A DNA stretch of 64,000 bases, taken from assembly GCA_028287505.1 (NCBI GenBank), contig JAQBPN010000036.1:1-64000 (forward strand). Direction: 5' to 3'. Below are positions 1 to 64,000 of this stretch, piece by piece (within the stretch, counting starts at the first letter, position 1; every line of letters starts with the position of its first letter). The stretch is from Fibrobacterota bacterium (lineage in GTDB: Bacteria; Fibrobacterota; Fibrobacteria; UBA11236). Under the pieces are notes generated by a model that worked only from the letters and a program-made list of their open reading frames with translations, did not search any database and was not told where the DNA came from. The position numbers were made by a program, and so were the translations under genes.

Positions 1-319
1 GCTTCAACGGCACCGCGGCTCCGGAGTTCAGCAAGGCCCAGACATGATAAGCGGCTCCCGTCGCCAGGCTGACGTTCCATTTGAAATAGTCGTTGGTATT
101 GTCGTTGAAGTTCGTCATCCACATGTACTTTACGGGACCATAGTCCCCTACGCTCATGCCGGAGTTGTGCGCCGCCGCCCCGGCCGTCAGGAAAACGAGA
201 TTATCGGTCGTGGCCGTTTGATCGAATACGATGGGATTTGGGCCTGCTTGAGGGACATCGGTATCGGCGAACGCCGTCACGGTAGCCAAAGCAGTCAATA
301 TGCAGAAGCGATGCATCAT
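1..319 (-). CDS. Secreted protein, N-terminal part (runs off window)
   Basis: The open frame begins ATG-ATG at 319 and continues without a stop past base 1, giving about 106 residues. A G-rich Shine-Dalgarno stretch (GGGGGG) lies just upstream on the minus strand. The N-terminus MMHRFCILTALATVTAFA is a convincing Sec signal peptide with a likely cleavage site before DTDVPQ. The mature part is rich in Asn, Thr and aromatic residues (for example YMWMTNFNDNTNDYF), as in beta-sandwich exported domains. No enzyme family is recognised. The neighbourhood of secreted carbohydrate-active genes makes an extracellular or cell-surface role plausible, but that is inference. Confidence 0.6.
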   Translation of the reverse strand, partial: MMHRFCILTALATVTAFADTDVPQAGPNPIVFDQTATTDNLVFLTAGAAAHNSGMSVGDYGPVKYMWMTNFNDNTNDYFKWNVSLATGAAYHVWALLNSGAAVPLK

Positions 320-664
320 TCCAGCCCCCCTTTGCCTTTCCAATCGAAGATCGATCGACGCCCATGCGCCTACAGGCGCTCTGCGGAAGGTAAGCAGCCG
401 GTTCCCGCCGCGGATTCCATTCCGGATTCCGGGACCCTCCCGGTGAAAAATCCGTTTACCCAGGGGAAACGCCGGCCACTCATGCCAGGCGCGCGCGGAT
501 CGTTTTTGGGAGCGCGGCCCGCCGATGGCTCCTGAAATCGATTTCGCAAAAAGGTTTATGGCTAAAATGCGGCTTCCCGAAGCGGGGGCCTAGCGCGAAT
601 AGGCCGGAGGCGAGCGGGATTTCATCGGAGTTCCCGGAGGAACTCCCGCAGGGACGGACCGCTT
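320..664. other. Intergenic, 345 bp
   Basis: No credible coding sequence is seen here. The stretch lies between the 5' end of the partial secreted gene and the 3' end of the next minus-strand gene. It must hold the promoter of the former, but no clear -35/-10 pair stands out. The one structured element is the hairpin at 627-646. Confidence 0.5.
627..646 (-). terminator. Hairpin after lipoprotein gene
   Basis: GGAGTTCC (627-634) and GGAACTCC (639-646) form a perfect 8-bp stem with a CGGA tetraloop, 19 bases beyond the stop of the lipoprotein gene. No T-run follows on the minus strand. It could be a weak or Rho-assisted terminator, or an mRNA 3'-end stabiliser. Confidence 0.4.
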
Positions 665-2623
665 CTAAGGCTGGAAATCCATCCACTCAAGATTGCAAGT
701 CCCGCTCACGTCCGACAGACGTAACAGGTAGGTTCCGGCCTGCAGGGGCAAGACGTCCAAGGTGGTCTCCGCCCAAACCGCCGAGGGCGGGAGCGTTATT
801 TCCGCCAGGGGAGGTTGGCCGGGCATTCCGATGGACAGGCCGGCGCCTCCGGCGCCACGGTATCGCACCGTAAGCCGATGGTTCCCTGCCTGGGCTAACG
901 AGACCTTGTAATCCGCCCAACTCCCCACCGCGAATCCCGCCCCCACCGTGCCCGCCGCCGAATCGATTACGACGCGGCTCACTCCCGCCATGCCGATCAT
1001 GGCTTCCGCGGACAATCGGCCGGGGAGGGAGGCGGCGTGGTAGACGCGCGGATTGGAGAGGGTGGAAAAGAACTCTTCGCTGTAGAGCGGCCAATCATTG
1101 GCGGAGGGAGGGATATCCAGGAAGTCGAAGGTGATGTCCGAGGCGGGTTGCACCTCCAGTTTGGAAGAGACCTTGACCATGTTCGCCGCGCGCCATAGAC
1201 CGCGCCGGAACAGGAAAGCCGAGGGCGCCAGGTCCCCGAAGGATTGGAGACCGGGGCTGGCCGCCAGGAAGGTGCGCACCCGTTCGCCCATCCGGCTCAG
1301 CGGAATATCGGCCAGACGGGGCGCGTCCAGGGCCCCTACCCAGGTATAGTTCCGGCCCCAGTCCAGGAACCGGCATTTCTTCGCCACCAGATAATTGGCC
1401 AGGCTGTCGGTCTGGGGTTGGATGGTATAGCTGAAGATCCCCACCACCACCATGCGCGAGGCGATGGACGGATCTGTGAGCCAGGCCTGCGCGACCGTGG
1501 TGAGCGGTCCTCCCACAATCACCAGGAGAGGTTTCTCCGGCGTGGCCTTGCCTGCCTCCGCCACGATCAGATCGCTGCCCGCGCTGGGCTGGGGCACGAT
1601 GTCTTCGACGCGCCCGGACGCGGGCAGAAGCAACCGCGCGACAGCGCCCGGAGACATGCCCGGAATCCCGGTCAGGCCCGCGCGTTGGGCGTCCGCCACC
1701 TCCGCGTCCCCCTTCTTGGTCTGCTCCGCGACGGTGTTGCGCCCGGAGCGGAAATCGTTGGTGGCGATATTCCCGCGCAGATTCAGGGAGCCCAGGCTGG
1801 CCTTGGCCCACAGGTATTCGTTCTCGATCCCGTTGTCCCAGCGTTCATTGTCCATGATTACGGGGTTGGCGCTGTCCACGCCCTCGATGCGCAAGCCGGT
1901 GGAGTCGATGGTGAAAGCAAGTTTGGCTTCCTTCGCGAGCGTCACCGGATCGAGAGTGGTCTGCTGTCCCTGGCGCACTACCACGTCGCGCCGGATGGCC
2001 TCCCGGCGGAAGGGCTGCAGGCTGCTGAAGCGGATGTCGTAATGGCCCGCGGGCATGTTGGTCAGCACGAAAGCGCCGGGGAGATCGGCCTTCACCAGGC
2101 GCTCCATCCCGTACACCTGCACGAAGCGGGAAAGCTGCACTTCGCTGTCCGGCGCGAACGTCCCGGAGATGCTCCCCCGCGGCGTAAGCGTGTCGGCCGG
2201 CAGGACCAGGCCCTCGGTGTCCCGCGCCAGGCTGAAGTCCCTTATCGATCCTCCGGATTCGGTCCCGGCGAATTCGATGCGATAGGCGCCGGCGGGCAGT
2301 TCGCGCAGCGTGTAGCGGCCCTGCGCGTCGGTGACGGTTTCCTGGATCCGCTGGCTCACCACGGGAGAGACCGGGTCGGCCAGATAATCGTCCGGCCTGA
2401 GGATGACGCGGGCGGCCACGGAGGGATTGCCCGAGACGTCGACCAGGCGGCCGGCCACCACCTTGGATTCCGTTTCGGTGCCTCCGCCTTTGCCGGCCAA
2501 TCGATCGCATGCGCCCAGGCAGGCGGCGCAGAGGATCGCCGCCCGCGCGAAAAACGGGGCCGCCCGGAAGGCAGGCCCCGGGCGCGGGGTGGGACGGACG
2601 GCGGACCGCCGCGACGGCATCAT
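665..2623 (-). CDS. Carboxypeptidase-regulatory-like lipoprotein with nucleoside-hydrolase-like and CBM6-like domains
   Basis: This 652-aa protein has a lipobox-like N-terminus (CLGACDR, Cys about residue 39), suggesting an outer-membrane or surface lipoprotein. Residues about 55-120 and 145-225 are two carboxypeptidase-regulatory-like beta-sandwich domains (TDAQGRYTLRELPAGAYRI and a degenerate second copy). Residues about 240-500 resemble inosine-uridine nucleoside hydrolases: VIMDNERWDNG takes the place of the usual DxDxxxDD metal loop, and LLVIVGGPLTTVAQAW matches the family's GPLTN motif. The C-terminal 90 residues end NLEWMDF, as CBM6 modules do. Its start overlaps the stop of the upstream TIGR02147 regulator by 4 nt (ATGA), so the two are translationally coupled. 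Substrate unknown; binding to a plant or microbial glycan is inference. Confidence 0.75.
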   Translation of the reverse strand: MMPSRRSAVRPTPRPGPAFRAAPFFARAAILCAACLGACDRLAGKGGGTETESKVVAGRLVDVSGNPSVAARVILRPDDYLADPVSPVVSQRIQETVTDAQGRYTLRELPAGAYRIEFAGTESGGSIRDFSLARDTEGLVLPADTLTPRGSISGTFAPDSEVQLSRFVQVYGMERLVKADLPGAFVLTNMPAGHYDIRFSSLQPFRREAIRRDVVVRQGQQTTLDPVTLAKEAKLAFTIDSTGLRIEGVDSANPVIMDNERWDNGIENEYLWAKASLGSLNLRGNIATNDFRSGRNTVAEQTKKGDAEVADAQRAGLTGIPGMSPGAVARLLLPASGRVEDIVPQPSAGSDLIVAEAGKATPEKPLLVIVGGPLTTVAQAWLTDPSIASRMVVVGIFSYTIQPQTDSLANYLVAKKCRFLDWGRNYTWVGALDAPRLADIPLSRMGERVRTFLAASPGLQSFGDLAPSAFLFRRGLWRAANMVKVSSKLEVQPASDITFDFLDIPPSANDWPLYSEEFFSTLSNPRVYHAASLPGRLSAEAMIGMAGVSRVVIDSAAGTVGAGFAVGSWADYKVSLAQAGNHRLTVRYRGAGGAGLSIGMPGQPPLAEITLPPSAVWAETTLDVLPLQAGTYLLRLSDVSGTCNLEWMDFQP

Positions 2624-3507
2624 GGACTCTTCCCCTTGGGCGGCAATGTGCGGAGGACCGTGCGTGCGCGTGTGCGTGCGGGCGTGGGCGCGGGCAGGGA
2701 GGTGATGGGGAAGACGTGGAAGTTCATCTGGTAGACGCGATCGACGTCATCCGAGTTCTGGGCCATCTCCAGCAGGCGGCGGCGGAATCCCCTCAGCTCC
2801 TCCAGCATGGCGTCGTAGGTAGGACCGGACACGCTTACCGTCAAAGTGGAAAAGTTGCGGGTGCCGCTGGGCAGGTGGTCCAAGGCGTACTTGGCCAGTT
2901 CCATGGCCTGTACCTGGTACGCGCTTATCAGGGCTTGGCTGATGGCATCCCCGGCCGAGATGACCGCATCGGTGCGCTCATAGGCCCCGTCCGCATCCTT
3001 GCGGATAAGCGCCAGGCGTTCCAGGAGCTCGATGGATTTCCGGGCCTCCTGGACTTTGATGGGCGGATTGACCATGCCCGCCAGAGCCCGGAAATCCCCG
3101 CGGAACGGACGGATGGCGATCAGTTCGCGCACCGCGGTATGGTGCCATTTCTCGAAATACTCCCACTGGTGCGCTTCCACACTTTTGATGCCCGAGCCGC
3201 GCATGGTCAGCAGGCGATCGAGATAGTCCTTCTTTTCCGATGCCCCCGTGGCCTTGTTGAACATTACCAGGGTTTCGAAGTATTCCTTTTCCTTGCGGGC
3301 CAAGCCGAAGAGTTCCGCGAACTTGAGAACCAGCTTGAGGGAAATATCCTTTTTTCCGGACAGGACATTGGCGAAGAACCCCGGCGAGGCGAAGCCGACT
3401 TTGGACGCGATGAAACGGTAGGAAAACTTGGGGTTTTCCCCGCGGCGCTCGGCATATGCCTCGCGGAGATATTGCCGGTAATCGATGTAGTCGAAGATGT
3501 TTACCAC
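2620..3507 (-). CDS. TIGR02147 family regulator
   Basis: The N-terminus [20 protein letters not shown] followed by [25 protein letters not shown] is the hallmark of the TIGR02147 family, known mainly from Fibrobacter and relatives and thought to act in regulation through a helix-turn-helix-like N-terminal region. The rest ([10 protein letters not shown], then [13 protein letters not shown]) also fits that family. A GTG start at 3507 is chosen because family members begin just before IFDY and GGGAAAAGGG lies upstream. An ATG at 3630 would add 41 unlikely residues and run into the divergent promoter region. The 3' end overlaps the lipoprotein gene by 4 nt, so the regulator is probably made together with its partner. 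DNA binding is inferred, not shown. Confidence 0.8.
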
Positions 3508-3658
3508 GAAGGCCCTTTTCCCTTTCAAACTTAAGCCCGGAATCCCCGCCAACAATGGGATTTCAGGGTCGGGGCCGGAAGGAACGAGGAAAGCGTTTAC
3601 CCGTGGAAAACGTCCCACATTCCCCAACAACCCTAAAAGATCAGTACATTATCGTATT

Positions 3659-5530
3659 ATGCCGCTGCTAGAGGTACGGGATCTCAAAACCCATTTCCGG
3701 CTTCAGCCGGGTCAGGACCCGTCGGGCGAAGGCGCGATCCGCGCCGTCGACGGCATCGACTTCACCGTGGAACGGGGAGAGGTGCTCGCCCTGGTGGGCG
3801 AGTCGGGAAGCGGCAAGAGCGTCACCTCCCTGTCCGTTCTGGGACTGATACCCGGGACCGGATTCCACGCCCACGGACAAATCCTTTTCCAGGGCCGGGA
3901 CCTGGCCTCCCTTCCTGAAAAGGAATGGCTGTCCATCCGGGGACGGGAAATCTCCCTCGTCTTCCAGGATCCCATGAACGCGCTCAACCCCGTGATCGCC
4001 TGCGGCGAACAGGTGGCGGAAAGCCTCCGCCTCCATCAGGGAATGAGCCGAACCCAGGCCCGCGAGCGGGCCCTGGTTCTGTTCAAGGAAGTGGGCATAC
4101 CGGATCCCGATCGCCGTCTGGACGAATATCCCCATCAGATGTCCGGAGGGATGCGGCAGCGCGTGGTCATAGCCATGGCCCTGGCTTGCGGGCCCAGCCT
4201 GCTCATCGCCGACGAGCCCACAACCGCCCTGGACGTGACCGTGCAGGCGCAGATCCTGCACTTGCTGCTCCGGGAACAGCAGGCCCGCGGCATGGGCATC
4301 CTCCTCATCACCCATGACCTGGGCGTGGTGGCGGAGACCGCGGATCGCGTGGCGGTGATGCAAGCGGGAAAGATCGTCGAGACTGCGACGGTGAAGGAAC
4401 TTTTCGCCAACCCCAAGCACGCCTATACCCGGGCCCTGTTGGACGCGGTGCCTTCTTTGAGCAAGCGGCCGATGGCCTCATTGACCAAACGGCCCACGGC
4501 CGCGCCCCCGCTGCTTCGCGTTGAAGCCTTGCGGACCTGGTTCCCCATCCGGACCGGCATCCTGAAACGCGTCACCGGACAGGTGAAGGCCCTGGATGGC
4601 TTCAGCCTGGATATTGTCCGGGGCGAAACCGTGGGACTGGTGGGCGAAAGCGGCTGCGGCAAAAGCACGGCGGGCAGGACCGTATTGCGCTTGCTGGATC
4701 CCACCGGCGGCAAGGTCGCCTGGAAGGGCGAAAACGTACTGACCATGGACCGAGAGGCGTTGCGCGCATTCCGCCGCCGCGCCCAGATGATTTTCCAGGA
4801 TCCCTACAGCTCCCTCAATCCGCGCATGGTGGTCGGCCGCATCCTGGAAGAACCCCTGCGCATCCACGGATTGCACAAGGGCAAGGAGGCGGAAAAGGTC
4901 GCGGAAATGCTGGAAGCGGTGGGCCTGGCCCCGGAGTATGCCCGGCGTTACCCCCACGAATTCTCGGGCGGCCAGCGCCAGCGCATCGCCATCGCGCGCG
5001 CGCTGATCACGGAACCGGAATTCATCGTCGCCGACGAGGCGGTCTCATCCCTGGACGTTTCCATCCAGGCGCAGGTCCTGGATCTGCTCGCGGAACTGAA
5101 GGCCCGCCTGGGCCTGACCTTCCTGTTCATCTCCCATGATCTCGGGGTCATCCGCATGATCTCCGATCGGATAGCGGTGATGTACCTGGGCCGCATCGTG
5201 GAACTGGCCGATCGCGATTCCCTGTTCGCATCGCCCCTGCATCCCTATACCCAGGCCCTGTTCTCCTCAATCCCCCGGACCCTGTCCGGTTCCGGGATCT
5301 CCGCGGAAAAGAAGCGCGAGCGCATCGTCCTGCAAGGCGATGTGCCCAATCCCTCCAATCCGCCCGCGGGATGCCATTTCCACACGCGCTGCCCCTACGT
5401 GATGGATCGCTGCCGCAAGGAATATCCTCCCCTGGTCCGCCCGGCCGATGCCGGCGGCCTTCCGGAAGACCCGGGCGCGGCTTCCTGCCTGGTCGCCTGC
5501 TGGCTGCATCCAGGCGCCCCGTCGGCCTGA
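3659..5530 (+). CDS. Fused double-ATPase of an oligopeptide/dipeptide ABC transporter (YejF/DppD-DppF type)
   Basis: One 623-aa chain carries two complete ABC cassettes. The first has Walker A GESGSGKS (about residue 47), signature MSGGMRQR and Walker [13 protein letters not shown]. The second has Walker A GESGCGKS, signature FSGGQRQR and Walker [13 protein letters not shown]. The C-terminus [15 protein letters not shown] is the oligopeptide-transporter C-terminal extension. It would hydrolyse ATP to drive import of peptides or similar solutes through OppBC-type permeases. ATG 3659 is taken because [13 protein letters not shown] is the normal start of this family; the frame is open further 5' but that part has no homology character. 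No permease or binding-protein gene is adjacent, so the partners must lie elsewhere. It is divergent from the TIGR02147 gene. Confidence 0.9.
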
Positions 5531-5540
5531 ATCGACGACC

Positions 5541-6983
5541 CTACTTGGCCCTGTACTTCTCGATGAAGGCGAACAGCTTGTCCCGCTTGGGACTGACGGC
5601 GTCCGCGATGTCCGCGCAGGTATGCGGCTGGTTGGGAATGATGTCGAAGTAGAGATCCGTGCTGCCGGCCTTGATCAGGGCGTCGTACATGTCCTTGTTG
5701 GAGGCGATGGTGCCGCCTTCGTCGCCGCCCACCGTGATCTGCCAGGGAATGGCGGTCTTGCGGATATGGCCCATGGGCATGGCTTCCGGCTTCTCCTTCA
5801 TGATATCGGCCACCTTCAGGTCCGCGCGGATGTTGTCGTGGGTGCGGGTCTGGCCGCTCATGGAAATGAAGCCCGCGAAGCGCTTGGGATCGAACCTGGC
5901 CTCCTTGAACCAGGTGGAGTCGATGGCCATCATATGGGTGAGGTAGGCCCCCGCGGAAAAACCGGAAACGAATACGCTGTTCGGATCGCCGCCATAGGCT
6001 TCGATATTCTTGCGAACCCAGATGGACGCCTGCACCGCGTCCCGGATGTATTGCGGCCATACGGTGGTGCTGCCTCCGGCCAAGGTGTATCCCGGGGTCA
6101 CCACCATCAGGCCATGGTCCAGGTATTTCTGCCCGAAATACTTGTAGTCGGCGCCGAAGGGTTCGTTGCGATCGCCGCCGGTCATGCCGCCGCCGTGGAG
6201 ATGGATGAGAACTGGCCACCTTGACCCCGAAGCCGGCTTGCGCACGTCCAGGATGCACTGACCGCAGGCGGGCTGGCCCGCAGCGCGATAAGACACGTTG
6301 GTCCATTTGAGGGCGTTGAGCTTGAAGTCCTGGGTGCCGGAAAGGGCTTCCACCAGGCGCTCGCCCCGTTCGAAACCCAGCGCCACCACGGAGAGCGTGT
6401 CTTCCACGGCGCCTGTCTTGCCCAGGCCGGACGCCCCTGCGGTCGCTCCGGTCTTTTTCACGCGCGGCTGGGAGACAGCCGATCCGTTCAAGCAGGCAAT
6501 GGCCAGGGTCCGGCTGAAGGCGCCGATGCGGACGCGGATCATGTAGGTACCCGGGGTCATGCCGGCCTTGAACGGATTGACCTGGTATTCCCCGGCGTCC
6601 ATGCGGGCATCCGCCACCTCCTGGACAAGGCCGCCCCTCAAAGTGAACAGGGAAATCCGCACCCGCTGGGCCACGCCCTGGATGCCGAAGCACAGGCTTC
6701 CGCCCCGGACTTCGGGAAGGGCTTCCCGCGCGGCCGCCTCCGTGTAGCCCAGGGAAGTGGTTCCCGCGAACTTGTACATCCCGTTCGCGTCGGTCAGGAC
6801 CGTGATGTTGCGGCCCAGCAGGATGACCTTGGCATCCTTGATCTTGGCGCCATTGGCGTCCGTTACCGTACCCATGAGGGTGGCCTCCTGTGCGGAAACC
6901 GGGGCCGGGACGAGTGGGGCCAACATCAGCGTCAATGCCAAAGCGGGTAATACCGGGTTCAATATTTTGATTGGGTTCTTCAT
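5541..6983 (-). CDS. Secreted alpha/beta-hydrolase (carbohydrate-esterase-like) with N-terminal accessory modules
   Basis: This 480-aa protein has a signal peptide (about residues 1-31, ending APVSA). A carboxypeptidase-regulatory-like domain follows (33-75: GTVTDANGAKIKDAKVILLG). Next comes a beta module (about 100-165: RISLFTLRGG to GTYMIRVRIGAFSRTLAI) that resembles a type IX sorting domain but sits inside the protein. The catalytic domain (about 225-480) has the oxyanion motif HGGG (263-266), the nucleophile elbow GFSAG (Ser343) and a likely catalytic His in NQPHT near the C-terminus. This fits feruloyl or acetyl-xylan-type esterases and BD-FAE-like hydrolases. The exact ester substrate cannot be read from sequence. 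It lies 22 bp after the ThuA gene and probably in one operon with it. Confidence 0.8.
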   Translation of the reverse strand: MKNPIKILNPVLPALALTLMLAPLVPAPVSAQEATLMGTVTDANGAKIKDAKVILLGRNITVLTDANGMYKFAGTTSLGYTEAAAREALPEVRGGSLCFGIQGVAQRVRISLFTLRGGLVQEVADARMDAGEYQVNPFKAGMTPGTYMIRVRIGAFSRTLAIACLNGSAVSQPRVKKTGATAGASGLGKTGAVEDTLSVVALGFERGERLVEALSGTQDFKLNALKWTNVSYRAAGQPACGQCILDVRKPASGSRWPVLIHLHGGGMTGGDRNEPFGADYKYFGQKYLDHGLMVVTPGYTLAGGSTTVWPQYIRDAVQASIWVRKNIEAYGGDPNSVFVSGFSAGAYLTHMMAIDSTWFKEARFDPKRFAGFISMSGQTRTHDNIRADLKVADIMKEKPEAMPMGHIRKTAIPWQITVGGDEGGTIASNKDMYDALIKAGSTDLYFDIIPNQPHTCADIADAVSPKRDKLFAFIEKYRAK

Positions 6984-7005
6984 AGGCGTCTCATCGCTCC
7001 TTCGC

Positions 7006-8121
7006 TCAGTAAATCATCACACGCTGACGGAAACTCCCGGATTCGGATTCCAGGCGCACGAAATACAGTCCCGCCTTGGCCAATGGATCGGGCGCCAAGG
7101 ATTGTTTTCCCGCGCCCGCGGCCGCATAGAGTTTTTCCCCGGAGGCGGACCAGATGGAAAGCGTGAACGCGCCCCGGACGTCCACGTCCACCCGGCGGCT
7201 GGAGGAAACGAAGGAAACCCCGTCCTCCCTTTTGATGGCGGCGCCGCCCATGGAAACCGGATCCTGGTAGCCGGCCGCGTATTCCATCGCCCGCAGGATC
7301 AGACTGTGGTAGAAATCCGAGTTCGCCCCCGCATCCGAATGGATGAGCGTGGTGTAGAAGAAGCGGTTCTTCAAAGCGTCCTCGCGGATCCAGGCCACGG
7401 GATGGTACGCGCCCATGGCATCGGTCAGCTTGGCCACGGATTTCTCGTCCAGGGTATACAGCACCTTGCAGTCCTTCCAGGTGGGCGCTTCCACGGGATG
7501 CCAGGGCTTCATGTCGAACGAATACCACTCGTCGGAACCGGTGAATTTGGCGTCCAGCTTGTCGAGGATGGGCAGCTTGGAAACCGCCGGGTCCGTGGTC
7601 ATATGGATGGTGCCCGGTTGGGATCCGTCTTTATGATCCATGTACCACATGGAGGTGACGGTATCGCGGAACCAATCCCATTCGCCCCGGGTCTTGGCCC
7701 CGGTATTGTGGTTGCCCACGATTCCCCGGTTCCCCTTGGAGACCCATTCCTTGAAGCCCTTTTCGAAAGGCTTGCCCAGGAAATATTCGGCGCGGGTGAA
7801 ATAGTTGAAGAAGATCAGGTCATAGTCGTCCAGGGTGGCGAAGGTCATCGTGTCCGCGTTGCCGACGACCTTCAGGGTGGCGATGCCCACCGCCGCCTTG
7901 ATCAGGTTGATCTTTCCCGTAAGGATGTCCCGGGGCGCCTTGTGGTATTCCGGATCGTTGTCCCCGTTGATGATCAGCACCCGCTTGTGTTTCAGCAGGC
8001 TCAGGGGATTGGGGTCCACGGGCGCGCCATGCGCGGGCGAGACCGCCGGCATGCATGCCAGGCAGACCGCCAGGAAGGCCGCCGCTCCCCGGAGGCTTGG
8101 AATGGACCCCGTCATTTTCAT
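7006..8121 (-). CDS. Secreted ThuA-domain protein with C-terminal sorting-like domain
   Basis: The chosen ATG (8121) begins MKMTGSIPSLRGAAAFLAV, a good signal peptide, and lies 1 nt after the stop of the upstream dehydrogenase. Longer starts up to 8265 would overlap that gene. The mature region is a ThuA (trehalose-utilisation-like, class-I-glutamine-amidotransferase fold) domain: KRVLIINGDNDPEYH at the start, GNRGIVGNHNTGAK in the middle, then HPVAWIREDALKNRFFYTTLIH. The last 60 residues (ending LAKAGLYFVRLESESGSFRQ plus RVMIY) look like a type IX secretion C-terminal sorting domain. ThuA proteins often neighbour PQQ/sorbosone-type dehydrogenases in polysaccharide utilisation gene sets, as here. 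Catalytic role unknown. Confidence 0.8.
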   Translation of the reverse strand: MKMTGSIPSLRGAAAFLAVCLACMPAVSPAHGAPVDPNPLSLLKHKRVLIINGDNDPEYHKAPRDILTGKINLIKAAVGIATLKVVGNADTMTFATLDDYDLIFFNYFTRAEYFLGKPFEKGFKEWVSKGNRGIVGNHNTGAKTRGEWDWFRDTVTSMWYMDHKDGSQPGTIHMTTDPAVSKLPILDKLDAKFTGSDEWYSFDMKPWHPVEAPTWKDCKVLYTLDEKSVAKLTDAMGAYHPVAWIREDALKNRFFYTTLIHSDAGANSDFYHSLILRAMEYAAGYQDPVSMGGAAIKREDGVSFVSSSRRVDVDVRGAFTLSIWSASGEKLYAAAGAGKQSLAPDPLAKAGLYFVRLESESGSFRQRVMIY

Positions 8122-8122
8122 C

Positions 8123-9679
8123 TCAGCGCCGGCCGCGGGAATCGAAGACCGGGAATTCCAACCCGTCCCCGGTAACCCATACGATACGCCCCTGGTCCAG
8201 GCGCGCGCGCATCCGGGGCGCGGAGCGGCGGCTAATACCATTACCCGCGGCCCGGTCGGCGACACCGGTGGAAATCTCCGTGGGCAGGCAGGTGCCGGTA
8301 TATTCGAGGCGGGAAATCTTCTGGCCGGACGGAGAAGAGAAATAGGTGGGTCCGTATTCGATCACGTACAGGGCCCCGTCCGGCCCCACCGTCATTCCGA
8401 TGGGGTTCAGGAAAGCCGTGCTTCCGAAAGGCTTCTTCACGTCCGTGACCGCGTTCCCGTCCGCGTCCGGGGTGGCGGCGAGCAGCCAGCTCAATTCCCA
8501 GTCCGAGAAGAACAGCGTGCCGTCGAAATGGGGCGGCAGCTTGATTTTGGAATCGAGCTTGGGATCGTAGCGGTACATGGCCCCCAACATGCCGGTGCCG
8601 TCGTTGCCGCCCATCACGGGCCACTTGGCCTGATCCTGGGATTTGCCGTCGTGTCCCCAGGCCAGCAGCGCCGGACGCGCGGGAGGCAGGCTCTTGATGC
8701 CCGTATTGAAAGGCGACTCGTTGACCAGGTGGTCCGGGTCGAAGGTGGCGCCGTCGACCTTGTAGGTGATGTTGTGCCCGCCCAGGAACGGCCAGCCGTA
8801 ATTGCCCGGGCTCTTCACGATGTTGACTTCCTCCTGCGCCGCGGGACCCTGGTTCGCGTCCGCGCCGCCCGCGTCGGGTCCCACTTCGCCTTCCAGCAGC
8901 CAGTTCTTCGTCTTGTCATACCAGAGCGTCCAGGGGTTGCGGAATCCCATGGCGTAGATTTCCGGTCTGGTTTGCGCCGTTCCCGGGGGGAACAGGTTTC
9001 CCGCGGGGATGGTGTAGCTGCCGTCCGCCTCCGGATGGATGCGGAGGATCTTGCCGTTCAGATTGTTGGAACTGCCTGCGCTTCGGCGCGCGTCGTGGTT
9101 TTGATCCGCGGAGATTTCCGCGTAGTTGCCCGGTATGGAGTTGTCTCCCAGGCCCCAGAACAGGTTGCCCTCGTTGTCCCAGGTCATGGCGCCGCTGGCG
9201 TGCTGACCGGCTCCCACCGTGATGGGCACGTCCAGCACGATCTTTTCGCCTTGCAACTTGTCGGCCGTGAGGGTGAAGCGCGACAGGCGGAACAACCCGT
9301 AGGGAGGGATGTTGGGCATGTACACGATGTAGACGAAGCCGTTGGACGCGAAGGCCGGATCCAGGGTGATGCCCATGCCGCCCCGGGTATTGTCCAGATG
9401 GACGTTGAGCTGGGCCAGGGTGGCCGCGGTCTTGGTAATCGGATCCCATCGCTTGACGGCGCCGGGCCTTTCGATCCAGTAGAACCTGCCGTCCTTGGCG
9501 AAGGCCATTTTGACGGGCTCGTTCAGGCCGGGATAGATGGTTTTGTCCAGGAAGGATACCTTGCGGAAATCCGCGGGCTTCACGTCGTCGCAACCGGTCC
9601 AGGAATGCTGGGCCAGCAGCGGGCGGGCCCAGGACAGGGCAAGCGATAACGATAGGGCCATGGCTCTGAATGCGTTCAT
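8123..9679 (-). CDS. Secreted PQQ-type glucose/sorbosone dehydrogenase-like beta-propeller
   Basis: ATG 9679 starts MNAFRAMALSLSLALSWARP, a signal peptide; the more upstream ATG at 9712 only adds basic residues. The body is a six-bladed soluble quinoprotein sugar-dehydrogenase-like propeller. It has NEPVKMAFAKDGRFYWIER, GGMGITLDPAFASNGFVY, YAMGFRNPWTLWYD and GNYGWPFLGG, the last being a typical family motif. It probably oxidises a sugar in the periplasm or outside the cell. Cofactor use (PQQ plus calcium) is inferred from the family. It is the first gene of a likely operon with the ThuA protein and the esterase. The C-terminus stops abruptly at VFDSRGRR, which looks like the beginning of a sorting domain whose remainder is absent. 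Confidence 0.8.
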   Translation of the reverse strand: MNAFRAMALSLSLALSWARPLLAQHSWTGCDDVKPADFRKVSFLDKTIYPGLNEPVKMAFAKDGRFYWIERPGAVKRWDPITKTAATLAQLNVHLDNTRGGMGITLDPAFASNGFVYIVYMPNIPPYGLFRLSRFTLTADKLQGEKIVLDVPITVGAGQHASGAMTWDNEGNLFWGLGDNSIPGNYAEISADQNHDARRSAGSSNNLNGKILRIHPEADGSYTIPAGNLFPPGTAQTRPEIYAMGFRNPWTLWYDKTKNWLLEGEVGPDAGGADANQGPAAQEEVNIVKSPGNYGWPFLGGHNITYKVDGATFDPDHLVNESPFNTGIKSLPPARPALLAWGHDGKSQDQAKWPVMGGNDGTGMLGAMYRYDPKLDSKIKLPPHFDGTLFFSDWELSWLLAATPDADGNAVTDVKKPFGSTAFLNPIGMTVGPDGALYVIEYGPTYFSSPSGQKISRLEYTGTCLPTEISTGVADRAAGNGISRRSAPRMRARLDQGRIVWVTGDGLEFPVFDSRGRR

Positions 9680-9730
9680 GAAGGCTAACCTAGCTCGCCT
9701 GTTTCGCGGCAAGGATCGGTCAATCGAAGA

Positions 9731-9756
9731 AGCGCTTACGGATCGAAAGCGCTTTC
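9731..9756 (-). promoter_or_regulatory. LacI/CcpA-type operator-like palindromes
   Basis: GAAAGCGCTTTC (9745-9756) is a perfect 12-bp palindrome close to the catabolite-responsive/LacI-family consensus. A second AGCGCT core lies at 9731-9736, 17 bp away centre to centre. Both are 50-80 bp upstream of the dehydrogenase start on the minus strand, where sugar-responsive repression of the three-gene operon would be expected. No cognate regulator gene is in the window. Confidence 0.45.
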
Positions 9757-9880
9757 CTGATCGCGGCGGCTGGGCGAAGCGAAGGAAAATCCCGCGGAAA
9801 AAATCCCGGAAAGAAGGCCGAAGGGGGCCGTCTTGGGGAAATGGAGGGGAAGCTCCGGCGGATCCGCCCGGAGCATTTTT

Positions 9881-11653
9881 TCACATCTGTGAATGGAACA
9901 CGGGAACGTGTCTCCGCGCGCCCGCGCGCCGGGGAAACCGGCGCCCATCGGGTAGATAGGCGGGGACGGCCTCCGCATTCTTTTTTCCGGCTACCATGCC
10001 TGCCAAGGGATTCCGGAGGCCGGCAGGCAGGGCGGCCGCGGTCTTGATCACGAAATGGTTCGCGGACAGCGGAGGCAACAGATAGGTGAATGCGTTACCC
10101 GTGATGGAGGCTACCGCGGTCTTCTCGGAAAGGGCCGCGCCGCCGGCGTCGAACCCGAACACCCGGCCCTGGGTGAGGGCCACGGGCGAGGTGACGGTGA
10201 AACCGCCCTTGATGGTCTCCGTGGCGTTCTTGTTGATGACGATGATATGCACCTCGTTCCCAGAGGGAATGTACGAGGCGAAGATGGACGCGTTGTTGTT
10301 GTCGGACGCGGTGGCGGCCGCGGACATGGATGCGAAGAGCCCCTGCTTGCCGTCGTAATTGCGGAACAGGCGGAAGGCGGACGCCACGTAAACCGGCTTC
10401 TCGGCCAACTGCCAGAAACTGGCCGCGAACACGCCGGTCTTACCCATCACTCCCAGGAAATCCGCATTGGCCAAGCCGCCGGTGATTTGATTGGCCTCCC
10501 CATAGTTGTATTCGGTGATGGCCACTTGGGTGCCGGGATAGAATTTGCGGATGGATTCCAGCACGCGGGGAACCAGCTTGATGGGCCCCGGAGCGGGATC
10601 GCCCGGATTGGTGACCGGTAGCTTGGGGGTTCCCCACTTGCTGATCCAGCTGCTCTCCACGTAAGTGCTGTCCCACAGGGAACGGGGCGCCTGCAGGCGG
10701 GCGGCGCGGTCGACGGCGGTGGTGGCCGCGGGATCGTTGATACGGTGGTCGCCGGTGGCTTCCGCATACCAGTGGAGGTCCAGCACGTCCAGCAGGCGCT
10801 TGCCGGACTTGTCCGATGCCTTCTTCATCTCGTCCAGGAAGTAGTCGATATACCAGAAATACTTGCCGGTCTTGAACAGGGCGTCCCAATCCGGAGCGTT
10901 CTGCAGGCTGGCGAAATCGTTGTAGCCGTAGAACACGCCTCCGAAAATCTGCACTTGGGGATCCACCTTCTTGACGGCGATGGCCATGTCGCGGGTCTTC
11001 TCCACCAATTCCACCGCCGTGGGCCTCAGGGGATGGATGCGGGGATGGGTGGAGGGCCACAGGCCCGGTTCATTGTCCACCTCGTAGTACTTGACGCCCT
11101 TGGCCGATGCGGCGGTCCCGTATTTCTTGACCATGAAGTCCGCGAACTCATCCGTGTAGACTTCGCCATCGGTGGCGTCCGGGGTCTGGGTGAAGGGTTT
11201 GCCTTTTTCGAAAACCACCTTGGCCCAGCGCGCGGAAGGCGCCGTCTCGCTAGTATCCACGATTCCCTTCTTGTCCTTGGAGACGTAACCGGCGGCGGGA
11301 AGCGTGATCACGGTTTGCGCGCCTCCCGCCAACGCCGCGTCCTGGAAATCGGTCATGGCCTTGCCGGGCACCTCGGTGCCGCCCAGATAGGAGTCGCTGG
11401 AATGGTACCAATCGCTTCCGGCGTTGGAAGCGTTGTTCTCCCAGTTGTATCCCGTCAGACGGTTGCCTCCGGATCGCCGGAAAGTCACGCCGTCCGCGGC
11501 CGTCAGATCATCCGAATTGGATCCGTAGATGAGGGGACTGATGACATGGGTTTCCCGGGTCAAATCGATTTGGAAGGTCACGGCCACTTCCGGATAAGCC
11601 GCCGCGGCGGCGGCCAGGCCGATGGCCAATCCGGTATTCATGCTTGCCCGCAT
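9881..11653 (-). CDS. Secreted GH44 endoglucanase/xyloglucanase
   Basis: The 590-aa product is assigned to glycoside hydrolase family 44 by the N-terminal block FRRSGGNRLTGYNWENNASN followed by AGSDW, a family hallmark. The probable acid/base Glu is in YYEVDNEP (about residue 195 from this start) and the nucleophile Glu in ITEYNYG (about 381). GH44 enzymes cleave beta-1,4-glucan, often xyloglucan or carboxymethyl cellulose, with retention. ATG 11653 is chosen because AGGAGG lies 7-8 nt upstream and a signal peptide (TGLAIGLAAAAAAYP) follows. After the barrel comes a beta domain, then a basic tail (DGRRFPRRAGARRH) reminiscent of the basic C-termini of Fibrobacter surface enzymes. Single gene, possibly its own transcript. 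Confidence 0.9.
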   Translation of the reverse strand: MRASMNTGLAIGLAAAAAAYPEVAVTFQIDLTRETHVISPLIYGSNSDDLTAADGVTFRRSGGNRLTGYNWENNASNAGSDWYHSSDSYLGGTEVPGKAMTDFQDAALAGGAQTVITLPAAGYVSKDKKGIVDTSETAPSARWAKVVFEKGKPFTQTPDATDGEVYTDEFADFMVKKYGTAASAKGVKYYEVDNEPGLWPSTHPRIHPLRPTAVELVEKTRDMAIAVKKVDPQVQIFGGVFYGYNDFASLQNAPDWDALFKTGKYFWYIDYFLDEMKKASDKSGKRLLDVLDLHWYAEATGDHRINDPAATTAVDRAARLQAPRSLWDSTYVESSWISKWGTPKLPVTNPGDPAPGPIKLVPRVLESIRKFYPGTQVAITEYNYGEANQITGGLANADFLGVMGKTGVFAASFWQLAEKPVYVASAFRLFRNYDGKQGLFASMSAAATASDNNNASIFASYIPSGNEVHIIVINKNATETIKGGFTVTSPVALTQGRVFGFDAGGAALSEKTAVASITGNAFTYLLPPLSANHFVIKTAAALPAGLRNPLAGMVAGKKNAEAVPAYLPDGRRFPRRAGARRHVPVFHSQM

Positions 11654-11765
11654 AACCCGCCTCCTGATTAGTCCCAAGCCATATTGTACCCCCGATGGAA
11701 AGGGGATGCATTGTGATTCCGTTTTTTGAGGGCAGGGGAATGGGAAAGGATCCGGGAGGATATGG

Positions 11766-11793
11766 AAAAGGCGCCTTTCCGGAGAAAGGCGCC
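11766..11793 (-). terminator. Rho-independent terminator
   Basis: GGCGCCTTTC (11770-11779) and GAAAGGCGCC (11784-11793) form a perfect 10-bp stem with a CGGA loop. On the minus strand it is followed by TTTT (11769-11766). It lies 60 bp after the small secreted-protein gene ending at 11853 and upstream of the GH44 gene, so it separates the two transcripts. Confidence 0.8.
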
Positions 11794-11852
11794 CCTTCAT
11801 TCAAGCGGAATCGAAGGCCCGTTCCGGAGAACGGTCGGGGCCTTGGTCCGGC

Positions 11853-12116
11853 TTACTGAGCGGCGGGAGCGGGTTCCGCGGGCGCTGCGGGAGCGGCGGC
11901 CGGAGCGGAGCAAGCGGCCTTCGCCTTGGTCTTGTTGTCCTTGGCGGTCTTCTTGCAGGTCTTCTTCTCCGCGCCCTTCATGTCCTTGCAACCGGCCAGT
12001 TCGGTCTTGTAGGCGTCATCGGCGCTCTTCAGACAGGCCTTATCGGCGGCGGCAAAAATGGAAGCGGCTAAGAAAGTTTGTGCAATGACCAACCCGACGA
12101 TTTTCCTGTTGAACAT
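11853..12116 (-). CDS. Small secreted Cys-containing protein with Ala/Pro tail
   Basis: The 87-codon gene starts at ATG 12116 with GGAGGA 6-7 nt upstream. Residues 1-22 (MFNRKIVGLVIAQTFLAASIF) form a signal peptide. The mature chain has regularly placed Cys (ACLKSADDAYKTELAGCKD, then KKTCKKTAKDNK and AACSAP) and many Lys, then ends in a flexible Ala/Pro/Glu tail. The Cys pattern could form disulfides in a helical hairpin. Family not recognised. It is transcribed alone, with a strong terminator downstream, which suggests good expression. Confidence 0.7.
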   Translation of the reverse strand: MFNRKIVGLVIAQTFLAASIFAAADKACLKSADDAYKTELAGCKDMKGAEKKTCKKTAKDNKTKAKAACSAPAAAPAAPAEPAPAAQ

Positions 12117-12323
12117 GAGATCTCCTCCGATGGGTGAAAACGTGCGTGACGATCCGGGATTATTCCCGGGCAAGCTATAAGTTGGGTAATAAAAACTCCA
12201 AATCAAGCGCCCAAGCCGGTAAAATTCCGGTATCGGGAGGACCCGAAACCTGCTCCGGGTAGTCCCATCCTTGACCGGTCCCTCCCCGTTTGGTTGTTTC
12301 TTTGAGGTGAGGCCCCTGATGAC

Positions 12324-12357
12324 CTTTTAAAGGGCTTTTAAAAGTGCCGATTCTAAT
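12324..12357 (+). promoter_or_regulatory. Candidate promoter/operator of the Phe/Tyr catabolic operon
   Basis: Two direct copies of CTTTTAAA (12324-12331 and 12335-12342) lie exactly 11 bp apart, on one helix face, followed by a -10-like TCTAAT (12352-12357). The -35 match is poor, as expected if an activator binds the repeats. The element is 56-89 bp upstream of the first gene of the operon. Weak evidence. Confidence 0.3.
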
Positions 12358-12412
12358 CTGATTTCGGCCTTTCCGAGGATGCCGATGACCCGGGTGGTAT
12401 ACTATTGGAACC

Positions 12413-14455
12413 ATGGCTGATTCCCCGGTAGCAAGTGGAAGGGTGGCCTGGAAACCCGATTCGGCCGTCCGCGCCCGCGCGCATTTGACCCGTTTTATCG
12501 CGGAATGCGGCTGCGACTCCTGGGAACAACTGTACGGGCGCTCCATTTCCGATGTCGGCTGGTTCACGGAACGGGTGCTTCGGTTTCTGGATATCCGTTT
12601 CCACAAACCCTATCGCCGCATCCTCGATCTTTCCCGCGGCATGGCCTGGCCCTCCTGGTGCGTGGACGGCGGGCTCAACATCACGCAAAACTGCCTGGAC
12701 AAACATCAGGGGACTCCGGCGCAATCCCTGCCTGCCGTCATCTGGGAAGGCGAAGAAAACCGCGCCGCGCGCAGCCTGACCTACGCGGAACTGCATGCGC
12801 AGGTGGAACGGTGCGCCGCCGGATTGCGTGCCTGCGGACTGGGGAAGGGCGATGCCATCGGATTGCACCTGCCCATGATGCCGGAAACCGTGACGGCCCT
12901 GCTCGCCGTCGGCCGCATCGGCGCCATCGCGGTGCCCCTCTTCTCCGGCTACGGCCCTTCCGCCATCGCGTCCCGCATGCGGGACGTGCGGGCGAAAGCC
13001 GTGTTCACTTGCGACGGTTTCCCCCGCCGCGGAAAACCCGTAGCGGCCAAGGCCGCCATGGATGAAGCCATGGCGGCCTGCCCGGAAGTCGAACATGTCT
13101 TCGTGGTGCGGCGATTGGCACCGGACGCGGAAAAAAAGCCATCGGTTTCAGGAGCTTCCCCCGGGACGGGACGGGACATGGGGTGGGACGCTTTGCTCGC
13201 CCTTGGATCCGCCGCGCCGGCAACGGCCCGCCATGCCGAGCCGACCGCCGCCGAGGATTCCCTCATGGTGCTCTACACCTCCGGAACCACGGGCCGCCCC
13301 AAGGGCATTCTCCATTCCCATTGCGGCTTTCCCGTGAAGGCGGCCCAGGACATGGCCTTGGGGACCGATGTGGGGCCCGGGGACCGTATCGCCTGGGTTA
13401 CGGATATCGGCTGGATGATGGGCCCATGGCTCATCTACGGCGCCACCCTTCTGGGCGCCACCATCGTGATCTACGACGGGGCCCCGGATTTTCCCGCCCC
13501 CGACAGGCTTTGGGATTTCTGCGCGCGCCACCGGGTGGGTATCCTGGGCGTTTCCCCTTCCCTGGTCCGGTCCCTGGCGACGCATGGGGACGCGCTGCCC
13601 GCCGGGTATGATCTGTCCGCCCTGCGCATCCTGGCCTCCACGGGAGAACCCTGGGATCCGGATTCCTGGCGGTGGCTGTTCGACAAGGTGGGCGGCGGCC
13701 GCCTGCCCATCATCAACTACTCGGGAGGCACGGAAATCTCCGGCGGGATCCTGATGGGCAATCCCCTGCTTCCCATCGAACCCGGTTCCTTCCCCGCGCC
13801 CTGCCCCGGCATCGCCGCCGACGTCGTGGACGAGTCCTGCCGCCCGGTGCGCGGGACGGTGGGGGAACTGATCATCCGCCGGCCCTGGATTGGAATGGCG
13901 CGCGGCTTCCTGAACGATCCGGACCGCTATCTCGCGACCTATTGGTCGCGCTGGCCGGACGTCTGGGTGCATGGGGATTGGGCCTTGGCCCAGCCGGCGG
14001 AGGCCGGAGGACAATGGTACATCCTGGGCCGCAGCGACGACACGCTCAAGGTTGCCGGAAAGCGCGTGGGTCCGGCGGAAGTCGAATCCGTGCTGGTCGG
14101 CCACGATCGGATCAAGGAAGCCGCCGTGGTGGGCGTGCCCGATGCGATGAAGGGAACGGCCATGATCGCCTTCTGCGTCCCCGTGGACGGGGTCCAGGCG
14201 GACGGAGTCCCGGCCGGAGAAGACGGCATAAGCTTGGAGGAAGACCTGAAGGGGCGGGTGGCGGCCGAGTTGGGAAAACCGTTGCGGCCGGAACGGATTT
14301 TCTTCGTGGCGGCCCTCCCGCGCACCCGTAACGCCAAAGTGATGCGGCGCGTCATCCGCGCGGCCTTTCTGGGGGAGGATCCGGGAGACCTGACGGCGCT
14401 GGAAAATCCGGAAGCGATGGAAGCGATAAAAAACGCCGGCGGAAAAGCGGTATGA
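12413..14455 (+). CDS. Acetyl/acetoacetyl-CoA synthetase-like AMP-forming ligase
   Basis: This 680-aa ANL-superfamily acyl-CoA synthetase has P-loop [10 protein letters not shown], the adenylate motifs [10 protein letters not shown] and GDWALAQ, hinge [16 protein letters not shown], and the catalytic Lys in [13 protein letters not shown]. The N-terminal [19 protein letters not shown] is like the acetyl-CoA synthetase cap, so small acids are the likely substrates. It is the first gene of the aromatic-amino-acid operon and overlaps or nearly touches hpd. The pathway's end product is acetoacetate, so activation of acetoacetate (or of acetate derived from it) with CoA is a reasonable inference. 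Sequence alone does not separate the two substrates. Confidence 0.8.
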
Positions 14456-14472
14456 TAGACCCGGGAGGTTCC

Positions 14473-15564
14473 ATGGACGAGTCTGCCCTGAAAATCAAGA
14501 AGGTCCACCACGTGGAATTCTACGTGGGGAACGCCAAGCAGGCGGATTACTACTATCGCCAGGCTTTCGGATTCGGCCGGATCGCCTATGCCGGTCTGGA
14601 AACCGGTTGGCGGGACCGCGCCTCCTATGCGCTCGCCCAGGGAAAAGCGATGGTGGTGATGACCTCGCCGCTCATGCCCGACGGAGAAGTCGGCGAGCAT
14701 ATCAAACGGCACGGCGACGGCGTGCGCGATATCGTGCTGGAAGTGGAAGACGCGGAAGCCGCATTCGAACTGGCGGTGTCCAGGGGCGCCGAACCGGCCG
14801 CGGAGCCGCGCGAGATCAAGGACGGACACGGCGCCATCAAGCGATCCACCGTCAAGGTATACGGGGACACCCTGCACTCCTTCATTTCCCTGGGAAGCTA
14901 CCGGGGGCCCTTTCTCCCGGGATTCACCGAGTCCAAGGAACCGGGGCGCGGAGCCGGCCTGCTCGCCCTGGATCATTACGTCGCCAACGTCACCCTGGGG
15001 GAAATGCGCAAGTGGGAGGAATGGTACGTGCGCGTGCTGGGGCTGGAACGGTTCATGACCTTCGAGGACAAGGATATCAGCACCGAATTCACGGCCCTCA
15101 ACAGCGTGGTCATGGCCAACGGATCCAAGAGCCTCAAGTTCCCCATCAACGAGCCCGCCCCCGGCCGGCGCAAGAGCCAGGTGGAGGAGTACAACGATTT
15201 CTACCGCAGCCCGGGTGTGCAGCACATCGCGCTCCTGACCGCGGACATCATCCGCACCGTGTCCCAGCTGCGCGCCAACGGCGTGGAGTTCCTGCGCGTG
15301 CCGGACGCGTATTATCATGCATTGCCGGAACGCGTCGGCGAAATCACAGAGGCGATCGGAACCCTGAAGGATCTGGGCATCCTGGTGGACAAGGACGATC
15401 AGGGATACCTGTTGCAGATTTTCACCCGGCCCGTGGAAGACCGGCCCACGCTCTTTTTCGAAATCATCCAGCGCAAGGGCTGCCAGGGATTCGGCAAAGG
15501 CAATTTCAAAGCCCTGTTCGAAGCCATCGAGCGGGAGCAGGACCGGAGAGGGAACCTGGTGTGA
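14473..15564 (+). CDS. hpd: 4-hydroxyphenylpyruvate dioxygenase
   Basis: This Fe(II) enzyme converts 4-hydroxyphenylpyruvate and O2 to homogentisate and CO2. The protein is 363 aa from ATG 14473, chosen because GGGAGG sits 6 nt upstream; an ATG at 14452 overlaps the previous gene and lacks this signal. Two VOC-type halves are visible. The metal ligands are in [10 protein letters not shown] (His), [10 protein letters not shown] (His) and [12 protein letters not shown] (Glu), with the usual C-terminal [15 protein letters not shown]. It is second in the operon, and its stop overlaps the hmgA start (GTGA). Confidence 0.95.
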
Positions 15565-16892
15565 GCGGCCCCTACGCATATCAATCCGGATTCGGAAACG
15601 AGTTCGCCACCGAGGCCCTGCCCGGCGCCTTGCCGCAAGGCCAGAACTCGCCCCAGCATGCGCCCTACGGCCTGTACGCGGAGCAATTCAGCGGCACCGC
15701 ATTCACGGCGCCGCGCCATCTGAGCCGCCGCTCCTGGCTTTATCGCATCCTGCCTTCGGCGGCGCAGCCGCCCTACCGGCCTTACGCGAAGGATTCCTCT
15801 GGAGCCCCGGGCGCCGGCAATTCCGGCCACTTCCTGCGGAGCGGCCCCTTCGATGAAGTCCCCGCGACTCCGAACCCCTTGCGATGGGATCCTTTCCCGC
15901 TTCCCGATCGATCCACCGATTTCCTGGACGGGCTTTTCACCCTGGCCGGTAACGGCAACGTGACCCTCCAATCCGGCATCGGCATCCACATGTACGCCGC
16001 CAACGCCTCCATGGCCGATCGCTTCTTCTGCGACAACGACGGAGAATTGCTGGTGGTGCCGGAGTGGGGCCGAATGGTTTTCCACACTGAAATGGGCGTG
16101 CTGGAAGCCGAGCCGGGGGAGATTTGCCTGCTGCCCCGCGGCCTGAAGTTCCGCGTGGACCTGCCCGACGGGGGCTCCCGCGGCTACGTGTGCGAAAACT
16201 ACGGCGCGCCCTTCCGGCTTCCCGAGCTCGGGCCCATCGGCGCCAACGGCCTGGCCAACGCGCGCGACTTCCTGTCCCCGGTAGCCGCCTACGAGGATCG
16301 GGAAGGCCGTTTCCAACTCATCGCCAAATTCCAGGGACGCCTGTGGGAAGCGGATCTGGATCGCTCGCCCCTGGATGTGGTCGCCTGGCACGGAAACCAC
16401 GCGCCCTGCAAATACGATCTGCGGCGCTTCAACACCCTGGGATCGGTGAGCTTCGATCATCCCGACCCCTCCATCTTCACCGTGCTCACCTCTCCCTCGG
16501 AAACCCCGGGCACGGCCAACGTGGACCTGGTGGTGTTTCCCCAGCGCTGGCAGGTGGCCGAGCACACGTTCCGGCCGCCCTGGTTCCACCGCAACGTGAT
16601 GAGCGAGTTCATGGGGCTGGTCCAGGGCGCATACGATGCCAAGGCCGAAGGGTTCCTGCCCGGCGGGGCCAGCCTGCACAATTGCATGACCGGCCACGGA
16701 CCGGACGCGAATACCTTCGCCAAGGCCGCGGATGCAAAGCTCAAACCCGAATTCCTGGCGAATACCCTGGCCTTCATGTTCGAGACCCGCTGGGTGCTGC
16801 ATCCCACCCGCCTGGCCCTGGAATCCCCCGGCCTGCAAACCGATTACCCCCTTTGCTGGAAGGACCTGCCGAAATCGTTCCGGCCGGAGTGA
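15561..16892 (+). CDS. hmgA: Homogentisate 1,2-dioxygenase
   Basis: This enzyme opens the homogentisate ring with O2 to give maleylacetoacetate. The product is 443 aa from GTG 15561, which overlaps the hpd stop by 4 nt. The N-terminus [19 protein letters not shown] and the internal [20 protein letters not shown] are diagnostic. Iron ligands are His and Glu in [14 protein letters not shown] and His in [14 protein letters not shown]. It ends 2 nt before the next gene, so translation is almost certainly coupled along the operon. Confidence 0.96.
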
Positions 16893-16894
16893 GC

Positions 16895-17812
16895 ATGGAG
16901 ACATCGCTGCAAATCCTGATGGAGGGCCTCATCGATTATGCGGGTCTGTTCCCGCCCGCTTCCCTGGATATGGACGCGGCGGTGCGCAACTACGCCTCGT
17001 ACGCAAGGAGTCCGCAGGCGGCGTGGCTGGGACGCTTCGTGCTTCCGGTTTCGCGCCTCGGGGAATTCTCCGCGACCGCCGCCGCCCTCCCCGCGCCGGA
17101 TTCCCGGGAACGGGAATGGCGGTTGAGCGCCTTGGCCGGAAGCGATTTGACGAGGGATTTGGCGGCCATCGGAGCATTCAACCGGAACGCCTCGACCGCG
17201 CGGGCCGGAGAGATCGGGGCGCAGAAAGCCGTCGTCGACGTCCTGGAAATGAAAGCGGACGGCGCGGAGGCCATCCAGGCCGCCATGGAGGAAATCCCCT
17301 CCTCCCTCACGCCTTATTTCGAGATTCCCATCCAGGACGATCCCGCCCCCCTGATCGCCGCCATCGCCCGGGCCGGAGGACGCGCCAAGGTACGTACCGG
17401 AGGCGTTACCCCAGCCGTTTTCCCATCCCCCTGCGCCCTGGCCCGTTTCATATCGGCCTGCGCCCGGGCGGGAGTCCCGTTCAAGGCCACGGCCGGATTG
17501 CACCATCCCGTGCGATCGGCGCGGCGCCTGACCTATGAACCGGACAGCGCGGAAACCATCATGCACGGCTTCCTGAACGTTTTCCTGGCCTCCGCCTTCG
17601 CCGCCAAAGGGATGGATGCGGAGACCGTCAACGCCTTGCTCCAGGAGGAATCGCCCGGGGCTTTCGCGTTCCGGGGAGAAGAGGTGGCCTGGCGGGGCCA
17701 TCGGATCGATGCCTCACAATTGAGAACTTCGCGCCGGAACTTCTCCATCGCGTTCGGATCCTGTTCCTTCGATGAACCCAAAACGGATTTGCTGGAGGCG
17801 GGCTTGCTATGA
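16895..17812 (+). CDS. Conserved-looking protein of unknown function between hmgA and fahA
   Basis: This 305-aa protein has no signal peptide or membrane segment, so it is cytosolic. It has no motif that I recognise. It starts METSLQILMEGLIDYAGLFP, has alternating strand/helix character, and two blocks that look conserved: AKVRTGGVTPAVFPS (about 166-180) and FKATAGLHHPVR (about 199-210). The latter resembles a TIM-barrel-like phosphate or carboxylate pocket. It starts 2 nt after hmgA and overlaps fahA by 4 nt (ATGA), so it is made in step with both. The operon lacks a maleylacetoacetate isomerase, and this gene occupies exactly that position. A non-orthologous isomerase is my leading inference; a chaperone or regulatory role is possible. 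Confidence 0.85.
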   Translation: METSLQILMEGLIDYAGLFPPASLDMDAAVRNYASYARSPQAAWLGRFVLPVSRLGEFSATAAALPAPDSREREWRLSALAGSDLTRDLAAIGAFNRNASTARAGEIGAQKAVVDVLEMKADGAEAIQAAMEEIPSSLTPYFEIPIQDDPAPLIAAIARAGGRAKVRTGGVTPAVFPSPCALARFISACARAGVPFKATAGLHHPVRSARRLTYEPDSAETIMHGFLNVFLASAFAAKGMDAETVNALLQEESPGAFAFRGEEVAWRGHRIDASQLRTSRRNFSIAFGSCSFDEPKTDLLEAGLL

Positions 17813-19185
17813 CACTCCGTATCGATGCCACCCATGACGCCGCTTTGCGGAGCTGGGTGGATTCCGCAAACCCCGCCGCAAGCGATTTCCCGATCCAGAA
17901 CCTGCCTTTCGGAATCTTCCGCCGGCGGGGCGGCCCGGATGCGCCCCATGGCGGCATCGCCATCGGAGATCGGATCCTGGATCTGCCGGCTTGCCTTGCG
18001 GCGGGACTCTTCACCGGCCTTGCGGTCCAAGCCGCGGGAGCCTGCGGAGAGACGTCGCTCAACGCCCTGTTGACCCTTGGCCGCGGATGCTGGTCGGACC
18101 TGCGCAGGCAGGCGAGCGGTCTGTTGCGGGAAGGCGATACCCGCATCCGGCTCCATGCCGATTGGGAAACGCGCCTGCTTCTCCCCATGGGCGATGCGGA
18201 ACTTTTCCTGCCCGCCGCCATCGGCGACTATACGGATTTCTACGCCTCCGTATTCCACGCCACCAACGTGGGCGGACTCTTCCGCCCCGATCAGCCATTG
18301 CTGCCCAACTACAAGCATCTGCCCATCGGCTATCACGGCCGCGCCTCTTCCATCGTGGTAAGCGGCACGCCCGTGCGCCGTCCCAGCGGCCAGAGCAAGG
18401 CCGATGACGCGCCGGACCCGGTATTCGGCCCCAGCAAGGTGCTCGACTATGAAGTGGAAGCCGGGTTCCTGGTGGGCCCGGGAAACCGCCTGGGCGAACC
18501 CATCGCCATCGGGGACGCGGAGGATCATCTGTTCGGCATGTGCCTCCTCAACGATTGGTCCGCGCGCGACATCCAGAAATGGGAGTACCAGCCGCTGGGC
18601 CCCTTCCTGGCCAAGAGCTTCGCCACCTCCCTCTCCCCTTGGGTCGTGACCTTGGACGCCCTGGAACCTTATCGCGTCCCGGCCTTTGCCCGTCCCGGAG
18701 GCGATCCAGCCGTCCTGCCCCATCTGGATCAAGCGGCCCAGGCCCGCCGCGCCGGCCTGAACGCCACGTTCGAACTCTTTCTCTCCACGCCCAAGATGCG
18801 CGAAAACGGTACGGCCCCTTTCCGCTTGAGCCGCGCGAACAGCCGCGACCTGTATTGGACCCCGGGACAGATGCTTGCCCATCACGCCAGCAACGGCTGC
18901 AACCTCCGCCCCGGCGACCTGCTCGGATCGGGAACCCTTTCCGGGCCCGCCAAGGAAAACGAAGGCTGCCTGTTGGAGCTGAACCGGGGCGGCAAAGAGC
19001 CCATCTCCCTGCCCGACGGAGAAACCCGCCGCTTCCTGTTGGACGGGGACGAAGTGATCCTGAAGGGGTATTGCGAAGCCGAAGGATTCGCGCGCATAGG
19101 CTTGGGGGAATGCCGGGGCTTGATTCTGCCCGCTTTGGCTCCCGCTGCGGCGGCTGCCGGAAAGATTCCGCGCGGTCCGGCATGA
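17809..19185 (+). CDS. fahA: Fumarylacetoacetase
   Basis: This enzyme hydrolyses fumarylacetoacetate to fumarate and acetoacetate, the last step of tyrosine degradation. The 458-aa product has the full two-domain FAH architecture. The N-terminal part has PFGIFRRRGG. The catalytic part has GDYTDFYASVFHATNVG, PIGYHGRASSIVVSGTPVRR, the metal-ligand segment LDYEVEAGF (Glu, Glu) and LLNDWSARDIQKWEYQPLGP with its Asp and Lys. Its ATG overlaps the stop of the unknown protein by 4 nt. phhA follows after 21 nt. Confidence 0.96.
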   Translation: MTLRIDATHDAALRSWVDSANPAASDFPIQNLPFGIFRRRGGPDAPHGGIAIGDRILDLPACLAAGLFTGLAVQAAGACGETSLNALLTLGRGCWSDLRRQASGLLREGDTRIRLHADWETRLLLPMGDAELFLPAAIGDYTDFYASVFHATNVGGLFRPDQPLLPNYKHLPIGYHGRASSIVVSGTPVRRPSGQSKADDAPDPVFGPSKVLDYEVEAGFLVGPGNRLGEPIAIGDAEDHLFGMCLLNDWSARDIQKWEYQPLGPFLAKSFATSLSPWVVTLDALEPYRVPAFARPGGDPAVLPHLDQAAQARRAGLNATFELFLSTPKMRENGTAPFRLSRANSRDLYWTPGQMLAHHASNGCNLRPGDLLGSGTLSGPAKENEGCLLELNRGGKEPISLPDGETRRFLLDGDEVILKGYCEAEGFARIGLGECRGLILPALAPAAAAAGKIPRGPA

Positions 19186-19206
19186 TGCGGATCACTTGAG
19201 GCAGGC

Positions 19207-20049
19207 ATGGAACAACGCCCGGACTACACCATCGATCAGCCCATCGCGAGCTATACCGCCGCCGATCACGCCACCTGGCGCACCCTCTTCGAACATCAGG
19301 CCTCGTTGCTGCCCGGGCGCGCCTGCGATGAATTCCTGCGCGGCCTGAAGGGGCTGGGAGTGGCCGCCGACGGCATCCCCGACTTCAACCGCCTATCGGA
19401 CATCCTGGGCAAGGCCACCGGCTGGGCCATCGTCGCCGTGCCCGGCCTGGTCCCGGACGACGTGTTCTTCGGGCATCTGGCCAACCGCCGCTTCCCCGTA
19501 ACCTGGTGGATACGCAAGCCCGAACAGATGGACTACCTCCAGGAACCGGACGTCTTCCACGACATCTACGGCCACGTGCCCCTCCTGATGAATCCGGTAT
19601 TCGCCGACTACATGCAGGCCTACGGGCAAGGCGGCGTGAAGGCCCAACGCCTGGGGGAGATCACCCACCTGGCCCGGCTCTACTGGTACACGGTTGAGTT
19701 CGGCCTCATCCGGGACGCCTCCGCCGCCGGCGGACTGCGCATCTACGGTTCCGGCATCCTCTCCTCCAAGTCCGAGTCCATCTATTGCCTGGACAGCCGC
19801 GGACCCAATCGCATCGGATTCGATTTACTGCGGGTGATGCGGACCAAGTACCGGATCGATACGTTTCAGAAAACCTATTTCGTGATCGATAGCTTCGAGG
19901 ATTTGTTCGCGGCCACGCGGCCGGATTTCCGCCCGTTCTATGAGCGCCTGCACGGGGTGCAGGACCTGGGGGCGGGGGAAGTCGCGGACGGGGATCGGGT
20001 GCTGACGCGGGGAACGGGCGAAGGCTGGGGGCACAGCGAGGACGTGTGA
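19207..20049 (+). CDS. phhA: Phenylalanine 4-monooxygenase
   Basis: This tetrahydropterin-dependent iron hydroxylase converts phenylalanine to tyrosine using O2. The 280-aa chain matches the bacterial, monomeric length. Iron ligands are visible as PDVFHDIYGHVP (two His) and YWYTVEFGLI (Glu). GAGG precedes the ATG. It closes the operon and feeds tyrosine into it; an aminotransferase (Tyr to 4-hydroxyphenylpyruvate) and a pterin-4a-carbinolamine dehydratase are not in the window and must be supplied from elsewhere. Confidence 0.95.
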   Translation: MEQRPDYTIDQPIASYTAADHATWRTLFEHQASLLPGRACDEFLRGLKGLGVAADGIPDFNRLSDILGKATGWAIVAVPGLVPDDVFFGHLANRRFPVTWWIRKPEQMDYLQEPDVFHDIYGHVPLLMNPVFADYMQAYGQGGVKAQRLGEITHLARLYWYTVEFGLIRDASAAGGLRIYGSGILSSKSESIYCLDSRGPNRIGFDLLRVMRTKYRIDTFQKTYFVIDSFEDLFAATRPDFRPFYERLHGVQDLGAGEVADGDRVLTRGTGEGWGHSEDV

Positions 20050-20059
20050 ATGCCGGCGC

Positions 20060-20446
20060 TCAGACGGGCTGAACCAGATTGATAAGGTTGCCGCAAGTGT
20101 CCTCGAACAGGACCGTCGTGATCGGGCCCATGGCCACCGGTTCTCCCCTGAAAACCACCCCGGCCTCCTTCAAGCGGCGATATTCGGAATGGATATCGCT
20201 GGTTATGAAAGCCGTGGCCGGGATTCCCGCGGCAAACAGGGCTTTCTGAAAAACCTGGGCGGGGGGAAAGCTCAAAGGTTCGAGAACCAATTCCACGCCT
20301 GCGACGCCATCCGGCGAGGCGACGGTCAGCCATCGGAACGGACCCATGGGCAGATCCGTTTTCTTCTCGAATCCAAGCTTGGACGTGTAGAACTTCAAGG
20401 CGGTTTCCTGGTTCTCGACCATCACGCTGGCCAGCTTGATTTGCAT
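20060..20446 (-). CDS. VOC/glyoxalase-family protein
   Basis: This 128-aa single-domain vicinal-oxygen-chelate protein starts QIKLASVMVENQETALKFYT, with TSKLGFEKKTDLPMGPFRWL and the closing VLFEDTCGNLINLVQP typical of glyoxalase/bleomycin-resistance-like proteins. GGAG lies upstream of the ATG. It is convergent with phhA. Substrate unknown. Confidence 0.85.
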   Translation of the reverse strand: MQIKLASVMVENQETALKFYTSKLGFEKKTDLPMGPFRWLTVASPDGVAGVELVLEPLSFPPAQVFQKALFAAGIPATAFITSDIHSEYRRLKEAGVVFRGEPVAMGPITTVLFEDTCGNLINLVQPV

Positions 20447-20484
20447 GTTCGACTCCGGTTAAGGTGGCTCGGATAAATATAAGC

Positions 20485-21132
20485 CTATTTCCAGGCCGGG
20501 AAATCCCCTTCCTTGGCCAACCCCAGCATCCGCGCTTCCAACTCCTCTTTGAAGATCTCGCTCTTGCCCTCATAGCGCAAGGGCTCCCCCACGAACACGT
20601 CCACGAAATGCGGTACCAGAATGCCTTCGCCCTTGGGCAAGGATTTGCCCAGGCCATGCATGAAAATGGGGATCACGGGCATCTCCGGAAACCGTTTGCC
20701 CAGCTTGCAAATGCCCGACTTGAAGCCGCTGATGCTTTCCGGTTCGCCGCGGGTGCCCTCGGGGAAGAATATCAGGATGTCTCCCCGGGCGAGCGCCTGG
20801 TAGCAAGGCTCCAGGGGATCGCTGTCGGGAGCGCCGTCCGCTTTCTTTCTGCGGATGGGGATGATGCCGATAATGCTCAACGAGAACCAGGCCAGCAGGC
20901 CGTTGCGGAGAAAATAATCGGCCGCCGCCACGGGCCGAACTTTCCGCAGCAGACGCAGAGGCATCATGGTAATCAGGACCATGGTGTCCAGGTGGCTGTT
21001 GTGGTTGGCGGCGAGCACGGCCGGACCTTGGGTGGGCAGCAATTCCCGGCGGCGGATGTTGAGCCCCAGGATCACCATGATGATGGGCCGGATGATGCAC
21101 AGGAAGAAAAGCAGGCGCAGGAAGGCGGACAT
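20485..21132 (-). CDS. 1-acyl-sn-glycerol-3-phosphate acyltransferase (PlsC-like)
   Basis: This 215-aa membrane-associated acyltransferase has the catalytic motif NHNSHLD (HX4D) and the substrate-binding motif FPEGTRGEP. It begins with a hydrophobic anchor (LRLLFFLCIIRPIIMVILGL). It would acylate lysophosphatidic acid to phosphatidic acid. It is the third gene of a lipid module and starts 8 nt after the CdsA-like gene, so it likely makes the substrate for that enzyme. Confidence 0.88.
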   Translation of the reverse strand: MSAFLRLLFFLCIIRPIIMVILGLNIRRRELLPTQGPAVLAANHNSHLDTMVLITMMPLRLLRKVRPVAAADYFLRNGLLAWFSLSIIGIIPIRRKKADGAPDSDPLEPCYQALARGDILIFFPEGTRGEPESISGFKSGICKLGKRFPEMPVIPIFMHGLGKSLPKGEGILVPHFVDVFVGEPLRYEGKSEIFKEELEARMLGLAKEGDFPAWK

Positions 21133-21140
21133 GCGGGCGC

Positions 21141-22097
21141 TCAGTAGTGGTAGTAGTAGATGAAGTGGAAGAACAGAGGCGCCGCATAGGTGAGGCTATC
21201 GATCCTGTCCAGGATGCCGCCGTGCCCCGGCAGGCTGGCGCCCGTGTCCTTGACGCCCAGGTCCCGCTTGATGGCGGAGATGGTGACGTCGCCCAGGAAG
21301 CCGCCCACGGAAATGATGGTGCCGGCCAGGATGGACTCCCAGCGCGTCAGGGGCGTCAGCAGGGGAGCGAGGAAGAACGCCAGCGCCAGCGTGGTTGCGA
21401 ATCCGCCCAGGAAGCCTTCCCAGGTTTTGTTGGGGCTCACCGAGGGCGTGATCTTGTGCTTGCCGAAGGATTTGCCCCACACGTATTGGGACACGTCGTT
21501 GAACTGGGTCAGGAATACCAGGTACAGCAACAGGGCCGGGCCGCCGCCGGCGGGATTGCCCGCGGAAGGCAGCACCAGGAGATAGGCCATATGGCCCAGG
21601 GAGAAAACCGTGATCATCATGCCCCAATGCAAGGTGCCCGCCGATCGCAGGAAATCCTCGGTATCCCCTATCGCCACCATGCGGATATTGAGGATGAAGA
21701 ACATGTACACGGGGATGAAAATGATGAACATCCCGTACCACTCCAGGCCGATCCACAGGAATTGGAACGGGATGGCCAGGTAGGCCCAGAACAGCACGCG
21801 ATGATGGGCCCGGCGGGTGGGAACCATCGACAGGTATTCCTTGAGGGCCAGGAAGCTGAGGAAGGCGATGAACACGAGCGAGATGCGCTTGTTGATGGTC
21901 ACCGCCAGACAGAACACCGTGGCCATCACCCACCAGGTGCGCACGCGCATGGACAGTTCGCCGAAGTCCTTGCCGGGCTTGGCCATTTTCAGGATCGCGA
22001 CGATAATGGTGGCGAGCACCAGGATGCCGACGATGCCGCCCATGGCCCAGAGCACGTTCGGGGAGAAACGCGAGAGGAAGTTCGAAAGGTAGGTCAT
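21141..22097 (-). CDS. Phosphatidate cytidylyltransferase (CdsA/YnbB-like)
   Basis: This 318-aa polytopic membrane protein makes CDP-diacylglycerol from phosphatidate and CTP. The CdsA signature is visible near the C-terminus: SAIKRDLGVKDTGASLPGHG followed by GILDRIDSL. The QFNDVSQYVWGKSFGKHK and SPNKTWEGFLGG segments are also characteristic. ATG 22097 overlaps the stop of the CDP-alcohol transferase gene (ATGA). An upstream alternative start at 22178 lies wholly inside that gene. The gene order CDP-alcohol transferase, CdsA, PlsC resembles the ynbAB type of accessory phospholipid module. Confidence 0.9.
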   Translation of the reverse strand: MTYLSNFLSRFSPNVLWAMGGIVGILVLATIIVAILKMAKPGKDFGELSMRVRTWWVMATVFCLAVTINKRISLVFIAFLSFLALKEYLSMVPTRRAHHRVLFWAYLAIPFQFLWIGLEWYGMFIIFIPVYMFFILNIRMVAIGDTEDFLRSAGTLHWGMMITVFSLGHMAYLLVLPSAGNPAGGGPALLLYLVFLTQFNDVSQYVWGKSFGKHKITPSVSPNKTWEGFLGGFATTLALAFFLAPLLTPLTRWESILAGTIISVGGFLGDVTISAIKRDLGVKDTGASLPGHGGILDRIDSLTYAAPLFFHFIYYYHY

Positions 22098-22702
22098 GCA
22101 GCTCCCATGGCCAGGGCCTTGCGGGCCCGGTTGATCAAGGTCCAAAGGGAAATCGCCGCCAGCAGGGCGAAGCACCACGGCAGCCAGGGTCCCGGCTTGA
22201 GGCCAAGCCCCAAAGCCAGGGCCAGTAAGCCGAATGCGAAGGCGCGATCGCTTTTTCCGAAAGGTCCGTCATAGCGCCGGTCGGCGCCGATCTGCACGGC
22301 CACCACGCCCATCATCTCCACCATAATGGCCAATGCCACCACGGCCACCACTCCCGCCGCGGGCACGCCCGGCACCCAGGCCAGGGGCAGGTAAAGCGCG
22401 CTGTCCGATGCCACGTCGCCCATCTCGTTCAAGACGGCGCCCAAGCGGCTCTTCATGGCGAACTCGCGGGCCAGCATGCCGTCCACGGCGTTCAGGGCCA
22501 TGCGGATGAACAGGATGGCGGGAAGGCAGAGCAAGGGCCAGGACTGATCGGGACGATAGGCGATGGCGGCCCCTCCCAGGGCCGAAAGCAGAAAGGCCCC
22601 TATGGTCACCTGATTGGCGGTGATGCCGGCCTTGGCCATGCCTCCCACCAGGGGCCGCAAAAGGTTTTGGAAGGCCGGTTTGAGCTGGTAAATGCTGGGC
22701 AT
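22094..22702 (-). CDS. CDP-alcohol phosphatidyltransferase family protein
   Basis: This 202-aa membrane protein of the PgsA/PssA/YnbA superfamily joins a CDP-diacylglycerol phosphatidyl group to an alcohol. The motif reads DGMLAREFAMKSRLG followed by AVLNEMGDVASD. The usual DGxxAR(x8)Gx3Dx3D is present except that the penultimate Asp is Asn. ATG 22702 is selected for AAGGAG 8 nt upstream and because PSIYQLKPAFQNLL then runs straight into the domain. The acceptor alcohol cannot be deduced. It is first in the three-gene lipid module. Confidence 0.85.
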   Translation of the reverse strand: MPSIYQLKPAFQNLLRPLVGGMAKAGITANQVTIGAFLLSALGGAAIAYRPDQSWPLLCLPAILFIRMALNAVDGMLAREFAMKSRLGAVLNEMGDVASDSALYLPLAWVPGVPAAGVVAVVALAIMVEMMGVVAVQIGADRRYDGPFGKSDRAFAFGLLALALGLGLKPGPWLPWCFALLAAISLWTLINRARKALAMGAA

Positions 22703-22797
22703 CGCTATGACTCCTTCACCTTGGAATAGGACGAATGTCGGGCGCGCTTGGGTAATGCCCGGAAAAGCATAGCAAAACCGCCGGGTCCGTTCCGGAT

Positions 22798-22957
22798 TTA
22801 ATGCCGCCCGGGACGCAAGTAATGGATATCCCACTCGGATTCGCCGATTTTCCGGAAACCATGCCGCGCATAGAATCCATTCGCATCGCTGCCCCGCAGG
22901 GCATTCAGCTTGATGGGAAACCCCGCGGCATCCGCCTCCGCGAAAACGGTTTCAGGG
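22798..22957 (-). pseudogene. GNAT acetyltransferase 3'-end remnant
   Basis: Reading the minus strand from about 22957 to the TAA at 22798-22800 gives about 52 codons with the unmistakable end of a GNAT N-acetyltransferase: AAGFPIKLNALRGSDANGFY, then ARHGFRKIGESEWDIHYLRP. No start codon or upstream acetyl-CoA-binding part exists in this frame; the preceding bases belong to the lipoprotein gene. It is best read as the stump of a gene whose 5' portion was removed by a rearrangement at the lipoprotein gene's 3' end. Confidence 0.7.
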
Positions 22958-23683
22958 CAGCTCCGCCCCGTCGAAATCGAACATGAATTTTCCGAGGTAG
23001 ACCTTCAGTTTGTGGCTGCCGCGATTCCGGATTTCCGTGGTCGCGTCGAAATCGAAGTTGTTCGTATCCGCATAGCCGGACGTGAACGCTCCGTCGTCCA
23101 GGGAATAGCGGCCCCACTCGACGACGTACGGATCTTCCCGGGAGGAGGATTTGAAATCCACGTTGTTCGCCAGGTACATCCCGTTGCCGATGTCGATTTG
23201 GATTATTTTGTAACACCTGTCGCAGGGTTTCAGATATCCATTGTCCCACTCCGCCGAGTATGCGTATAGGGAATCGCCCAGGTTCGTGCGGCTGAGCCGG
23301 ATGGAATGGTAATAGGCGAGGATGCTCCCGAAGTCGACGGAGTCATCGTATTCCATGCCGCCATACGCGTACCTCAGCCTGACCGCCGCGATGGAATCGA
23401 AAGCCCGGGTGGAGTCGACGAGATCCGTGAAGCAGAATCTCGATCGGGGACAGTGGTAAATGCTGTCGATCTCAAGGGAATCCCCGGACGCAAAGGTCAC
23501 GGTCACCTTCGAAACCTTCCCCCGGAATTCTTCACCCATGATGAGAGCCAGGGACTTGCCTCGATTGTTGTAATTCAGGGAAAGGTAAGGTGTATAGGGC
23601 GGCTTGCTTTCCATGAAATCCGTCAAACAACCGGAAACCAGCGTACAGATCAGAATCGAAGCCAACGGAAGCGGGTACTTCAT
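22952..23683 (-). CDS. Lipoprotein of unknown function
   Basis: The 243-aa product begins MKYPLPLASILICTLVSGCL, a signal peptide with lipobox LVSGC. The rest is beta-rich, with Tyr/Asp-rich strands and two Cys pairs (CPRSRFC about residue 78 and CDRC about 155). No family recognised. It ends on the junction with the GNAT remnant. AT content is higher than in surrounding enzymes, so recent acquisition is possible. Confidence 0.7.
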   Translation of the reverse strand: MKYPLPLASILICTLVSGCLTDFMESKPPYTPYLSLNYNNRGKSLALIMGEEFRGKVSKVTVTFASGDSLEIDSIYHCPRSRFCFTDLVDSTRAFDSIAAVRLRYAYGGMEYDDSVDFGSILAYYHSIRLSRTNLGDSLYAYSAEWDNGYLKPCDRCYKIIQIDIGNGMYLANNVDFKSSSREDPYVVEWGRYSLDDGAFTSGYADTNNFDFDATTEIRNRGSHKLKVYLGKFMFDFDGAELP

Positions 23684-23717
23684 CGCGCTTCAGAATGTAC
23701 TCAAAATCAGGGTGTAT

Positions 23718-23990
23718 TCAGTCCCGGGAAGGCCTGGGGCCCGGTCGTTTGGGAACGAGCATCTCCAGGTAATCCATTTCTTCGGTCAAGGATGCGAAGG
23801 CCTCGATCGTTTTCGCCTTCGCTTCCCGCACCCCGCGGTTGTAAAAGAAAGGCGCGATTTCCTTTTCGATGAAGTCCAGGAGCATCGCGGCCGGAAGCTC
23901 GCCCAACTCCTCGTCCCGTTCATCCTGGAAGAACTGCCTGATCTTGTCCACGATCTGCGCACGCTCTTCCTTCAACGTATCGTCTTTCAT
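23718..23990 (-). CDS. DUF2164 family protein
   Basis: This 90-aa protein carries FFQDERDEELGELPAAMLLD and FFYNRGVREAKAK, the conserved blocks of DUF2164. Function is unknown in the family. AGGGG precedes the ATG. The gene starts 9 nt after the frameshifted repeat gene. Confidence 0.85.
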   Translation of the reverse strand: MKDDTLKEERAQIVDKIRQFFQDERDEELGELPAAMLLDFIEKEIAPFFYNRGVREAKAKTIEAFASLTEEMDYLEMLVPKRPGPRPSRD

Positions 23991-23999
23991 TTTCGACCC

Positions 24000-24544
24000 C
24001 TATTTCCCCTGCAGAGCGCCCTGAAATCGGAATAGGCCCTCATCCGTCCCGGCGTATACATCGGCTCCCATTACGGCAAGCGACCGGATGTTCAGCTCCG
24101 ACATGCCCGTGCCCAAGGGCGACCAGGAACCTGCGGTATCAGCGTAGCGATAGATGCCGGACGCCGACCCCGCGAAGATGCATTGCGGGCCCGCGGCAAG
24201 GGCTTTCACGTACTGGGCATTGAAAGAGTAATGAATGTGTCGACATCGAGGACGTTCTTCCATGTCGCGCCGTTATCCGCAGAGCGGTTCAAGGTGTACA
24301 GCGCTCCGGAGTATACCATCCTCCCGCTGCCTGCCAGGGATTGCACTTCCCCGCCATCGACCCGCTCCCAAGTGGCTCCCTTGTCGGCGGAGCGATAGAC
24401 TCCGCTATCGGTTCCGGCGAAGAAATACTTCCCCTGGAAAAGCAGGGCATTGACCTGCGCTTTTCCCGGTTCGGCCACCGTGGCCCAATCGGCCCGGGAG
24501 AGTGGGGCGAACATGATGCATGCGAATGCCAAGAGGCGGAACAT
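24000..24544 (-). pseudogene. Secreted BNR/Ycf48-like repeat protein, frameshifted
   Basis: ATG 24544 opens a signal peptide (MFRLLAFACIMFAPLSRA) followed by beta-propeller-type repeats (GKYFFAGTDSGVYRSADKGA, then TWERVDGG). The frame breaks near 24220-24245: frame one ends at 24206 after TWKNVLDVDTFITL. The continuation (YSFNAQYVKALAAGPQCIFA, then GSASGIYRYAD and VYAGTDEGLFRF) is in another frame and runs to the stop at 24000. The two parts join naturally into one repeat protein of about 180 residues. A one-base indel, real or a sequencing error, is the simplest explanation. Confidence 0.7.
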
Positions 24545-24603
24545 GGGTGCCGGCATGCCGGAAATAATAGTCACTTACCCGCGGTCAACCCAGCGCGGCT
24601 TGT

Positions 24604-25128
24604 CTAGGCTTTGGAAAAGAGGGCCGCCATCTTGTCCAGGCTCTGGTTCAATCCCATTTCCGCGAATTTGCCGATTTGGATATCGGGCGTGGGCAGGCCG
24701 TATTGCGTCATGGTCATTTCCGTCCGCTCGCCCAGGGACTTGAAGACGATGACCGTGCGGGTATCCTGCGGAAATTCCGGAGGCATCCCCACAGCCGCAG
24801 GGTCGATGCGCTTGCCATCCTTATCGGCAAGGTTCTGAATGTATTCAATCCGTTGCATGGGCACGATTTTTTGATAGACCCAGATACTGAAGAAGTCCTG
24901 GCCCTGCGGGGAACGCATGCACACCAGGGAGGTTCCGCCCTCGCGGAAATCCAATTCGCAGGAGGGCGATGTGAACTTGTCCGGTCCCCACCACCGCATC
25001 AGGAGTTGGGGATCGGTCCAGGCCTTCCACACAAGCCCGACCGGAGCGTCGAAAAGGCGGGTTACGGTGAGGTCGCGTTTCTTCGGCGTGCCGGAGGCTT
25101 GGGGCATGGGATTCTTCCTATCCGTCAT
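24604..25128 (-). CDS. SRPBCC / AHSA1-domain protein
   Basis: The 174-aa product shows the START-like fold signature of Activator of Hsp90 ATPase homologue proteins: LTVTRLFDAPVGLVWKAWTD followed by LMRWWGPDKFTSPSCELDFR, with FKSLGERTEMTMTQYG near the end. These proteins bind small hydrophobic ligands. Its first 11 bases overlap the preceding VOC gene, a pairing (PhnB-like VOC plus AHSA1) seen repeatedly in bacteria. No clear Shine-Dalgarno; ATG 25107 is an alternative start. Confidence 0.85.
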   Translation of the reverse strand: MTDRKNPMPQASGTPKKRDLTVTRLFDAPVGLVWKAWTDPQLLMRWWGPDKFTSPSCELDFREGGTSLVCMRSPQGQDFFSIWVYQKIVPMQRIEYIQNLADKDGKRIDPAAVGMPPEFPQDTRTVIVFKSLGERTEMTMTQYGLPTPDIQIGKFAEMGLNQSLDKMAALFSKA

Positions 25129-25615
25129 AGGCGCGTTTCAGCGCCTTGATGTCGAGTTTCTTCATCTGGAGCATGGCCTTCATCACTCTTTGGGATTTTT
25201 CCGATCGGTAATCCGAGTACATGTCGGCCATCATGGCGGGGACGATTTGCCAGGAGAGGCCGTATTTATCCTTCAGCCAACCGCATTGTTGCGCATTCGG
25301 GTCGCCGCCTTGGGAAAGCTTTTCCCAATGGTAATCGATTTCCTCCTGCGTCTCGCAATACACCTGGAAGGAGATGGCCTCATTGAATTTGAAGGCCGGA
25401 CCTCCGTTGAGAGCGGTAAAGCCCAACCCGTCCAGTTCGAACTCCGCGGTCATGACCGAACCCTCCGGCCTCCCGTGGATCTCGAAACCTTCCTTCCCGT
25501 AACGGGTGATTCTCCCCAGCTTGGATTTTTTGAACACCGAGGTGTAAAACTTCGCCGCCTCTTCGGCGCTGTTGTCGAACCAAAGGCAGGGCGCTATTTT
25601 TTGCACGATTTGCAT
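25118..25615 (-). CDS. PhnB-like VOC family protein
   Basis: This 165-aa protein of the PhnB/3-demethylubiquinone-methyltransferase-like VOC group has KIAPCLWFDNSAEEAAKFYT, GSVMTAEFELDGLGFTALNG and DKYGLSWQIVP. AAAGGAG lies 5-6 nt before the ATG. It is coupled to the SRPBCC gene by an 11-nt overlap. Ligand or reaction unknown. Confidence 0.87.
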   Translation of the reverse strand: MQIVQKIAPCLWFDNSAEEAAKFYTSVFKKSKLGRITRYGKEGFEIHGRPEGSVMTAEFELDGLGFTALNGGPAFKFNEAISFQVYCETQEEIDYHWEKLSQGGDPNAQQCGWLKDKYGLSWQIVPAMMADMYSDYRSEKSQRVMKAMLQMKKLDIKALKRAYDG

Positions 25616-25789
25616 GTTGATTCTCCTTTATCCATTGGGCCAAAGGCTGTTTCCAGCCTCAGGAATTAAAATAACCGCTGCACGCCGGCCGAAGTACCAA
25701 CCGGTCCTTGGCCTAAATTACGTTCTGCGGAGGGATTCAAGAGGGGGGCGATGCGCCAATATACGGGTCGATTGCGTCATCGACGCTCA

Positions 25790-25825
25790 TCCACCCCGCC
25801 CGATTATCGGGATCGGCGGGGTGGA
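25790..25825 (-). terminator. GC-rich hairpin after the di-heme oxidoreductase gene
   Basis: TCCACCCCGCC (25790-25800) pairs perfectly with GGCGGGGTGGA (25815-25825), an 11-bp stem starting 8 bp after the stop at 25833. There is no T-run on the minus strand, so termination may be Rho-aided. Confidence 0.55.
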
Positions 25826-25832
25826 CGGAGGT

Positions 25833-28268
25833 TTACAGCGATTTCAGGAACTTGACCAAAGCCGCGGCATCGCCTGCGGACATGGCCTTGAAATTGGCCG
25901 CCGCCTTGGCGCCTTCGCCGCCATGCCACAGGATGGCTTCGTTCAGGGTCCGGGCGCGGCCGTCATGCAGGTAGGCTTCGCCCCCGCTCACGCCGGCGGT
26001 GTAGCCGATGTTCCACAAAGGAGCCGTGCGCCATTCCGCGCCGGTAGCGTCGCCTTCGGGAAGGTTGTCCGCCAGGCCGGCTCCCATGTCGTGGAGCAGC
26101 AGATCCGTGTAGGGATGGATGGTCTGGTTGCGCAGCTCGGCCTTGGGATGATACGCGCTGGTGACCAAGGTGGTGGTATGGCAGGCGGCGCAGCCGGCGC
26201 TCGTGAACAGGGCTTCGCCCTGCAGGGCCACCGGATCCTTGATGTCCTTGCGGAGGCTCACGCCCAGGAGGGAAATGTAGTCGACCAGATGCTGGAGGGC
26301 GGAGTCGGGGAGTTCGGCGCCTTTGGTCCCGCAATTGGTCTGGGCGGAACCGCAGTCCGGGTCGGGCAGGACGGAAGTGGTGACGCCCATATCGGTATTG
26401 AAAGCGCCGGCCACCTGGGTCCGGACCGTGGGTTTGCCGGCCTTCCACCCGAAGCGGCCCAGATGCGGCAGGCCGTTGTCATAATCCGCCACCACGCGCA
26501 TGCGGCCGGAAATGCCGTCGCCATTTGCATCGTCCGGATCGGCCATCGCCTGGATGGATGCTTCCGGGACCGCTTCCAAGAGGCCCATTCCCACCAACTG
26601 GGGCGAGATGCGGGCCGAGTATTGCGTCGGCACGGCGGCTCCCGAGAAAGCGTAGGTGGGTTTGCGCAGGCCGTCGGCTTCGGTCCAGCCGCTCAAGGTC
26701 ACGGAACCTTCGGCCGTGCCGTTGGTGGTCCGGGGCTGCAATACCGAGCCCAACAGCGGATGGGGATTGCCGTTGCCGTCTCCCACCTTCATCACGTAGT
26801 TGGAGAGCACGGTGCCCACGGCGGGAGGCAAAGCCCGGCCGTTATTGGCATGGCAGGCGTTGCAGGAGGCGTTTACGTAGTTGGGACCGGACTTGCCCGC
26901 CATCTCGGTGAATTTGTCGTTGTCGGGTTCATCGTGTTCGCCCGTCAGGAAATCGGTGTGGTGGACGCGGCGGCCCAGCACGAAGCTCTGGCCGTTGACG
27001 GGGGCCAGGTTCGGCGCCATCTGGATGAAATGGAAGAGCGGTTCGTTCGAGGTCTGGGTCGGCAGGGTCACGCGACCGCCTTCCCAAGCCGCCTTATCCA
27101 CCGGATAGGAATCTTCGCGCTCCGTGCTCGCATCCCCGAACACACCCTTGGGTTCCCAGGGCACCAGGCCTCCCGAGCCCACGATGTAAAGCACCACGGT
27201 GCCGTAATAGTTCTCGCGGCCTTCGGGCGGCCCATCCAGGAACTGGCTCACTTCCATTTCCATCCGATCCCCGATCTTGATGGGGCGGAAATTCTCCTTG
27301 GGGTTCTGCTTGAACGTGGTGTGGTAGAGGAGGGGAACCACGGGATCCGGAGTCATCAGGTTGTTGGCATGGTATTCGGCCACGGTGCCGATGCCGCGAT
27401 AGAAGGCGCGGCAGTTGGTGGAGCTCAATTTCCATTGGGTTTGCACGTTGACCTTGACTTCCGTTCCGCCCTTGGCGATTTCATCGACGATTTCGATGGT
27501 GGCGGTCCGGTGGATCCAGTAATGGCCGAGATAATGATCGTAGATGTGGAATTCATCCTCGCGGGCATGCCGGTCGCGGCCCCGGTCCGCGAAACGGGTG
27601 ATGATGGCGGTGGGGGTCTCTTCGATGACGTCGGGCTCGAGCTTGGTCGTCTGGTCGAACAAGGGGACCAGGTTGAGCTTGCTGAAGTTGATGGTGGTGG
27701 TGGACCCGTTCAGCAACTGGTATATCTGGGTGGGGAACCCGGTCTTGCTGCAGGTGATGGAAATCCCCGCGCCGCCGGTTTTAGCCAGGGCGCCTCCCGC
27801 GGGAGCGCTTCCGGATGCGACGCCTTCGAAGCTGATGCCGCCGCCCACGTTGGCGATGCGCCCGTGGGTGGAAAAATTACGGCTGGAAATGTTCACGAAG
27901 AAGACGCCTTTGTCGTAGCTGGAGAACTCGACCCGGTCTCCCAGGGAGATTTGGCGCTGCATGACCTTTTGCCCCTGGGTATTGACCACGGTGACTGAGG
28001 CTCTTTCCCCGGCCGCCAGGGGGATCCTGGACATGGAAAAATTGCCGGCGTTCCCCTGCATGGGATTGCGAATCGAGGTGATGTCGTTGAAGGTCAGGGT
28101 ACCGTTCTGATCCGAAACGGCGGCCGCCCCCCCGCTCTGGGAACAGCTCACGCCCGCAAGCGGTTTGCTCTGCGCATCCTGCAACTTGACGATGATGTCC
28201 GACCAGCCTTGGTGGAGGCCGAATACCGTCACCATAAGGAAGGCCGGGAGGTTGTTTTTCGTGCCCAT
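25833..28268 (-). CDS. Exported di-heme oxidoreductase (DUF1111)
   Basis: The 811-aa protein has two c-type haem sites, CNACH (469-473) and CAACH (693-697), in the context of the DUF1111 'di-heme oxidoredictase' family, distantly related to di-heme peroxidases. Conserved blocks include RFADRGRDRHAREDEF, NGDGISGRM and GGEAYLHDGRARTLNEAILW. The N-terminus is an export signal. Residues about 22-60 look like a carboxypeptidase-regulatory-type domain, and about 85-140 like a sorting-domain module (VTVVNTQGQKVMQRQISLG, then GVFFVNISSRNFSTHG) placed before the catalytic part. It is likely periplasmic or surface electron transfer. RBS GAAGGGG. Monocistronic, with hairpins on both sides. Confidence 0.85.
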   Translation of the reverse strand: MGTKNNLPAFLMVTVFGLHQGWSDIIVKLQDAQSKPLAGVSCSQSGGAAAVSDQNGTLTFNDITSIRNPMQGNAGNFSMSRIPLAAGERASVTVVNTQGQKVMQRQISLGDRVEFSSYDKGVFFVNISSRNFSTHGRIANVGGGISFEGVASGSAPAGGALAKTGGAGISITCSKTGFPTQIYQLLNGSTTTINFSKLNLVPLFDQTTKLEPDVIEETPTAIITRFADRGRDRHAREDEFHIYDHYLGHYWIHRTATIEIVDEIAKGGTEVKVNVQTQWKLSSTNCRAFYRGIGTVAEYHANNLMTPDPVVPLLYHTTFKQNPKENFRPIKIGDRMEMEVSQFLDGPPEGRENYYGTVVLYIVGSGGLVPWEPKGVFGDASTEREDSYPVDKAAWEGGRVTLPTQTSNEPLFHFIQMAPNLAPVNGQSFVLGRRVHHTDFLTGEHDEPDNDKFTEMAGKSGPNYVNASCNACHANNGRALPPAVGTVLSNYVMKVGDGNGNPHPLLGSVLQPRTTNGTAEGSVTLSGWTEADGLRKPTYAFSGAAVPTQYSARISPQLVGMGLLEAVPEASIQAMADPDDANGDGISGRMRVVADYDNGLPHLGRFGWKAGKPTVRTQVAGAFNTDMGVTTSVLPDPDCGSAQTNCGTKGAELPDSALQHLVDYISLLGVSLRKDIKDPVALQGEALFTSAGCAACHTTTLVTSAYHPKAELRNQTIHPYTDLLLHDMGAGLADNLPEGDATGAEWRTAPLWNIGYTAGVSGGEAYLHDGRARTLNEAILWHGGEGAKAAANFKAMSAGDAAALVKFLKSL

Positions 28269-28666
28269 AAAGTTTTCCCCTTCAAGATGCGGCGGATGCG
28301 CGCGAAGGCATCCGCCGGTTTTGAGTATAACATGCGGAAACCGGGAGAAACTCGTGTGCTACGTCCGCATGAATTTGGGGTCAATCCGGCCCTGAATGCA
28401 GGATGGTAGGAGAACCAAAAGTTCGGTCCGATCAACAAATCCCGGATCGGCTTATTTCAGTCCAAAAAACGGAATTGGACCGGTAATTCCCACCCCGGCT
28501 TTCCGGCAGCGGGGATGGGGTTTTCCAGGCTTTTGAGGAAGAAAAGTCCGGCCTTGGGTTTCGCATGCTTTCGCCTCTCTTTGTCAGGAACAATTTTTGC
28601 CAAGGTGCGGACCCGGAATACGGGAGATCACCCGGCCGGGCGGCCCGTTCGGATTCCACCGGAACT
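28269..28666. other. Intergenic, about 400 bp
   Basis: No protein or RNA gene is supported here. The short frames lack ribosome-binding sites, domain character and normal codon use. It must contain the promoter of the di-heme oxidoreductase gene; no clear promoter boxes were found. Confidence 0.45.
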
Positions 28667-28688
28667 AAAAATCCTATAGGGGATTTTT
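28667..28688 (-). terminator. Bidirectional A/T-flanked terminator
   Basis: AAAAATCC (28667-28674) pairs with GGATTTTT (28681-28688) across a 6-nt loop, 10 bp past the amidase stop. The A and T ends of the stem would serve as the U-tract in either direction. Confidence 0.6.
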
Positions 28689-28698
28689 TCCCGGAGCG

Positions 28699-30093
28699 TC
28701 ACCAAATCGGATCGATGGGAGTCGATCTTTCCATCCCGCTTTCGATGACCTTCGCCGCATCCAGGCACAGATCCTCGCGCCACAAGTCCGCATGAATCTG
28801 GATCCCGGTCGGCAAGCGATCCACGATTCCCATGGGGAGCGCCAAGGAGGGCATCCCCAGCAGGCTGCCGGGAATCAGGAAGCGGGTCGCATCCAGGAGC
28901 ATCCCCAATCCGTATTCAGGATCGAGATCGGCATCGACGGCCCATGGCAACCCGGCGCAGTTCGGCCCGATCATCACGGGGTATTCCGCGAAGAACCCGG
29001 ACCAAATCCGCGCCAGCCGCGAACGCGCGGCGTGCATCGCCAGGTTGGGCATTTTCCCGACATCGAAATACCGGCACAACCTGGTCAAATATCCGGCCAA
29101 TGGATCGGAGAGCATGGGCCGGACTCCATTCAGCGTCGCGGACAAATCGATCGCCATAAGGCGGCCCCAGGTTTCGCTCGCGCCTTCGAGCTCAGGTGGC
29201 CCCGCTTCTTCCACATCCCATCCATTGTCGGCGAGGATCCGTCCCGCGCGCCGGATGGCTTCCAGGGTCACCGGATGGATCTCCACTCCCGGGATATGCG
29301 TCGCCAAAGCCGCTCGCTTCGCCGCATGCGGTCCCGTTAACGGCGCGTCCACGGACCTTGGATCCCGGATATCGCGCCCGGCGAGCACCGCCAAGCCGAG
29401 GTGAAGATCCGCGACGGTCCTGGCCATGGGCCCCTCGACCAGCATGGTTTGTAGGGCGATGCCGAAATCCAAAGGCTCAAGCGATCGCGCGACGGCGATG
29501 CGGCCCGCGGTCGGTTTGAGGGCGGCGATGCCGCAACAATAGGCGGGAAAACGGAGAGAGCCGCCCATATCGCTGCCCAAGCCGAAAGGCGTCATGCCCG
29601 TGGCCAGGGCGGCCGCGTCTCCCCCGCTGGATCCGCCCGGGGTAAGGCCCGGGCTCCAGGGGTTCAGGGTCGCTCCGCGCAAAGGGTTGCTCGCGCCCAA
29701 GCGCATGCCGAATTCGGAGAGATTTGTCCGACCGATGGGGATGGCCCCGGCCGCCTTCATCCTGGCCACGGCGGGCGCTTCCAGACTCGGGTACGCGCGT
29801 TTCAGCGCCGGGACGCCCAGGGTGGTGGCCGAACCCAGGCAATCGATGCTTTCTTTGACCGTGAACGGCACGCCGTGCAATGGACCCAGGATGGGTCCGC
29901 GGTCCGCCGCGTCGGCGGCTTCCAGGGCGGTCTCTTCCAACACGACCGTGACCGCATTGACGTATCCGTTGACCGCCTTGATGCGCGCCAAGTGCGCTTC
30001 GACCGCTTCCCGGCTGGAGACTTGGCGGCTCGCGATGAGTCCGGCCAGTTCGCTTGCGGAATGTTCGTACAGTTTCGCCACGGAGGAGGGCAT
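28699..30093 (-). CDS. Amidase signature family hydrolase
   Basis: This 464-aa amidase-signature enzyme has the Ser-cisSer-Lys triad visible: Lys in PFTVKESIDCLG, cis-Ser in TPGGSSGGDAAALA and nucleophile Ser in GSDMGGSLRFPAY. It hydrolyses an amide; members range from peptide amidases to GatA-like proteins, and length and isolation argue against GatA. No strong Shine-Dalgarno is present. It begins 5 nt after a remnant of an S66 LD-carboxypeptidase gene, suggesting the two were once an operon acting on peptides or cell-wall fragments. Confidence 0.88.
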   Translation of the reverse strand: MPSSVAKLYEHSASELAGLIASRQVSSREAVEAHLARIKAVNGYVNAVTVVLEETALEAADAADRGPILGPLHGVPFTVKESIDCLGSATTLGVPALKRAYPSLEAPAVARMKAAGAIPIGRTNLSEFGMRLGASNPLRGATLNPWSPGLTPGGSSGGDAAALATGMTPFGLGSDMGGSLRFPAYCCGIAALKPTAGRIAVARSLEPLDFGIALQTMLVEGPMARTVADLHLGLAVLAGRDIRDPRSVDAPLTGPHAAKRAALATHIPGVEIHPVTLEAIRRAGRILADNGWDVEEAGPPELEGASETWGRLMAIDLSATLNGVRPMLSDPLAGYLTRLCRYFDVGKMPNLAMHAARSRLARIWSGFFAEYPVMIGPNCAGLPWAVDADLDPEYGLGMLLDATRFLIPGSLLGMPSLALPMGIVDRLPTGIQIHADLWREDLCLDAAKVIESGMERSTPIDPIW

Positions 30094-30098
30094 CGGAA

Positions 30099-30254
30099 TC
30101 AGTCCAGTACCGCAGAATCTTCGAGAGTCACCTGCCGCTTTGCCGAATCAATCCGGACGCTCACTCCCAGAGGCACCACGAACATCGGATCCGTATGGCC
30201 GAAATCCATGTTCGTCACGATGGGGAGATTGATCAACTTTTTCGGTTTTATCAT
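30099..30254 (-). pseudogene. LD-carboxypeptidase (S66) C-terminal remnant
   Basis: A 51-codon frame (ATG 30254, TGA 30099-30101) encodes only the end of a peptidase S66 protein: LINLPIVTNMDFGHTDPMFV, then VPLGVSVRIDSAKRQVTLED. The DFGHT segment holds the catalytic His of that family. The nucleophile domain is absent; upstream bases belong to an unrelated lipoprotein gene. It is presumably non-functional, although it could still be translated and coupled to the amidase. Confidence 0.75.
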
Positions 30255-30308
30255 TTTTTCCAATCCATGGAAGGAAACGTCTTCCCTGCTGCCTGAACCG
30301 GCTGCGGG

Positions 30309-30830
30309 CTACTTTTCAAACCGGTCCATATCATAAATCGCTTTCCGGCCCGAACAGCCCTTTGTCTGAGAGCACAATGCCTCGATGATCGGCTTGGTCC
30401 TGTCGGCATACCACCCACAGGTGAAGTCCTGGGTGATTTCCGCCCTGGCGTAAACCAATATCCCATCGGTTCCCGATTTCCAATACACCACCGCGATCGT
30501 CTCCCATTCGTTGGCGCGCATTTCGCGCTTCCCGATAATCATGGAGTCCGAACCATCGCTTCTGAGAATTCCGAATCCGTTGTCTGCCAAACCGCGTTTC
30601 GCTTTATCGACGAAGGTCGATTCGTTTTCCCCCGTGACCTTTGCGAAATAAGCGTACTCGGACTGGCAGGTCCACCACCAGCTTTTTGATTTCCCGGGAT
30701 CGACTCCGTCGGCGGAAAGAGAATCGAATCTTATTTTCGAATACTCCGGAAAGTTGGAAAGGCTTGCCATATGGGCGCACCCCGTGAAGCATCCCATTGA
30801 TAGAAAACAGGCCACTATCGTCTTTATCAT
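30309..30830 (-). CDS. Lipoprotein of unknown function
   Basis: The 173-aa product begins MIKTIVACFLSMGCFTGCAH, a signal peptide with lipobox FTGC. The body has mixed alpha/beta character with several Cys (TCQSEYAYF, TCGWYAD, EALCSQTKGC). No family recognised. Its ATG overlaps the methyltransferase stop by 4 nt, so the two are co-translated. Confidence 0.7.
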   Translation of the reverse strand: MIKTIVACFLSMGCFTGCAHMASLSNFPEYSKIRFDSLSADGVDPGKSKSWWWTCQSEYAYFAKVTGENESTFVDKAKRGLADNGFGILRSDGSDSMIIGKREMRANEWETIAVVYWKSGTDGILVYARAEITQDFTCGWYADRTKPIIEALCSQTKGCSGRKAIYDMDRFEK

Positions 30831-31741
30831 AAACTTGCGAATTCTCCCAGTTCGAATATGTCATCCCCATTACGATCGATTCGCCTAAGCCAACGTCGCC
30901 CGGATACCGGGATAGTGCAGGGCCCATAGGTGAAAATCCGGATCCGCCTTCCCAACGAATCCTCCCGAAGCTTTTCCAGGACCGCTTGCAAAATTTGCCC
31001 CTCGAAGGGCGTGTACATGAAGAAGACGGTTCCCCGGGAGTATTCCGCGGCCCGCGCATCCGCATGCAGGAACTCCACCCCGGACAGGTTGAGATCTTCC
31101 GCAAGGGCTTTCGCGTAGCCGCAATACGCCGGCTCGAACTCGACTCCATAAGCGCGGGTTCCGCTTAGCAGATGCACCAGGATGGGAACCTGGCCCAATC
31201 CCGACCCGAGATCGAAGAAAACATCCTCGCCCGTCAGCCGGGCCTTCTCGGCCATTTCGAAAACGATCCTGACCGGGGTTTTCTGATAGTACACCATCTC
31301 CGGCTCTCTCGCCCTGGTCTCCGGGGGGATGGCCCCGGCAAGCAATAATCCATTGGCGAGCGCATCCAGGCAGTCATAGCCGGGTCCGTCTTTTCCGGGG
31401 CCGCCGCTTGAACCACGCCCTGCATATCCCTCGAGCAATCCCTGGAGCGAAGCGCCTCTGCAGCCGCCCGTCCGGATGTCTTCCCGGATCCGCTCGAACA
31501 GCGCGTGATCGATATCCTCCAATCGACGCTTCACCCTTTCGGCGCGCTCTTTCAGCGGAGCCAGTCCTTCCATCGGAGCCCCCGAATGCAGAAGACCCTC
31601 GATCCTGTCGAGGATGTTGAACTCGATATCATCGATGGCTTCCCATCGGCCGGCGAAATTTTCAGTTTGCAGGAGATCGAGGCGTTGCTCCACGGCCTCG
31701 ATGTCCGATTCTATTTCAAAGAGGATGGCGGGCGGTAGCAT
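30827..31741 (-). CDS. SAM-dependent methyltransferase
   Basis: The C-terminal 150 residues are a class I methyltransferase: DVFFDLGSGLGQVPILVHLL (motif I), AYGVEFEPAYCGYAKAL (acidic motif II), VEFLHADARA and VFFMYTPFEG. The N-terminal half (IESDIEAVEQRLDLLQ onwards) is helical, with charged heptads suggesting a coiled coil. ATG 31741 is chosen because it leaves room for a promoter before the divergent metallophosphatase gene; ATG 31843 is possible. The methyl acceptor is unknown. Confidence 0.75.
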   Translation of the reverse strand: MLPPAILFEIESDIEAVEQRLDLLQTENFAGRWEAIDDIEFNILDRIEGLLHSGAPMEGLAPLKERAERVKRRLEDIDHALFERIREDIRTGGCRGASLQGLLEGYAGRGSSGGPGKDGPGYDCLDALANGLLLAGAIPPETRAREPEMVYYQKTPVRIVFEMAEKARLTGEDVFFDLGSGLGQVPILVHLLSGTRAYGVEFEPAYCGYAKALAEDLNLSGVEFLHADARAAEYSRGTVFFMYTPFEGQILQAVLEKLREDSLGRRIRIFTYGPCTIPVSGRRWLRRIDRNGDDIFELGEFASL

Positions 31742-31867
31742 CGGGAAAAAGTAACATTTCCCGGGCGCGTTCCGGCCGTAAGGAAAGCCGACACCCGCGG
31801 TCTCCCGTTCCGGAAGGGAAGTGACATAGGTGTATCGAAGCATGGTCCGCGAATTTAGCTTAACGCT

Positions 31868-32662
31868 GTGAGGACCCGTCCCCTTCCAACTCTTCTGTTG
31901 CTCTTCCTTTTTTCCTGCCAACCATTTGTTTACAGCCCCACCGATTTGGAGGCCACGCAATCGAATCCTGAATTGAACGTGGCCAATCTCGAAAGGATAT
32001 CGGAAAAAGCCGACGGGCCCCGCAATCATTTCAAAATCGCGGTCCTGGCCGATACCCATCTCTGGTACGATGAATTGAAGCTCGCGGTCGCCCGCATCAA
32101 CTCAGACACTACTCTCGATTTCGTGGTGGTCGCGGGGGATATCACGAAATTCGGCTACGCGGATGAATACGACAGGTTCGCGGATATCTTCTCGGGAATC
32201 ACCGCTCCCAGCCTGGTCGGAATCGGCAACCACGATGTGCAGGCCGACGGGAAGACCCTTTATCTGCGCATGTTCGGCCCTACGGATTTTTCCTTCACCT
32301 ATCGGGGCGTCAAATTCATATTCTTCGACGACAATGCCCGCGGCATAAAATGCTGCATCCCCGATTTTACGTGGCTGGAAAAAGAATTGGCGGATGCCGG
32401 CGACTCCCTCAGGATATTCACCGTGTCCCATGCGCCCCCTTTGAGCGACCAATTGGACAGCGCCCAGAGCCTGCGGATGGCCGGATTGTTCGCGAAATAC
32501 CGGGTCATGCTTTCCATCCACGGGCATACCCACAGCTATGATTATGGCCAGCCCTTCGGGGACGGCGTGCCGTACCTGGTCGCGGACGACATCGGGGATC
32601 GCAACTATGTCGCCATCACCCTGTCCGATACGGCGTTATCGGTGGAACGGGTGTTTTTCTGA
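31868..32662 (+). CDS. Calcineurin-like metallophosphatase lipoprotein
   Basis: The 264-aa protein starts at GTG with MRTRPLPTLLLLFLFSCQ (lipobox LFSC, Cys17). All five metallophosphatase motifs are present: LADTHLW, VVAGDITKFG, GIGNHDV, FTVSHAPP and IHGHTHSYD. It should be a two-metal phosphoesterase anchored at the cell envelope. It overlaps the next gene by 1 nt and is probably co-transcribed with it. Substrate unknown. Confidence 0.85.
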   Translation: MRTRPLPTLLLLFLFSCQPFVYSPTDLEATQSNPELNVANLERISEKADGPRNHFKIAVLADTHLWYDELKLAVARINSDTTLDFVVVAGDITKFGYADEYDRFADIFSGITAPSLVGIGNHDVQADGKTLYLRMFGPTDFSFTYRGVKFIFFDDNARGIKCCIPDFTWLEKELADAGDSLRIFTVSHAPPLSDQLDSAQSLRMAGLFAKYRVMLSIHGHTHSYDYGQPFGDGVPYLVADDIGDRNYVAITLSDTALSVERVFF

Positions 32663-33255
32663 TGCCGATATGCAGGCTCAAACGCGCTGCCATGTTTTGG
32701 GCCTTCCTCCTGGGCGCATGGTTGGCCTGTCCGGGCCGGACGGAGGCGAGTCGATCGGCGCTCCTTCCCGATTACATGCGGCTCCAATATGCCGGGCAAG
32801 CCGGCCTTTTCTCCATAGGACCCGGTTATTCGTGGTGGCACCGGAGAGTCGAATCCGGGCTGAGTTACGGCTATGTCCCCGCATTCATAGGCGATCGCAA
32901 CATCCAAATCCTTTCGCAAAGGAATTCGCTTTCCCTGGCGAGGTTCCATGTGCAGGGGATGGTCTTGGAACCGGCCATGGTGGGTATGGCGACCCATGTT
33001 TCCGTGGGGGACAAATACCAGGTCCTGCTCCCCAAATCCCAACAGGACTATTATTGGCCCGATGGATTGTTCTTCTGGTTCTTTTCGGGAGCCAAGGTCG
33101 GTTATATGTTCAGGAAACCGACACCGATCGCGGGGATGGCCGCGCAGATAGAAGTCGGGACCATCAATCAGTATTTCAAAGCCTATACCACCAATCAATC
33201 CGTCACCCTCGACGATATCCTCAGCCTCGCGATTTCGACGCAATTCTACCTCTGA
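32662..33255 (+). CDS. Putative outer-membrane beta-barrel protein
   Basis: The 197-aa product has a signal peptide (residues about 5-30, ending TEAS) and then alternating hydrophobic/polar strands with many Tyr, Gly and Phe. It closes LSLAISTQFYL, a C-terminal aromatic barrel signal. An eight-stranded barrel is the likely fold; no named family recognised. Coupled to the metallophosphatase by a TGATG overlap. Confidence 0.6.
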   Translation: MPICRLKRAAMFWAFLLGAWLACPGRTEASRSALLPDYMRLQYAGQAGLFSIGPGYSWWHRRVESGLSYGYVPAFIGDRNIQILSQRNSLSLARFHVQGMVLEPAMVGMATHVSVGDKYQVLLPKSQQDYYWPDGLFFWFFSGAKVGYMFRKPTPIAGMAAQIEVGTINQYFKAYTTNQSVTLDDILSLAISTQFYL

Positions 33256-33351
33256 GCGCGGTCGATACCCGCTCGCGGATTTTATTTGTAACCTGCAATG
33301 GCGACCAATTGATACATCCGTTTCCAAAAACCTTTCGCGATTGGAAGTGCC

Positions 33352-34209
33352 ATGAACCGTTTGGCTTCCACACTCCTTGTTTTTTCCGCCGGCTGTTCCT
33401 TGCTGCACGCGGCGCAACCGTACGGCCTGCGGCCCGAAATCGATCTTCCCGCGGCCGCGGGTCTGTTGGCCATGCAATACCATTCCGGCGCCCTGCTCGC
33501 GGATACGCGCGAAGACCACATGAACCGCTCCACCTTGGACCGGAATGAAATCCCGGCCTTCGACCGATGGGCTATCGGCTTCTACTCCCCGCGCCTTTCC
33601 GCCCTGAGCAGTGTCGTAGCGGGCGCGGAATTCCTGGTGCCGGCCGCCGTCAATCTCTGGGACACCTACCATGGTTTGCAACCCTGGCAAGGAATGCTTG
33701 TCGATGCCGTGATCCTGCAGGAGGCGCTGATGCTTTCCTCCTCTCTGAGCAGTTATTCCAAGAGCTTCCCCATGCATGCCACCCCGCTGTCCTATGATCC
33801 CAAAGTGCCCGAGGGGGTGAGAAACGAGCCCCAGAACGCCAGCAGCTTTTTTTCCAACCATACCACCGCCGCATTCACCACGGCGGTATTCTCCGCCTAC
33901 ACATTCCAACTCCGCCATCCCGATTCGCATCTCGTTCCCTGGGTATGGAGCGGCAGCCTTGCCTTGGCAACGGGAGTCGGCTCCATGCGCGTCCTGGCGG
34001 GAAAACATTTTCCATCCGACGTTCTGGCCGGAGCCGCTGCGGGCGCCCTCTGCGGCTACCTGGTTCCGAAACTGCACAGTCGCCGTTTACGGGCCGCCCG
34101 GAGTCCGGACCTCCCCGATTTGAAATCCAAGCCATTGAGCTGGGATGTAGGCGTGACCGTGCCGGAGGGAACCGTGGCCGCAGGACCTTCCCTGCGGATC
34201 CACTTCTAG
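33352..34209 (+). CDS. PAP2-family phosphatase, exported
   Basis: This 285-aa PAP2 (type 2 phosphatidic acid phosphatase) protein has a signal peptide. Motif 2 appears as SSFFSNHTTAAF (PSGH-like) and motif 3 as SMRVLAGKHFPSDVLAGAAAG, both with their catalytic His. Motif 1 (KxxxxxxRP) is not evident, which may limit catalysis. GGAAG lies before the ATG. It probably acts in the envelope on lipid phosphates. It follows the metallophosphatase/barrel pair by 96 bp. Confidence 0.8.
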   Translation: MNRLASTLLVFSAGCSLLHAAQPYGLRPEIDLPAAAGLLAMQYHSGALLADTREDHMNRSTLDRNEIPAFDRWAIGFYSPRLSALSSVVAGAEFLVPAAVNLWDTYHGLQPWQGMLVDAVILQEALMLSSSLSSYSKSFPMHATPLSYDPKVPEGVRNEPQNASSFFSNHTTAAFTTAVFSAYTFQLRHPDSHLVPWVWSGSLALATGVGSMRVLAGKHFPSDVLAGAAAGALCGYLVPKLHSRRLRAARSPDLPDLKSKPLSWDVGVTVPEGTVAAGPSLRIHF

Positions 34210-34319
34210 GAAAGACCTCCAAAAAGCAACATTTCCCGGATTATGGAGGTGGAAGTAGCAGCTTGAACGCCGCCGTTCGTTCGATTGGGAGGATGGGTAT
34301 CCTTCACAGAAAGGCGAGA

Positions 34320-34754
34320 ATGCGCGGCAAAAGCGGGATGCTAATGGTTTCGGGAGCGGGGGCGTTGCTGCTGGGAGCCATATGGTTCATGCAGGGTTGC
34401 GTCTTCCCCATAGGCACGGGGTGCGCATGCGACGAAATGTACATGTGGAAGGAAGTCACCATTCTCGATGAGCAGGGGAATCCCGTCGATTCGGCCCTCA
34501 TCACCGTGGTGCGGACGGCGGACGGAAAAGCGTTGACGGTTCCCGAGCACAACCTTATTACGAAAAAGGGAAACACCGTGATATTCGATGACGGTATCAC
34601 CCGGCAAATCCCCGACGGCAAGACGGAGATGCAAATCCGGGTGACGGCTTCCAAGGAAGGAAAATCGGGCGAGGAGCTTTTCGTCGTCGGCATCACCGAA
34701 TGCAGATGCCATTTCGAAGTGAAGTCCGGACGGGATACCTTGGTGATCCGGTGA
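34320..34754 (+). CDS. Small lipoprotein with carboxypeptidase-regulatory-like domain
   Basis: From ATG 34320 the 144-aa product has a signal peptide and the lipobox-like FMQGCVFPIG. The next part, VTILDEQGNPVDSALITVVR, is the start of a carboxypeptidase-regulatory-like beta-sandwich. Two CxC pairs (GCACDE and ECRCHFE) could form a disulfide or bind metal. ATG 34293 is an alternative start with a too-close GGGAGG. Function unknown. Confidence 0.65.
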   Translation: MRGKSGMLMVSGAGALLLGAIWFMQGCVFPIGTGCACDEMYMWKEVTILDEQGNPVDSALITVVRTADGKALTVPEHNLITKKGNTVIFDDGITRQIPDGKTEMQIRVTASKEGKSGEELFVVGITECRCHFEVKSGRDTLVIR

Positions 34755-34773
34755 GGGCCGAGGCGGGCGATGC

Positions 34774-34860
34774 CTACGGCTTTTCCAACACCAATCGTCG
34801 GGTACGCACAATTCCCCCGGCCCTCAGGCGAAAGTAGTAGATTCCGCGGGTCCCCCGGTT
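34774..34860 (-). pseudogene. Remnant of a type IX sorting-domain C-terminus
   Basis: The minus strand reads GTRGIYYFRLRAGGIVRTRR followed by LVLEKP and a stop at 34774-34776. This is the canonical ending of type IX secretion C-terminal domains (GxYxYRLxAGxxxxTRKxxLLK). Upstream sequence in the frame lacks any enzyme or sandwich domain. It is therefore the leftover 3' end of a secreted-protein gene. Confidence 0.6.
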
Positions 34861-35001
34861 TTGACCCATTGGGCCCGTGCGGCACCGGCCCCGAGGCCCA
34901 AAAGCATCAGGCCCGGACAAAGGTATTTGAGGAGCGGTCTTGGAAATGTCTTGCGGGGCATGGTAGGACAAAATCTACATCCTCTCACCGGAAAGGATTC
35001 C

Positions 35002-36675
35002 CTACTCGTGCAGAACCTGATGGGTAAAGGCGACCGCGATGGATCCCTCGCCTACCGCCGATGCCACGCGTTTGACATTGCCGCCGCGGACATCCCCGAC
35101 CGCGAACACTCCCGGAAAGCTCGTTTCGAGCAGATAGGGACTCCGGGCCAGCGGCCAATGGACCGATGTCAGATCTTCCTTCGACAGGTCGCGGCCGGTC
35201 TTGATGAATCCTTTGGCGTCCAACGCCACGCACCCATCGACCCAGCCCGTATTCGGCACGGCGCCCGTCATGATGAAGATGTGGCGGATAGCATGCGTCT
35301 CCACCAAATCCGCTTTGGAATCGCGCCATCGCACGCGCTCGAGATGGCCGCTTCCCTGGAGCTCGGTCAATTCCGTCCGCAAGCGCACGTCGATGGAGGG
35401 AGTCTCCTCGATGCGCCGGATCAGGTAGCGTGACATTTTGGCCGCCAGGTCACCGGACCGGACGAGCAAGTGGACGCGCTTCGCCGATTGCGCGAGAAAC
35501 ACGGCGGCCTGCCCGGCGGAATTGCCTCCGCCCACCACGATGACTTCTTCGCTGCCGCACAATTGCGACTCCAGATAGGTGGCCGCATAATAGATGCCCG
35601 AACCCTCGAATTGCCCCAGGTTCTTGAGATTGGGCTTTCGATACTGGGCGCCGGTAGCTATGATGACCGATCGCGCATGCACGGGCGGGCCGTCGTCGAA
35701 CTCGATGGTGTATTGCTTGCGATCGCATTTGAGCGCCCGCGCGCTTTTCGCGATCAGCAATTCAGTCCCGAATTTCCGCGCCTGCGAGTAGGCGCGCGAT
35801 GCGAGCTCCTGACCGGAAATGCCCGCGGGAAAGCCCAGGTAGTTCTCGATCTTCGAGCTCGCTCCCGCCTGGCCCCCGGGAGCGTTCGTTTCCAGCATCA
35901 GGACGTCCAGCCCCTCCGAAGCGGCATATACCGCCGCGGCGAGTCCCGCCGGCCCGGCCCCGATGATCACGAGGTCGCGCAGCCGGGTCTGGTCGACCGC
36001 CTCATTGAAACCCAGGCACTCGGCTATCTGCTCATTGTCAGGGTTGCGCAGTACCACATTGCCGCGGCAGATCAAGACCGGCACATCGCTCACGTCCACC
36101 TGGAAACGATCGAGCAGATCCTGGGCGAGAGCGTCCTTGTCGAGATCGATGTACGAGTAAGGATGCCCGTTGCCCCGGAGGAACTCCTTGATGCGAAGAG
36201 TCCCCGGAGAATGGTCCGACCCCAGGATGACGACGTCTCCGAATTCCTGCGCAATCAACTCCACCCGGCGGAGGACGAACGCCCGCATGAAGATATCGCC
36301 CAACTCACTGTCGGTTTGCACCAAATCCAACAAGTGCTTGCGGTTGATTTCGATGAATACGCCTGATTCCTTTGCGCGCGCCCGGAGCAAGGTGCGCCGT
36401 CCATACAGGTGGCTGATTTCACCGGAGAATTGCCCCGGCAAAAACTGCGCCACCGGCTTCTCGGTGGCGTCGGTAGGCTGGACTACCTCCATCCGGCCCG
36501 TCTTGATGACAAAGATGGGCGCATCCTGATCACCGGCTTCGACCAGCAGCTCGCCGGCTTGGACATTGCGGATGCGTCCATATACGGTCAGGCGCTCCAC
36601 TTGCGCCGGACTCAGCGTTGGAAACAGCGAGGCGGCCGACGAGGCCGATCTGGGGACGGGATATTCGTCACTCAT
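35002..36675 (-). CDS. Cyclic-nucleotide-binding, glutaredoxin-like, thioredoxin-reductase-like flavoprotein
   Basis: The 557-aa protein (from ATG 36675) has three parts. Residues about 15-135 are a cyclic-nucleotide-binding domain (FLPGQFSGEISHLYGRRTLL). Residues about 145-225 are a glutaredoxin-like fold (DVVILGSDHSPGT to VSDVPVLICRGN) with no CxxC. Residues about 230-557 are a TrxR-like FAD/NADPH oxidoreductase (VIIGAGPAGLAAAVYAASEG, VIVVGGGNSAGQAAVFLAQS, GVFAVGDVRGGNVKRVASAV). The active-site CxxC of TrxR is replaced by GQAGASS. The fold and cofactors are clear, but disulfide reduction by the usual Cys pair is impossible. Known relatives share this loss; their electron acceptor is uncertain. 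Confidence 0.85.
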   Translation of the reverse strand: MSDEYPVPRSASSAASLFPTLSPAQVERLTVYGRIRNVQAGELLVEAGDQDAPIFVIKTGRMEVVQPTDATEKPVAQFLPGQFSGEISHLYGRRTLLRARAKESGVFIEINRKHLLDLVQTDSELGDIFMRAFVLRRVELIAQEFGDVVILGSDHSPGTLRIKEFLRGNGHPYSYIDLDKDALAQDLLDRFQVDVSDVPVLICRGNVVLRNPDNEQIAECLGFNEAVDQTRLRDLVIIGAGPAGLAAAVYAASEGLDVLMLETNAPGGQAGASSKIENYLGFPAGISGQELASRAYSQARKFGTELLIAKSARALKCDRKQYTIEFDDGPPVHARSVIIATGAQYRKPNLKNLGQFEGSGIYYAATYLESQLCGSEEVIVVGGGNSAGQAAVFLAQSAKRVHLLVRSGDLAAKMSRYLIRRIEETPSIDVRLRTELTELQGSGHLERVRWRDSKADLVETHAIRHIFIMTGAVPNTGWVDGCVALDAKGFIKTGRDLSKEDLTSVHWPLARSPYLLETSFPGVFAVGDVRGGNVKRVASAVGEGSIAVAFTHQVLHE

Positions 36676-36980
36676 GGGAGACCCCTGGATTGAGTGGAAA
36701 GAGCCCAACGGCAACCAAGCAAATGCAGTCTTGGCCTATTCAGGCTGGTCGTAGTCCGGGTCTCTACTGTCTAAAATAAATATTTCCGGGATTTGGAAGC
36801 GCGCAACCAGGTGCATGCCCGTACGCTTCTTGTTGGCAATTGTATATTCCCATCCGGCTTGACTTTAAGGTTACCTCGAAAGTATTTCTCTAGATAGACA
36901 TCAACATAGAGCAACAGCTGGCAATGCTGTTTGTGGGTTCCCGGCGGTCAACGAGACGATTGATGCACATTCAAACAACA
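36676..36980. other. Divergent intergenic region, about 300 bp
   Basis: It contains the promoters of the divergent TrxR-like and aldo-keto reductase genes. It is more AT-rich than its neighbours. The only strong element is the dyad in a promoter spacer at 36859-36888. No small ORF or RNA is supported. Confidence 0.5.
36859..36888 (+). promoter_or_regulatory. MerR-type promoter with dyad in the spacer
   Basis: TTGACT (36859-36864) and TATTTC (36883-36888) are separated by 18 bp. The spacer holds an imperfect dyad, ACTTTAAGGT (36862-36871) against ACCTCGAAAGT (36873-36883). Long spacers carrying a dyad are typical of MerR/SoxR-family activated promoters. It lies about 95 bp upstream of the aldo-keto reductase start. 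Confidence 0.45.
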
Positions 36981-38000
36981 ATGGAAAAACGGCGACTCGG
37001 AACGATGGACCTCGAGCTGACGACGGTGGGCTTTGGTGCATGGGCGATCGGCGGCAGCGGCTGGGCATACGGCTGGGGACCTCAAAACGACGCGAATTCG
37101 ATCGCTGCCATTCACCACGCCATCCGCCAAGGCGTGAACTGGATTGATACCGCAGCCATCTACGGCCTCGGGCACTCCGAGGAAGTGGTGGGCCGCGCGC
37201 TCCGCGAGCTGCCCGCCTCGGAGCGGCCGTTCGTATTCACCAAGGGTGGTATGATTCCAAACCGCGAAAGGCCGTACGAAGAGCCCGTGCGCAACCTGCA
37301 TCCCGAATCGATCCGTCGCGAAGTCGAGGCCTCGCTCCAGCGCCTCGGCGTCGAGCGCATCGACCTCTATCAGTTTCACTGGCCCGACGCGATCGGAACG
37401 CCAATCGAAGATTCGTGGGCGGAGATGGTTCGCCTCGTCGACGAAGGGAAGATCCGCGGAGCGGGAGTCTCGAACTTCGATGTTACGCTGCTCGAACGCG
37501 CTGCGGTCGTGCGCCATGTCGACAGCCTCCAGCCGCCGTTTTCCCTGATTCGGCGTGACGCCGCCACCAACCTGATCCCGTGGGCGCTCGAGCACGGGAC
37601 GGGCGTCATCGTGTATAGCCCGTTGCAATCGGGTCTGCTCACGGATACGTTCTCTGCGAAGCGCCTGGCAGCGATGGCCGACGACGATTGGCGTCGTGGC
37701 TCCGCTCAGTTTACCGAGCCGCAGCTCTCGCGGAACCTTGCGCTCCGCGACGAGCTGCGGCCCATCGCCGAACGCCACGGCGTCACGGTGTCGGCCGTCG
37801 CAGTGGCGTGGACCCTCACGTGGCCCGGAGTAACCGGCGCCATCGTCGGGGCGCGCAGCCCCGAGCAGGTCGACGGGTGGATCGCCGGAGGCTCTCTCGA
37901 GCTCGAGGGACCAGAGCTCGCCGCGATTGCCGAAGCCCTCCATCGGACCAGGGCAGGGTCAGGACCGAGCAGTACCTCCTCGCGGAAAGAGGCGACATGA
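36981..38000 (+). CDS. Aldo-keto reductase
   Basis: This 339-aa NADPH-dependent oxidoreductase of the AKR superfamily has LGTMDLELTTVGFGAWAIGG, IDTAAIYGLGHSEEVVGRAL (catalytic Asp and Tyr), FVFTKGG (Lys) and LYQFHWPD (His), plus the cofactor segment GVTGAIVGARSPEQVDGW. ATG 36981 is chosen because family members start MEKRRLG; ATG 36963 is possible. It overlaps the next gene by 4 nt. Codon choice (frequent CTC for Leu) is unlike the CTG-dominated flanking genes, hinting at transfer. Confidence 0.9.
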   Translation: MEKRRLGTMDLELTTVGFGAWAIGGSGWAYGWGPQNDANSIAAIHHAIRQGVNWIDTAAIYGLGHSEEVVGRALRELPASERPFVFTKGGMIPNRERPYEEPVRNLHPESIRREVEASLQRLGVERIDLYQFHWPDAIGTPIEDSWAEMVRLVDEGKIRGAGVSNFDVTLLERAAVVRHVDSLQPPFSLIRRDAATNLIPWALEHGTGVIVYSPLQSGLLTDTFSAKRLAAMADDDWRRGSAQFTEPQLSRNLALRDELRPIAERHGVTVSAVAVAWTLTWPGVTGAIVGARSPEQVDGWIAGGSLELEGPELAAIAEALHRTRAGSGPSSTSSRKEAT

Positions 38001-38860
38001 ACACGCGCGTCGCGGTCCTCGGCACGGGGCGCATGGGCTCGGCCATCGTGCGTCGTCTCGCCGAAACGGGCATCGAGCCGGTGGTCTGGAACCGAACACG
38101 CTCGCGCGCCGAAAACCTGCACCTCGGCACCGTCGTGGCGACGCCCGCGGACGCTGTCGCGGAGGCCGACGTCGTGATCACGAGCCTCACCGGGCCGGAC
38201 GCGCTGCGCGCGACGTTCTACGGCCCCAGCGGCGCGCTTGCGGCGGCACACGAAAAGACCTTCGTCGAGATGAGTACGGTAGGACCCAACGTGCTCCTGG
38301 AGCTGGCGCCGCTCGTCGCGGGGACCGGTTCGAATCTCGTGGACGCGCCACTGGTCGGCGCCCCCCCAGTCGTGCTCCGAGGCACAGCGCTTATCCTGGC
38401 CGGTGGGGAGCTTTCGGAAGTGGAGCGCATACGGCCAGTCTTGCAGCGGCTCGGCGAGCTGCGCCACGTGGGGCCCTTCGGCAGCGGCGCACGCCTCAAG
38501 CTTGTGGCGAACAGTATGCTCGCCGTACTCGTCCTCAGCGCCGCAGAGCTCGAAGTGGCGGGCCGGGCTGCCGGGCTCGATCCCACCGCGACTTTTGAAG
38601 TTCTGACGCGCCTCGTGCCATCGCTCGAGGTACGACGCGCGGGATTTCTCGAAGACCGCGACGAGCCGCCGCTGTTCGCGTTACGCGACCTGCTCAAGGA
38701 TCTCGACCTCGCGCTGAGCCTTTTCCACAGCGTGAACGCGAACGTCCCGATCACGACGCTGACTCGCGAATGGGTCGGAGAGGCAGCCGCCGAACATGGC
38801 GATCTCGACATCTCCGCCGTCATTCGTCGCTATGCCGAGGGCGAGCCGCAGGGAGCATAG
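37997..38860 (+). CDS. Beta-hydroxyacid dehydrogenase (6-phosphogluconate dehydrogenase-like)
   Basis: This 287-aa protein of the 3-hydroxyisobutyrate dehydrogenase family has the NAD(P) site VAVLGTGRMGSAIVRRL, the substrate motif FVEMSTVGPN and the catalytic Lys in GSGARLKLVANSM. It starts inside the stop of the aldo-keto reductase gene (ATGA), so the two are a coupled reductase pair. It has the same atypical codon style. Substrate unknown; the NRTRSRAE sequence after the second strand favours NADP. Confidence 0.88.
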   Translation: MNTRVAVLGTGRMGSAIVRRLAETGIEPVVWNRTRSRAENLHLGTVVATPADAVAEADVVITSLTGPDALRATFYGPSGALAAAHEKTFVEMSTVGPNVLLELAPLVAGTGSNLVDAPLVGAPPVVLRGTALILAGGELSEVERIRPVLQRLGELRHVGPFGSGARLKLVANSMLAVLVLSAAELEVAGRAAGLDPTATFEVLTRLVPSLEVRRAGFLEDRDEPPLFALRDLLKDLDLALSLFHSVNANVPITTLTREWVGEAAAEHGDLDISAVIRRYAEGEPQGA

Positions 38861-39121
38861 TGCGTTGATCGGGTAATATGCTTGGTTTTCAAATCCGACC
38901 AGCAGACCCCGCTTTGATGCATACTGCAAGGAAGGCTTTATCTGGGAATATTTTCCATTGGCGCCCCGAAAGTCGAAGGCCGCCTGCCTGGCCGAACCGA
39001 CCCATCGATAAGCGGGCGAAGCGCCATGGCAGCTGTTGTGTTGTATTGGGGGTGCTTGGTTGCCGGGCACACGATGTGTGAGGCAACGCGAGAACCGCCC
39101 ATGACTTTATGCATCGGGCTC
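38861..39121. other. Intergenic before the leu leader
   Basis: No feature is recognised in this 260 bp. It separates the atypical reductase pair from leuA. Frames on either strand lack start signals and domain character. Confidence 0.4.
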
Positions 39122-39150
39122 TTGTACATTTCCGGGATTTTAGTTATCAT
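39122..39150 (+). promoter_or_regulatory. leuA: Promoter of the leuA leader
   Basis: TTGTAC (39122-39127) and TATCAT (39145-39150, 5/6 match to TATAAT) are 17 bp apart. Initiation about 7 nt downstream would be near 39157, the A of the leader-peptide ATG. The leader mRNA may therefore start at or just before its own start codon. Confidence 0.5.
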
Positions 39151-39156
39151 GGGAAC

Positions 39157-39216
39157 ATGTCCAACGGTATCGTTCGAAACAGCGTCAACCTCCTGCTACT
39201 AGGTCTAACCGACTAG
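39157..39216 (+). CDS. leuL: Leucine attenuator leader peptide
   Basis: A 19-codon ORF encodes MSNGIVRNSVNLLLLGLTD and then TAG. It contains four consecutive Leu codons (CTC CTG CTA CTA) and a fifth (CTA) two codons later. CTA is rare in this GC-rich DNA, which would make translation sensitive to charged tRNA-Leu. The IVR-then-LLLL arrangement recalls the enterobacterial leu leader peptide. The ORF ends 22 nt before a strong terminator hairpin, and leuA follows, so its role is to sense leucine by ribosome stalling. There is no separate Shine-Dalgarno beyond GGGAAC; a leaderless start is possible. Confidence 0.75.
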   Translation: MSNGIVRNSVNLLLLGLTD

Positions 39217-39219
39217 CAC

Positions 39220-39268
39220 GGAGTGTGAGCGTTTTTGGAAAAAGCCCACTCCTTCGAGTGGGCTTTTT
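39220..39268 (+). promoter_or_regulatory. leu attenuator: antiterminator and terminator hairpin
   Basis: The terminator is a perfect 13-bp stem, AAAAAGCCCACTC (39239-39251) against GAGTGGGCTTTTT (39256-39268), with a CTTC loop and a T-rich tail. GGAGTG (39220-39225), just after the leader stop codon, can instead pair with CACTCC (39247-39252) and break that stem. GGAG can also pair with CTCC (39190-39193) inside the Leu codons. These three alternatives are the layout of a classical 1:2, 2:3, 3:4 attenuator. Confidence 0.72.
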
Positions 39269-39400
39269 CTTTTCCGGAAAGCCTGGAACCTGGGCGGCCC
39301 CCGACGCGAGTCGGAAGCCGAAACCCCGGAACCGGAGCCCCGGGCCCCTCGGAGAGAATGGGAATCCATCGAGGGCCGGGACATGGAAAAGGAGTCGATC

Positions 39401-40960
39401 ATGAGCATAATACAGAAAACCAGACAACCATTTTTTTACGACGTGACGTTGCGGGACGGGAACCAGGCGCTCCGGCAACCCTGGAACCTGCAGGAGAAGG
39501 AACTGGTGTTCAATCAGCTCCTCAAGCTGGGAGTGCAGGGCATCGAAGTGGGATTCGCCGGCGCCAGCGAGATGGACTTCGCGGCATGCGAATACCTGGC
39601 CAAGCGCGCCCCCGACAACGTGGTCATCGGCGGGCTGGCCCGCTGCGTGGAACGGGACATCGTGATGTTGTGGGACGCTATCAAGTTCGCTCCGCAGCCG
39701 CGCATTCATACCGTCATCACTTTGAGCCCGTTCACCATGGAGAAAGTCCTGCGCATGCAGCCCAAGCAGGTGATGGAGCGGGCGGTCAAGGCCATCGCGC
39801 TCTCCAAATCCCTGATGGGCGGACGCGGATCGATCCAGTTCTCGGCCGAGCATTTCGGCGATTGCATGGATAACCTGGATTTCGTCATCGACGTCTTCCA
39901 CGCGGTGGTCGAGGCCGGTGCGCACGTCGTCAACCTCCCCAATACGGTTGAGCGCTATCGTCCCAAGTATTTCGTGGACATGGTGGAGAAGGTGGTCAAG
40001 GCGATGCCGCCGGAAGTCATCATCGCCGTTCATACGCACAACGATCTGGGCATGGCCACGGCCACGACGGTGGAAAGCTATTTCGCCGGCGCGACCCAGT
40101 TGGAAACGGCCTTGAACGGTTTGGGCGAACGCGCGGGCAACACCAACATGTACGAGGTGGCCTGCACCTTGGCGAACTGCGGCGAGAATGTGCCGCTCAA
40201 CATGGAGGAAATCTACGAGACCGCAATCAAGGTTTCCGAATGGGCGCGCGTGCCCATTCCCGAAAAGTCCCCATTGGTGGGAGCGGACGTGGTGGCCCAT
40301 CGCAGCGGCATCCACCAGGACGGCGTGGCCAAGACCAAGGGCATGAAGAAGGGCGCATACCGCGCCATCGACAGCAACATGATCGGCCGCAAGGAAGGCG
40401 ACAAGATCGGCTTCACAAGCCAATCCGGCAAGACCGCGGTCTTCGAATTGGTCCACGCGTTGGGCCTTCCCATCACCATCGAGGAAGCAGCGACGCTCCA
40501 GCCGATCCTGAAGCGTCTTTCGGAAGAGGACGGACGCGGAGAGCTCAGCGAAGCCGAGATCCTGAAGGTCTATGACCAGGAATTCCTGAACGTTCGGGGG
40601 CCCTTGGTGTTCAAGGGCATCAAGATGGAGCCGAACGAGAAAGAGTTCTACTTCGAAGTGGTCCATAACGCCGAGGAGAAGACCCTGGCCGGCCAGGGAA
40701 CCGGTCCCATCGACGCATGCATGCATGCGTTGGAGAAGATCGGATTCCATTTTCATCTCGTCGAGTACAGCCAGATGGCCTTGGACGTGGAGCACCTTGA
40801 TTTCGCGGCCTACGCGCTTTCCGAGATCAGGATCCAACGGAAACCAGGGGCAGCCAGTGTGCCCGAGGGGCCCATCGTCGTCGGACGGGGCAAGGATATG
40901 GACACGATCAAGGCGAACGTCCGCGCCCTGTTCAACGGCATGAATCAGCTGATCAGGTAG
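39401..40960 (+). CDS. leuA: 2-isopropylmalate synthase
   Basis: This enzyme condenses acetyl-CoA with 2-oxoisovalerate, the first committed step of leucine synthesis. The 519-aa product has the catalytic-barrel motifs FYDVTLRDGNQALRQPWNLQ and VHTHNDLGMATATTVES, with GLGERAGNTNMYE. A C-terminal LeuA regulatory-type domain ends near LFNGMNQLIR. ATG 39401 has AAAAGGAG 7 nt upstream; the frame is open to 39383. It lies 132 nt after the attenuator and probably forms a single-gene transcript, since polB converges from the other side. Confidence 0.93.
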   Translation: MSIIQKTRQPFFYDVTLRDGNQALRQPWNLQEKELVFNQLLKLGVQGIEVGFAGASEMDFAACEYLAKRAPDNVVIGGLARCVERDIVMLWDAIKFAPQPRIHTVITLSPFTMEKVLRMQPKQVMERAVKAIALSKSLMGGRGSIQFSAEHFGDCMDNLDFVIDVFHAVVEAGAHVVNLPNTVERYRPKYFVDMVEKVVKAMPPEVIIAVHTHNDLGMATATTVESYFAGATQLETALNGLGERAGNTNMYEVACTLANCGENVPLNMEEIYETAIKVSEWARVPIPEKSPLVGADVVAHRSGIHQDGVAKTKGMKKGAYRAIDSNMIGRKEGDKIGFTSQSGKTAVFELVHALGLPITIEEAATLQPILKRLSEEDGRGELSEAEILKVYDQEFLNVRGPLVFKGIKMEPNEKEFYFEVVHNAEEKTLAGQGTGPIDACMHALEKIGFHFHLVEYSQMALDVEHLDFAAYALSEIRIQRKPGAASVPEGPIVVGRGKDMDTIKANVRALFNGMNQLIR

Positions 40961-41043
40961 GCGGCGATCCGGCGGACTGCGCGGCCCGGCAGGGGTAAGC
41001 GGCGTGGGGTATCGGAGAGGTTATGCGGCCGGTCGGGAAGTAT

Positions 41044-43482
41044 TCAAAAAATACTGAGCTGCCGCGCCTCTTGCACCACCGTCGCAAAATCCGTCCCATA
41101 GAACCGCAGCACCATATCCGCTATCGGCGCCAACTGCTTTTCCGCATAATGCTTATAGTCCGGCTTGGCCCCTGAAAGCTTCTGGATGGGTTCCGGCCCC
41201 TCCGTGGTCATCACATACCGGATGATCCGGCTCTCGCGCCTGTCCATCAAGCGGGCCGCCCGCACGTGCGGCGGCGCATTCCCCGTGTACTCATCCGGAT
41301 CCTTGCTCAGGCCCTTGGCGTAGACCAGGCGGTCATCCAGTTCGCCCGCGGCCAGGCGCCGGTTCCAGTCCCGCACCAGCGCCTCCAGCGGTTCCCGCTC
41401 TTCCACCTTCTCCTGCTTGAACACCATCGAAAGCAGCTCTCCCTGGAAATCCTTGGCCAGGCGCGTCCAATCGCTGCGGGCCGATTCCAGTCCGGTGAAG
41501 TGCAGGGAGCCGTTGGCCAACAGCCCGGCATAGCGCTTTTTGGATCCGCGGTCCTCTTTGCGCAAGGCCGGCATGAAGAAGCGCAGGAAAATCTTTTCGA
41601 ACTGGATGGTCATGTGGCTTTCCACTTTGAACTTTTCCAAAAGCACCCGCTCCAGATCCGCATTCAAGTCCTTGGCCAGGCCAGCGCCCACCGCTTGCAG
41701 GGATTCCAGTCCCTCGGCCTTGGGCGCGTGTACGAAGAGACTGTCCGTGTCGCCGTAAATCACGCGATAGCCCTGGGACTCCAGGAACCGCTTGGCTTCC
41801 AGAAGGATCCACTGGCCGGTGCGGGTGATGGTGCCCGCCAGATCGGGATGGAAAAAGCGGCAGCCGGGATTGCCCAGCACTCCGTAAAAGGAATTCATGA
41901 TGATCTTGACGGCTTGCGACAGGGCTTTGTCGCCCGTCCGTTTTGCCACTTCCCGCGCTTCCATCAGGCTTTCCACGATGCCGGGCAGGATGGCCCATTC
42001 TTTGGCGAAGGGTGGGCCGGCGGGTCCCTGGATCCAGGTCACCGGTTTGCCGATCCCGGCGTCCGATCCGGCGGGAAGCGTGAGTGCGGATTGGGCCGCC
42101 TGGTCGGCGAGCCCGTATTGTCCCGCCGCCGCGGCCAACGGGTCCACCAGGAAGGTGCGGATGATGCTGGGATACAGGCTTTTGAAGTCCAGCACCAGTA
42201 CGCTTCTATGGATGCCCGGATCGCCTTCCAGGACCAGGCCGCCGGGAACGCCTTCATCGGCGGGGGCGCGGTTGCCGGTATCGGCCACAAAGCCGGCGCG
42301 GTGCAGGCGGGGCAGGTAGAGGAAGTCGAGGGCGGCCACGCTCCCGCCCATGCGGTCCAGGGCCAGGCCGGTCAATTGGGTTTTGCGCAGGGCCAATTGG
42401 GAGAGGGAGAGTTTGGCGAAGATGTCGTAGACGAGCACCGAGTCCACCAGGTTGTAGCGGGCCAGGGACGGCTTGTCTTCCCGGAATTGGCGCTCGATTT
42501 CAGCCATCTTCTCCTCGCCCTCGAGTTCGATGAGTTTTTTCCTGCCGAGTATATCCGCCGAGACCGTGGCCAGGGAGTAGCCTTCCACGGGCACGAAGGC
42601 GGCTTTGAGCATGTTGATGCCGTCCAGGACCGCGCGTCCGGGTATGCGCGCCAGCCAATTCGATCCGAAGCGTCCGTAGGCGGAGCCGCCTTCCGGTTCG
42701 ATCAGGTCCGCGGGGCCGTCGATGCCCAGGTCCAGGCTCATCCCCAGGCGCTCGCAGCGGCCCGCGAGATAGCGCAGATCGAAATTGATGACGTTCCATC
42801 CAATCAGGATGTCCGGATCCAGGGCGCGCACCGCCTTGAAGAAGGCCGTCAGGAGACTGCGCTCGTCGGGATGGGCTTCATAGCCGTCATGGACTTCGCC
42901 CGCGGGATGGGCGGGGTCGATCATGAAGACGTGGGAATAGAGTTCGCCCCCATTAGTATCTCCAGAGGTGTCTCCGTAGAGCGAAATGGAAAACAAGCCT
43001 TCCTTGGGCGTGCACTCCACGTCCAGGGAGAGCAGCCGCAATTTGGGGGTGAAGTCCGAGGATTCCGCCCGGCCGTCCTGGAAGTCCGACAATTCCTGAT
43101 TTTGGGAATGGGGCGGGTCCAGGAAACGGACCCCGCCGCGGATGCTCCGTTCCATCAAATGGCGGGCCGGGGCCGATACGTCGGATTCGTAGGTTTGCAG
43201 GCCCAGACCTTCCGCTTGGCGGCGCGCCCGGGACAGGTCCAGGGACGATTGGAAATACAGGCAGTCGACCGGAAGGCCGCGCATGGTTTTCATTTCCAGG
43301 GGGCGGCGCTGGATGACGCCGGCGAGATCGGGGGCTTCCCGTTCCACGAAAAAGCAAAGGCGGGGGCGGGTCACCGACCAGCGGAAGCGCTTGCCGTCGG
43401 CCATGCGGCCTTGGAAGACCAACTGGGTGGAATTGCGACCGAAATCACGAATGGAACTGGAGAGGATGAAACCATCCGACAT
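41044..43482 (-). CDS. polB: DNA polymerase II (family B)
   Basis: This 812-aa family B DNA polymerase has an intact proofreading exonuclease: ExoI LSLDVECT (about 152-158), ExoII GWNVINFDLRYL (228-239) and ExoIII YNLVD (343-347). The polymerase motifs are A DFKSLYPSI (432-440), B KIIMNSFYGVLG (526-537) and C YGDTDS (576-581). Length and motif spacing fit the bacterial Pol II branch, used in repair and restart at damaged forks. No LexA-type operator was recognised upstream. It is convergent with leuA and divergent from the vWFA gene. Confidence 0.93.
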   Translation of the reverse strand: MSDGFILSSSIRDFGRNSTQLVFQGRMADGKRFRWSVTRPRLCFFVEREAPDLAGVIQRRPLEMKTMRGLPVDCLYFQSSLDLSRARRQAEGLGLQTYESDVSAPARHLMERSIRGGVRFLDPPHSQNQELSDFQDGRAESSDFTPKLRLLSLDVECTPKEGLFSISLYGDTSGDTNGGELYSHVFMIDPAHPAGEVHDGYEAHPDERSLLTAFFKAVRALDPDILIGWNVINFDLRYLAGRCERLGMSLDLGIDGPADLIEPEGGSAYGRFGSNWLARIPGRAVLDGINMLKAAFVPVEGYSLATVSADILGRKKLIELEGEEKMAEIERQFREDKPSLARYNLVDSVLVYDIFAKLSLSQLALRKTQLTGLALDRMGGSVAALDFLYLPRLHRAGFVADTGNRAPADEGVPGGLVLEGDPGIHRSVLVLDFKSLYPSIIRTFLVDPLAAAAGQYGLADQAAQSALTLPAGSDAGIGKPVTWIQGPAGPPFAKEWAILPGIVESLMEAREVAKRTGDKALSQAVKIIMNSFYGVLGNPGCRFFHPDLAGTITRTGQWILLEAKRFLESQGYRVIYGDTDSLFVHAPKAEGLESLQAVGAGLAKDLNADLERVLLEKFKVESHMTIQFEKIFLRFFMPALRKEDRGSKKRYAGLLANGSLHFTGLESARSDWTRLAKDFQGELLSMVFKQEKVEEREPLEALVRDWNRRLAAGELDDRLVYAKGLSKDPDEYTGNAPPHVRAARLMDRRESRIIRYVMTTEGPEPIQKLSGAKPDYKHYAEKQLAPIADMVLRFYGTDFATVVQEARQLSIF

Positions 43483-43816
43483 CGATCGGTCCTTGAGGGG
43501 CTCTTGGGGTTTTCAGGGGGCCGCAAGGAAAGGTGCGTTGTTTGCGATCGGCCCCCTCCAAAATGCTTTAAAACCGCTCCCGATTCCCCTAGAATAAAGT
43601 AGCAAGTCCGGCCCGTGTGTCCGACGGACAACGGGAGCTTTGGTCCCGATTTTTTCGCGTTCATTGCAAAAAAACGCCATTTTGTCTGACTTGCGGGCAG
43701 GAGTTGGCGGCGGCTGAAAAGTACTTTTGTCTGTCGTAAAAACACTACCGGGATTATATTCGGGGTCTGGCGCCAGGGGATGACATCCCGCTACCGGCCA
43801 AAAGGAAATAACCACT
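43483..43816. other. Divergent intergenic region between polB and vWFA gene
   Basis: In these 334 bp a long hairpin is formed by GGGGGCC (43516-43522) with GGCCCCC (43550-43556), extended by GCAA/TTGC, 34 bp from the polB start. A 9-bp direct repeat TTTTGTCTG occurs at 43680-43688 and 43725-43733, and TATATT (43755-43760) is a possible -10 for the vWFA gene. No RNA gene or known riboswitch class is recognised. Confidence 0.45.
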
Positions 43817-45922
43817 ATGCCTTCACAACGTTCCAATCGGTATTTCCATCAATCGGCCGCTGCCATCGGCTCAGCACTTTTTGCCCTTTCCATGACCGTG
43901 GGAATGGCGGAAGCAGTCGAAAAACGCTGTGATTGGCACGGTCCCCTTTCCGGCGGCGAGAAGCCCTATGCCAAATGCGTCGATTTCGCGGCCCTGAATG
44001 GGAAGACCATGGACCTGCCCAAGAACGTGACCCGCATCAGCGCGGACGGCCTTTCCTTTTGCCAACCGGCCACCCCCACCACCGGGGCCGGAAACGCGGA
44101 CATCGTTTTCGTCTATGACAACAGCGGCAGCATGACCGCGGATGCCATCTATATCAATCCCGCCACCAACGATTCCAGCTTCCATTATATCGACCAGAGC
44201 CGGGGATGCCTCAACGACATCGTCACGCCTCATCAGGACGTGACCTATCCCGGCAAAGAAGGGCCTTGGACCGTGTTGGCCATGTCCGGAGAGGCGGGAT
44301 GCACGGGCAATATCGCGGGCGATCCTTATAATGCCCGCGGGTTCGTCATCAAAGCCGGCATCGATTTCCTGGCCTCCTCCTCCCCCACCTCCACGGCGGG
44401 CGCCATCTCTTTCAATTCGCAAATCGAGTATCCGCAGCCGCCTCTCCAGATGAACGTCGCCGGTAACGTCGCGACCGTGAAGAACAGCATCAAGCTGGAC
44501 ACCAGCGGTGGCACCATCTACCGGCTTCCCCTGCAACAGGCCAAGACCTGGCTGAACGATGCGAACCTCATCAAGACCCAGAAGCAGGCCATCATCTTCA
44601 TTTCGGACGGCGCGCCCAACGACAACAACTACCTGGATCTGGTGGATTCCAGGATGCCCCCCATCTACAGCATCTTCCTGTCCAAGGACGTCACTCCCGA
44701 TACGGCCAACCTCAAGGAGCTGTCCGATCGGACCGGCGGCACCTTCAGTCGCGTGAACCCGAATGATCCCGGGGCCATGGAAGCGCTCTTGAAGTCCATC
44801 ATCAAAACCATCACCGCCAATACCCTGCCCAAGGCGGCCACCATCACCAACAAATCCCTGGCTCCGCCCCAGACCAGCAAGAGCACGGGCGTGGTATCCA
44901 ATCCGGACGGCAGCGCCGGCATGATGCTGGACAGCATCATCGCCCTCAAATTGGGAGCCAACCAGATCGAAATCCAGCTGACCCGGGAAGACAACAGCAA
45001 CGTCACCTATAGCTTCACCATGAACGTGGCGGGAGGCGAAATCTCCTCCTCCAGCGGCAACTATTCCTGCTGGGACATGCCCACCCTCACCGCCATCGAC
45101 AAGAAGACCAACACCCCGCCGGAAATCTACCGTCCGGACAACACATCCTACCAATTGAAGCTGACGCGTTCGCCCTCGGATTTGAAGGATGTCACCGTGG
45201 TGGGCACCTCCGCCAACAATGACAAGGAGAACATCGGCCTGTCCAACCTGAACAACAACCTGGGCTACCCCACCCAGACCGGGGACTTCACCTACAACCC
45301 CGCCAAGCCCAATCCCAGCCTCAACAACGGAGTGCTGGAAGTGGACGGCAAAGGCGATCTCACCTTCGTCTGGACCCATCCCCGCGACGCGCGGGAAACC
45401 GTCACCTATATCCTGCCCGGGCGCGTGGTGCCCGTTCTGGACGGCGACGTGGACCTGCATATCAAGGACCCGGTGACCCAGGGCGTCACCTTCGACCCGG
45501 GTTCCATCAAGGACCCTGTGGTAGTGGTGGATTCAAAGGATCATTGCATCCTCAACTGCACCGGCACCGAGAGCTTCCACACCAGCAACGGCGTGCCCAC
45601 CTGGAACATCGTCATCAAGTCCCCTTTCAGGTATTCCATCCGCCTGTTCGATAACCTGGGTCAGTTCGTCAGCAATTCGGACGGAGAGATGACCGCGGCC
45701 GAATGGGCCAGCCTCTCCAAGTCCGGGGATTCGGCTTCCATCCAGATCAAGATCATCCCCGTCTCCAAGGACGGGCAGCAGCTGGGCACCGGCGCCTACC
45801 TGATGCACGCGGACATCACCTCCATGGGCGACCAGGTGACCAAGAACTCCGCGGGCGAATCGATTGTCGTGAAGAGCGGAAAGACGGAATATCTGAAGCG
45901 CTTCGGCTACGTCCGCCGTTAG
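43817..45922 (+). CDS. Secreted von Willebrand factor A domain protein
   Basis: The 701-aa product has a long signal peptide (residues about 1-33, ending MAEA). A Cys-containing N-terminal region is followed by a vWFA domain (about 92-330) with an intact MIDAS motif, DNSGSM, and the later ISDGAPND. The C-terminal 370 residues are beta-sandwich-like, with repeated Asp/Asn-rich loops. The last segment (RYSIRLFDNLGQFVSNSDGE) is like extracellular Fibrobacter proteins. A role in surface adhesion or assembly is suggested by the metal-ion-dependent adhesion site; no enzyme activity is visible. It ends in a 4-nt convergent overlap with the histidine kinase gene. Confidence 0.8.
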   Translation: MPSQRSNRYFHQSAAAIGSALFALSMTVGMAEAVEKRCDWHGPLSGGEKPYAKCVDFAALNGKTMDLPKNVTRISADGLSFCQPATPTTGAGNADIVFVYDNSGSMTADAIYINPATNDSSFHYIDQSRGCLNDIVTPHQDVTYPGKEGPWTVLAMSGEAGCTGNIAGDPYNARGFVIKAGIDFLASSSPTSTAGAISFNSQIEYPQPPLQMNVAGNVATVKNSIKLDTSGGTIYRLPLQQAKTWLNDANLIKTQKQAIIFISDGAPNDNNYLDLVDSRMPPIYSIFLSKDVTPDTANLKELSDRTGGTFSRVNPNDPGAMEALLKSIIKTITANTLPKAATITNKSLAPPQTSKSTGVVSNPDGSAGMMLDSIIALKLGANQIEIQLTREDNSNVTYSFTMNVAGGEISSSSGNYSCWDMPTLTAIDKKTNTPPEIYRPDNTSYQLKLTRSPSDLKDVTVVGTSANNDKENIGLSNLNNNLGYPTQTGDFTYNPAKPNPSLNNGVLEVDGKGDLTFVWTHPRDARETVTYILPGRVVPVLDGDVDLHIKDPVTQGVTFDPGSIKDPVVVVDSKDHCILNCTGTESFHTSNGVPTWNIVIKSPFRYSIRLFDNLGQFVSNSDGEMTAAEWASLSKSGDSASIQIKIIPVSKDGQQLGTGAYLMHADITSMGDQVTKNSAGESIVVKSGKTEYLKRFGYVRR

Positions 45923-47418
45923 TCGCCAGCCATAGGCAGGGTCAGGTAGAAAGTGGAACCCTGACCCACCACGCTGTGGAAGTCCAATTGCCCCCCCATC
46001 AGGTCCATCAGGCTTTTTGAAATGGCCAGGCCCAGTCCGGTGCCGCCGAACCGCCGGGCGGTGGAGGCGTCCGCCTGGCTGAACTTCCGGAAGATGCGGG
46101 GACGAGTTTCTTCCGAGATGCCGATCCCGGTGTCCCTGACTTCGGTCCGGATGCAACGCCCTTCGACGGATGCTTCGATGACCACGTTTCCCGCATAGGT
46201 GAACTTGATGGCGTTGCTGATCAGGTTCAGGAGCACCTGCCGGGTCCGGCCCGGATCGCCCATGACCAGGCCGGGCAGGTCCTGGGGGAACACGACCGTC
46301 AGGTCGATTCCTTTTTGATCGGATTGGGCCCGCAGCAAATCCACGCTTTCGCGGATGGTGTCCCGCAAGGGGAAGGGCTGGCTTTCCACTTCCATTTTGC
46401 CCGCTTCGATCTTGGAGTAATCCAGCAAATCATCGATCAGGGAGAGCAGAACCTCCCCCGAGTATTTCAGGGTCTCGACCATTTTGGCCTGCTCTTCGGA
46501 AAGCGGCGTGTGCATCAGGAGGTCCGCCATTCCCAGCACGCCGTTCATGGGGGTGCGGATTTCGTGGCTCATCATGGCCAGGAATTCGCTCTTGGTCCGG
46601 GTCGCGCCTTCGGCCGCTTCCTTGGCGGCCTGCAATTCCGCGGTCACGCGCTTTTCGTTGGTGATGTCGTTGCTGATGGCGAGAAGGTATTCCGGTTCCG
46701 AGCTGCCCGGGATGATGAGCGGCAATTTGACCGTATTCAGGAGGATGGTGCCCCGGTCCCGGGTCTGGCTGGGCTCTTCGCGGACATCCACGGGCTTTCC
46801 ATCGTAAGCCACCCTTTTGTCCGACTCCAGGTACAGGTCCGCCTGTTCCTTGGGCCAGAGATCATGCGCGGTCTTCCCGATGATGTCTTCCCGCCTGACC
46901 TGGAAGATCTCTTCTGCGGACTTGTTCCAGAGCGTGACGCGGAAGTCGTCGCGGATGTCCTTGATGAACACGGCGGCGGGAATGTTTTCGACGATGGTTT
47001 TCAGGAAGGCGGTCTGGATCTCCAGTTCCCGCTGTTTGGCTTTCAGCGCCGATTCGTACCGTTTCCGTTCCGTGATGTCCAGGGTGGTGCCGATCAAGCG
47101 TTCCGGTTTCCCGTCGGGCGCGCAGATCAGCCGCCCCTGCTCGGCCACGAAGCGCACCGTCCCGTCGGGCCGCATGATTTCGTGCTCGATGTAATAGTCC
47201 CCATTGCCTTCCAGGGTATTCCGGATGGCGGTCTGGACGGATTCCCTGTCGGATTCGGGGACGTGGCTCATGAAGGCGTCGAAAGTGGGTTTGAAGCCGC
47301 GCCCATGCTCCCCGAACAGGCGCAATTGCTCCTCGCTCCAGAGGACGGTATCCGCGGCGATGTCCCATTCCCAGCTTCCGAGATGGGCCAGTTGCTGGGC
47401 TTCCTGCAGATTTTTCAT
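45919..47418 (-). CDS. PAS-domain hybrid-type sensor histidine kinase (no receiver)
   Basis: This 499-aa, soluble-looking kinase has two PAS/PAC units (about 10-120, including GSWEWDIAADTVLWS, and 140-255). The HisKA phosphoacceptor is MMSHEIRTPMNGVLGMADLL (His about 285), followed by HATPase_c with the N box LLNLISNAIKFT, G1 VRDTGIGIS and G2 GTGLGLAISKSLM. No transmembrane segment or receiver domain; no response regulator gene is adjacent. It begins 12 nt after the mgtE stop (GTG 47427 is an alternative start), so it is probably transcribed with mgtE. It may sense an intracellular redox or ligand cue. Confidence 0.88.
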   Translation of the reverse strand: MKNLQEAQQLAHLGSWEWDIAADTVLWSEEQLRLFGEHGRGFKPTFDAFMSHVPESDRESVQTAIRNTLEGNGDYYIEHEIMRPDGTVRFVAEQGRLICAPDGKPERLIGTTLDITERKRYESALKAKQRELEIQTAFLKTIVENIPAAVFIKDIRDDFRVTLWNKSAEEIFQVRREDIIGKTAHDLWPKEQADLYLESDKRVAYDGKPVDVREEPSQTRDRGTILLNTVKLPLIIPGSSEPEYLLAISNDITNEKRVTAELQAAKEAAEGATRTKSEFLAMMSHEIRTPMNGVLGMADLLMHTPLSEEQAKMVETLKYSGEVLLSLIDDLLDYSKIEAGKMEVESQPFPLRDTIRESVDLLRAQSDQKGIDLTVVFPQDLPGLVMGDPGRTRQVLLNLISNAIKFTYAGNVVIEASVEGRCIRTEVRDTGIGISEETRPRIFRKFSQADASTARRFGGTGLGLAISKSLMDLMGGQLDFHSVVGQGSTFYLTLPMAGD

Positions 47419-47430
47419 AAGCACCACTAA

Positions 47431-48828
47431 TTATAGCAGCTTACCATGCAAGAGCAACAATGCAATGTTGAAATAGATCACGATTCCCGTGACATCGATG
47501 AAAGTGGCGACGAACGGAGCGGAAGAAGCGGCAGGATCGGCACCCAGGCGCTTGAGGAGTATGGGGAACAGCGATCCGATGAGCGTCCCCCAGGCCACCA
47601 CGCCTATCAGCGAGAAATACACGGTGAGGGCGATCAGGAACCAGTGGGCGCCGTACGTGTCGAAAAAGGCGGAGAATATCGTGATGCGCAGCAGGCCGAT
47701 CAACCCCAGGACGCAACCCAGGATCAGGCCCACGAAGATCTCGCGTCGCATGACCGTCCACCAATCCTGGAAACGCACTTCGCCCAAAGCGATGGCGCGG
47801 ATGATGAGGCTGGCGGCCTGGGATCCGGCGTTGCCTCCGCTGGAAATGATCAAGGGGATGAAGAGCGCCAGCACCACGGCCCGGGAGATTTCCTTCTCGA
47901 AGAAGGACATGGCGGTGGCGGTCAGCATTTCCCCGACGAACAACACGACGAGCCAGCCGCCGCGCTTCTTGACCATATGCATCAGGGGCGCATCGAGATA
48001 GGGTTCTTCCAGGGCGCCCACGCCGCCCAGCTTGTGGATGTCTTCCGTGGTCTCTTTTTCCGCCAAGTGCAGAATGTCATCGATGGTGACGATGCCGAGC
48101 AGGTAGCCTTCCTCGTCCGTGACGGGGAGGGCGGTGCGGCTGGAATATTTCTTGAAAGCCTGGATGGCTTCTTCCTGGGGGTGATGGGCGGGCAGGGAGG
48201 TGAACTGGCGATCCATGATGTCCAGGGTCACCCGGTCCAGCGGGGACAGGAGGAATTCCCGGATCCCGATCTCGTCGATCAAGCGGCCCTTGTCGTCCAC
48301 GACGTAGATGTCGTTGAGGGTTTCCTTGTCTTCCCCGTTGCGGCGGATGAAATCCAGCACGCGCTCCACGGTCCATTCCTGCTTGATGGCCAGGAAATCC
48401 GGCGTCATCAGGCGTCCGATGCTGTCCTTGGGAAAATCCAACAGCCGCAGGGCCTGTTTGCGTTCCCGGGGTTTCAGGAAGCTGAGGAGCTGCCGGGTGG
48501 CGTTCTGGGGCAGGGATTCCAGCAAGGCCGTGCGATCGTCCGGGTCCATCTCGTTGATGATGGCGGCGACGCGCTGGTTGCTGATGGCGTTGAGGATATC
48601 CTTCTGGAGATTGATCTCCAGGAGCTCGAAGATCTCGGTGGCTTTGTCCTCCGGCACCTGCTCGAAGAAGATGGCCTGGGCTCGGGGCTCCAGCCGCTCC
48701 ACCATTTCCGCCAGATCCTCGGCGGCCAGGGTATTGCAGAGCTCCTGCAGGGCTTCCAGATCGCCGGTTTCCAGGGCCGATTCCAGGTCCGGGTACAGGA
48801 GTTGCGTTTGCAGGTTGCTGGATGCCAT
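47431..48828 (-). CDS. mgtE: Magnesium transporter MgtE
   Basis: This 465-aa Mg2+ channel has an N-terminal helical MgtE_N domain (about 10-135) and two CBS domains (about 137-265) that sense cytosolic Mg2+. Five transmembrane helices follow, with the family signatures SSGGNAGSQAASLIIRAIAL and DPAASSAPFVATFIDVTG, the latter lining the pore. Length is normal. A structured leader with a 35-aa ORF lies upstream and a histidine kinase gene follows within 12 nt. Confidence 0.93.
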   Translation of the reverse strand: MASSNLQTQLLYPDLESALETGDLEALQELCNTLAAEDLAEMVERLEPRAQAIFFEQVPEDKATEIFELLEINLQKDILNAISNQRVAAIINEMDPDDRTALLESLPQNATRQLLSFLKPRERKQALRLLDFPKDSIGRLMTPDFLAIKQEWTVERVLDFIRRNGEDKETLNDIYVVDDKGRLIDEIGIREFLLSPLDRVTLDIMDRQFTSLPAHHPQEEAIQAFKKYSSRTALPVTDEEGYLLGIVTIDDILHLAEKETTEDIHKLGGVGALEEPYLDAPLMHMVKKRGGWLVVLFVGEMLTATAMSFFEKEISRAVVLALFIPLIISSGGNAGSQAASLIIRAIALGEVRFQDWWTVMRREIFVGLILGCVLGLIGLLRITIFSAFFDTYGAHWFLIALTVYFSLIGVVAWGTLIGSLFPILLKRLGADPAASSAPFVATFIDVTGIVIYFNIALLLLHGKLL

Positions 48829-48927
48829 GGTCTCGGCCTTGCGGACCGGAAGGACCGTCCAAGGCGGTGAAAAACTACTAATCGGTCAGCGGGAAAACAC
48901 CCGCATGCGGCGATGAAAAGGGGCGGC

Positions 48928-48961
48928 GCGGGCCCGGCCTTGGGGCCCGCAAGGCTGCGGG
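48928..48961 (-). promoter_or_regulatory. Mutually exclusive hairpins in mgtE leader
   Basis: GCGGGCCC (48928-48935) pairs with GGGCCCGC (48943-48950), an 8-bp stem. CCCGCA (48946-48951) also pairs with TGCGGG (48956-48961), a 6-bp stem. The two share bases 48946-48950, so only one can form. On the minus strand the 8-bp hairpin is followed by CCGCCCCTTTTC. This is attenuator-like geometry between the small ORF and mgtE. Confidence 0.45.
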
Positions 48962-48973
48962 TCCTGCGGGCGG

Positions 48974-49081
48974 TCAGGGGTTGTCGAAGAGGATTCCGAA
49001 GCGGTGCAGGAGCAGGACCGTGGCCACGAACGCGACCGTGAGCAATGCCGCGACTACCGAATCCGCGAAAAAGTTTTTCAT
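48974..49081 (-). CDS. Small single-pass membrane protein upstream of mgtE
   Basis: A 35-codon ORF starts at ATG 49081 with AGGGCGGG 4-11 nt upstream. The product begins MKNFFADSVVAALLTVAFVA and continues TVLLLHRFGILFDNP. It has one clear transmembrane helix (about residues 8-27) and a charged N-terminus. It ends about 145 nt before mgtE on the same strand, with alternative hairpins between. It could be a small membrane partner of the transporter (E. coli MgtS is a 31-aa analogue in concept only) or a translated regulatory leader. No homology is claimed. Confidence 0.5.
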   Translation of the reverse strand: MKNFFADSVVAALLTVAFVATVLLLHRFGILFDNP

Positions 49082-49198
49082 GGTTCCCGCCCTGGTTGCG
49101 GCCGCGAACGCGCGGACCGGTTTCCTCCTAATGAAAATACCGGGATGGCCGGGCGCAAGGGTTGTAAGAGGCGCGAGGGGAATGAAGCGGAAGTCCGC

Positions 49199-49846
49199 TC
49201 AGGAGCGGTCGCCGCGTTCCAGAAGCCGGAAGCGGTATGCGATGCCGCCCTCGTCCAGGAGCGGGGAAATGGCCGTCTCGCGGAATTCCGGGCCGAAAGC
49301 GGGCAGGAAGGTGTCGCAGGGGAAAGCGGCGGCCACGTCGGTCAGGAAAATCCGGGCGCAGCCGGGATGGCGCAGGGCCTCCGCGTAGATTTCCCCGCCT
49401 CCCGCCACGAAGATGTTCTTGGCCGTGGGATCCCGGCCCAGTTCGTCCAATGCCGCCTGCAGGGAGGGCCAGACATGATGGGAACCGTGGAAAACGCCCG
49501 CGGGCAGACGGCGGCTGAGCACGCCGTTGAGGCGGCCGGCCAGGGGCCGGAACCGGGGCGGCAGGGAGTCCCAGGTCTTGCGGCCCATGAGCACGGCATT
49601 GCGCGCCGCCGGGCTCCACTCCGGCAAGGGCCGCGCCCCGCCGATGCGGGCGGTAAGGCTTTCCCAGGTGTGGGTCCGCTTGTCCCGCAACCCGATGTTC
49701 ATGAGGTACCGGGCCAACACTTCGTCCGTGTCCGGGCAGGTGGTCAGCTCCTTGAACCAACGCATGTCCCCCTTGAGCTTCCAGGGCAGGCTCCCATCCT
49801 TGCCGATGCCGCGCTGCGCGTCCGCGGCCACCACCAGGCTGAACAT
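49199..49846 (-). CDS. folA: Dihydrofolate reductase with an internal insertion
   Basis: This enzyme reduces dihydrofolate to tetrahydrofolate with NADPH. The N-terminus MFSLVVAADAQRGIGKDGSL, then PWKLKGDMRWFKELTT, and later NAVLMGRKTWDSLP, FVAGGGEIYAEAL are all standard DHFR motifs. Length is 215 aa, compared with about 160 in E. coli. Residues about 37-82 between the FKELTT helix and the NAVLMGRKTW strand are an extra, charged segment. It begins 2 nt after the thyA stop, the usual thyA-folA operon that regenerates tetrahydrofolate after dTMP synthesis. Confidence 0.92.
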   Translation of the reverse strand: MFSLVVAADAQRGIGKDGSLPWKLKGDMRWFKELTTCPDTDEVLARYLMNIGLRDKRTHTWESLTARIGGARPLPEWSPAARNAVLMGRKTWDSLPPRFRPLAGRLNGVLSRRLPAGVFHGSHHVWPSLQAALDELGRDPTAKNIFVAGGGEIYAEALRHPGCARIFLTDVAAAFPCDTFLPAFGPEFRETAISPLLDEGGIAYRFRLLERGDRS

Positions 49847-49848
49847 GG

Positions 49849-50664
49849 TCAGACGGCCACCGGGAATTTGATGAAGGGATGGTGGATGTATCCCGTGATT
49901 TTGAAATCCTCGTAGGCCAGATCGAAGAAGGGCTTGGGATTGATTTCCAGCTTGGGCAGGGCGTTCGGGGTCCGCTCCAGCTGGGTCTTCACTCCCTCGA
50001 CATGGTTGAGATAGATGTGCGCGTCGCCCAGGGTATGCGTGAGGATGCCGGGAACCAGATTGCACTCGTTGGCGAACATGGTGAGCAGCAACGCATAGCT
50101 GGCGATGTTGAAAGGCACTCCCAAGGCCATGTCCGCGGAGCGCTGGTACATCTGCATGTCCAGGCGGCCGCCGACCACGTAGAATTGGAAGAAAGCATGG
50201 CAGGGCGGCAGGGCCATCTGGTCGATGTCGGAGACGTTCCAGGCGCTGACGATGATGCGGCGCGAGTCCGGATTCTTCTTGATCGTATCCAGGGCGCCCT
50301 GGATTTGATCCACGGCTTCCTTGCGGTAGATGCCGGTCTGCTTGTCCTCCACGTACTTGGGCCACTTGCGCCATTGGTAGCCGTAGATGGGGCCCAGTTC
50401 GCCGTCTTCCCTGGCCCAGGCGTTCCAGATGGGCGTGTGCTGCTTGAGTCCGTCGTTGATGTTGGTGGAGCCTTTAAGGAACCAGAGCAGTTCCCGCAGC
50501 ACACCGTCGAAGAGGACCTTTTTGGTGGTGAGCAGGGGAAACCCCTGGCGCAGGTCGTATTTGGCCTGGAGGCCGAACAGGGACAGGGTGCCGGTTCCGG
50601 TTCGGTCCTGCTTTTTCTCCCCGGTTTCGAGGACGAGCTTCAAGAGATCCAGGTATTGTTTCAT
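49849..50664 (-). CDS. thyA: Thymidylate synthase
   Basis: This 271-aa enzyme methylates dUMP to dTMP using methylene-tetrahydrofolate. All catalytic blocks are visible: [37 protein letters not shown], the nucleophile Cys in [32 protein letters not shown] and HIYLNH. It is followed at 2 nt by folA. Confidence 0.96.
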
Positions 50665-50736
50665 GGGATTGGGAAAAGATAAAAAAACCCGGGGGGTCCG
50701 GCCGTGAGCGGCCCCGGAGCCGCCTAAGGGAAGGTT

Positions 50737-51795
50737 TCAGCGGGGAGTGGAAAGGGATTGGCCCGGATACCGGCCGGGAAACGCCAGGAATTTTCCCAAG
50801 GCATCGACCACAGGTGCGGCAGGCCGCAGGATAAGGGACCGCCCCGGCTGAGGCGCCAGGGCCACGGGGTCTTCATGGTACTTGAGGGTCACCCCCGACC
50901 ATCCGCTGATCCAAGCATGTCGGGCGTCCACCGCGTCCACCGACCACAGGGACTGATTCGGGGCTTCCACCCGGAGGCTCCAATGGCTTCCGCCGTCGGT
51001 GGTTGCCAGGACCACGCCGCCGTTCCCCACGGCCCATCCCGTATCCGGGCCCGCGAAATCCACTCCATTCAGGGTCAGGGTCGTGCCGCTTTCCTGACGG
51101 TCCCAATTTGCGCCGCCATCGGTGGTTTTCAGGATAGCCCCCTGGCCTCCCACCACCCAGCCGGTATTCGCATCCAGAAAACACATGGCTTGGACGGTGG
51201 GATTGTGGGACAGGGTTTCCATTTCCCAATGGGCTCCCCCATCCGTCGTTTTCGCCAGGATGCCGTCCTCGCCTCCGACCCAGCCGGTGGTGGCATTGAC
51301 GAATCGCGCGGTCCAGAGAAAGCGGGAGTCGATCCGGCCCTGAGAGACCCACGTCACGCCCCCGTCGGTGGATTTGGAGATGCCGCCATTCCGTCCCACG
51401 GTCCATCCCGTTTTGGCGTCGATGAACCGCACGTCCGAGGTAAAGCCGTTTTGAAGGTTGGCCGGGGCGGTTTTCCAGGTCTTTCCCCCGTCCACCGTCC
51501 GGGCGATTTGCCCCGAATAGGCTCCGGTCACCCATCCGGTATCGCGGTTGAGAAAGCAGGCGAGGCGGGTCCAGGTCATGCCGGTCGGTTGGGAGGTCCA
51601 GGTGGCGCCGCCGTCGGCGGTTTTCCAGACCGGTCCATCGGCTCCCACCGCCCAGCCGGTATTCGCATCCACGAAGGTCACGCCGAAAAAGGAATCATGG
51701 GTTCCCATGTCCACCGGGGACCATGCGGCCTGCGCCCGGATCCCGGAAGCCAGGATCCAAAACAGTGCCATCAGAGCGGTTCGGACATTGCGCAT
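50737..51795 (-). CDS. Secreted Ycf48/BNR-like beta-propeller protein
   Basis: This 352-aa protein has a signal peptide (MRNVRTALMALFWILASGIR, ending AQA). It then has about six repeats of the pattern VDANTGWAVGADGPVWKTAD-GGATW, typical of photosystem assembly factor Ycf48-like and BNR propellers. The last 40 residues leave the repeat pattern and end in a Pro/Ala-rich tail. Function unknown; in bacteria these are often extracellular. ATG 51795 is preferred to TTG 51807. A relative with a frameshift is at 24000-24544. Confidence 0.78.
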   Translation of the reverse strand: MRNVRTALMALFWILASGIRAQAAWSPVDMGTHDSFFGVTFVDANTGWAVGADGPVWKTADGGATWTSQPTGMTWTRLACFLNRDTGWVTGAYSGQIARTVDGGKTWKTAPANLQNGFTSDVRFIDAKTGWTVGRNGGISKSTDGGVTWVSQGRIDSRFLWTARFVNATTGWVGGEDGILAKTTDGGAHWEMETLSHNPTVQAMCFLDANTGWVVGGQGAILKTTDGGANWDRQESGTTLTLNGVDFAGPDTGWAVGNGGVVLATTDGGSHWSLRVEAPNQSLWSVDAVDARHAWISGWSGVTLKYHEDPVALAPQPGRSLILRPAAPVVDALGKFLAFPGRYPGQSLSTPR

Positions 51796-51914
51796 GGGTG
51801 TGATCAATATAACGAAGGCGGCGGGAGCACAGGCGCCATTTCCCGAAAGGCGGAAAAGTTCCGGAAAAAATCCAGGTGAGGCGGGTTTAAGCCGCCCCGC
51901 CGCCGCGCCAATCT

Positions 51915-51973
51915 CCTTTTAAATGCACCGGTCCGTCGAGCGCTTCCGGCGCTCGTAAGGACCGGTGCCACTA
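51915..51973. repeat. Palindromic repeat element, copy A
   Basis: GCACCGGTCC (51925-51934) pairs with GGACCGGTGC (51959-51968), and CGAGCGC (51937-51943) with GCGCTCG (51949-51955) around a TTCCG loop. It is flanked by CTCCTTTTAAAT on the left and CCACTA on the right. The CTA at 51971-51973 is the TAG stop codon of the acyltransferase gene on the minus strand. Three further copies occur at 53837-54005. Confidence 0.8.
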
Positions 51974-52768
51974 TCCGGACTCGCAGCTTTCCAGCATGTC
52001 CAGGGAAGCCACCCAGACGAACTCCAGGCATCCGGCGGCCGCGTTGAACGCGGGCTCGCAGGCCAGGCGGCAGCCTCGGCGCAAGGCCTCCTGCAATCCG
52101 GGGGGCCAGCCGCGCAGGGAAGTCGCCTCGCCGGCCGCGGCGGCGGCCTCCACGCGCAGGGCGCCGCGGGAATCGAATGCCGAGCGCGTCTCCATCTGCA
52201 GATCGGGGTGCAGGCCATGTGCCTCCATCAGGCGCGGCCAGGCTTGCACCGTTTCGGTCCGCGCGGAAAGGCTGTCCCGGCCGATCACGAAGCCCGGACC
52301 GTTCCGTTCCATGTAGCGGATCATTCCCGTCCACAAGAGCCGGGCGGCTTTGGCCTGATCGCATCCGGCGGCCATGGTCGGCACGCCCATTTCCAGAATG
52401 CCCTCGCGGGAATAGCGCAAGGCGGTAAGCAGGGGGGCGAGATGGAAGCGTCCGGACTCCAACGGGTTGCGGATGGGATTGCCTCCGTCAAGGCGCATCA
52501 GGCGGCAAACGGCCCGCAAGGCGCCGTCGAAGGAACGCAGCATCAGGAATTCGCAGTAGGGAACGGCGGGGGGAGAGTGGAGGCCTTCGGAGGCCGACGT
52601 CTGCATTCCGGAGGAACGCTCCAGGGCCAGGCATTCTTCCAGGGCTCCGATGTCAGAAGCCAGGGAGAGCGTGTGGCCGGAGAGCCGTATTCCCGAAGGG
52701 AAGACGCCGCCGGGAGCGGGAGAGCGGGCGGGAACCTTCAGGGAAGGTTGGGGATCCATTTTCATCAT
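51971..52768 (-). CDS. OlsB-like GNAT N-acyltransferase
   Basis: The 265-aa product resembles the ornithine N-acyltransferase/hemolysin-like acyltransferase group. It has GALRAVCRLMRLDGGNPIRN, RFHLAPLLTALRYSREGILE followed by MG, and AARLLWTGMIRYMERNGPGF, matching in order the acyl-carrier-dependent GNAT core. Such enzymes acylate ornithine (ornithine lipids) or similar amines. ATG 52768 has AAAAGGA 8 nt upstream. It lies directly downstream of the pst-phoU cluster on the same strand, fitting phosphorus-free lipid synthesis in phosphate starvation. No OlsA-type gene is adjacent. Identity is moderately sure. Confidence 0.6.
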   Translation of the reverse strand: MMKMDPQPSLKVPARSPAPGGVFPSGIRLSGHTLSLASDIGALEECLALERSSGMQTSASEGLHSPPAVPYCEFLMLRSFDGALRAVCRLMRLDGGNPIRNPLESGRFHLAPLLTALRYSREGILEMGVPTMAAGCDQAKAARLLWTGMIRYMERNGPGFVIGRDSLSARTETVQAWPRLMEAHGLHPDLQMETRSAFDSRGALRVEAAAAAGEATSLRGWPPGLQEALRRGCRLACEPAFNAAAGCLEFVWVASLDMLESCESG

Positions 52769-52845
52769 GTCGCAGTCCTTTTCATGCAAAAGGTTCGCCG
52801 ATATCTTCTTGTCGTCCTTCAAGATACCGGGGGATTGTTGCAGCC

Positions 52846-52995
52846 GGGTTAACCCCCGGAAAGGACCATATTTCTTTCCCGTTTCCCCGCCGATCCGGTT
52901 ACCTGGCCGTTTCCTCATGTTGATAGATAAGGTCCCAAAATGGGGATTCGAGCAGGTTACGGTGCCATTGCGGTTAAGTTACAGGCAGGTTAACC
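52846..52995. promoter_or_regulatory. Cluster of GGTTA(A/C) motifs
   Basis: The motif occurs at 52847-52852 (within the palindrome GGGTTAACCC, 52846-52855), 52897-52903 (GGTTACC), 52955-52960 (GGTTAC), 52972-52977 (GGTTAA) and 52988-52995 (GGTTAACC). Five copies in 150 bp upstream of the OlsB-like gene suggest binding of a regulator, perhaps phosphate-responsive. The identity of the regulator is not shown. Confidence 0.35.
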
Positions 52996-53006
52996 GGAGG
53001 TAAAGG

Positions 53007-53041
53007 CGCTATAAACATGTGTTGGGACAATGTTTATAGCG
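53007..53041. promoter_or_regulatory. Perfect 12-bp inverted repeat
   Basis: CGCTATAAACAT (53007-53018) and ATGTTTATAGCG (53030-53041) flank GTGTTGGGACA, which can itself add a TGT/ACA pair. It lies 69 bp past the phoU stop. There is no T-run on either side, so an operator or recombination site is as likely as a terminator. Confidence 0.45.
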
Positions 53042-53109
53042 GAAAAATGCGGATTTGAGAGGCTGCTTACCGGGGTAAGCGGAAGGCCCGGCCGGGCCAG
53101 GAATCCGGC

Positions 53110-53814
53110 TTAGGCTTCATGCCTTTTCTCTTCCGAGACCGGGGCGCGGTTTTTGTGCTCGTCGGCATGATGCTTCACCACGCGTGCCTGGACGTGGAAG
53201 ATGACTTCCTCGGCGATGTTGGTGGACAGATCCCCGATGCGCTCCAGGTTGCGGCTGATGCGGAGCAGTTCCAGGGCCATCTCGATGGAGGTTTTGTCGT
53301 TCTTGACCAGTTGGATGGCCTCGCGGGTGTTGGCCCGGTTCAGTTCGTCGATGATGTCGTCGGTTTCCAGCACCGTGCGCGCGAGCTGGAGGTTCTTGGT
53401 GAAAAAGCTTTCGCAGGCGTCGTGCAGCATGGCCTGGCCGATGGAAACCATCTTGGGCAATTCCAGGAGCCCGGTCTTCTGCTGGTAGGCCACGAAGCTG
53501 ATGGCGGACTGGGCGATGTTGACGCAATGATCCCCGATACGCTCCAGATCATTGTTGATCTTCTGGATGGCGAGCATGAAACGCAGATCGATCGCCACCG
53601 GTTGGAACAGGGCGAAGAAATCGGCCACTCCGTGATCGATATCGATCTCGAGGTTATTGATGGACCGTTCGTTGAGAAAGGTCTTTTCCGCCAACGCCTT
53701 GTCTTCCTCGAGGAGGGCGCGGGTGGCGTAGGCAAGCGACTCCTGGGCAAGACGGGACATCTTCTCCAGGGTGGCCTTGAGATTGTTCAATTCCTTTTCG
53801 AAATGCCGCTCCAT
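53110..53814 (-). CDS. phoU: Phosphate transport system regulator PhoU
   Basis: This 234-aa, all-helical protein is built of two PhoU repeats. Each has the metal-binding consensus seen as INNDLERIGDHCVNIAQ and ISRNLERIGDLSTNIAEEVI. PhoU couples the PstSCAB transporter to the phosphate two-component system and dampens uptake. A poorly conserved basic tail (HHADEHKNRAPVSEEKRHEA) follows. It is separated from pstB by three palindromic repeat elements. Confidence 0.93.
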   Translation of the reverse strand: MERHFEKELNNLKATLEKMSRLAQESLAYATRALLEEDKALAEKTFLNERSINNLEIDIDHGVADFFALFQPVAIDLRFMLAIQKINNDLERIGDHCVNIAQSAISFVAYQQKTGLLELPKMVSIGQAMLHDACESFFTKNLQLARTVLETDDIIDELNRANTREAIQLVKNDKTSIEMALELLRISRNLERIGDLSTNIAEEVIFHVQARVVKHHADEHKNRAPVSEEKRHEA

Positions 53815-53836
53815 CTTTCCTCCTGATTCATTCCTT

Positions 53837-54005
53837 GCACCGGTCCGTCGAGCGCCTCAAGCGCCCGGTCAGACCGCTGCCACTAAATCCTTTAAAAGCA
53901 TCGGTCCGCCGAGCGCCTCAAACGCTCCGTACGACCGCTGCCATGACTCCTTAAAAGCATCGGTCCGCCGAGCGCTTCAAGCGCTCGGAAGGACCGATGC
54001 CACTA
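53837..54005. repeat. Three tandem palindromic repeat elements (copies B, C, D)
   Basis: Copies start at 53837, 53898 and 53957, about 60 bp apart, all in the same orientation as copy A at 51915. Copy D is perfect: GCATCGGTCC (53957-53966) with GGACCGATGC (53991-54000), and CCGAGCGC (53968-53975) with GCGCTCGG (53981-53988). B and C have decayed outer stems (ACCGCTGC on the right). Each copy ends CCACTA or CCATGA. The final CTA (54003-54005) is the TAG stop of pstB on the minus strand. Confidence 0.85.
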
Positions 54006-54773
54006 CCCGAAACGACCGGTCACGTAATCCTCGGTCTGCTTTTCCTTGGGAGAGGTGAAAATCCTCTCCGTCAAATCGAACTCCACCACCTGCCCCATGT
54101 AGAAAAAGGCCGTGTAATCGCTGACCCGGGCCGCCTGCTGCATATTGTGCGTCACGATGACGATAGTATAGGTGCTTTTGAGCTCATAGATCAACTCTTC
54201 GATTTTGGCCGTGGCGATGGGGTCGAGGGCGCTGGCCGGCTCGTCCATGAGCAGGACTTCCGGATCCACCGCCAAGGCGCGCGCGATGCACAGGCGCTGC
54301 TGTTGCCCGCCGGAAAGAGCAAAGGCGCTTTTCTTCAGTTCGTCCTTGACCTCGTCCCAGAGGGCCGAACGCCGCAGGCTCACTTCCACCAGTTCGTCCA
54401 TCTTGGCCTTGTCCCGCAATCCATGGATGCGGGGACCGTATGCCACATTGTCATAGATGGACTTGGGAAAGGGGTTGGATTTCTGGAAAATCATTCCCAC
54501 CTTCTTGCGCAACTGCACCTCGTCCACTTTTTTGTTGTAGATGTCCACGTTGTCCACGAATACCGAGCCGCCAATCTTGACGCCCTCGATGAGATCGTTC
54601 ATCCGGTTGAGGCTGCGCAGGAAGGTGGACTTGCCGCATCCGGAAGGCCCGATGAGGGCGGTGACCTTGTAGGCCTTCATGTCCAGGCTGATGCCTTTCA
54701 GGGCATGCTTGCTCCCGTAATGCAGGTTCAGATCCTTGGTATAGAGCTTGGCGTAATGTGCTGCGGTTTCCAT
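54003..54773 (-). CDS. pstB: Phosphate ABC transporter ATP-binding protein
   Basis: This 256-aa ABC ATPase has Walker [10 protein letters not shown], the PstB-typical [12 protein letters not shown], signature [20 protein letters not shown] and Walker [16 protein letters not shown], then [20 protein letters not shown]. It energises phosphate import through PstA/PstC. Its TAG stop lies inside repeat copy D. It starts 19 nt after pstA. Confidence 0.96.
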
Positions 54774-54792
54774 GGGACTCCGGTTCAGGCGT

Positions 54793-55698
54793 TCATGCGA
54801 AAACGCGGCGCTTGCGCAGCCGGTAACGCATATAAATGGCGGAAAAGTTCAGGGTGAAGGTCAAGAGCAGAAGCACCAGGGTGGTCGCATACTGGATTCC
54901 CAAGGTCTTCTCCACGTCCGTGGACTGCGTGGTCATGATGTAAAGATGGTAGCCCAATTCCATGAACTGGTCGGTGAAGGAATGGGGCAGGTTGGGCAGG
55001 AAATAGGCCGCGCCGGTGAAAAGGATGGGGGCCACTTCGCCCGCGCCGCGGCTGACGGCCAGGATGGCGCCGGTCAGGATGCCGCCGATGGAGTTGGGAA
55101 GCACCACCTTCCAGATGGTCATCCATTTGGTCACGCCCAGGGCCAGGGAGGCTTCGCGCAATTCCCGCGGCACGGTCTTGATGGCTTCCTCCACCGAGAC
55201 GATGACCACGGGCAGGGTCAGGAGCGCCATGGTAAGGCTGGCCCACAGGATGTTGGGCTGGGCCCAGCGCAGGGTGCCATGGGAAAAGACCGCGTCCATT
55301 CCCTTGCCGGTGAACTGGACGAAGAAGCCCAGGCCAAACAGGCCGAAGACCACGGCGGGGATGCCCGCCAGCGTGTTGACCGCGAAGCGGATCAGCTTGG
55401 CGAACCGGGATTGCCGGTGTACGTATTCGCTGAGATAGATGGCGGTGATGGTCCCTACGGGCACGCCGAACAGGGACATGATCACCACCAGCATGAAAGT
55501 CCCCATGATGGCCGGGAATATGCCTCCCTCGGTCATGCCTTGGGAGGGCGCTTGGGTCAGAAAGGCCCAGGTGAGGTGGCTGTGGCCGCCCCAGATGATG
55601 GTGCCCATGATCCAGACGACCGCCGCCACCGCGGCGAAGGCGCAGCCGGCGGTGAAGGTCAAAACGACTTTTCCGATGATGTTCTTGGTCATGGCCAT
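54793..55698 (-). CDS. pstA: Phosphate ABC transporter permease PstA
   Basis: This 301-aa inner-membrane permease has about six transmembrane segments and the ABC-permease EAA loop [20 protein letters not shown], with [20 protein letters not shown] and [16 protein letters not shown] typical of PstA. It starts 3 nt after the pstC stop, so the permease pair is translationally linked. Confidence 0.94.
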
Positions 55699-55701
55699 GG
55701 C

Positions 55702-56892
55702 TCAGGCTCCCTTGAATTGTTTCAACAGGCGGGCGCGGACGAAGAATTCCGCGATGGCGTTGAGGCCGAAGGAGATGACGAACAGCAGGGAGCCGAGGAA
55801 GAACAGGACGCGGTAATGCACGTCGCCGAAGACTACCTCGGCCATTTCCGCGCCGATGGTGGCGGACAGGGTGCGCACCGGATCGACCAAGGAAGGCGAC
55901 AGCAGGGCCGCGTTGCCGGTGGCCATGAGCACGATCATGGTTTCGCCGAAGGCGCGGCCGAAGCCGAGGATGACGGCGGCGAAGATGCCGGGCGTCGCGG
56001 ACGGAAGCACCACGAAGAGGGCGGTTTCCCATTTGGTGGCCCCCAGGGCCAGGCTCGCTTCCGTCATCACCTTGGGCACGGCGTTGAGGGCGTCCTCGGA
56101 CACGGTATATATGATGGGGATGACCGCGAGGGCCATGGCCACGCCGCCCACGAAGGCGTTGAGGCGGTATTGATACCCGAACAGATTCTGGAGAATGGTG
56201 GCCATGATGACCAGGGCGAAGAATCCCACCACCACGGAAGGGAAGCCCGCCAGGATTTCGATGATCGGTTTCATGAACTCCCGCGACCACTTGGGCGCGA
56301 AGTTGGAAGTATACAGGGCCGCGAAGATGCCGATGGGGCCGGCCAGGAGCAGGGCGATCAAGGTAACCTTGAGGCTACCCAAAAGGAGAGGCATGATCCC
56401 GTACTTGGGATCCAGGGATACAGGTTGCCAATCCTTCACCAACAGATGCCGGGCCTTGAAAGGAACCTGCCGCTGTTCCAGTTCGGGATGTTCCACCGCC
56501 ATGGGGGCGCCCGGATCCTCGCCATAGGTTTCGGAGGCGCCTACGTCCGTCTGGGCCGGCGTTATCGTCGCTTTGCCGGTGAAGAGGGGGAAGGCTTCCC
56601 GGAAGATGAACACGAAAATCAGCGCGATGAAAATCAGGGAGACGAAGGCCACGCCCTGGATCGATTTCTCGATCGCGATCTCGCCCAGGCGCATCGGCTT
56701 CTTCATATTGAGAACCTTGCGGGTGGACGAATCGGACGCGCGGGGGGCCGGGGCGGGCGATGCCGCCTGGGCCTGGGATTCGGGAGCCACTGGAGAAGAA
56801 GGAACGGACGGGGCCCCGTTTTTGTGGGCCGCGCCTTTGCCGTTATCCTTCCCATCTGCGGCCACGGGCCGCAATGGTACCGGCGTTGACAT
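55702..56892 (-). CDS. pstC: Phosphate ABC transporter permease PstC with extended N-terminus
   Basis: This 396-aa permease is longer than usual. The first 62 residues are a Pro/Ala/Ser-rich cytoplasmic extension. A periplasmic insert (about 95-150, ASETYGEDPGAPMAVEHPEL onward) follows the first membrane helix. The permease core has GSLKVTLIALLLAGPIGIFA, AGFPSVVVGFFALVIMAT and the EAA loop MTEASLALGATKWETALFVV. AAAGGA 8 nt before ATG 56892 supports the full-length start; ATG 56706 is an alternative. Confidence 0.92.
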   Translation of the reverse strand: MSTPVPLRPVAADGKDNGKGAAHKNGAPSVPSSPVAPESQAQAASPAPAPRASDSSTRKVLNMKKPMRLGEIAIEKSIQGVAFVSLIFIALIFVFIFREAFPLFTGKATITPAQTDVGASETYGEDPGAPMAVEHPELEQRQVPFKARHLLVKDWQPVSLDPKYGIMPLLLGSLKVTLIALLLAGPIGIFAALYTSNFAPKWSREFMKPIIEILAGFPSVVVGFFALVIMATILQNLFGYQYRLNAFVGGVAMALAVIPIIYTVSEDALNAVPKVMTEASLALGATKWETALFVVLPSATPGIFAAVILGFGRAFGETMIVLMATGNAALLSPSLVDPVRTLSATIGAEMAEVVFGDVHYRVLFFLGSLLFVISFGLNAIAEFFVRARLLKQFKGA

Positions 56893-56949
56893 AAGAGATC
56901 CTTTCGGTCCCGGCGCTACCGGGAACCATTCGGTTTCCAGGAAAGGACT

Positions 56950-57771
56950 TTATTTGACCGGGAAATAGCCAACCTGGGTGACCACGGCCTGGCCTTCCGG
57001 GCTGAGCGTCCAGTCGATGTACTTCTTGATCTCGCCGGTGGGACGAGCCCGCAGATACATATACAGATAGCGGGTGAGCGGGTAGGACCCGTCCTTGATG
57101 GTCTCGGCGCTGGGAGCGATCCCGGGCGCATTCGCGTCCTTCTTGATCTTGGCGAACTTGATGCCTTTGCCGTAGGCGGCGCCACCGTAGCCGATGCCGA
57201 ACTTGTCCTTGGCCACCGCATTCACCACCGCGGCGGTGCCGGGCAGGGATTGCATGGTCGAGGTATAGTCCTTGCCCTTCAGCACGTTGTCGCGGAAGAA
57301 CACGTATGTGCCGGAATTGTTCTCCCGGCCGTACACGACGATTTTCGCGTCGGGTCCGCCCACGTCTTTCCAGTTCGTCACTTCGCCGGTGTAGATGGAC
57401 AGCAACTGATCGAGGCTCAAGGCCTCGACCGCGTTCTGGTCGTTCAAATATACGGACAGGCCATCCTTGGCCGCCTTGATTTCCACGCCCAGCGAGCTGT
57501 AGCGGGTCTTCAGGTTCTCGCGTTCGCTGGCCTTCATGGGGCGGGAAGCGTCGCAGATGTCCGTGGATCCGTTGATGAGGGCCGAGATGCCGGTGCCGGA
57601 ACCGCCGCCTGTAACCTGGAGCACAACGTCCGGATGCGCGGTCATGTAGGTTTCCGCCCAACGTTGGGCCATGATGACCATGGTGTCAGAGCCTTTGACG
57701 GTGATGGTGGTTTTCGCCACCGCGGCCACGGAAAGCGCGGCCAGGGTTCCCATCAGAATTGCTTTTCTCAT
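56950..57771 (-). CDS. pstS: Phosphate-binding periplasmic protein PstS
   Basis: This 273-aa solute-binding protein has a signal peptide (MRKAILMGTLAALSVAAVA) and then TTITVKGSDTMVIMAQRWAE. The phosphate-binding TGGGSGTGISALINGSTDIC and YGRENNSGTYVFFRD blocks are characteristic. ATG 57771 has AAGGAG 9 nt upstream. It is the first of the pstSCAB genes, 79 bp after the porin gene. Confidence 0.94.
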   Translation of the reverse strand: MRKAILMGTLAALSVAAVAKTTITVKGSDTMVIMAQRWAETYMTAHPDVVLQVTGGGSGTGISALINGSTDICDASRPMKASERENLKTRYSSLGVEIKAAKDGLSVYLNDQNAVEALSLDQLLSIYTGEVTNWKDVGGPDAKIVVYGRENNSGTYVFFRDNVLKGKDYTSTMQSLPGTAAVVNAVAKDKFGIGYGGAAYGKGIKFAKIKKDANAPGIAPSAETIKDGSYPLTRYLYMYLRARPTGEIKKYIDWTLSPEGQAVVTQVGYFPVK

Positions 57772-57823
57772 TTCCAAAACTCCTTGTACGATTTTCATTT
57801 TTCGTTAATCTTGTCTCGAACAT

Positions 57824-57843
57824 CCCCCGCTCTTGGGCGGGGG
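57824..57843 (-). terminator. Stem-loop between porin and pstS
   Basis: CCCCCGC (57824-57830) pairs with GCGGGGG (57837-57843) around TCTTGG, 8 bp after the porin stop. On the minus strand there is no T-run after the stem. It may partly terminate or protect the porin mRNA and so set different porin and Pst levels. Confidence 0.45.
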
Positions 57844-57850
57844 GAAAAAA

Positions 57851-59188
57851 TCAGAACTTCACCTGCGCGCGCAGGGTGAGCACGTTGTCGTTCAAATCCT
57901 TGGAAAAGGCTCCGGCGGAAGCCTCCTCGTTGGTAATCATGTCGTAATACGCCGTGAGCTTGACGTTGGCGTCCCAGTAGTAAATCAGGCCCATTCCCAG
58001 GGTGGTGTATTGGAGATCCGTGGCGCTCAATTTGCCGTTGGCGGCAACGCCCACGTCCGAGCCTTCCACGTCCGTATTCGGATCATAGACGTCGAACTTG
58101 ATCACGGATTGGAACATGCTGCCCCAGTTCTGGATCCAGCTGGCGTACCAACCCATGAAATTGCGTTCCACCATGGCCGAGGTCGAGGCGCCGTACGGCT
58201 GGCTCGCGCCCAGGGTGCCGATGGTCTTTCCGGCCAGGTATTCACCGCGGATGGAGGTTCCGCCCAAGACGTCCCCGATGACGGGGATGGAGTAATAGAT
58301 CTGCATGTCCCCGCCCATTACGTCGCGGTCGAACAGGTGGTTTTTCACCCCGGTGCTGGGCGCGAGAGCCGTTCCGGACAAGGTGAACATGGTGTCGTTC
58401 ACGCCCAGGATGTATCCCTGGTAGTAGGAAACGCCGCCGTCGATGGCCAGGTTCAGGTCGTTGAACGGAGCCTTGAAGCCCGCGCGGCCGATAAAGTCCA
58501 CGGTGCTGTCGATTTCGTCGCCGGTGCCGCCGCCGTATCCGGCCGTGCCCGTGTAGAGGCCGCTCTTGAGATTCAGGTATTGCAGGAATCCCATCTTTTC
58601 GGTGGGGTTGATTTCCACCTTTACGCCCAGGTCCTTCTCGTCCTTGAAGACGGTCTGGTAGACCCGGGTCCGCTCCGGCGCTTCATGGGCCGAAGAGGAA
58701 TAGGGGATTTCGAAGCCGAAGGGCCGATCCATCAGACCCAGGTCCAGGCTGAAGGTGTTGAGCCAGGGTTCCTTGAGAATGACTTCGGCGTCCTTGAGGG
58801 CGACTCCGCTGGGCCGGGCTTCCAACTCCATGATGTACTGGCTGGTGCCGGCGTCGTAGGTGGTCTTCAGGCGGACGCGGCGCAGCTGGAAGCGCTGGTT
58901 GGAGGTAGAGGCGAAACCGCCGCCGGCAAAGGCGCCTGCTGCGCCGCCATTGGTGTCCGCATGTTGCCATTGGGCCTGGATGTATCCGCTCACCTTCAAT
59001 TTTGCGAGCTTGTCGACCGTGCCTTTGGTTTCCAGATAGCTTTCGTTCAGGCCATCCACCTGGCCCTTGAGATTGGTGACCGCCTCATCCGGGGTAGCAG
59101 CCTGCTGGGTCTTGGCGGTGTCCGCTTCTTCTGCTTTCGCGGCGCCGAAGGCCATGAGCAGGAAGGGCAGTAGCATCAACTTATTCAT
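57851..59188 (-). CDS. Phosphate-selective porin O/P-like outer-membrane protein
   Basis: This 445-aa outer-membrane protein has a signal peptide (ending AKAEEA) and a short coiled segment (DEAVTNLKGQVDGLNESYLE). A 16- to 18-strand-type barrel follows, beginning LKVSGYIQAQWQHAD and QRFQLRRVRLKTTYD and ending LNDNVLTLRAQVKF with a terminal Phe. The RFQLRRVRL and LGLMDRPFGFE motifs mark the OprO/OprP-like family. Its position ahead of pstS supports a role in phosphate or polyphosphate entry. Confidence 0.85.
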   Translation of the reverse strand: MNKLMLLPFLLMAFGAAKAEEADTAKTQQAATPDEAVTNLKGQVDGLNESYLETKGTVDKLAKLKVSGYIQAQWQHADTNGGAAGAFAGGGFASTSNQRFQLRRVRLKTTYDAGTSQYIMELEARPSGVALKDAEVILKEPWLNTFSLDLGLMDRPFGFEIPYSSSAHEAPERTRVYQTVFKDEKDLGVKVEINPTEKMGFLQYLNLKSGLYTGTAGYGGGTGDEIDSTVDFIGRAGFKAPFNDLNLAIDGGVSYYQGYILGVNDTMFTLSGTALAPSTGVKNHLFDRDVMGGDMQIYYSIPVIGDVLGGTSIRGEYLAGKTIGTLGASQPYGASTSAMVERNFMGWYASWIQNWGSMFQSVIKFDVYDPNTDVEGSDVGVAANGKLSATDLQYTTLGMGLIYYWDANVKLTAYYDMITNEEASAGAFSKDLNDNVLTLRAQVKF

Positions 59189-59243
59189 CGTTTCTCCATT
59201 AATAAAGTTCGAAAAAGGACGAAGGAAAAAGTCACCTTCGGAT

Positions 59244-59275
59244 GTTTCAAACCTATTTCATAGGAGTTTCCAAAC
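59244..59275 (-). promoter_or_regulatory. Direct-repeat/palindrome block upstream of the porin gene
   Basis: GTTTCAAAC (59244-59252) and GTTTCCAAAC (59266-59275) are near-identical repeats 22 bp apart (two helix turns). They flank the palindrome CCTATTTCATAGG (59252-59264). They lie 56-88 bp upstream of the porin start, the right place for a phosphate-response regulator. They do not match the E. coli PhoB box. Confidence 0.4.
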
Positions 59276-59319
59276 GGATAAAACAAGATAACCCTTGGCC
59301 AATCCTATCTCCATCAAAA

Positions 59320-59745
59320 TCATTGACTTACGAAAACAACCCGGGTCCGGGAATCGCCGGTGATGGAGAATTTACTGGCTTCGGACCCGGAAAAAAGCGA
59401 TCCGGGGACCACCGGGTTCTTTGCGGAAGCCTCCTTGAGCATGGACAGGGCCAGGTACGGATTGCCCATTTCCTCGTGGAGGGATGCGAGCCGTAAGGTA
59501 ACATTTATGTTACCTAGATCGGCTTCCAACCCGCGCGCATTGGCGGCGGCCAGGGTCTTGTGGTACCGTGACAGCGCCAAGCCGGGTTGATCGAGGCTGA
59601 AATAGGTCCCGCCGGCATTGAGGCAGGGACTGGCGAAAACTTCGTTGTCTTGCTCCAAATGAACTGCTTGGATCTTGCCCAAGACAAAACCGTACAAGCA
59701 CACGAGGACGGCCAAACGAGCGCGGGGGGCGATGGTAAAAGGCAT
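59320..59745 (-). CDS. Small exported TPR-like protein
   Basis: The 141-aa product has an N-terminal hydrophobic segment (LAVLVCLYGFVLG) and about two tetratricopeptide-like helical pairs (LDQPGLALSRYHKTLAAANA and LRLASLHEEMGNPYLALSML). GGAGGAAAC directly precedes the ATG. No specific family. It is divergent from the glycosidase-like gene. Confidence 0.65.
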   Translation of the reverse strand: MPFTIAPRARLAVLVCLYGFVLGKIQAVHLEQDNEVFASPCLNAGGTYFSLDQPGLALSRYHKTLAAANARGLEADLGNINVTLRLASLHEEMGNPYLALSMLKEASAKNPVVPGSLFSGSEASKFSITGDSRTRVVFVSQ

Positions 59746-59977
59746 GTTTCCTCCTCGGAATTATAAGAGGATGATCGCAAACATCCAAAACAGGATCTTG
59801 GGTAACCTTCCCGTGCCGGTCACGGAGATGATACGGAATTGTTTCAGTAGTGTTACGGGGGTGGGAATGACGGCGAAGCGGACCGGTTCATTGTTTATAC
59901 TATGTGGACAGAATATGGAAACCGAAAAAGCATAAGGAAATCCGGGACTTGATATTTGCAATTCCCGACCCGGGAAC

Positions 59978-62386
59978 ATGTTGGAAAAAATCCTGCACGC
60001 GTATTTGAAATGGTCCGGCAAGGGATATCTGGTCCCGTTCCTGGACGGGTTGTCCCATCTTGGGCGCCCTTCCACCGTGGCCTTTCCCATGGAGCTGATG
60101 GAGCAGGGATTGGCCATCGTGCTTTCCGGTCTCAACAACACCATGGCCATCCAGAGCAACCTGGATTGGATCTGGCCTTTGTGGGTGGAACGCCAGGTGG
60201 ATCCGGACGGCGAGGAATTCATCCCCACCGCCATCAACCTCATCAAGACCAACCTCACCTGCCGGAACTGGACTTCGATAGGCCTGGAGGACAGCCCGCG
60301 GGAAGCCATGATCGACCCGGTAGGCATGCTGACCTTGCAGCCCTACGGCTGGTCGGTGTTCCCCTTCGTGCGCATCGAAGGGCGCGGCTATTTTCCGCCC
60401 CGTATGATTCCGCGCTGGCAGGCCTCGCAACGGCTTTCCGAAGGCTCGCTTCCCTGCGTCATCACCCGCTATGATATCGATCCCGCCCTGGAATGGCACT
60501 CGGAGACCATGGCCCTGGGCCTGAACGGCGAGGAATACCTGGCCTTCTCCCACACCCTTTCCAACCGATCCTCATCGCATCTTTCCTTGCGCTTCGGCCT
60601 GGCCATACGGCCGTACAACATGCTCACCATGGGGCACATCAATTCCATCCGCTATCAGGATCGCCTGTGGCGCGTGAACGATCGGAACGGCCTGCTGCTG
60701 CTCGACGAGCCCCACCGCGTGGTGATGTCCGATCGCCATCATGGCGATCCCTTGCAGCGCGACGTGCTCATCGCCGGCAGGAAAAGCCTCAAGTCCCGTT
60801 CCGGCATCGCCTGCGGCCAGGCGGAGTGGGACCTGGAACTGTCGCCGGGAGAGACCCGCACCATCGATACCCTGGGAATCCTGGGAGGCAAGGCCGCCAA
60901 GATGCCGCCGGCCCAATTGATCGGGATAACCCGCAAGGCCCATAACGACGCCCGCGCGCGCCAGGCCGAACGCTGGCGGGACCTGCAATCCGACGGCCTG
61001 CGCATCCGCCTGCCGGACTCCCGCCTGGAAGAGGCCTTCCTGGCGGTCAAGAACCACCTCCACGTCTTCGACGACGGCGATCATTTTTCCCCGGGTACCT
61101 TCCTGTATCACAGCCATTGGTTCCGGGATTCCGCCTTCATCGCCCTGGCCTTCGAGAACCTGGGCTTCGGAAAACGCGTGGAGCCCAAGCTTCGGCATTA
61201 TCCCAGGCAACAGACCCGCGACGGTTTTTTCAAGAGCCAGCGGGGGGAATGGGACAGCAACGGCGAGGCCATGTGGACCCTGGTGAACCATGTGCGGCGG
61301 GGGGGCGACCCCAACCTGCTCGACCTCTATTATCCGTCCCTGATCAAAGGCGCCAAATGGATCGCCAAGATGCGAAAAAGCACCCTGGGGATGCCCTCGC
61401 CCCACTACGGGCTGATGCCCCCGGGGTTCTCGGCCGAACATTTCGGACCCAACGATCATTATTACTGGGACAATATCTGGAGCATCGCCGGCCTGGAGGC
61501 CGTGCGGTGGGCCGCCGACAAGATGGGTAACGCGCGGGATTCCTTCCGGATCGCCGAATCCATCCAGGAGTACCGCGGCGACATGGATGCGTCCATGGAC
61601 TGGGCCTGGAAGAAGTGCGGCCGCAAAGCCCTTCCCTGCTCCCCCTACCGCTCGCTGGACTCGGCCGCCATCGGCAACCTGGTGGGCATCACGCCCCTGG
61701 AGGTGGTGGACCCCCGGGCCCCGTGGATCAAGGGCACCATCGCCTATCTGATGGAAAACAATCTGCGCGACGGGCTTTTCTTCCAGCGTATCGTGCATAC
61801 CGGTCTCAATCCCTATCTGTCCGTCCAGTTGGCCCGCGCCTTGATGGCCACCGAGGATCCCCGCTGGTTCCCGATCCTGGAGGCGCTTGTGCAACGCGCC
61901 TCCCCCACCTATACCTGGCCGGAAGCCATGCATCCCCGCATGTACGGCGGATGCATGGGCGACGGCGATCATGGCTGGTCCGCCGCCGAGTTCGTCAACC
62001 TGGTCCGGGAAATGCTGGTTTCGGAACGGGGCGGGACGCTCCGCCTGGCCGAAGCGGCGCCCGTGAAATGGTTCAAGCCCGGATTGAGCCTGGAGGCGAT
62101 GGGAGCGCCCACGCCCTATGGAACCGTGAGCTTCACCCTCAGGCAGGGACCGGTGGCCGCCTTCCTCACCTGGAACGTGCAACGGAAGCCGCATCAGGAC
62201 AAGGCGCCCATCCGCTTCAACCTGCCCGCCGCTTCCGGACTCGCTCCGGAATTCCCGCATCCCGTCGAGGACGGATTCTACCGGCTCACCCTTCCGGGCG
62301 ATTCCGGGACCATGACCTTTCCTACCGCGCGCCTCAACCAGGCTCCCGCGGGTATTGTTTTCACGCAAAGGATTCAACATGCATAA
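59978..62386 (+). CDS. Glycosidase-like (alpha/alpha)6-barrel protein
   Basis: This 802-aa cytosolic protein has no signal peptide. The N-terminal 330 residues form a beta-sandwich-like domain. Residues about 345-680 have the look of an (alpha/alpha)6 toroid as in glucoamylase, amylo-glucosidase and GH63-type enzymes: TFLYHSHWFRDSAFIALAFE, TRDGFFKSQRGEWDSNGEAM, HYYWDNIWSIAGLEAVRWAA and MHPRMYGGCMGDGDHGWSAA. The Asp/Glu in FRDS, EWDSNGEA and WPEAMHP are candidate acids. It overlaps the next gene by 8 nt, so it works with a PHP/glycosyltransferase fusion. Exact GH family not assigned. Confidence 0.75.
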   Translation: MLEKILHAYLKWSGKGYLVPFLDGLSHLGRPSTVAFPMELMEQGLAIVLSGLNNTMAIQSNLDWIWPLWVERQVDPDGEEFIPTAINLIKTNLTCRNWTSIGLEDSPREAMIDPVGMLTLQPYGWSVFPFVRIEGRGYFPPRMIPRWQASQRLSEGSLPCVITRYDIDPALEWHSETMALGLNGEEYLAFSHTLSNRSSSHLSLRFGLAIRPYNMLTMGHINSIRYQDRLWRVNDRNGLLLLDEPHRVVMSDRHHGDPLQRDVLIAGRKSLKSRSGIACGQAEWDLELSPGETRTIDTLGILGGKAAKMPPAQLIGITRKAHNDARARQAERWRDLQSDGLRIRLPDSRLEEAFLAVKNHLHVFDDGDHFSPGTFLYHSHWFRDSAFIALAFENLGFGKRVEPKLRHYPRQQTRDGFFKSQRGEWDSNGEAMWTLVNHVRRGGDPNLLDLYYPSLIKGAKWIAKMRKSTLGMPSPHYGLMPPGFSAEHFGPNDHYYWDNIWSIAGLEAVRWAADKMGNARDSFRIAESIQEYRGDMDASMDWAWKKCGRKALPCSPYRSLDSAAIGNLVGITPLEVVDPRAPWIKGTIAYLMENNLRDGLFFQRIVHTGLNPYLSVQLARALMATEDPRWFPILEALVQRASPTYTWPEAMHPRMYGGCMGDGDHGWSAAEFVNLVREMLVSERGGTLRLAEAAPVKWFKPGLSLEAMGAPTPYGTVSFTLRQGPVAAFLTWNVQRKPHQDKAPIRFNLPAASGLAPEFPHPVEDGFYRLTLPGDSGTMTFPTARLNQAPAGIVFTQRIQHA

Positions 62387-64000
62387 CCCCGATAGCTTCC
62401 GTTCCGGTATCCGCAAGGACTTGGAGGATTTCGTCCGGCGCCAGGAGGCGGGCCTGGGCGGAAGCGAGGGCGAGGACGCCCTGAAGATCGACCTGCATTG
62501 CCACGATCGCAACAGCGACGTTCCCGACGAAACCCTGGGCCGCATCCTGCGCGTGCCGGAAACCTGGCTGCCCACCGCCAAACTTCTGCGCACGCTCAAG
62601 ACCAACGGAGCGGACGTTCTCACCATTACCAACCACAACAACGCGCGCAGTTGCTGGCAGGCTCAGGATCGCGGCGAGGACATCCTCGCCGGGGCGGAAT
62701 TCAGCTGCACGCTTCCCGATATGGACATCGGCGTGCACGTTCTCACCTTCGGCTTCACGCCCGCCCAGGAGCCCAAGCTCAACCGGCTCCGCAAGAACCT
62801 CTACAAGTTCCTGGAGTTCACCGCCGAAGAGGACATCCCCACCGTACTGGCGCATCCCCTCAACTTCTACAGCCCGCGCGGCCTGCCTTCCCTGGAGCTG
62901 ATGGATCGCTTCGCCGTGCTGTTCGAACGCTTCGAAGGCGTGAACGGGCAGCGGGAATCCTGGCAGAACATGCTCACCATCGCCTGGCTGGAAGGCATGG
63001 ACGAAGAAGCCATCGAAGCCGCCGGCAAGCGCGCCGGGATCCGCCCCGACGCCTATTGCAGGCGGCCTTACGTGAAATACATCACCGGCGGTTCGGATTG
63101 CCATATGGGCATCTTCCCCGGATCCACCGGCACCCTCCTCCGGGTTCCCGGCTGGCGGACGCGCAAGGAAAGCCGCGCTACGCTCGCCCTGGAAGCCTTG
63201 CGGAACGGGGAGATGGGGCCCTATGGAACCCATTGCGAAGAGGAAAAACTCAACGTGGCCTTCCTGGATTATTTCTGCCAGGTGGCCCTGCACATGGAAG
63301 ACCCTGGCCTGTTGCGCCTGTTGTTGCATCGCGGCACTACCTCGGAAAAGCTGCAGGCCCTGGCCATCGCCAATGGCATGTTCGAATTGCGGCGCCACCG
63401 TTATACTTCGCGGTTCCTGGGACTGTTCCACGAATGCCTGCAAGGACGCAAACCGGGTTGGTTCGTGCAGATGATGACCAGCCAGGACTATAAACCCCTA
63501 CTGGGCCAGATGGAGGCCATCGCTTCCGCCCGCGCGCACTCTTCGGAGAAACTGGTGCAGGTCCTGAGCACGGCCCTGCCGGCCATGTTCAACCAGCTCA
63601 CCGCGCTCCTGACCGACCGCGTCAAGGCCAAGGTCCGGCGCATGGAAGAGAACGGCATGCCCAACGGCTTCGCCGACATCCTGGGGAAGATCGAACTCCC
63701 CACCCATTTCCGCGCCCTGATGGGGCAGGCAACCCAGTCCCGCGAGTCCAAGGGCAAGGAGCCGGCCGGCATCGACCTTGGCAAGTGGAGCGACGGGCTC
63801 CCCTTCCCCGCCCTGGCGGCGGTGGTATTGGGCGGCTCCGCATTCGCGGCCTCCAAGGTGCTGTACGGCAAGCGGCCTTTCGTGGATGCCCTCGCGCGCC
63901 GACTGGGGAAATACGAACACCCCAAGCGGGCCCTGTGGATCACGGACACCCTGGAAGACCGTAACGGCGTGTCCCACGTGCTGCAGCAGATGCTGGCCGA
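62379..64000 (+). CDS. PHP-domain/glycosyltransferase fusion (partial, runs off window)
   Basis: The 540 visible codons start at ATG 62379. Residues about 35-280 form a PHP phosphoesterase-like domain with metal-ligand motifs DLHCHDRNSD, LTITNHNN, GAEFSC, VLAHPLNFYS and GGSDCHMG. A helical linker follows. From about residue 520 RALWITDTLEDRNGVSHVL is the N-terminal signature of GT-B (family 4-like) glycosyltransferases. A fusion of a PHP hydrolase with a glycosyltransferase, coupled to a glycosidase-like gene, suggests synthesis or trimming of a glycan or glycolipid. The end of the protein lies outside the window. Confidence 0.75.
   Translation, partial: MHNPDSFRSGIRKDLEDFVRRQEAGLGGSEGEDALKIDLHCHDRNSDVPDETLGRILRVPETWLPTAKLLRTLKTNGADVLTITNHNNARSCWQAQDRGEDILAGAEFSCTLPDMDIGVHVLTFGFTPAQEPKLNRLRKNLYKFLEFTAEEDIPTVLAHPLNFYSPRGLPSLELMDRFAVLFERFEGVNGQRESWQNMLTIAWLEGMDEEAIEAAGKRAGIRPDAYCRRPYVKYITGGSDCHMGIFPGSTGTLLRVPGWRTRKESRATLALEALRNGEMGPYGTHCEEEKLNVAFLDYFCQVALHMEDPGLLRLLLHRGTTSEKLQALAIANGMFELRRHRYTSRFLGLFHECLQGRKPGWFVQMMTSQDYKPLLGQMEAIASARAHSSEKLVQVLSTALPAMFNQLTALLTDRVKAKVRRMEENGMPNGFADILGKIELPTHFRALMGQATQSRESKGKEPAGIDLGKWSDGLPFPALAAVVLGGSAFAASKVLYGKRPFVDALARRLGKYEHPKRALWITDTLEDRNGVSHVLQQMLA

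Follow-up and report, generated by a model that had tools for sequence, protein, structure and literature searches.

The step that turns maleylacetoacetate into fumarylacetoacetate is conventionally described as glutathione-dependent, and in animals, fungi and many bacteria it is carried out by a glutathione-dependent enzyme. The substrate carries a ketone conjugated to a cis double bond; in MaiA, the GST-zeta enzyme (TIGR01262), glutathione adds to this double bond, and the bond then rotates. MaiA is built from a thioredoxin-like N-terminal domain and a helical C-terminal domain. A comparable cis-trans step in the neighbouring gentisate pathway is known to be solved without glutathione, by thiol-dependent maleylpyruvate isomerases (DinB/MDMPI type; Actinobacteria and Bacillota), which are four-helix-bundle metalloenzymes. 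Maleate isomerase, a member of the Asp/Glu racemase superfamily, uses an internal cysteine nucleophile for the cis-trans isomerisation of a dicarboxylate. However, in many bacteria that possess the homogentisate pathway, MaiA is not recognisable and glutathione apparently cannot be made.

The window analysed here, a stretch of 64,000 nucleotides from a Fibrobacterota bacterium, contains an operon in the order CoA-ligase, hpd, hmgA, X, fahA and phenylalanine hydroxylase (Table 1). The initial annotation had recognised Hpd, HmgA and FahA, each of which scores above its curated NCBIfam cut-off, and the operon proved to be wider than had been claimed, with a CoA-ligase-like gene upstream of hpd and a phenylalanine 4-monooxygenase gene 21 nt downstream of fahA. 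The genes are tightly packed: the CoA-ligase-like gene and hpd overlap by 4 nt (ATGA), as do hpd and hmgA (GTGA); the ATG of ORF X, which encodes 305 amino acids, lies 2 nt past the hmgA stop codon (16890-16892), and the ATG of fahA (17809) overlaps the stop of ORF X by 4 nt, so that the spacing first described for this ORF holds on both sides. Between phenylalanine and the final fumarate and acetoacetate, the operon encodes all enzymes but the aminotransferase and the isomerase. The acetoacetate that FahA releases may be activated by the CoA-ligase-like product, and the operon may cover the whole route that begins at phenylalanine and ends with its acetoacetate product as a CoA ester. Outside the operon, a glyoxalase/VOC-family gene is convergent with the last operon gene, and a glycoside hydrolase family 44 gene fits a polysaccharide-degrading relative of the Fibrobacterota.

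Table 1. Positions of the genes and motifs discussed; numbers without a locus prefix refer to the window.
Feature	Position	Strand	Basis or remark
Glycoside hydrolase family 44 gene	9881-11800	-	
Acyl-CoA synthetase, acetate/acetoacetate-CoA ligase type	12413-14455	+	Pfam PF00501/PF13193/PF16177; NCBIfam below equivalog cut-offs
hpd, 4-hydroxyphenylpyruvate dioxygenase	14452-15564	+	TIGR01263, 427.9 bits, above curated NCBIfam cut-off
hmgA, homogentisate 1,2-dioxygenase, GTG start	15561-16892	+	TIGR01015, 656.3 bits, above cut-off
X, predicted glutathione-independent maleylacetoacetate isomerase, TIM barrel	16895-17812	+	ORF, predicted fold, fahA association, no known family
D14 codon	16934-16936	+	Strand 1; conserved in 98/99
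E118 codon	17246-17248	+	Strand 4; invariant in 99 sequences
K165-x-R167-x-G169-G170 motif	17387-17404	+	Strand 6 (163-167); K165, G169 and G170 invariant, R167 in 97/99
K197-A-T-A-G-L-H203-H204 motif	17483-17506	+	Strand 7 (196-199) and next loop; K197 invariant, H203 in 96/99
G288-S-C290-S motif	17756-17767	+	End of strand 8 (284-289); C290 in 97/99, candidate internal nucleophile
fahA, fumarylacetoacetase, long type	17809-19185	+	TIGR01266, 550.2 bits, above cut-off
Phenylalanine 4-monooxygenase, start of Phe/Tyr route	19207-20049	+	TIGR01267, 371 bits, above cut-off
Glyoxalase/VOC-family gene	20060-20446	-	
MaiA and short-type FAH genes, genome G290	L116:3885-5639		Divergent; PF18288/PF01557 (FAH)
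Flavin-reductase-like genes	L127:6656-7507, L135:6251-7099, L136:6166-7053, L138:2042-2935, L141:6224-7105		PF01613
Degenerate X copies, Bacteroidota	L139:5001-5972, L140:4998-5975		R167, H203 and C290 lost; K165 and K197 kept

We propose that X acts as a maleylacetoacetate isomerase (EC 5.2.1.2) which is unrelated to GST-zeta MaiA and does not use glutathione. A probability of about 0.78 is given to this reading, in which the reaction is inferred, neither activity nor genetic data being at hand; the gene and its operon, the family, the predicted fold, the conserved residues and the exclusivity with MaiA and glutathione synthetase are what the analysis shows. Nothing in Pfam, NCBIfam, PHROGs or the PDB sequences matches the protein, in line with the earlier remark that it lacks a GST or known isomerase motif. 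No curated Pfam or NCBIfam family matched convincingly when X was aligned with 79 relatives, the PDB sequences gave no match for this set either, and neither TIGR01262 nor the Pfam GST domains match the X protein or this 80-member set. MaiA and X share the proposed reaction and a place beside an FAH gene, but no sequence match joins them. No sequence similarity between X and maleate isomerase was found either, and X is set apart from the four-helix-bundle isomerases by its predicted TIM barrel and the lack of a Pfam match.

A scan in which each bacterial or archaeal species was represented by one genome confirmed relatives of X in at least 584 genome stretches. The 80 examined further belong, by their titles, to Fibrobacterota, Acidobacteriota, Gemmatimonadota, Planctomycetota, Chloroflexota, Chlorobi/Ignavibacteria and Cyanobacteria; one of them, titled 'deltaproteobacterium', was grouped with Acidobacteriota by a later search. 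Among the matches listed, the closest named relative belongs to a 'Fibrobacteres bacterium' MAG (L011), with 57% identity. Plasmids of Kovacikia, Priestia, Streptomyces, Pseudonocardia, Rhodococcus and others also carry relatives, named 'hypothetical protein' where annotated, and counting the plasmids of Actinomycetota and Bacillota the family occurs in nine phyla. The homologue search proposed at the outset ties the X family to fahA across nine phyla.

This tie was read from the gene neighbourhoods. Among the 80 loci, 9 were excluded, as the contig ends soon after X; in the 71 loci with a continuing contig, fahA follows X directly (gap below 150 nt or overlapping) in 48, is found elsewhere in the locus in 12 further cases, and is missing from the examined stretch in 11, mostly Phycisphaerales. 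In nine loci, mostly of planctomycetes (L025, L035, L047, L051, L056, L057, L058, L066 and L076), no fahA lies in the 6 kb that follow X. Upstream, HmgA is the immediate neighbour in 11 of the 64 loci scanned, and the remaining genes are mutually unrelated, including RuvC, GlnS and peptidases; these unrelated neighbour proteins were pooled into alignments solely for joint scanning. Since the other upstream genes vary, it is FahA, the enzyme expected to use the product of X, that stands out as its steady partner. The plasmid copies follow the same pattern, X adjoining fahA in Priestia (hppD, X, fahA, hisC, hmgA), Pseudonocardia (hmgA, X, fahA), Streptomyces and Rhodococcus (a cupin protein annotated for phenylalanine catabolism, X, fahA).

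At the level of whole genomes, X implies FahA in 71 of 72 carriers over three sampled clades. Within the class of the source genome (61 genomes), FahA exceeds its cut-off in exactly the four genomes that carry X (4/4). A second sample of 197 genomes, taken as acidobacterial, gave 37 genomes with both, 9 with FahA only, 150 with neither and a single one with X only, in which X lies on a short contig (Fisher p 3e-30). The third sample comprised 198 genomes from the phylum of a Chlorobiales carrier, taken as Bacteroidota, and it gave 30 with both, 45 with FahA only, none with X only and 123 with neither (p 3e-15). These p-values ignore shared ancestry.

A maiA elsewhere in the genome, or its frequent co-occurrence with the family, had been named as findings that would refute the proposal, and neither was encountered: TIGR01262 has no match at E<=0.001 in the source genome (6.07 Mb, 98.7% complete), and MaiA above its cut-off was absent from all 116 different X carriers searched, the source genome included. 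By sample, MaiA was above the cut-off in none of 55 genomes of one set (53 of them X carriers), in none of the 75 FahA-positive genomes of the presumed Bacteroidota sample (30 of them X carriers), and in one of the 197 acidobacterial-sample genomes, which was not among the 38 X carriers there. That sole genome, G290, has no X and does have glutathione synthetase; its MaiA gene is divergent from an FAH gene whose type differs from the one accompanying X. As regards glutathione itself, the synthetase GshB (TIGR01380) has no match in the source genome and is lacking above cut-off in 60 of 62 X carriers searched, the exceptions being a cyanobacterium (G101) and an acidobacterium (G245). Judged from the GshB profile alone, most X carriers are apparently unable to make glutathione, which sets them apart from the setting of MaiA and fits a glutathione-independent enzyme. 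Genomes reached through their loci have no quality figures and many are MAGs, and failure to match does not prove that a gene is absent. A gene that belongs to the homogentisate pathway and excludes MaiA is what is expected of a maleylacetoacetate isomerase, and X meets this criterion.

Conversely, 54 FahA-positive genomes have neither MaiA nor, at the sensitivity of the search, X (9 in the acidobacterial sample and 45 in the second one). As the search profile may miss divergent members of the family, this number is an upper bound; these genomes nevertheless point to at least one further route of isomerisation, and a requirement for X is not demonstrated. They also lend some support to the idea that X acts on the same intermediates without being an isomerase, for example as a hydrolase, a tautomerase or a repair enzyme clearing maleylacetoacetate or by-products resembling succinylacetone, isomerisation in the 54 genomes being perhaps spontaneous or thiol-driven. 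A non-enzymatic, glutathione-dependent route has been reported in mice (Fernandez-Canon 2002, cited in PMC6822483). However, a repair enzyme should occur beside MaiA too, whereas none of the genomes searched has both X and MaiA, and X is associated with the absence of GshB, as a replacement predicts. For these reasons a non-isomerase role is considered improbable.

In the neighbourhoods that were read, the acidobacterial fahA loci without X contain hpd, hmgA or both, and no obvious isomerase. Five of them with fahA and hpd (L110-L114) share a conserved DDAH-like hydrolase of about 300 residues, with a weak FAA-hydrolase-like gene nearby; neither this hydrolase nor the efflux genes at such acidobacterial loci furnished a candidate for an alternative isomerase. 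Among the fahA loci read in the Bacteroidota, five have a flavin-reductase-like gene (PF01613) closely downstream of fahA, and the five genomes have no MaiA and either no X or only a degenerate copy. This flavin-reductase-like protein, possibly a further isomerase and possibly just an unrelated partner, is no more than a lead. Two of these genomes, G349 and G493, keep a degenerate X copy elsewhere, at the syntenic site held by fahA in related genomes (L123, L125 and L126). It looks as if X has been replaced there and the old copy is decaying, an inference from two genomes only. On the same narrow basis, the residues lost from these copies (Table 1) would fit a need for C290, H203 and R167 in the isomerase role.

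The structural predictions support the barrel active site that the initial annotation had surmised. AlphaFold yields a confident TIM barrel both for the source protein (eight strands, pLDDT 95.5, pTM 0.93) and for a cyanobacterial member (pLDDT 95.2, pTM 0.93), a fold that differs from that of MaiA and, as a single barrel with C290 only, from the two alpha/beta domains and two catalytic cysteines of maleate isomerase. Foldseek searches against solved structures gave weak neighbours only and no close relative. IMPDH came first for the source model (E 3e-4, TM about 0.4), a rank not kept for the second model, and its likeness is regarded as generic barrel similarity; the cyanobacterial model had a spore-lytic enzyme, L-rhamnose isomerase and DERA at the top. 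Chains of DERA, deoxyribose-phosphate aldolase, recur over both searches, with probabilities of 0.96-1.00 and TM by target of 0.44-0.55. The sequence blocks pointed out earlier as conserved-looking, AKVRTGG and FKATAGLHH, are indeed conserved in 99 homologues and lie on strands 6 and 7. E118, K165 and K197 do not vary at all in the 99 sequences; D14, E143, R167, H203 and C290 vary in three at most; all eight lie on barrel strands or on the loops following them. C290 is the sole almost invariant cysteine of the family. A barrel of the enzyme type, predicted with confidence and bearing invariant charged residues on the strands, leaves little room for X as a non-catalytic or regulatory partner of FahA, a chaperone or a channelling subunit. 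This possibility has in its favour that FahA is a steady neighbour with a gene that often overlaps X, but many FahA-bearing genomes have no X, and it is deemed very improbable.

If X is the isomerase, a mechanism can be put forward in which the role of each residue is inferred. HmgA would supply (Z)-4,6-dioxooct-2-enedioate (maleylacetoacetate), X would turn its cis C2=C3 bond to trans, and FahA would hydrolyse the resulting fumarylacetoacetate. The substrate site is placed, hypothetically, at the C-terminal mouth of the barrel, where the C4 ketone may be activated by K165 on strand 6 with help from K197 on strand 7 and E118 on strand 4, either as a protonated imine, as with the lysine of DERA-type aldolases, or by hydrogen bonding. 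The carboxylates would be held by R167, H203 and N228. C290, at the end of strand 8, may add reversibly to the double bond and allow rotation, thereby acting as a built-in thiol in the role that GSH has in MaiA, and no diffusible thiol would be required. The initial annotation had spoken of a new, possibly thiol-independent isomerase family; the new family and the glutathione-free reading are supported, activity remains unproven, and 'thiol-independent' is too strong a wording because C290 (97/99) could be such a thiol.

The same residues can be read in another way, as a form of the explanation preferred here which does not exclude the functional claim. X may be an isomerase by pure Schiff-base chemistry, a divergent DERA-type class I aldolase in which K165 and the C4 ketone are joined as an imine and rotation about C2=C3 follows the loss of double-bond character in the conjugated iminium, C290 being merely structural. 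DeoC/DERA (TIGR00126) shares with X the TIM barrel, the lysines of strands 6 and 7 and the acid of strand 4, strand numbers which we take to be the same for the conserved acid and two lysines of DeoC; this resemblance to the catalytic placing in DeoC, the recurrence of DERA among the structural neighbours of two members, the lysine motifs that fall in register in hhalign, and the invariance of E118, K165 and K197 even in copies without C290 and H203 all speak for it. Nevertheless, the profile comparison with DeoC (hhalign P 0.006) has a probability of 6% only and cannot be separated from E. coli decoys, which score almost as high; a Pfam DeoC match occurs in 0 of the 80 members, and the conservation of C290 would call for another reason. 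X further differs from DeoC in its pathway, in its conserved GSCS motif and in being about 50 residues longer, with no HMM match between them. A DeoC scan of viral contigs found nothing. As the kinship with DERA is not statistically significant, it was kept as an analogy only, and the Schiff-base part of any mechanism rests on that analogy; chemistry by imine alone is held to be unlikely, without being negligible. Within the preferred reading, that of a glutathione-free isomerase, formation of an imine and the action of C290 as nucleophile may both hold; the odds are about even and the matter is not settled.

A glutathione-independent maleylacetoacetate isomerase of this kind was not found in the literature searched, whose coverage was partial, with few subscription papers and no preprints, and novelty is therefore unproven. 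What is known is the reaction; what would be new is the family and the fold performing it. A report on Rhodococcus globerulus growing on 2-hydroxyphenylacetate lists HmgA and HmgB in the proteomes and, in the portion of the article available, names HmgC only in its account of the general pathway (PMC11889516). To that extent it fits a MaiA gap in Actinobacteria.

Viewed across the bacteria, the TIM-barrel family of X may be a main glutathione-independent maleylacetoacetate isomerase. Working with its own lysine and cysteine residues, it would supply the missing step of the homogentisate pathway in hundreds of species, which belong to Fibrobacterota, Acidobacteriota, Gemmatimonadota, Planctomycetota, Chloroflexota, Bacteroidota/Chlorobi, Cyanobacteriota, Actinomycetota and Bacillota, with the flavin-reductase-like family filling the same gap in some Bacteroidota that lost X. 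This broader picture is tentative, its chances being rated somewhat below even. If true, a widespread and so far unannotated family would fill a gap in how aromatic degradation is annotated, a new protein fold would be added to those known for cis-trans isomerisation of this kind, and hundreds of proteins now called hypothetical would receive a name.
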